Translations under genes and position numbers: made by a program | In this document: positions 1 through 20,074 of the stretch, piece by piece | Position numbering within the stretch: position 1 is the stretch's first letter | Layout: the number at the start of each line of letters is the position of its first letter | The notes under the pieces: model-generated | What the model was told of the DNA's origin: nothing | Seen by the model: only the letters and a program-made list of their open reading frames with translations | The model's database searches: none | From: a virus | Length of the DNA stretch: 20,074 nucleotides | Virus record (IMG/VR): IMGVR_UViG_3300007344_000352 | Span: 1 to 20,074 of that record | Direction: 5' to 3' (one strand)

Positions 1-870
1 AGCGGAATCACCACAAGCAGCGTTGTCGGGGCCTACGCTCTCAACAACAGCACGCAGGACTTGCTGATGCACAGCTACTTCCGCCAAGGCAACCAAGTGG
101 TGATGCAGTCTTGGTGGAAGATGCGCGTTGCCGGGGCCAGCCGTGTCAACTTTGCCTACTTCTACGGCGACACGCTGTACATCTCGGCAACCCGCACCAC
201 CGATGGTGGGACAGAGACCGTCGCTCTGTCGTATGAGCCCGACAACGAGTCGGTGTTCAAGGCTGACCTCCTCAACACGCCTGAGGCCGCTGACCTGGAC
301 TACATCACAGGTACTGGGGTCACCGAGATCACGGTGCCTTACGGCATTTCGTCAGATGACACGGTGTTCGTCTACAACACCACCGACGATGTCGAACTGA
401 CGGTACAGTCCGTGACGACTGGTGCCTCTTCTGCTGTGATCTCGGTCGTCGGGGATGTGACCACCAAGTCCTTGGTGTACGGCATCCGGTTCGACATGTC
501 TGTCCGTCTGCACCACCCGACCCTCCCCATCCGCAACACGGAAGGGAGCCAGTCTCCTGAGCGCGCTGCTCGAGTGCTGATCAACAAGATGGACATGACC
601 TACACGGACACCCGCCCGTTCGAGGTCAAAGTCGAGTCGCCTTACAGGCAGACGCGGACATACTCGCGCCCCGCCACCTTGATTGGCAACCTGAGTTCGG
701 TGCTTGAGAACCCCCGCAACAGCAGCGGGGTCCTCGAGCTTGGTATCCACCTCCCCACCGAAGAAGCTGACATCACGATCAGCGACACCAGCCCGTGGCC
801 CGTGCGCTTGGAGAACATTCAATGGGAAATGAGCTACAGAGCACGATCAAAGACTTGGGCAGGACGGTAG
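1..870 (+). CDS. Tail tubular protein B / nozzle (T7 gp12-like), C-terminal part
   Basis: The reading frame is open from base 1, so the gene starts before the window; 289 C-terminal residues are visible, ending TAG at 868-870. In T7 the gp12 nozzle (about 794 aa) is a hexameric tail tube below the portal and gp11 through which DNA leaves. The visible part fits its C-terminal beta-rich region: the segment QGNQVVMQSWWKMRV followed by a YFYGDTLYISAT stretch matches the 'W-x-K-W, then short beta strands' pattern I associate with gp12 homologues. Later residues include RFDMSVRLHHPTLPIRN and a final immunoglobulin-like beta region. The next gene begins inside its last 49 bases. Position directly before gp13-, gp14-, gp15- and gp16-like genes is the T7 order and supports the call. 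The upstream start and N-terminus cannot be judged. Confidence 0.85.
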   Translation, partial: SGITTSSVVGAYALNNSTQDLLMHSYFRQGNQVVMQSWWKMRVAGASRVNFAYFYGDTLYISATRTTDGGTETVALSYEPDNESVFKADLLNTPEAADLDYITGTGVTEITVPYGISSDDTVFVYNTTDDVELTVQSVTTGASSAVISVVGDVTTKSLVYGIRFDMSVRLHHPTLPIRNTEGSQSPERAARVLINKMDMTYTDTRPFEVKVESPYRQTRTYSRPATLIGNLSSVLENPRNSSGVLELGIHLPTEEADITISDTSPWPVRLENIQWEMSYRARSKTWAGR

Positions 871-1319
871 TCCGTAGAGCCAACCACAAGGATGTGGTGT
901 GGATCTCCGAGCACATGCGCCGTGATGACATCCGAGAGGTCATGGCGGTCGGCAAGACGCCCTACGAGTCGCTCAGGGGCGGCCTGATCAAAAGCGTCCG
1001 GTGCATCACGGTCGAGTTTGACGGCACCCCCGTGCTGATGGCTGGTGTTGTCGATGACATGGATGCCCCTGGGATCTTCGGCAACATCTGGGTGCTGGCG
1101 ACAGACGACCTAAGCAAGATCCGCAAAGACTTCCTGCGGCACGGCCATGAGGTGGTTGACTACCTTGGTCACGGCTACCAGCACATCGGCAACGGTGTGG
1201 CCGCGTTCAACAAGAAGCACATCCGCTGGCTTTGCTGGATGGGCTTCCGCTTCTACAACCAGTTCAAAATTGGGGATGTCCCTTTCTACTCCTTTGGCAT
1301 GATGATGAACCATGTGTGA
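822..1319 (+). CDS. gp13-like internal virion / GNAT-fold acetyltransferase-like protein
   Basis: A 165-aa protein. I choose ATG at 822 over the in-frame GTG at 795 because GGAG at 808-812 lies about 8 nt upstream of the ATG and the extra nine residues look non-coding. T7 gp13 (138 aa) is needed for virion assembly and has an acetyltransferase-like fold. The features seen here are typical: an N-terminal region with DVVWISEHMRRDDIREV (residues about 24-40), a central beta strand (TVEFDGTPVLMAGVV), a FGNIWVLATDDL strand-helix segment, and a C-terminal KHIRWLCWMGFRF strand similar to T7's 'HIRFLKTIGAVF'. It overlaps the nozzle gene by 49 nt and the gp14-like gene by 8 nt. Whether it acetylates anything is unknown; many phage gp13 proteins appear to be structural or assembly versions of the fold. 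Confidence 0.8.
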   Translation: MGNELQSTIKDLGRTVVRRANHKDVVWISEHMRRDDIREVMAVGKTPYESLRGGLIKSVRCITVEFDGTPVLMAGVVDDMDAPGIFGNIWVLATDDLSKIRKDFLRHGHEVVDYLGHGYQHIGNGVAAFNKKHIRWLCWMGFRFYNQFKIGDVPFYSFGMMMNHV

Positions 1320-1809
1320 GCCTGTATCCATCACGATGGCCGCGCTTTCCGCGGCAGGCGCTGGGGCGACCATCTACCAGAACCAACTGAATGTCGAGGA
1401 TGCCAAGCGCCGCAGGGCTCTGGGCTACGACAAGCTGCAGATGCAGAAGGGGCAGTTGGATCTGCGCAGCCTGCAGGAGGCAAGCGCGGCGGCCGTTGAG
1501 ATCGAGCGCGTGCGTTCGGATGCTCTGCAGGCTATGGGCACAGCGCAGGCGGGCATGGCTTCCCAGCTTGGTGGGGGCGCGTCCTATGACGCGGTGATCC
1601 AAGCTCTCAAGGTCGGCCAGGCCAAAGAGGTCTCCATGATTGAGAAGAACCTCGACTGGACGCAGCAGAGCATCGAGCAGCAGAAAGCAAGCATGGACCT
1701 CGACTGGCTCATGCAGCCCACAATCTTCGAGCAGTCTGACCTCGCGTCGGCCTTGCAGATCGCCACCGCAGCTACGAGCGGCTACGCTCAAGGACAGTCC
1801 TTCACATGA
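1312..1809 (+). CDS. Internal virion protein gp14-like (ejectosome outer-membrane component)
   Basis: A 165-aa protein starting ATG TGT GAG, overlapping the previous gene by 8 nt. T7 gp14 (196 aa) leaves the head first and forms a pore in the host outer membrane, which gp15 and gp16 then extend to the cytoplasm. The N-terminus (MCEPVSITMAALSAAGAGAT) matches the T7 gp14 pattern of Met-Cys, Pro, then a small-residue amphipathic or hydrophobic segment. The rest is a long Gln/Ala/Glu-rich helix (residues about 25-145) with the central GIASQLGGGASYD-like turn (MASQLGGGASYDAV), equivalent to 'GESMLEGSSMDR' in T7. No strong ribosome binding site is visible, so coupling to the upstream gene is likely. 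Position between gp13- and gp15-like genes supports the call. Confidence 0.85.
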   Translation: MCEPVSITMAALSAAGAGATIYQNQLNVEDAKRRRALGYDKLQMQKGQLDLRSLQEASAAAVEIERVRSDALQAMGTAQAGMASQLGGGASYDAVIQALKVGQAKEVSMIEKNLDWTQQSIEQQKASMDLDWLMQPTIFEQSDLASALQIATAATSGYAQGQSFT

Positions 1810-4800
1810 GCCCCCGTCCCGACACTCAAGGGCGGCAGAGCCAAGGCTCTGTCCCGCGCCTTCGCCCGGTTGCTGCTCCGTCAGGCGGCGGCTTCACTAC
1901 GGGCGGCGTGGACGCTGGGGCGATGGCGAGCTTCGCCTCGATGAGCGAGTCCCTGAGCAACTCGATTGCTCAGATCGGGCGTGCTCAGAAGCGCCGAGAG
2001 AAGGAGGCAGAGGCTGAAGAGTACACCGCCGGTCGCGCCGCAGGGGCAGCCACTCAAGCGGGTCCCGCCACTGAGGCCGAGCTTGTCGCTCAGGGCGTGA
2101 TCCCCGAGAACGCCAGCGAGGCTTGGCGGCGTGGGTACATGAACATTGCGGGGCGGCGCTCCAGCGCCAAGTTCGAGGCTCAGGTGCAGGAGTGGATGCA
2201 GAGAAGCCTGAGCCCGGAAAACCTGTTTGACGAGAACGGTGCCCCCAAGGCGTACAACGACCCTCTCGAGGATCTTGGCAGGCTTCAGCAGCAGTTCCGG
2301 TCGCAGAACCCGCTGTTTGCCAACCCTGACTTCTCGGAGGGCTTCGACAACCAAGCCATCCCGATCATCGAGCAGACGGCGGCCAAGTACCGCGACTTGC
2401 GCAACAAAGCCGAAGTCACCGCGATTGAGTCTCTGGTCACTTCGGAGTCGTCCAACGCGATCTCGTCAGCGTTTGAGGCTAGTGGCGGCGTCCTGACCCC
2501 TGACATTGCTTCACAGCTTGTCGAGTACAGCAAGAGCCTGAGCACGGGCTACGGCATCCCGCTGTCTAAGCGCAACCCTGAGCTACTGTTCAGCGCGCTT
2601 CAGCAGTTCGTCACCGAAGCCGCCGCGAACGAGGACATCGACCTTGATGAGGTCGGGGCGTTTGTCCAGCAAGTGGTCGAGATGCCTGGAATGAACGGCA
2701 CCTCGTCGTTCCTTGACGATGACGAGTTCTCGTCTGACACGCTGAAGCTGCTTGACTCGCTGGATTCGCGGGCAGATGCGCAAGCTTCGCGCAACCGGAG
2801 GGAGAAGCAGGAGCGCGAGGAGAAGTACACGGTCAACATGTACCGTGACTACGGCGGCCTCTCTGCGGAGGAACTGATCGATCTGCGGACCGACCTCGCC
2901 AAGGGTGAGGGCAAGTTCGCCAACCTAGACCCTGAAGAGAGAGACTTCTACCTCACCCAGTGGTCTGCCCTGCGCAACGACGCCGACACTCGCGCAACCA
3001 TTACGGAAAAGGCAAGGGCTAGGGCTTCTGACCAAGTTGAGATCCAACTGCGCAGCGGCCTGTTTGAAAGCTTTGCCGACTGGAAGTCGCATGTACTGAG
3101 CATTGAGGGCGTTGACACGGCTTCACTGCTGCAGCTTGGTGACGACTACTTTGACGAGGTGCGCACTGAAGAGCGCGCAGACAGAGCGGAAGCCCGCCAA
3201 GAAGAGGCTGACCGCCGCGCCAAAGAAAACGAACGCAGGACCCGCGTTGCTGGGTATGAGGACCAAGCCTCAGGTGTTGAGGACAGTTGGACTTCTTACA
3301 TCGGCAACATCCCCCTCGGTGAGCGCGGCCCTGCTAGGGACGATCTTGAGAGCATCAAGCTCGAATTCCAGAGAGAGCTAGACCGGCTCTCTAGGGCGGA
3401 CGCCACTGACGAGCAGATGGTGCAGGCCGTCGATAGGTACAACCAGAAGGTCCGCGAGAAGCTTGCCACATACGGAGAAAGCTTCCGAGAGACCGGAGCC
3501 AAGAAGGCCAGCGTTGCCGACTACATCGGGACTGGGGACTTCTCAAGTGCCCGCAGCACTCTTGAGGAACTGAACCGCACGGGCTTGAGCGCTCCTGAGG
3601 AGTACGCTGCGCAGCTTGATGACCTTGACCGCCAAGAGGAGCGTTACCTTGAGACCCTCCGTCTTGACGGCCGGGGCGTTGTTGGCGAGTACGGGTCCCT
3701 GATCCAGCTTATTGGAGACGAGCTTGACAGCGAGACCCTCCGAAGCCTGTTCCCCGAGGACACCCCTTTCACAAATGACCCCGCCAACTACTTCAAGGAG
3801 ATCTACCGCAGGGCTCTGCAAGAGGACGCTCAGAAATGGGCCGAGCAGAACCGCGGCAAGTACAAGTCCAACGCGGCGTTTGAAGATGGCCTGAGCGAGT
3901 ACCTCGGCAGCACCGTTGAGGAGTGGTTCCAGCAGGCAGGCGGCAAAGACCAAGCTGCTGCCGCGAAGATCCTCCAGCTTGTGCGCGAGTCCCGTGGCGG
4001 GCTCATCGAGTTCCAGACTCAGATGGAGCGCAGGCACCGCCTTGAGAACATGGGCGCGGCGGCTGAACAGCCTGGTGGCATGATTGGCAACAGCCAAGGC
4101 GATGTCAGGAGCGCAGCGGAGCGCGTGAGCGTTGCCATTCGCGAGTCGAAGGCTGCGCCGTCCCGCACCTTCGAGATGAAGCTGGCCCAAGGGCCTGCGA
4201 TTGATGTGCCCTTTGACCCGCTTGCGGCCGAAGGCGAAGAGGGCGCTGCCCGCGTCTTGACCGCAGCCGACAGGGTTCGCACCAACGAGTACCTGTTTGT
4301 CACTGACCGCGTTGACACGGGTCTTGCGGTCACCGACTTCCGCACGGCCGGTCGGGGCTTCAGCGTGGAAGAGGTTCTTTCGGGCAAGACCTCTGTCGGA
4401 CTCACCGACAACCAGCGCGAGCAACTCAAGCGCAACAGGGACAGGATCACAGGGTACTCCGGTACTCGAGGCGACATCCCGACCGAGGATGTGTTCCTGC
4501 GAGACGGCGACGATGTGCGAATGAACTTCGGCCATGTGATCACCTTCGGGTCGTTCATGACTGAGGAGAACTTCGGCAAGGTCAAGAGCCGCGCGGCAGA
4601 GCACTACGACCGCATGATTGCGCTGCCTGATGTCGAGATCGAGATCGACCAAGCGGAGATCGCCAACAGGGCTGCGGCCCTCAATGGCGAGGGTCAGGGG
4701 CTTCTGGTGTTCGGCAACCAAGAGGAAATCGACGCCTTCCGCGCCAACCCTGCCGAGCACCCGTACTTCAGCCTGTTTGAGCTAAACGACGAAACGGCGC

Positions 4801-5402
4801 AGTCGTTCCTTCGTGTTCAAGACAGGCTGCTGGCCCAGAAGGCGGCTGACGGTCTGCTTGAGCAGCCCTATGTCGCTCCTGAGCCTGTCGCTCCTTACGA
4901 GCCCCAGCCGCAAGACGCTGCTGAACTTCAGCGGCAAGCTGCTGAGATTGACGCTGGGCGCGCTGAGAGTGACATGCAGGCGCAGGCCGAGCTTGAGCGA
5001 GATGATCGCGCACAGAAGCAGTTCCAGGCCATCAAGCGGCGCTTCGATGAAGCTGTTGCCGCTGAGATGGCAATGGACGAGAACCTCGCGGAAAGCGAGC
5101 GCGCCGCTCTCAGGGAAGTCGAAGAGCCCCCGGTCGGACGCACTACTCAGTTTGACCGCGCTTCGTCTGCTGTTCCTCCTGTTGGCCGGGAGCGGGGGGC
5201 CACCACGGAGGAGTTCCTCCGCACCATGGGCATCGTTTACGGAAGGGCGGATCAAGCGCAGCGCGCCCGTCTCCGCGAGATGCTGCCTGACATGAAAGAC
5301 CAGCTTGACAGGCTCAAGGGCCGCATCACGGACGAAGATTACAAGGAACTGGAACGCCGCTACGAGGCCGCCCGCAAAGCCGTTGGAGGTGATAGTCAGT
5401 GA
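1806..5402 (+). CDS. Internal virion protein gp15-like, enlarged (ejectosome periplasmic tunnel)
   Basis: A 1198-aa protein whose ATG overlaps the preceding stop (ATGA, 1806-1809). It sits where T7 gp15 does and is much longer than T7's 747 aa. In T7, gp15 forms a hexameric tube across the periplasm together with gp16. Sequence shows a Gly/Pro-rich start (residues 1-40), then an almost entirely helical, charged protein with no membrane segment. Strong coiled-coil or Ala/Glu/Arg-rich stretches occur around residues 450-485 and about 1035-1115, and a C-terminal helical region ends in a run of Glu, Arg and Lys. No enzyme motif is recognised. The identity rests on position, size and helical composition rather than clear sequence signatures, so function is inferred. 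The enlargement probably adds helical tunnel length or partner-binding domains. Confidence 0.7.
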   Translation: MSPRPDTQGRQSQGSVPRLRPVAAPSGGGFTTGGVDAGAMASFASMSESLSNSIAQIGRAQKRREKEAEAEEYTAGRAAGAATQAGPATEAELVAQGVIPENASEAWRRGYMNIAGRRSSAKFEAQVQEWMQRSLSPENLFDENGAPKAYNDPLEDLGRLQQQFRSQNPLFANPDFSEGFDNQAIPIIEQTAAKYRDLRNKAEVTAIESLVTSESSNAISSAFEASGGVLTPDIASQLVEYSKSLSTGYGIPLSKRNPELLFSALQQFVTEAAANEDIDLDEVGAFVQQVVEMPGMNGTSSFLDDDEFSSDTLKLLDSLDSRADAQASRNRREKQEREEKYTVNMYRDYGGLSAEELIDLRTDLAKGEGKFANLDPEERDFYLTQWSALRNDADTRATITEKARARASDQVEIQLRSGLFESFADWKSHVLSIEGVDTASLLQLGDDYFDEVRTEERADRAEARQEEADRRAKENERRTRVAGYEDQASGVEDSWTSYIGNIPLGERGPARDDLESIKLEFQRELDRLSRADATDEQMVQAVDRYNQKVREKLATYGESFRETGAKKASVADYIGTGDFSSARSTLEELNRTGLSAPEEYAAQLDDLDRQEERYLETLRLDGRGVVGEYGSLIQLIGDELDSETLRSLFPEDTPFTNDPANYFKEIYRRALQEDAQKWAEQNRGKYKSNAAFEDGLSEYLGSTVEEWFQQAGGKDQAAAAKILQLVRESRGGLIEFQTQMERRHRLENMGAAAEQPGGMIGNSQGDVRSAAERVSVAIRESKAAPSRTFEMKLAQGPAIDVPFDPLAAEGEEGAARVLTAADRVRTNEYLFVTDRVDTGLAVTDFRTAGRGFSVEEVLSGKTSVGLTDNQREQLKRNRDRITGYSGTRGDIPTEDVFLRDGDDVRMNFGHVITFGSFMTEENFGKVKSRAAEHYDRMIALPDVEIEIDQAEIANRAAALNGEGQGLLVFGNQEEIDAFRANPAEHPYFSLFELNDETAQSFLRVQDRLLAQKAADGLLEQPYVAPEPVAPYEPQPQDAAELQRQAAEIDAGRAESDMQAQAELERDDRAQKQFQAIKRRFDEAVAAEMAMDENLAESERAALREVEEPPVGRTTQFDRASSAVPPVGRERGATTEEFLRTMGIVYGRADQAQRARLREMLPDMKDQLDRLKGRITDEDYKELERRYEAARKAVGGDSQ
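5385..5393 (+). promoter_or_regulatory. Nine-nucleotide perfect Shine-Dalgarno for the gp16-like gene
   Basis: GGAGGTGAT is fully complementary to the usual 3' end of bacterial 16S rRNA and lies 5 nt before the GTG at 5399. It fixes the non-ATG start and indicates strong re-initiation after the upstream gene. Confidence 0.8.
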
Positions 5403-8400
5403 GTTACCGCGAGATCCTACGCCAAGATCAGATTGAGCAGGAGCAGCGTCGTCAGTCACTGGCGGCCATGACCCCTAAGCCCCAAGAAGCCGAGCCTGAG
5501 GGGCCTAGTCTGCTAGAGAACATCACTGACGCTGGCATGGGCATCGTCAGCGGCATCAACGAGGGCGTGAAGAACATCTACGGCGTGGCTGACGCTGTGA
5601 TGTTCGACATCCTGCCGGACTACGATGTGGACTTCGGCAAGCGCACCACCGTCATTGGGCAGATGACGGAGGGCATTGCTGAGTTCGCCACGGCTTTCGT
5701 GCCGGTGGCAGGATGGCTGGGGCGCGGCGGCAAGGTGCTGGGCGGCTTCAAGATTGCCAAAGGTCTCTCCACTACGGCCGAGAAGACCTACAAGCTGCAG
5801 AAGGCAAGCGAGAAGCTCTCGCAGGCTGCGGTGCGGGCAGGGAAGACGGTCAAGTCAGCCAACATCGCCCAGACCAAAGCCGCTGCGGAGGCTATGGGCA
5901 ACATCAACAAGATCAGCGTGGGACGCTCGCTTGTTGCTGGTGCGATCACTGACAATGTCATCTACACCCAAGACGATGAGAACCTGTCCAGCCTGCTGGT
6001 CCAGTTCCCGTCTCTCAAGAACCCTGTCCTTGAGTTCTTGGCGATTGATGAGGACGACTCGGAGCTTACTTCTCGCATCAAGTACACCATCGAAGGTGCG
6101 GGTCTGGGTCTCCTGTCTGACGGCATCCTCTATGGCCTGAAAAGAGTCCGCGCGGGCAGGCAGATCCGCGAAGCCTCCCCTGATGCCTCTGCCGAGCAGA
6201 TCACCCGAGCGGTTGACGAGCGTGTTGGGCCGCCGCCTGACATTGATGCGCGCCCCGGCGATGCTGACTTCATCGGCCCGCAGCCCTTTATCGGCCCCCA
6301 GCGCCCCGTCCAAGGTCCTGGCCTTCCAGCGCCGGCTCCGGGCAGCCCTGACTTTGTCGGCCCGATCTCTGGTCCCACCAAGGGCCAGATGCTGTTCCCC
6401 GACATCGACCCCGTGGAGGCTGTCGAGCGCCGTGTGGGCGAGGGCATGCTTGAGGCGACGGACGATCTGATCGTCAGCCGGGGCTTCAATGCGGGCGACC
6501 TCGAGCGTCAGGGCGACAACATTGTCGAGGAGGTCTTGGGCCGTGAGACCTTCCGCAGTGAGATCCCCAACCCCCGTGCGCGAGCCGAAGAGGGCGGGTT
6601 CCTGATTTCGAACGAGGAACTGGCTCTTGAGGAGATCTCCCGCCGGGGCATCAACCTCGACAACATCGACAACGGTGAGAGCATCGGGGCGCTGGTCCGG
6701 TCGGCGGAAAACATCCTCAACCGCGCTGGCGCTCTTAGCGTTGCCGAGGAGGGCTTCGATGAAGCTGCAGCACGCGCCGCGGCCGTGACTGAGTTTGCTG
6801 ACCTCCATGGCATGGACTCAGCTTCCGCAGCAGTCAAGCTGACGGAGGGCATCGAGGGCAAGACCCTGAGCGAGCAAGCTGTTGCCATGCGCAACCGTGT
6901 TGTCGCCCTGAAGAATGTCTACGGCGGCCTCGCGACTTCGGTCAAAGGTCTTGTGGACAAGGTCATGGTTGGCGAGGCGACCAACGCCGAGATCGTCAGC
7001 ATGTACCGTGGCGTTGACGCACTGATGCGCACCACCCGCGCATACTCCGATGTCAAGTCGGTCTTCGGCCAAGGTCTGCGCAGCTTGGGCATGCCTAGCT
7101 GGACCAACCTTGACATCCCACGCAACCTGCTGGACCCCTCGCAACTGAATGACATCATGCAGCGCGGCGGGGGCATGAAGGGTGCCCAGAAGTTTGCTGC
7201 GCAGATCGGCAGCATGATTGGTGAGAAGCAGGGCGCTGCTGCGGCCAAGGCCATCAACGACGGTCTGCAGCCCACTTGGTTCCAGACCTTCACCAAGGTC
7301 CACCAAGAGCTTTACCTCAACTCCCTTCTGGGTGCGCCCAAGACCCTTGCTCTCGCAGGCACTGGCATCGCCAACGCCTACTGGAAAGGGCTGCAGCGCA
7401 TGCTGGGGGCAAGCATCGACGCGACTGACAAGTTCCTGTTCAACCGCAACAACGAGGCGCAGCGCGCTTTGGCGAAGCGGGAACTGTTCGAGGCTGCCCG
7501 CTACAACTACGAGATCCTCGTCCGCCCGCTCCACCACTTCAAAGAGTCGCTGAAGTTCGTCACCGACACTGCGCTGTCTGGTGAGTCGAAGCTGCTGCCG
7601 GGATCGTCTATGCGTGACGCTCCTGGCGTGCGTAGGTCTGATGGTGGGGCTACTGCCGACAATGTGGCGCGCCTGCTTGGCGACCCTGCGTGGCTGCGCG
7701 GAGATGCGCCCATGGGCAAGTACCTTCTGGACGGCGGTCTGCTGTCTGTTCTGAAGATGCCCAGCCGAGTCATGATGTCGTTCGATGAGGCTGCCAAGCA
7801 GTTCCAAGCTCGAGCCACCGCGGCCGCCAAGCTTGCTGGCGAGTATGAGGTTGATCGCGGCAGGCTTCTCAAGATCGGCCGTGAGGCTGACATCGGAAGC
7901 CGTGAGGAGTACATCGCCAAGCGCATGAACCGCCTCATTCGAGACGGTCAACTGTTTTCAAAGCAACGGGTATATGAGGACGCGCTGGCGCGCCTGCCGA
8001 AAGACCTTGACGACACCACTCGTCGCCTCCGTGCGCTGGAGATGACTCGCGAGGAGTTTGGCAAGTCGAGCGGACGCTACGGGGCTCTGTCTAAGTTCAT
8101 CCAAGAAGATGCTCTGGACTCGACCTTCCAGACCCCGCTGACCCCCGGCGGGTTCGGGGCGCGGTTCGACCAGATGATCCGGTCTGTCCCCGGCGGCATG
8201 GGCTACATGATTGCGCCCTTCCGCAAGACGCCGGTCAACATCATCAACAGCGCCATGCGGCACATCGACTTCATGAGCGCCATGAAGTGGAGCGCAGCGA
8301 GCGCTGAAGGCACGCAGGCCGCCCTGAACGGCTTGAAGAAGTCGAACAGTAAGTTCCTGACGCAGATGACTGCTGGGGACCCGATGCAGCGTGCTGAAGC

Positions 8401-9472
8401 CATCGGCCGACTCGCATCTGGCCTCGGTCTTGTTGCAGTCGCCATGGAGCTTACGCAGCCTGACCCTGACACGGGGCGTCCGAAGATCACTGGGCGCGGG
8501 CCGCAGGACCCCAAGCTTCGGGAGCTTTGGCTGCAGGCGGGCAACCAGCCCTACTCAATCCAAGTGGGCGACGGGTACTACTCGTACCAGAAGCTTGACC
8601 CTTGGGCGACCCTGCTGGGTCTGGTCGCGGACTTCTACGATGTTGCCCGCTTCTCTGAGGACCAAGGCGACGAGCAGAAGACTGCCGAGTTCTTGTTCAA
8701 CCAGACCTTCGTCGCCCTGACCAACAACATCGTTGACAAGAGCTACCTGACCGGCATCCGCCAGCTACTGGACGCGACGAGTGGCGGTCAGGACACGGAC
8801 CACATCAACAGGCTGTTCCGCTCGATGGCTGCCAGCCATGTGCCGAACTTCCTTGGCGGTCCTGCCCGCGAGACCAACCAAGAACTCAAGCATGTGCGTT
8901 CGGTGATGGACGCGGTGATGGAGCGTATTCCAGGTCTTTCCGGCGGCCTTGAGCCCAAGCGCAATGTCCTCGGTGAGCCGATCACCGCGGCGGGAAGCGC
9001 CTTCAGCAAGGAGCCGGGAGGCATCACCGACTTCTTCATGCCCATCGCCTACACGCGAGTCACCGACGATGTGATCGCGGAGGAGTTGTCCGCGCTGCAG
9101 TATCGCTTCCAAAACCCGCCCAGCGAGCGCAATGGCGTTGACTGGGCAGAGGTCAAGAGTCCTTCCGGGCAGTCGGCATACGACTACTGGATGGAGAACA
9201 CCGGCAAGGTGAAGCTGGGCGGCCTGACGCTGCGCCAGCGCCTCAAGAAGACCATCAAGGACAAGCGCTACCAAGAGCTAGACCCGCGGCCGTTCGAAGG
9301 CCAAGCCTCTCCTCGAGCGGAGATGCTGCGGAGCGTCATCTCTGCGTACCGTGAACGCGCAAAGGTGGAAACGCTCAAGGCATACCCCGAACTTCGAATT
9401 GCTTCTCAGCAGTACCTCATCAACCGCTCGCTTCGGCGGCGAGGCGAAACTCCCATCCCCACCATCCGATGA
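5399..9472 (+). CDS. Internal virion protein gp16-like (ejectosome inner-membrane/DNA channel)
   Basis: A 1357-aa protein starting GTG at 5399, overlapping the previous stop (GTGA). The start is fixed by a 9-nt perfect Shine-Dalgarno match at 5385-5393. T7 gp16 (1318 aa) crosses the inner membrane, pulls in the leading DNA and carries an N-terminal lytic transglycosylase domain. Here the N-terminus goes directly into a charged tail and then Gly/Ala-rich, moderately hydrophobic segments (residues about 40-115 and 165-250) with no recognisable transglycosylase Glu motif. A Pro/Gly linker follows at about 285-345, where IGPQ/VGP motifs recur. The C-terminal half has hallmarks I associate with gp16-type proteins: MIAPFRKTPVNIINSA (about residues 937-952), a VGDGYYSYQKLDPWATLLG block, and a RNVLGEPI motif near 1187. 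It likely folds after ejection into the membrane-spanning channel. Confidence 0.8.
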   Translation: MSYREILRQDQIEQEQRRQSLAAMTPKPQEAEPEGPSLLENITDAGMGIVSGINEGVKNIYGVADAVMFDILPDYDVDFGKRTTVIGQMTEGIAEFATAFVPVAGWLGRGGKVLGGFKIAKGLSTTAEKTYKLQKASEKLSQAAVRAGKTVKSANIAQTKAAAEAMGNINKISVGRSLVAGAITDNVIYTQDDENLSSLLVQFPSLKNPVLEFLAIDEDDSELTSRIKYTIEGAGLGLLSDGILYGLKRVRAGRQIREASPDASAEQITRAVDERVGPPPDIDARPGDADFIGPQPFIGPQRPVQGPGLPAPAPGSPDFVGPISGPTKGQMLFPDIDPVEAVERRVGEGMLEATDDLIVSRGFNAGDLERQGDNIVEEVLGRETFRSEIPNPRARAEEGGFLISNEELALEEISRRGINLDNIDNGESIGALVRSAENILNRAGALSVAEEGFDEAAARAAAVTEFADLHGMDSASAAVKLTEGIEGKTLSEQAVAMRNRVVALKNVYGGLATSVKGLVDKVMVGEATNAEIVSMYRGVDALMRTTRAYSDVKSVFGQGLRSLGMPSWTNLDIPRNLLDPSQLNDIMQRGGGMKGAQKFAAQIGSMIGEKQGAAAAKAINDGLQPTWFQTFTKVHQELYLNSLLGAPKTLALAGTGIANAYWKGLQRMLGASIDATDKFLFNRNNEAQRALAKRELFEAARYNYEILVRPLHHFKESLKFVTDTALSGESKLLPGSSMRDAPGVRRSDGGATADNVARLLGDPAWLRGDAPMGKYLLDGGLLSVLKMPSRVMMSFDEAAKQFQARATAAAKLAGEYEVDRGRLLKIGREADIGSREEYIAKRMNRLIRDGQLFSKQRVYEDALARLPKDLDDTTRRLRALEMTREEFGKSSGRYGALSKFIQEDALDSTFQTPLTPGGFGARFDQMIRSVPGGMGYMIAPFRKTPVNIINSAMRHIDFMSAMKWSAASAEGTQAALNGLKKSNSKFLTQMTAGDPMQRAEAIGRLASGLGLVAVAMELTQPDPDTGRPKITGRGPQDPKLRELWLQAGNQPYSIQVGDGYYSYQKLDPWATLLGLVADFYDVARFSEDQGDEQKTAEFLFNQTFVALTNNIVDKSYLTGIRQLLDATSGGQDTDHINRLFRSMAASHVPNFLGGPARETNQELKHVRSVMDAVMERIPGLSGGLEPKRNVLGEPITAAGSAFSKEPGGITDFFMPIAYTRVTDDVIAEELSALQYRFQNPPSERNGVDWAEVKSPSGQSAYDYWMENTGKVKLGGLTLRQRLKKTIKDKRYQELDPRPFEGQASPRAEMLRSVISAYRERAKVETLKAYPELRIASQQYLINRSLRRRGETPIPTIR

Positions 9473-10956
9473 CCTCACGCACTAACTACACGGCCACCGC
9501 AGGGCAGACCTCGTTTGCGATCCCTTTCCGGTATCTGCTTGAGTCGTTCGTCAAGGTCACCGTCAACGGGACCGAGCTTTCCAATGGAGCCGGTGCTGAC
9601 GAGTTCACCGTCACGGGCAGCACTGTCAGCGATGGCGTGTTCGACGGCGGCAATGTAGTCCTCAACACTGGCGCAACCGCTGGTGACACCGTTGCGGTCT
9701 ACCGCGACAGCGGCATTGACGATGCCAACCGACTTGTTGACTTCGAGGCTGGCGCTCGCCTCTTGGAATCTGATCTTGACAAGAGCGCGCTCCAACTCCT
9801 CCACCTCCTACAAGAGGTCAAAGACAACTCAGCCACCGCCGAAGACATGACCATCACCATCGCAGATGTCGTTGGGCTCCAGACCGCCCTTGACGGGAAA
9901 GCCGCCAACACGGTGTTCGCCACGGGAGCCAATGGCATTGTGCCTGGTCCTTCCTCTTCGCAGGCTAGCGGCGACTACTTCCTCCGCGCTGACGGCACTT
10001 GGGTCGCGGTCAGCACTTCTGGAGGCGGAAGCGGAGCGTCTGTCTTCACGGGACTGGCCGATGTCCCGAACAGCTACCAAGGCCAAAACAGCAAGTTTGT
10101 TGCGGTCAACAGTGACGCGGACGGCCTTGAGTTCACCGACGCCATCACCAGCCTCGGCAGCCTGTCTGATGTCAACTTCGGCAGCAGCACCCCGAACGAA
10201 GGTGATGCGATCATCTACGACGGCGCGTCCAGTTCTTGGCTGCTGTCTCCCGCCGCAAGCATCGACCTTTCTGGGGCCAACGCTTACCAAGAAGGCAACC
10301 TCTTGGTCGGCAACGGCAACGGCAGCTACGCGCCTCTCGGCAACGGCACCAACGGCCAAGTCCTGACGGTCAACACTGCTGTCGCGGGGAACCTCGAGTG
10401 GGCCACCGCTGCCGGGGGTACTGGCGGCGACATCATGGCCGTCCAGACCATCGACACTCAGGGCGACATCACTATTGACGATGGGCAGGCCATCCCGTTC
10501 AACGGTAACCCCACCAACCGCGGCACCACCTTCACGCAAGTCGCGACGAACACCTACTTGAACCTGAGTGCGCTTGGCGGCATTGCTCACACCACGCCCA
10601 TCAACAACGCAGGCATCCGGGTCAGCACTGCGGGGATCTACAAGATCGAGTGGCGCATGACCATCCGCAACACTTTCGCGACTGACCTCGCTGCTCTTGG
10701 GCGTCTCTATGTGCGGCCCTCGAGCTTTACGACCCAAGCATCGACTCCTGTGCAGTACAGCACTGGCCTGATGTACATCCCCGGAGGCAAGAACAGCATG
10801 GTCGCGGGCACGGCTTACATTGATCTGGACGCCAACGACACGATCATGCTGACGCTTGTGGGTCAGAACGCGGGCTCGCTTGTCACTGAGGCGGCCTCGA
10901 TCAACAACTTCGAGATCGTCGGCCAGCAGGCGTTCATGCAGATCGCTAAGGTGTGA
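9469..10956 (+). CDS. Tail fibre with T7 gp17-type N-terminal domain
   Basis: A 495-aa protein, ATG overlapping the previous stop. Residues 1 to about 125 match the T7 tail-fibre N-terminal domain that docks fibres to the nozzle/adaptor: 'Y-T-A-T-A-G-Q-T-S-F-A-I-P-F-R-Y-L', a VKVTVNG strand, a GDTVAVYRDS strand, then a DFEAGARLLESDLD helix and a HLLQEVKD helix. The middle (about 150-345) is a low-complexity, Gly/Ser/Asn-rich shaft-like region with the common phage motifs DYFLRADGTWV and GLADVPNSY. Residues about 355-495 look like a C1q/TNF-type jelly roll (NAGIRVSTAGIYKIEWRM and a final FEIVGQQAFMQIAKV strand), typical of a trimeric receptor-binding or cap domain. It may be a fibre base onto which the next gene product fits; T7 gp17 itself is one protein of 553 aa. 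Confidence 0.85.
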   Translation: MTSRTNYTATAGQTSFAIPFRYLLESFVKVTVNGTELSNGAGADEFTVTGSTVSDGVFDGGNVVLNTGATAGDTVAVYRDSGIDDANRLVDFEAGARLLESDLDKSALQLLHLLQEVKDNSATAEDMTITIADVVGLQTALDGKAANTVFATGANGIVPGPSSSQASGDYFLRADGTWVAVSTSGGGSGASVFTGLADVPNSYQGQNSKFVAVNSDADGLEFTDAITSLGSLSDVNFGSSTPNEGDAIIYDGASSSWLLSPAASIDLSGANAYQEGNLLVGNGNGSYAPLGNGTNGQVLTVNTAVAGNLEWATAAGGTGGDIMAVQTIDTQGDITIDDGQAIPFNGNPTNRGTTFTQVATNTYLNLSALGGIAHTTPINNAGIRVSTAGIYKIEWRMTIRNTFATDLAALGRLYVRPSSFTTQASTPVQYSTGLMYIPGGKNSMVAGTAYIDLDANDTIMLTLVGQNAGSLVTEAASINNFEIVGQQAFMQIAKV

Positions 10957-10957
10957 T

Positions 10958-13333
10958 ATGGCATTTGCAGTCAACAAAATCGGGCTGGAGAAGCCTTACA
11001 TCTCGTTCAGTTCCCTGTCCTACTACAACTCCTTCAAGGCGTTTGGGTTGGGTCCTGACAGGGTTCTGGACAAGAACAAGTTCTGGTCCATCTACCGCAA
11101 GGACGACTCTGGCTCGTACCAAGTCCCCATCGTCCTGACCAAGGCGGCTGAAGACAATGTGGTGGTGACTTGGTCGTTCAGCGGCTCTGCTGTCGACGGC
11201 ACCCACTACACCTGTCCGATCTCCAGCATCACGATCAGGCCAGGAACGCTGATCGGCTACATCCCGATTGAGATCATCGACCGGGGTAAGTGGTTCAAAG
11301 AAAAGGACCTGATCATCACGCTCAACGCGCCGAGCAACACGATCCTTGCCAAGGATCAGGACAAGGTGCGCATCGTGTTCGTGCCGTCCACCGCTCCCCC
11401 GGAGATCACGGTCTCCACTACGCTGACGGGAGACTTCGGTAGTACCAACCTGTACGACCCCGAAACCGAGTGGACTGTCGGAACGGGAGGAGTTGGCACT
11501 TGGCAGGCTTACGGCATTACTAGTGAGAACATTAGGGCAGTAGACACCAACCCACACGGGGACCAGAAAGTTATATGGAAAGCCGTCAATGTCGAAACTG
11601 GCACCACTTACGACGGCGGATTCATGAACGATATTACCACCTACGACCCGTCAAATAACTATCGCATATCTGTTTGGTTCAACAGCAAGAGCGCACACGA
11701 TGGGAGACTATTGGTCAATAACGTCGGTGCCCCGATTTACAATATCGTTAATAGCAGTACCCTAGCTAATATAATCTTCAAAGAATTTGCCGACTTCAAT
11801 GTAGACGAGTGGTATCTCTTTGTTCTCTACATAAACCCTTACACATACACTGGATCGGGACTTGGCCTCGACGGTGTATACAATACAAGCGGAACTAAAG
11901 TATTTGATACCAACACTAATATGCGGTTTGTTGACGCGAACCATACAGATTACAAGCCCAGGTTCTCAGCTTACAACGACCCCACCGACAACAACGAAGA
12001 AGTCTGGTTCTGGGACCCTCGCTTTGATCTTGTTGACGGCACCGAGCCGTCGATCTCTGCCCTTCTAAACGGAGACCGCGGCTCCAGCCTCCCCGCAACC
12101 TTCACGGCCTCCTACGCTCCTGAAGAGGACATCACGGTGCGCTACAAGGTCAGCGGCACGGCTGCTGACGGTGTAGGTGCCAACAGCGGCGATGCCACCA
12201 TCCCTGCGGGTAGCACCACGGCTACTCTTGGGCTGCCCTACAGCGGCGATCACGCTTCGGGATCGACTGTGGTGGTCTCCGCTGACTATGAGCGGAACAC
12301 TGTGGCGTTCACTGAGCTTGATTGGGACCCTGTCCAAGGCTCCTTCTCAGTGCCTCGAGATGTTCACATCGACGAGAACATGTGGCCTCAGAGCCAAGAC
12401 CTTGTGTCGGCAGGCTTTGACCAAAGCGTCACGCGCTCTGCTGACAAGCCTTGGTGGCCGGGTTATCCGACTCAGTGGGGCATTGACGGGGCCATTGAGA
12501 GCACTGACCCCAGCCTGACTGGCTACAAGGTTGACATTGTCGAGCAGTCTGCAACCACCAAGATCGTGGACCCCGTAACGGGCAACGCCATCAAGTGGTT
12601 CGTTCCGAACGACCATATCGTCCAGTTGGTGCCGTACCTCCGCAACGCCTTCAGCCTGACATGGCCTGGTGGGCGCAGCACGGCGCACCAACTCAAAGAG
12701 TGGACTCGCGGAGCGTTCCGCATCATCCCTATGGATGCTGCTGACATCGACCACCAAGCTGAGTTCTTTGAGATCAGCCAGCGTGTCCGCACGCAGAACA
12801 CGAACCATGTGGCGAAGTTCAGGTGGAAAGATGTGGGCTCTCCGGGGTTCGGCACTGGCACGCCGGGGCTTGCTTCGAACGGTGAGACTGTCCCTGTGTA
12901 CACGCCGCCGAGCTACCCGAACATCCGCATCTGGCTGTGGGACCTTGTGAACCCGCACCCTGCGGCGGTCTCTTCGGGCTGGGCAGGCGGCTGGGGCACT
13001 TGGTACGGCGCGTTTGAGGACGAGCACGGGCTGGGTGTGTACTTCATCCACCGTCTCGACACTGCTGTCACTTGGGGCGGCAAGGTTGAGACCCCGGATG
13101 TGGACAAAGGCAACCACATCCTGTGGCCTGTCGGTCTGGACGAAGGTCTTGCGAGCGTCAAGGCCAACCAGACTGGCATGCTTTGGCACTCGATGCAGAC
13201 TCAGATGTCCAGCAGCCCCTTGTCAGGGCCGCCGACCGACTTCTGGCCTGGCCTTGGCACGGTGTGGACCCCTTGGGGCAACGCTGTGATTGATCCCGCG
13301 GCAACGACTAGCGTGACTTTCACGAAGGCATGA
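10958..13333 (+). CDS. Second fibre / receptor-binding candidate with Calx-beta-like domains and a foreign central module
   Basis: A 791-aa protein. I start at ATG 10958, preceded by AAGGTG at 10948-10953; the in-frame upstream extension lies inside the fibre gene. Residues about 50-143 look like a Calx-beta fold (FSGSAVDGTHYT, IRPGTLIGYIPIEIIDR, LIITLNAPSNTIL). Residues about 165-362 form a lectin/carbohydrate-binding-like beta module found in phage fibres, ending WDPRFDLVDGTEPSI. A second short beta domain (DITVRYKVSGTAADG) covers about 385-450. The C-terminal 340 residues are Trp-rich and unknown to me. Residues about 185-335 are encoded by AT-richer DNA with ATA and AGA codons, unlike neighbours. 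Its place directly after a gp17-like fibre suggests it is the distal host-range determinant. No enzymatic motif is seen, and depolymerase activity cannot be excluded. Confidence 0.7.
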   Translation: MAFAVNKIGLEKPYISFSSLSYYNSFKAFGLGPDRVLDKNKFWSIYRKDDSGSYQVPIVLTKAAEDNVVVTWSFSGSAVDGTHYTCPISSITIRPGTLIGYIPIEIIDRGKWFKEKDLIITLNAPSNTILAKDQDKVRIVFVPSTAPPEITVSTTLTGDFGSTNLYDPETEWTVGTGGVGTWQAYGITSENIRAVDTNPHGDQKVIWKAVNVETGTTYDGGFMNDITTYDPSNNYRISVWFNSKSAHDGRLLVNNVGAPIYNIVNSSTLANIIFKEFADFNVDEWYLFVLYINPYTYTGSGLGLDGVYNTSGTKVFDTNTNMRFVDANHTDYKPRFSAYNDPTDNNEEVWFWDPRFDLVDGTEPSISALLNGDRGSSLPATFTASYAPEEDITVRYKVSGTAADGVGANSGDATIPAGSTTATLGLPYSGDHASGSTVVVSADYERNTVAFTELDWDPVQGSFSVPRDVHIDENMWPQSQDLVSAGFDQSVTRSADKPWWPGYPTQWGIDGAIESTDPSLTGYKVDIVEQSATTKIVDPVTGNAIKWFVPNDHIVQLVPYLRNAFSLTWPGGRSTAHQLKEWTRGAFRIIPMDAADIDHQAEFFEISQRVRTQNTNHVAKFRWKDVGSPGFGTGTPGLASNGETVPVYTPPSYPNIRIWLWDLVNPHPAAVSSGWAGGWGTWYGAFEDEHGLGVYFIHRLDTAVTWGGKVETPDVDKGNHILWPVGLDEGLASVKANQTGMLWHSMQTQMSSSPLSGPPTDFWPGLGTVWTPWGNAVIDPAATTSVTFTKA
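11505..11965 (+). other. AT-rich horizontally acquired segment inside the fibre gene
   Basis: Within the coding frame of the 791-aa fibre protein, the composition changes abruptly. Codons such as ATA (Ile), AGA (Arg), TTA/CTA-type Leu and GTA/GTT-type Val appear in clusters here and are rare elsewhere in the window. The only ACGT tetranucleotide I found in the window (11721-11724) falls in this block. The block matches one predicted beta module (residues about 185-335). Both edges blend into GC-rich sequence encoding the rest of the same domain. I read it as recombinational replacement of a receptor-contact module. Edges are approximate, by eye. Confidence 0.65.
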
Positions 13334-13337
13334 TCCA

Positions 13338-13907
13338 GTGGAGCAATACCTTGCCATCGCATCCGGCGTAGCGGGCGGTCTGGCAGTCAGCTTCAAGCTG
13401 CTCAGGTGGGCGTACAAGACAGCCCAAGATGTGCAGCAGAAGCTTGACACCATTGCGGAGCTTTCTCAGGAGCTTGTGCCTAACGGCGGAAGCTCTCTGA
13501 GAGACTCCATGAATCGTGTCGAGCAGAGCGTGGTCTCGCTGACCTCGAAGCTGCGCATGATCGTCCAGTTGAACGAGTGGGACGCCTTCGAGACGGATGC
13601 TCAGGGCAACTGGACATGCTGCACTGGCACCTTTGACCGCGCCACGGGGCTCGAGAAAGATCAGATCCTTGGCTACGGCTGGATGAACGCCGTGCATCCT
13701 GATGACCGCAGCAGGGTTCTTGAGGAGTACAAGCTTGCCATGCGCCAGGAGCGCGACTGGATCTGCAAGCTTGGGATCAAGAACATCCAGACGGGCCAGA
13801 CGGGCGAGTACCAGATCAAGGCCCAGTGCCTTCGCCTGAACGGCCAAATGTTCGGGTACTTGGGCATCATCGAGAGAGACTACTCCGAGGAGGAGACACT
13901 TGACTGA
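13338..13907 (+). CDS. Membrane-anchored PAS-domain protein in the holin position
   Basis: A 189-aa protein starting GTG at 13338; GAAGG lies about 9 nt upstream. Residues about 4-26 (YLAIASGVAGGLAVSFKLL) form one membrane segment followed by Arg/Lys. A linker with coiled-coil character contains the recurrent phage motif ELVPNGGSSLRD (about 44-56). Residues about 78-182 are a PAS fold: the WDAFETDAQGNW strand, the NAVHPDDRSRVLEEY motif (117-131) typical of PAS_3-type domains, and closing strands QIKAQCLRLNGQMFGYLGII. PAS domains bind small ligands or mediate dimerisation and signalling. There is no kinase, cyclase or DNA-binding output. T7 places its holin (gp17.5) between fibre and small terminase, so this protein may replace or regulate the holin; that is inference from position only. 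It overlaps the small terminase gene by 8 nt. Confidence 0.75.
   Translation: MEQYLAIASGVAGGLAVSFKLLRWAYKTAQDVQQKLDTIAELSQELVPNGGSSLRDSMNRVEQSVVSLTSKLRMIVQLNEWDAFETDAQGNWTCCTGTFDRATGLEKDQILGYGWMNAVHPDDRSRVLEEYKLAMRQERDWICKLGIKNIQTGQTGEYQIKAQCLRLNGQMFGYLGIIERDYSEEETLD
13887..13896 (+). promoter_or_regulatory. Strong ribosome binding site deciding a TTG start
   Basis: GAGGAGGAGA lies 3 nt before TTG at 13900, with its core GGAGG 7 nt away. It sits inside the last codons of the PAS gene and supports initiation of the small terminase gene at TTG, where no ATG or GTG is suitably placed. Confidence 0.7.
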
Positions 13908-14127
13908 TCAGTTCGCAACGCTGCACGGGGTCTTGGTCCAAGAGCTTCTGGACCGCATCCGGTCAGGCGAAGCTACGCCGTCCGACCTGAATGTGGCGCG
14001 CCAGCTTCTGAAGGACAACAACATCGTGGCTGCGCCAAACAACAAGCCCGTGCTGAAGCTGGCTGACCGCATCCCGCAGTTCGGTGACCCTGACCAAGTG
14101 CCCGCTAAGATGCCGAAGCAGGCATGA
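13900..14127 (+). CDS. terS: Small terminase subunit (T7 gp18-like)
   Basis: A 75-aa protein beginning at TTG 13900 behind a strong ribosome binding site. In T7-like phages the small terminase (gp18, 89 aa) forms a ring that recognises concatemer DNA and activates the large subunit. The helical core LVQELLDRIRSGEATPSDLNVARQLLKDNNI matches the pattern I know for podoviral small terminases: a Leu-rich helix, a Gly-Glu-Ala turn, then 'LNVARQFLKDN'. The C-terminal third is Pro-rich and ends in KMPKQA. It lies immediately upstream of the large terminase, with a 4-nt ATGA overlap. The protein is short for the family, but no key element is obviously lost. Confidence 0.85.
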   Translation: MTDQFATLHGVLVQELLDRIRSGEATPSDLNVARQLLKDNNIVAAPNNKPVLKLADRIPQFGDPDQVPAKMPKQA

Positions 14128-15842
14128 GTTACGACTACCAAGACGAAGCTCTCAGGGACTTCAGGGCCTTCCTCTACCTTGTCTGGGATGAGTTGGGCCT
14201 GCCTGACCCGACGCCTGTCCAGTACGACATTGCGCAGTTCCTGCAGCACGGTCCTCGGCGGCGCATGGTCCAGGCGTTCCGCGGTGTGGGCAAGTCTTGG
14301 ATCACCTCTGCCTATGTGCTCTGGCGGCTGTACTGGAACCCTGCCGAGAACATCCTAGTGGTGTCGGCAAGTAAGGAGCGTGCTGACGCATTCTCGATCT
14401 TCACCCAGCGCCTCATCAGGGACATCGAGTGGCTGAACCCGCTGATGCCTCGAGAAGAGGATGGGCAGCGCCGCTCGATGGTGGCATTCGATGTCGGCCC
14501 TGCTGGCGCATCTCACGCGCCTTCCGTCAAGTCCGTGGGGATCACGGGCCAGATGACGGGCTCGCGTGCTGACTGCCTCATTGCCGACGATGTCGAGTCG
14601 CTCTCCAACTCTGACACCCAACTGAAGCGGGACAAGCTTGGTGAGGTGGTCAAGGAGTTCGACGCCATCCTGAAGCCCAACGGCAGCGTGGTGTACCTAG
14701 GCACGCCTCAGACCGAGGAGTCCATCTACAAGTACCTGCCCGAGCGTGGGTACAGCATCAGGGTCTGGCCTGCCCGCTACCCGCGCCCCGACAAGGTTGC
14801 GAGCTATGGCGGGGCCAACCGGGAGCTTGCCCCGATGATCATGGAATCCCTCATGACCGATGAGGGCTACCAGAGCCATATGGAGTGGCAGCCTACTGAC
14901 CCTGGCCGCTTCAATGAGATGGAACTCATCGAGCGCGAGGCCAGCTATGGGCGTGCTGGCTTTGCCCTGCAGTTCCAGCTTGACACCTCGCTGTCGGACA
15001 CTGAGCGCTACCCGCTCAAGGCTCGCGACCTGATTGTCATGCCCCTAGACCCCGAGACAGCCCCTGAGCGCGTGGTCTGGTCTGGGGACATCAAGCAGCG
15101 CATCAAGGAGCTTGAGTGCGTGGGCATGGCTGGAGACGGCTTCCAGCGCCCCTACTCGACCGATGGGTCTCCTGGAGAGTACCGCTACAGCATCATGGCT
15201 GTGGACCCTGCTGGACGGGGCAAGGACGAGACCGCTGTCTGCGTGATCAAAGAGCGCCTAGGTAAGCTCTATGTAACGGCGTGGGAAGCGTTCCCTGGAG
15301 GCTACGACACCCTGACCCTCCAGAAGATATCCACAATCGCCAAGGAGCACGGCGTCCACAAGATCATCGTGGAATCCAACTTCGGTGATGGCATGTTCAA
15401 CAGCCTGCTGGAGCCGGTCCTGAGCAGGATCTACCCAGTCGAGCTTGAGGAGGTCAGGCACTCCAAGCAGAAGGAGCGCCGGATTGCTGATGTCCTCGAG
15501 CCTGTCCTCGGAGCCCATGCCCTCATCCTGGATGAGCAGGTCGCCCGCAAGGACTACGAGACCCGTGGCGACCTCCCCTTCGAAGAACGCCTCAGGCGCA
15601 TGGGCATCTACCAGATGACCCGCCTCACCCGCCAGAAAGGGGCCTTGGTCCATGACGACAAGCTCGATGCCCTGAGCATGGCCGTCGCTGCCCACCAAGA
15701 CGCCCTCAAGATCGACGAAACCAAGGCCATCGAGCGCCTCAGAGACGCTGAGTGGGACGATGCCATGGAGTCTTTGTTCAGAGAGCCTCTCAGCGGCCCT
15801 CAGAGGCGCGGGAAGACTTGGATGGACTCCATGCTTGGCTAG
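14124..15842 (+). CDS. terL: Large terminase subunit (T7 gp19-like DNA packaging ATPase/nuclease)
   Basis: A 572-aa protein, ATG overlapping the small terminase stop. It powers DNA translocation into the prohead and cuts concatemers. The N-terminal ATPase has a deviant Walker A (FRGVGKS, residues 52-58), a Walker B with catalytic acid (CLIADDVES, about 151-159), and the coupling motif VVYLGTPQTEESIY near residue 190. The C-terminal RNase H-like nuclease shows its three acidic positions: D361 in MAVDPAGRGKDETA, E417 in IIVESNFGDGMF, and D511/D512/D515 in HDDKLDALSMA. T7 gp19 is 586 aa, so the protein is full length. It ends the late operon; a 9-bp stem-loop follows within 10 nt. T7-type terminases usually generate short direct terminal repeats, which matters for interpreting the DNA after 16930. 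Confidence 0.95.
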   Translation: MSYDYQDEALRDFRAFLYLVWDELGLPDPTPVQYDIAQFLQHGPRRRMVQAFRGVGKSWITSAYVLWRLYWNPAENILVVSASKERADAFSIFTQRLIRDIEWLNPLMPREEDGQRRSMVAFDVGPAGASHAPSVKSVGITGQMTGSRADCLIADDVESLSNSDTQLKRDKLGEVVKEFDAILKPNGSVVYLGTPQTEESIYKYLPERGYSIRVWPARYPRPDKVASYGGANRELAPMIMESLMTDEGYQSHMEWQPTDPGRFNEMELIEREASYGRAGFALQFQLDTSLSDTERYPLKARDLIVMPLDPETAPERVVWSGDIKQRIKELECVGMAGDGFQRPYSTDGSPGEYRYSIMAVDPAGRGKDETAVCVIKERLGKLYVTAWEAFPGGYDTLTLQKISTIAKEHGVHKIIVESNFGDGMFNSLLEPVLSRIYPVELEEVRHSKQKERRIADVLEPVLGAHALILDEQVARKDYETRGDLPFEERLRRMGIYQMTRLTRQKGALVHDDKLDALSMAVAAHQDALKIDETKAIERLRDAEWDDAMESLFREPLSGPQRRGKTWMDSMLG

Positions 15843-15851
15843 ACCCAAACA

Positions 15852-15874
15852 GCCCTGAGAACGCCTCTCAGGGC
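15852..15874 (+). terminator. Stem-loop after large terminase
   Basis: Perfect 9-bp stem GCCCTGAGA / TCTCAGGGC with a 5-nt loop, 10 nt after the terminase stop. Only a weak T-run follows (ATTTTA at 15885-15890), so it could be a leaky terminator, an RNase III processing site, or a transcript-end stabiliser. Confidence 0.5.
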
Positions 15875-15895
15875 TTCTCAGAGGATTTTACATTC

Positions 15896-15901
15896 AGGAG
15901 A
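15896..15901 (+). promoter_or_regulatory. Ribosome binding site of the 35-aa microprotein gene
   Basis: AGGAGA with a 6-nt spacer before ATG at 15908. This is the evidence that the short reading frame is a real gene and that it starts here, not further upstream inside terL. Confidence 0.7.
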
Positions 15902-15907
15902 CAATCC

Positions 15908-16015
15908 ATGCCCCGAGTGAACGGCAAAGAGTACCCCTACACCAAGGCTGGCAAGGCTGCGGCCAAGAAGGCCAAGAAGAAGGCGATGAAGAAGAAAGCC
16001 GGAAAGAAGAAGTGA
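15908..16015 (+). CDS. 35-aa lysine/alanine-rich basic microprotein
   Basis: A 35-residue protein beginning MPRVNGKEYPYTKAGK and continuing as an almost pure Lys/Ala tail to TGA at 16013-16015. The frame is open further upstream into terL, but the strong AGGAGA ribosome binding site fixes the ATG at 15908. I recognise the general form, V-N-G-K-x-Y/F-P-Y-T-x-x-G-K followed by a polybasic tail, as a recurrent tiny protein of aquatic T7-like and other tailed phages, of unknown function. The net charge is strongly positive, so binding to DNA, RNA or the packaged genome is plausible but not shown. It lies between two hairpins at the right end of the late transcription unit. Confidence 0.75.
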   Translation: MPRVNGKEYPYTKAGKAAAKKAKKKAMKKKAGKKK

Positions 16016-16027
16016 GGCCGCCGCTAG

Positions 16028-16046
16028 CAGGGCCTGGACGGCCCTG
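16028..16046 (+). terminator. GC-rich stem-loop after the microprotein gene
   Basis: Perfect 7-bp stem CAGGGCC / GGCCCTG with loop TGGAC, 12 nt after the microprotein stop. There is no T-run, so intrinsic termination would be weak. It may work with the next hairpin. Confidence 0.4.
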
Positions 16047-16056
16047 AGGAGACATG

Positions 16057-16087
16057 TCCTAAACCCAGCTCCCCTAAGGGGTTAGGA
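16057..16087 (+). terminator. Second stem-loop with single bulged A
   Basis: TCCTAA-A-CCC pairs with GGGTTAGGA (9 bp, one bulged A); an alternative inner stem CCCC-TAA-GGGG competes with it. It is followed by TTATTA, a poor T-tract. Likely terminator or processing site of the late unit. Confidence 0.4.
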
Positions 16088-16252
16088 TTATTACCGCATC
16101 TGTGACACAGAACACCTCCGGCATGAGGGGGGGTAAGGGGGGGAGTTGAGACACTCCTCCCCTAGAACCCTTATAGAAGCCACAGAGCATAACAGTGCTG
16201 GAGGTAGGAACTCCTGCGGAGCAGACACCCCTACACCCCACTGACTACTCTG

Positions 16253-16930
16253 ATGAAGAAAACCCTTCTAGCCGTTGTTGTGGGGGCCTCCCTGCTCGCT
16301 GGTTGTGAGACCCTGCAAGACCTCTCACAAGCCTCTCTGACCCCCCAGCAGGTTGAGCAGCTTGACGAGTACACCGCTCGCATTGCGCAGCAGGAGAAGA
16401 TCATCGAGGGCCTGGAAGCTCAGGTCATCGAAGTCAGCAAGGCCACCGCCAAAGACCTCAAGAACGGGGAGGTGGCTGATCTGGCTAACCGACTCAGCCT
16501 GCTCATGGACATCCAAGAGGCTCACGAAGCCGCTGTGGGTGAGTATCAGCAGGCGATTGAGGAGGAGAGGGCGATCATCACCTCTGGGACCAAGAAAGTG
16601 ACCGATGGGTTCTTGGCTGTGGTGGCTCCGTTCATCCCAGCACCCGTCCAGCCCCTCCTGCCCTTCGCCTCGAGCCTGTTGGTGCTTGCTATGTCCACCA
16701 GAGCCCGGAAGCATGCCGGGAAAGCTCTGGCTGCTACGGCCAAAGGAGCCCTCGGAGACGCTCTCAGCAGCACTCTGAAGGCTGTTGGGGCCAAGCACAC
16801 CTCTGACACCCCTGATGACCTCCTGAAAGACGCTCTGATGGCCGCTCAGGCCGCCTATGCGAAGGGGGACATCACCATTGAGAAGCTCGAAGCCGTCAAA
16901 GCAGCGGCTTCTGTGGCTGCTCAAGCGTGA
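16253..16930 (+). CDS. Lipoprotein with coiled coil and internal membrane segment; candidate unimolecular spanin
   Basis: A 225-aa protein. The N-terminus is a lipoprotein signal: MKKTLL, a hydrophobic core, then the lipobox L-A-G-C with Cys18. Residues about 31-112 are a Glu/Gln-rich helix likely to form a coiled coil. Residues about 120-148 (FLAVVAPFIPAP through FASSLLVLAMS) are hydrophobic and followed by RARKH, which under the positive-inside rule puts the C-terminus in the cytoplasm. A lipidated outer-membrane end joined by a coiled coil to an inner-membrane segment is the plan of unimolecular spanins such as phage T1 gp11, which fuse the two membranes in lysis. Unlike T1 gp11, about 75 Ala/Lys-rich residues follow the membrane segment. 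No separate Rz/Rz1 pair is visible in the window. Codon use matches the late operon. No ribosome binding site is apparent. Confidence 0.6.
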   Translation: MKKTLLAVVVGASLLAGCETLQDLSQASLTPQQVEQLDEYTARIAQQEKIIEGLEAQVIEVSKATAKDLKNGEVADLANRLSLLMDIQEAHEAAVGEYQQAIEEERAIITSGTKKVTDGFLAVVAPFIPAPVQPLLPFASSLLVLAMSTRARKHAGKALAATAKGALGDALSSTLKAVGAKHTSDTPDDLLKDALMAAQAAYAKGDITIEKLEAVKAAASVAAQA

Positions 16931-16936
16931 TTCTGG

Positions 16937-16996
16937 GGGGAGGGGCGCTTTCAAGGGCCTGTGTGGGTCCTTGGGCTTACGAGATTGTCCCTCCCC
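16937..16996 (+). terminator. Nested hairpin after the lipoprotein gene
   Basis: Outer stem GGGGAGGG (16937-16944) / CCCTCCCC (16989-16996) encloses an inner 7-bp stem, AAGGGCC (16953-16959) / GGTCCTT (16966-16972, one G-U pair). It begins 7 nt after the stop codon. There is no T-run, so it is a possible factor-dependent end of the late transcript or a structured 3' end. Confidence 0.35.
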
Positions 16997-17148
16997 TCTG
17001 TATACAGCGACCTGGCCGGTGGTTTTGGGCCAAATTTTCGAGCGCCCAATATCGTATAGTCGTCCCGGTCGTCACCCCCCGTACCCTGTTTGCGCGGCGG
17101 AATGGGCAGGATTTACCCTGTGCATACGGTTGGCGGGGTCCTGAATAC

Positions 17149-17256
17149 CCTAGCGGCCGCAAACCCTTGCAAACGCTAGGCTTGCGGAGACCCTGCAGAC
17201 TCCGCGAGGCGGGGCACTAGGGGAAATCCAGCGGTCTCGAGGCCGAGAACCCCTAG
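17149..17256 (+). other. Three consecutive stem-loops; possible structured RNA or packaging/origin element
   Basis: Stem 1 is CCTAGCG (17149-17155) / CGCTAGG (17174-17180), with a smaller GCAA/TTGC stem inside. Stem 2 is CTTGCGGAG (17181-17189) / CTCCGCGAG (17200-17208), 9 bp with one G-U, starting exactly where stem 1 ends. Stem 3 is CTAGGGG (17217-17223) / CCCCTAG (17250-17256), enclosing TCTCG/CGAGA. An alternative pairing of AACCC near 17250 with GGGTT near 17266 could compete with stem 3. No known family recognised. Confidence 0.45.
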
Positions 17257-17364
17257 GTGAATAAGGGTTTCCACCAGGCCTAATGCGGCGTGGGGTTTGC
17301 CCCTATGTTTGCGAGGGTTTGTCCGATTTGCGTTTGCATTTCATTTGCAGAGAATGGTCTGGAT

Positions 17365-17397
17365 TTCGCTCGCGTCCGAGAGCCTGCGGAGTATAAT
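17365..17397 (+). promoter_or_regulatory. Putative host-type promoter of the early operon
   Basis: An exact TATAAT -10 box at 17392-17397, about 57 nt before the first early ATG. No good TTGACA box lies 16-18 nt upstream; TTCGCT at 17365-17370 is too far (21 nt) and weak. Evidence is the perfect -10 box in GC-rich DNA and its position before an operon that ends in a strong terminator. Confidence 0.4.
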
Positions 17398-17434
17398 AGG
17401 GGCACGCGCCGCGGGAAACCGTGGCTCTCACACT

Positions 17435-17446
17435 CCAAACCACACT
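17435..17446 (+). repeat. Single 12-nt leader repeat unit (CCAAACCACACT)
   Basis: One mismatch from the CCAAACTACACT unit that forms arrays before two downstream genes. It lies 7 nt before the ATG at 17454, inside a leader lacking G from 17427 to 17455. Confidence 0.6.
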
Positions 17447-17453
17447 CTCTCTC

Positions 17454-17813
17454 ATGCAGACCTACTCTCAAGATGCTACGCGCCGCGCCGCTCAATCGCG
17501 GACCGCTTGGACCGATGCAGAGACCCTCTCTCTCTGCGCGCTCTACGGCCATATGCTGGACCTTCAAACCGTGGATCATTTGGGCCGCGGGAAAACGGAA
17601 AACGGAACCCCGCGCGTTTCTAAGGCTACGCTAGTCCGCGCTTGGATTGCAGAGCATGCGCCCGGACGCTCAAAGGGAAGCGTGGAAGCGAAACTCATGA
17701 ACCTTTCCGCGGCGCGTATTGAAATGGGCCTTTCCATCGTGGACGGCTACAAAGCGCTTCCGAACATGGGCGCTGATGTTAGGCGCGCCGCGCTTTCCGC
17801 TTGGTCTGCCTGA
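17454..17813 (+). CDS. Early-region protein with Myb/SANT-like pattern, possible DNA-binding
   Basis: A 119-aa protein. I prefer ATG at 17454 to the GTG at 17421 because the sequence between them is the G-free repeat leader seen before sister genes. No Shine-Dalgarno. Residues 16-34 (RTAWTDAETLSLCALYGHM) resemble the first helix of a Myb-like 'W-T-x-x-E' motif. Residues 56-104 follow a pattern I recall from domains attached to restriction/HNH proteins and in phages: S-K-x-x-L, then R-S-x-x-S-V-E-x-K-L-x-N-L-S-A (72-86), then a GYKALPN turn (98-104) and a final W. This suggests nucleic-acid binding; the target is unknown. Codon use (GCG Ala, GAA Glu) differs from the late operon. As first gene after the TATAAT box, it may be an early regulator or host-takeover factor. 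Confidence 0.6.
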   Translation: MQTYSQDATRRAAQSRTAWTDAETLSLCALYGHMLDLQTVDHLGRGKTENGTPRVSKATLVRAWIAEHAPGRSKGSVEAKLMNLSAARIEMGLSIVDGYKALPNMGADVRRAALSAWSA

Positions 17814-17815
17814 TT

Positions 17816-17851
17816 CCAAACTACACTCCAAACTACACTCCAAACCATGAA
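17816..17851 (+). repeat. Tandem 12-nt leader repeats before and into the second early gene
   Basis: Two exact units of CCAAACTACACT (17816-17827, 17828-17839), then CCAAACCATGAA (17840-17851), which contains the start codon ATG at 17847. No spacer bases between units. The array begins 2 nt after the upstream stop codon. Confidence 0.85.
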
Positions 17852-18218
17852 CCCCACTCTCACGATGAACCTCTCTCTCACAATTCGCATGGCCGGTTAT
17901 CGTTTCGGAACCGTTGGAACCGTGGCCGAAACCGGCCGGGATGCAATGAGCGAAACCCTTTGCATGGCCGGGGACCTTCATGATGCGGCCGTGTCCCGGA
18001 TGCAAGGAACCCCAGACTCGCAAGCGCGCGCTGGGGATGCCGCGGAAGCGCTTTTCATTCTGCAGGGAAATGCGGATGCGATTACGGCCGCGCTTAGTCT
18101 CGGATGCCGCGGGAACGGGGAAGCCTGGTTCCGACTTGAGCGGCAGGGCACGCTTTCCGGCGTTGGTATCACGATGGAATTCCACGCTACGCTTGGGGAA
18201 ATCGAGACCAAAGGCTGA
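17847..18218 (+). CDS. Hypothetical early protein, 123 aa
   Basis: Start at ATG 17847, embedded in the third 12-nt repeat unit. Later in-frame ATGs at 17865 and 17889 are possible, since the first 14 residues are Thr/Leu-rich and encoded by leader-like DNA. No Shine-Dalgarno precedes any of them. The protein mixes beta (MAGYRFGTVGTVAET; AWFRLERQGTLSGVGITMEFHATLGEIET) and helix (DAAEALFILQGNADAITAALSLG), with no motif I recognise. The C-terminal strands look like a small beta sheet. It ends TGA at 18216-18218, 4 nt before the next gene. Codon choice matches the other early genes. No function is proposed; early-region neighbours suggest host interaction. Confidence 0.65.
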   Translation: MNPTLTMNLSLTIRMAGYRFGTVGTVAETGRDAMSETLCMAGDLHDAAVSRMQGTPDSQARAGDAAEALFILQGNADAITAALSLGCRGNGEAWFRLERQGTLSGVGITMEFHATLGEIETKG

Positions 18219-18222
18219 TCCC

Positions 18223-18423
18223 ATGGAACCCAAAACCCGAAAGGCCTTTGATCGCGCGTGGAACGATTGCGGTTGCAGCATCCGCAAAATCCTGCCCGTC
18301 CTACAATCGGCCAAGGCATGCGGCGCGCTTCCCGCGGAAGCCTTGGATTTCCTAGCGGCGCTGGAAACCGTAGCGGCCACGCTTCCGGTTGCCAAAGCGG
18401 CATGCGGAGGGATTGGCAAATGA
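18223..18423 (+). CDS. Hypothetical early protein, 66 aa, helical
   Basis: ATG at 18223, only 4 nt after the previous stop, ending TGA at 18421-18423 and overlapping the next ATG by 4 nt. The open frame continues far upstream, but that part overlaps the previous gene. The protein (MEPKTRKAFDRAWNDCGCSI then two Ala/Leu-rich helices) has four cysteines (CGC near 16-18, one at 33, one at 61) and a Gly-Lys end. No Shine-Dalgarno is seen, so translation is probably coupled to the upstream gene. Size and helical character would suit a small inhibitor-type early protein, but that is speculation. Confidence 0.6.
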   Translation: MEPKTRKAFDRAWNDCGCSIRKILPVLQSAKACGALPAEALDFLAALETVAATLPVAKAACGGIGK

Positions 18424-19160
18424 TGCGCTTCCCCAATACGGTCTGCATTTGGACCGGCCGGTCCATTCATCCCCAAGGAGATGGGGGAGAGATTGCGGTT
18501 TTCCTTTCGGGCATCCGAAACCCAAGCGGGAACCGCAAAACCGGTCCGATGCTCCAGACCTATATTCTGTCGAACGGGGGAGCGAATCCCGTTTCGGCCG
18601 CAAATGATCCCCGTGGCGCGTGGCGGGATGCATGCGGCGGATGCGCGCTGGCGCATGCTATCGGCGGCGCATGCTATGTTAACCTCGGCCAAGCGCCGCT
18701 ATCCATTTGGCAAGCGTGGAACCGCGGAAGCGTGCCTCATTTGATCCCCAGCCAAGCGGCCGATCTACTGCAGACCATAGCGGGGCAATCCATCCGGCTT
18801 GGATCATATGGGGACCCCGCTGCGGTTCCGCTCGAAACCTGGAAATGGCTCTTGCGCGGCGCGCCAGCGTGGACCGGATATTCGCATGCATGGCGCGCGC
18901 TTCCCAAGGCGCATCCCCTTTCCCGCTACTGCATGGCAAGCGTAGACCGCCCGGAGGATATTGGGGAAGCGGTTTCGCGCGGATGGCGCGCCTACTCTCT
19001 TGCGCCCGATCCCGAAAGCGTGGCCGGTGCAATCCCTTGCCCGCATTACACGCGCGGGATTTCATGCGCGGATTGCACGCTCTGCAGCGGTTCCGCCATC
19101 GGCGCAAAATCGATAGCCGTTCGGCCGCATGGACCGAAAGCGGCGCGCGTGTTCAATTGA
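18420..19160 (+). CDS. Conserved phage protein of unknown function with cysteine clusters
   Basis: A 246-aa protein; ATG ATG at 18420/18423 with 4-nt overlap (ATGA) to the previous gene. I recognise the pattern from many phages and some bacteria, without a known function: K-T-G-x-M-L-Q-T-x-I-L (40-50), CxxC (72-75), CYVNLGQAPLSIWQAW (85-100), IRLGSYGDPAAVP (125-137), W-T-G-Y-S-H-A-W-R (151-159), CMASVDRPED (171-180), GWRAY, and a C-terminal C-x8-C-x2-C-x2-C (207-222). The cysteines suggest a bound metal or Fe-S cluster. The family's conserved YGDP and TGY-H-W blocks look like an active or binding site. Followed by a 12-nt-unit repeat array starting 2 nt after the stop. Family recall is from memory and unnamed here. 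Confidence 0.75.
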   Translation: MMRFPNTVCIWTGRSIHPQGDGGEIAVFLSGIRNPSGNRKTGPMLQTYILSNGGANPVSAANDPRGAWRDACGGCALAHAIGGACYVNLGQAPLSIWQAWNRGSVPHLIPSQAADLLQTIAGQSIRLGSYGDPAAVPLETWKWLLRGAPAWTGYSHAWRALPKAHPLSRYCMASVDRPEDIGEAVSRGWRAYSLAPDPESVAGAIPCPHYTRGISCADCTLCSGSAIGAKSIAVRPHGPKAARVFN

Positions 19161-19162
19161 AA

Positions 19163-19210
19163 CCAAACTACACTCCAAACCAAAAACCAAACTACACTCC
19201 AAACCATGAA
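19163..19210 (+). repeat. Four-unit 12-nt leader repeat array before the last early gene
   Basis: Exact 12-nt periodicity: CCAAACTACACT (19163), CCAAACCAAAAA (19175), CCAAACTACACT (19187), CCAAACCATGAA (19199, containing ATG at 19206). A further CAAACCATGAACC lies at 19224-19236 with a second in-frame ATG at 19230. The array starts 2 nt after the upstream stop. Confidence 0.85.
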
Positions 19211-19901
19211 CCCTCTCTCATTTCAAACCATGAACCGCGCCGCGCTTTCCTTTGAAATCGAGCGCGCTCTCGAAATCGTTTCGCGGGATGCGCGAGATTC
19301 AAACGATATCGGTTCTGATTTCCATTTCACGGCCGCCGAAATCGCGGCATGGACCGACTACGATTCTGGCGCGCCGCTTGCCATGCTGTCGCGGACCGCG
19401 CAATGGAAGCGCGGGGACCATGCATGGATTTCCCCAGAGCGCTGGGCCGCGCATGCCAAGCGCGAAATCGAAAGCGCGGAATCCCGCGCGGCTAATCGGG
19501 AGGCTTGGGATTGGCTGGAAATGGACTCGAACTCCCAGACCTACGATGAGACCTGGAAGCGGGATCGGTTCTCGGAAATCGACCGCGAATGGCTCGCGCG
19601 CCACGCATCGGTTCCGCTTCCGGAGCGCGCGCGCGATTTCCGGGAGGCGCATCCGCTCGCATGGCGGAACCTAGCCGCGCGCGAGCTACGGGATGCGCTA
19701 CGCTTCCACGGTTTCGGTTGCCATTCTAACGGTAGCCTATGGTCCGCTTGGGCTTGGGGCGGCCGTGGGAACACGGTCCGCGCGCGCATGCATCGGCAGG
19801 CTGATACGCTGGCTCTCACGCTTTGCACGCTCTACGGTATTCGTTCCGCGGCCGCAAAATACGCTGCGCGCATGCATGCGGCGCTCTACGGGCAAGGCTA
19901 A
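19206..19901 (+). CDS. Hypothetical early protein, 231 aa, Trp/Arg-rich
   Basis: ATG at 19206 lies in the last 12-nt unit; an in-frame ATG at 19230 sits in an identical AAACCATGAACC context, so either may be used. No Shine-Dalgarno. The protein is mainly helical and strikingly rich in Trp, Arg and Ala: FTAAEIAAWTDYDSG (about 41-55), AWISPERWAAHAKREIESAES (73-93), a W-D-W-L-E segment near 101, ARDFREAHPLAWRNLAARELRDALRFHGFG (about 140-169), and a C-terminal helix ending in ARMHAALYGQG. No domain is recognised. It is the last gene before a strong intrinsic terminator. Codon use matches the other early genes (GCG, GAA, GAT). No function is proposed. Confidence 0.65.
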   Translation: MNPLSFQTMNRAALSFEIERALEIVSRDARDSNDIGSDFHFTAAEIAAWTDYDSGAPLAMLSRTAQWKRGDHAWISPERWAAHAKREIESAESRAANREAWDWLEMDSNSQTYDETWKRDRFSEIDREWLARHASVPLPERARDFREAHPLAWRNLAARELRDALRFHGFGCHSNGSLWSAWAWGGRGNTVRARMHRQADTLALTLCTLYGIRSAAAKYAARMHAALYGQG

Positions 19902-19922
19902 CCGCTTCCGATTCCAACCGCC

Positions 19923-19955
19923 AACCGGCCGCGCGCGAGCGTGGCCGGTTTTTTT
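19923..19955 (+). terminator. Strong intrinsic terminator of the early operon
   Basis: A 12-bp stem (AACCGGCC / GGCCGGTT extended inward by G-U, C-G, G-C, C-G) closed by a GCGA GNRA-type tetraloop at 19935-19938 and followed by seven T (19949-19955). It lies 21 nt after the last early gene stop. This is the clearest terminator in the window. Confidence 0.9.
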
Positions 19956-20074
19956 GCGCCCATGGGCCTCGAGGTCTGCTCGAGATCATCCAAGCCTGGT
20001 CGAGGCCATCCCTGCCCTCACGCTCGACGCGAGCGCACTATCATTCTTTCCGTTCCCGCATCCTCAAAGCGCGA
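19956..20074 (+). other. Non-coding end of window with inverted repeats
   Basis: No gene is seen. GGCCTCGA (19965-19972) and TCGAGGCC (20000-20007) form an 8-bp inverted repeat with a 27-nt centre, which contains another CTCGAG. A small hairpin CGCTCG-ACG-CGAGCG follows at 20021-20035. These could be operators or a leader structure for the next transcription unit. Confidence 0.45.

What the first reader, a model, noticed from the sequence alone, without database searches (positions are those of the whole stretch)
13338..13907. PAS sensor domain on a membrane anchor in the holin slot
T7-like phages usually put the holin between fibre and small terminase. Here that place holds one transmembrane helix, a coiled linker and a complete PAS fold with the VHPDDR motif. 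No enzymatic output domain follows. A ligand- or redox-sensing membrane protein could time lysis or sense the energy state, which would be an unusual control of lysis.
Basis: partly seen in the sequence, partly recalled or inferred. Interest (0 to 1): 0.6.

Follow-up and report, generated by a model that had tools for sequence, protein, structure and literature searches.

The report
PAS-fused phage lysis-type membrane protein
A T7-like phage carries, where its relatives keep the gene that breaks the cell membrane, a small membrane protein fused to a sensor-type (PAS) domain; the same fusion recurs in several unrelated phages, some of them beside cell-wall-cutting enzymes, so phages may have a built-in sensor that adjusts when the host cell bursts, though no function has been tested.

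Summary
13338-13907 encodes 189 aa: one weak N-terminal TM helix, a coiled linker and a PAS domain (Pfam PAS_3 4.9e-6; AF2 pLDDT 86-95; Z 15.6 to a solved PAS), with no output domain. It lies directly 5' of TerS, where two close cultured relatives carry GTA_holin_3TM holins. The TM-coil half belongs to a widespread phage family with the motif PNGGSSLRDxxNRIE (phrog_9869). Most members end 10-29 residues after the motif; several sit in lysis cassettes (mu1/6, TurkishDelight, Sonali). The family resembles, by profile-profile comparison only, DUF2746/LysF1b, a one-TM N-out/C-in holin of mycobacteriophages with published deletion phenotypes; the Pfam DUF2746 model itself does not match. PAS-bearing forms recur in about 8-9 phage lineages, three with lysis-type neighbours; one also carries a receiver domain. 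In this collection every member with at least 100 residues after the motif carries PAS. Best reading: a late inner-membrane lysis protein working like LysF1b, with a cytoplasmic PAS cap that assembles or gates it. Lysis role likely; sensing inferred; ligand unknown. The genome is incomplete, so a second holin cannot be excluded.

The parts
13338..13907 (+). TM-coil-PAS protein, 189 aa, GTG start; AAGG a few nt upstream as possible RBS
13347..13403 (+). single N-terminal TM helix (residues 4-22; G10-xxx-G14), predicted N-out/C-in
   Evidence: KD 1.58; K/R after TM 3, before 0; AF2 helix 2-45, low pLDDT
13407..13472 (+). first coil helix (residues 24-45)
   Evidence: low pLDDT
13476..13505 (+). 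family motif VPNGGSSLRD (residues 47-56), helix break and N-cap
13494..13571 (+). second coil / signalling-type helix (residues 53-78) with heptads
   Evidence: sequence
13575..13886 (+). PAS domain (residues 80-183)
13310..13411 (.). 102 nt identical between the two related lineages, across the tail-gene end and the TM codons; cause unknown
9469..10956 (+). tail fibre with T7 fibre N-terminus
   Evidence: Phage_T7_tail 1.7e-9
10958..13333 (+). second large tail-region protein (791 aa) directly upstream; role by position only
13900..14127 (+). terminase small subunit
   Evidence: (DNA_Packaging_2 1.1e-17)
14124..15842 (+). terminase large subunit, T7 type

Best explanation
A late-expressed inner-membrane lysis protein. 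The short N-terminus is outside, one TM helix crosses the membrane, and the coil and PAS lie in the cytoplasm. The TM-coil module works like LysF1b of mycobacteriophages (a one-TM N-out/C-in holin): copies accumulate and associate through the TM (G-xxx-G) and the coiled helix, then permeabilise or depolarise the membrane so that the phage's cell-wall enzyme can act. The PAS domain sits at the end of the second coil helix, as PAS domains do on signalling helices, and sets or gates assembly by dimerising and possibly by binding a small molecule or cofactor. Shown here: architecture, PAS fold, slot, recurrence of the fusion, lysis-cassette context of part of the family, profile similarity to DUF2746/LysF1b. 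Inferred: membrane permeabilisation, topology, and that PAS modulates timing.
For: PAS fold and TM-coil. Slot: GTA_holin_3TM directly 5' of TerS in CRP-125 and CRP-227, annotated holin in LUZ100. Family: 123 distinct motif contexts with a TM upstream, 98 ending 10-29 aa after the motif. Lysis cassettes in cultured phages: mu1/6 endolysin-holin-gp52, TurkishDelight endolysin-holin-gp37, Sonali gp22-endolysin-holin, P1312 gp40-amidase, LiSara gp69 annotated holin. Endolysin PHROGs lead the tally of neighbours within 1.5 kb and are absent from the top 25 families of genes 3-5.5 kb away. PAS forms: L112 near an endolysin-type amidase (9.6e-28), L110 near an endolysin (4.6e-21); L027 near Amidase_2. 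Profile match to DUF2746: Prob 82.7, E 9.5e-6, 0 of 60 shuffles as high in each of two shuffle designs; PAS-bearing against non-PAS N-termini 99.3%, 1e-20. Published: lysF1b deletion gives lysis defects, and KCN triggers lysis in phages with only LysF1b (PMC13056207).
Against: The TM is weakly hydrophobic. The Pfam DUF2746 model matches none of the family records tested. No endolysin was seen in the window or in L153, and the genome is incomplete. Endolysin neighbours were confirmed in only 5 of 30 family clusters (20 neighbour proteins tested individually), and two PAS lineages (L120, L178) have no clear lysis neighbour. LysF1b was studied in a Gram-positive host. No experiment on a PNGGSSLRD family member was found in the held papers.
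Confidence: 0.55

Rival explanations
1. Same lysis protein, but the PAS is only a dimerisation and stability module; it senses nothing.
For: PAS domains commonly dimerise (general knowledge); no cofactor motif is evident; short family members manage without PAS.
Against: In 13 of 13 long contexts the added domain is PAS and never another dimeriser; one adds a receiver domain. The search began from a PAS-bearing query, so this count may be biased.
Confidence: 0.2
2. Not a lysis protein: a membrane-anchored signalling decoy or host-takeover factor that binds host PAS or two-component proteins, or a superinfection-exclusion protein.
For: PAS and PAS-receiver are host-type signalling modules; no lysis neighbour read in L120 and L178.
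Against: Holin slot in the window; lysis neighbours for several PAS and non-PAS members.
Confidence: 0.15
3. An accessory or antiholin-type partner of a separate canonical holin encoded in the unsequenced part of the genome.
For: In mu1/6, TurkishDelight and mycobacteriophage Tweety a second TM gene annotated holin sits beside it; roughly half of a T7-like genome is missing here.
Against: In the T7-like slot it stands alone, and no other plausible late holin is seen in the window. L153 8233-8442 is a small TM ORF of unknown status.
Confidence: 0.1

Closest known systems
LysF1b of mycobacteriophages Girr and NormanBulbieJr (DUF2746, PF10874; PMC13056207)
   Same: one N-terminal TM, N-out/C-in, basic residues after the TM, helical cytoplasmic part, lysis-cassette setting of the family; aligned motif N-T-H-x-T-N-[LM]-R-D against N-G-G-S-S-L-R-D (profile Prob 82.7)
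   Different: no PAS in LysF1b; the DUF2746 model does not match this protein; Gram-positive host
phrog_9869 (unknown function; Streptomyces phage mu1/6 gp52 matches it at 2e-32)
   Same: TM, coil and PNGGSSLRD motif
   Different: about 98 aa and ends after the motif; no PAS
T7 gp17.5 holin
   Same: late gene between tail fibre and TerS; single-TM membrane protein (own knowledge)
   Different: 67 aa in T7 (own knowledge), no PAS; no holin PHROG matches this protein
PAS domains of Marinobacter diguanylate cyclase Maqu_2914 (3h9w) and E. coli Aer (8dik)
   Same: PAS fold (Z 15.6 and 12.6)
   Different: there PAS drives a cyclase or chemotaxis output; here no output domain follows
BFVD A0A6J5QVN9 and A0A6J5NY05, 'PAS domain [uncultured Caudovirales phage]'
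   Same: 195 and 205 aa; match over most of the model, 26% and 19% identity
   Different: only a database annotation; not linked to lysis

Membership tests
PAS domain | match to Pfam PAS profiles above the curated cut-off | tested here: met
   PAS_3 27.2 bits (cut-off 25.6), PAS 22.8 (22.6)
PAS domain | PAS fold | tested here: met
   confident model; Z 15.6, rmsd 1.6, 105 residues to 3h9w
PAS domain | bound ligand or cofactor (where present) | not testable with these tools
   needs purified protein
LOV photoreceptor | photoactive cysteine of the NCRFLQ motif | tested here: not met
   by eye, TGLEKDQILGYGW: W115 where LOV has Cys; motif recalled from general knowledge
LysF1b / DUF2746 | match to PF10874 | tested here: not met
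   no match at E<=1 in the window or 10 other records; Tweety positive control 2.7e-13
LysF1b / DUF2746 | single N-terminal TM, N-out/C-in, basic residues after the TM | tested here: met
   113 of 118 family members have more K/R after the TM than before; hydropathy and charge rule only
LysF1b / DUF2746 | remote profile similarity | tested here: met
   Prob 82.7, E 9.5e-6; 0/60 shuffles; PAS-bearing rows alone Prob 60.3
LysF1b / DUF2746 | lysis defect on deletion, triggering by energy poisons | not testable with these tools
   experiment needed
phrog_9869 | profile match in the coil-motif region | tested here: met
   7.3e-6, residues 38-72
phrog_9869 | full-length architecture (about 98 aa) | tested here: not met
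   only profile positions 61-95 match; PAS added
T7-type holin (gp17.5) | gene slot between fibre and TerS | tested here: met
T7-type holin (gp17.5) | sequence match to a holin family | tested here: not met
   none at E<=1

The most novel reading that the evidence does not exclude
Some phages carry a sensor-gated holin: a LysF1b-like membrane protein whose cytoplasmic PAS (in one phage PAS plus a receiver domain) makes lysis timing respond to host redox, metabolite, energy or phosphorelay state.
Probability: 0.3. Interest if true: 0.85.

Novelty: new variant of a known kind. Interest (0 to 1): 0.62.

Why it matters
Holin timing is usually described as an internal clock triggered by accumulation. 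A signalling domain fused to a lysis-type membrane protein, recurring in several phage lineages and once with a receiver domain, would give a direct route from host physiology to lysis time and a testable case of environment-sensing lysis beyond lysis inhibition. It also gives a lead on the function of phrog_9869, now 'unknown function'.

Tried and rejected
tblastn of the protein in GenBank phages: nothing at E<1e-3 and only weak coil hits up to E 10. Plasmids: weak hits only, mostly ordinary PAS sensor proteins. Genome-contig scan: 9 loci, all actinobacterial, matching only the TM-coil half. RNA-structure explanation of the 102-nt identical block rejected (z +1.2, 179 of 200 shuffles fold at least as well); a repeated promoter element is not supported. 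LOV photochemistry set aside (no Cys at the site). Searches of the held papers for a phage PAS-lysis link found none; subscription papers are not held. PAS pocket geometry could not be examined (model coordinates not available in the box).

Full report
Check. ORF 13338-13907 encodes TM (residues 4-22), coil, motif VPNGGSSLRD and PAS (80-183). Six IMG/VR contigs carry it: three at 98-99% and three at 72-73% identity. Codons 81-183 have dN/dS 0.23, similar to TerS 0.26 and TerL 0.19. The AF2 model shows a long helix 2-45 and a helix 53-78 (low pLDDT) and a confident PAS. Foldseek and VIA-align find PAS domains.

Slot. Tail genes lie upstream, TerS and TerL downstream. The nearest cultured relatives by TerL are Roseobacter, Rhizobium and Pseudomonas T7-like phages at about 52-57% identity. 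Directly 5' of TerS, CRP-125 gp44 and CRP-227 gp45 match GTA_holin_3TM (6.6e-17, 8.1e-13), LUZ100 has an annotated holin, RHEph01 and CRP-171 have TM proteins.

Family. Scans with the coil motif found a large set of phage proteins with TM, coil and the motif. Over all loci held, 123 distinct motif contexts have a TM upstream; 98 end 10-29 aa after the motif; the 13 with at least 100 aa after it all carry PAS, in about 8-9 lineages (window group, L110, L169, L027/L111/L112 with L113 and L114, L028, L116, L120, L178). The starting query bears PAS, so the share of PAS among long forms may be inflated. Pfam supports PAS above a cut-off in the window, L110, L027, L111, L113, L169 and L116, and below cut-off in L028, L120 and L178. 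L169 adds a response-regulator receiver (6.1e-14); it is known from a single contig.

Lysis context. Cultured members: mu1/6 gp52 after endolysin and holin, P1312 gp40 before an amidase, Sonali gp22 before endolysin and holin, TurkishDelight gp37 after endolysin and holin, LiSara gp69 annotated holin. PAS members: L027/L112 just after an amidase gene and one small gene (Amidase_2 1e-13; endolysin PHROG 9.6e-28), L110 with an endolysin upstream (4.6e-21) and a weak Rz-like gene (0.012), L169 after a 2-TM gene and a phrog_3000 (unknown function) gene with overlapping starts. Neighbour tallies: endolysins near, not far. Individually tested neighbours gave endolysin matches in five of 30 clusters.

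Known relative. LysF1b (DUF2746) is a single-TM N-out/C-in protein; its deletion causes severe lysis defects, and phages with only LysF1b trigger prematurely on energy poisons (PMC13056207). Tweety gp33, Che8 gp35 and eight others were aligned; the PNGGSSLRD family against them gives Prob 82.7, E 9.5e-6 for a single comparison, with 0 of 60 shuffles reaching the score in either of two designs. PF10874 itself matches none of the family records tested. I therefore claim 'works like', not membership.

Mechanism. Topology follows K/R after the TM (113 of 118). Step 1, late expression with tail and terminase genes: inferred from position. Step 2, accumulation and association through the TM and heptad coil: inferred. 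Step 3, membrane lesion: by analogy with LysF1b. Step 4, PAS gating: inferred from architecture; the signal is unknown.

Limits. The window is a 20-kb virus fragment. The related contig L153 (17.5 kb) runs from the tail genes into the RNA polymerase gene and shows no endolysin or canonical holin by reading. A large part of the genome is unseen.

Noticed in passing
window 13310-13411: 102 nt identical to the 73%-identity lineage (L006/L153) while the surrounding 2.6 kb is 76% identical; 0 of 24 codons differ there against 24 of 44 shared residues just after. Recombination junction or unknown constraint.
   Followed up: partly
window 16253-16930; L153 6530-7207: 225-aa protein with a lipoprotein-type N-terminus (LAGC), a coil and a mid-protein TM, downstream of TerL; could be a single-protein spanin-like gene. 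No family match.
   Followed up: partly
L169 3941-4960: TM-coil-PAS-receiver fusion; the receiver's usual active-site residues appear present by reading; behind a 2-TM gene and a gene of unknown function.
   Followed up: partly
L153 9130-9969, 10637-12664, 13865-16276: By reading only: tyrosine recombinase, PP-loop and QueE/QueC-like genes, T7-type RNA polymerase; a temperate-looking T7-like phage.
   Followed up: no
L153 8233-8442: Small ORF with a strongly hydrophobic C-terminus overlapping the gene before it; possible small membrane protein, no counterpart seen in the window.
   Followed up: no
window 17815-17866 and 19162-19213: 12-nt tandem repeats TCCAAACTACAC just before ORF starts.
   Followed up: no
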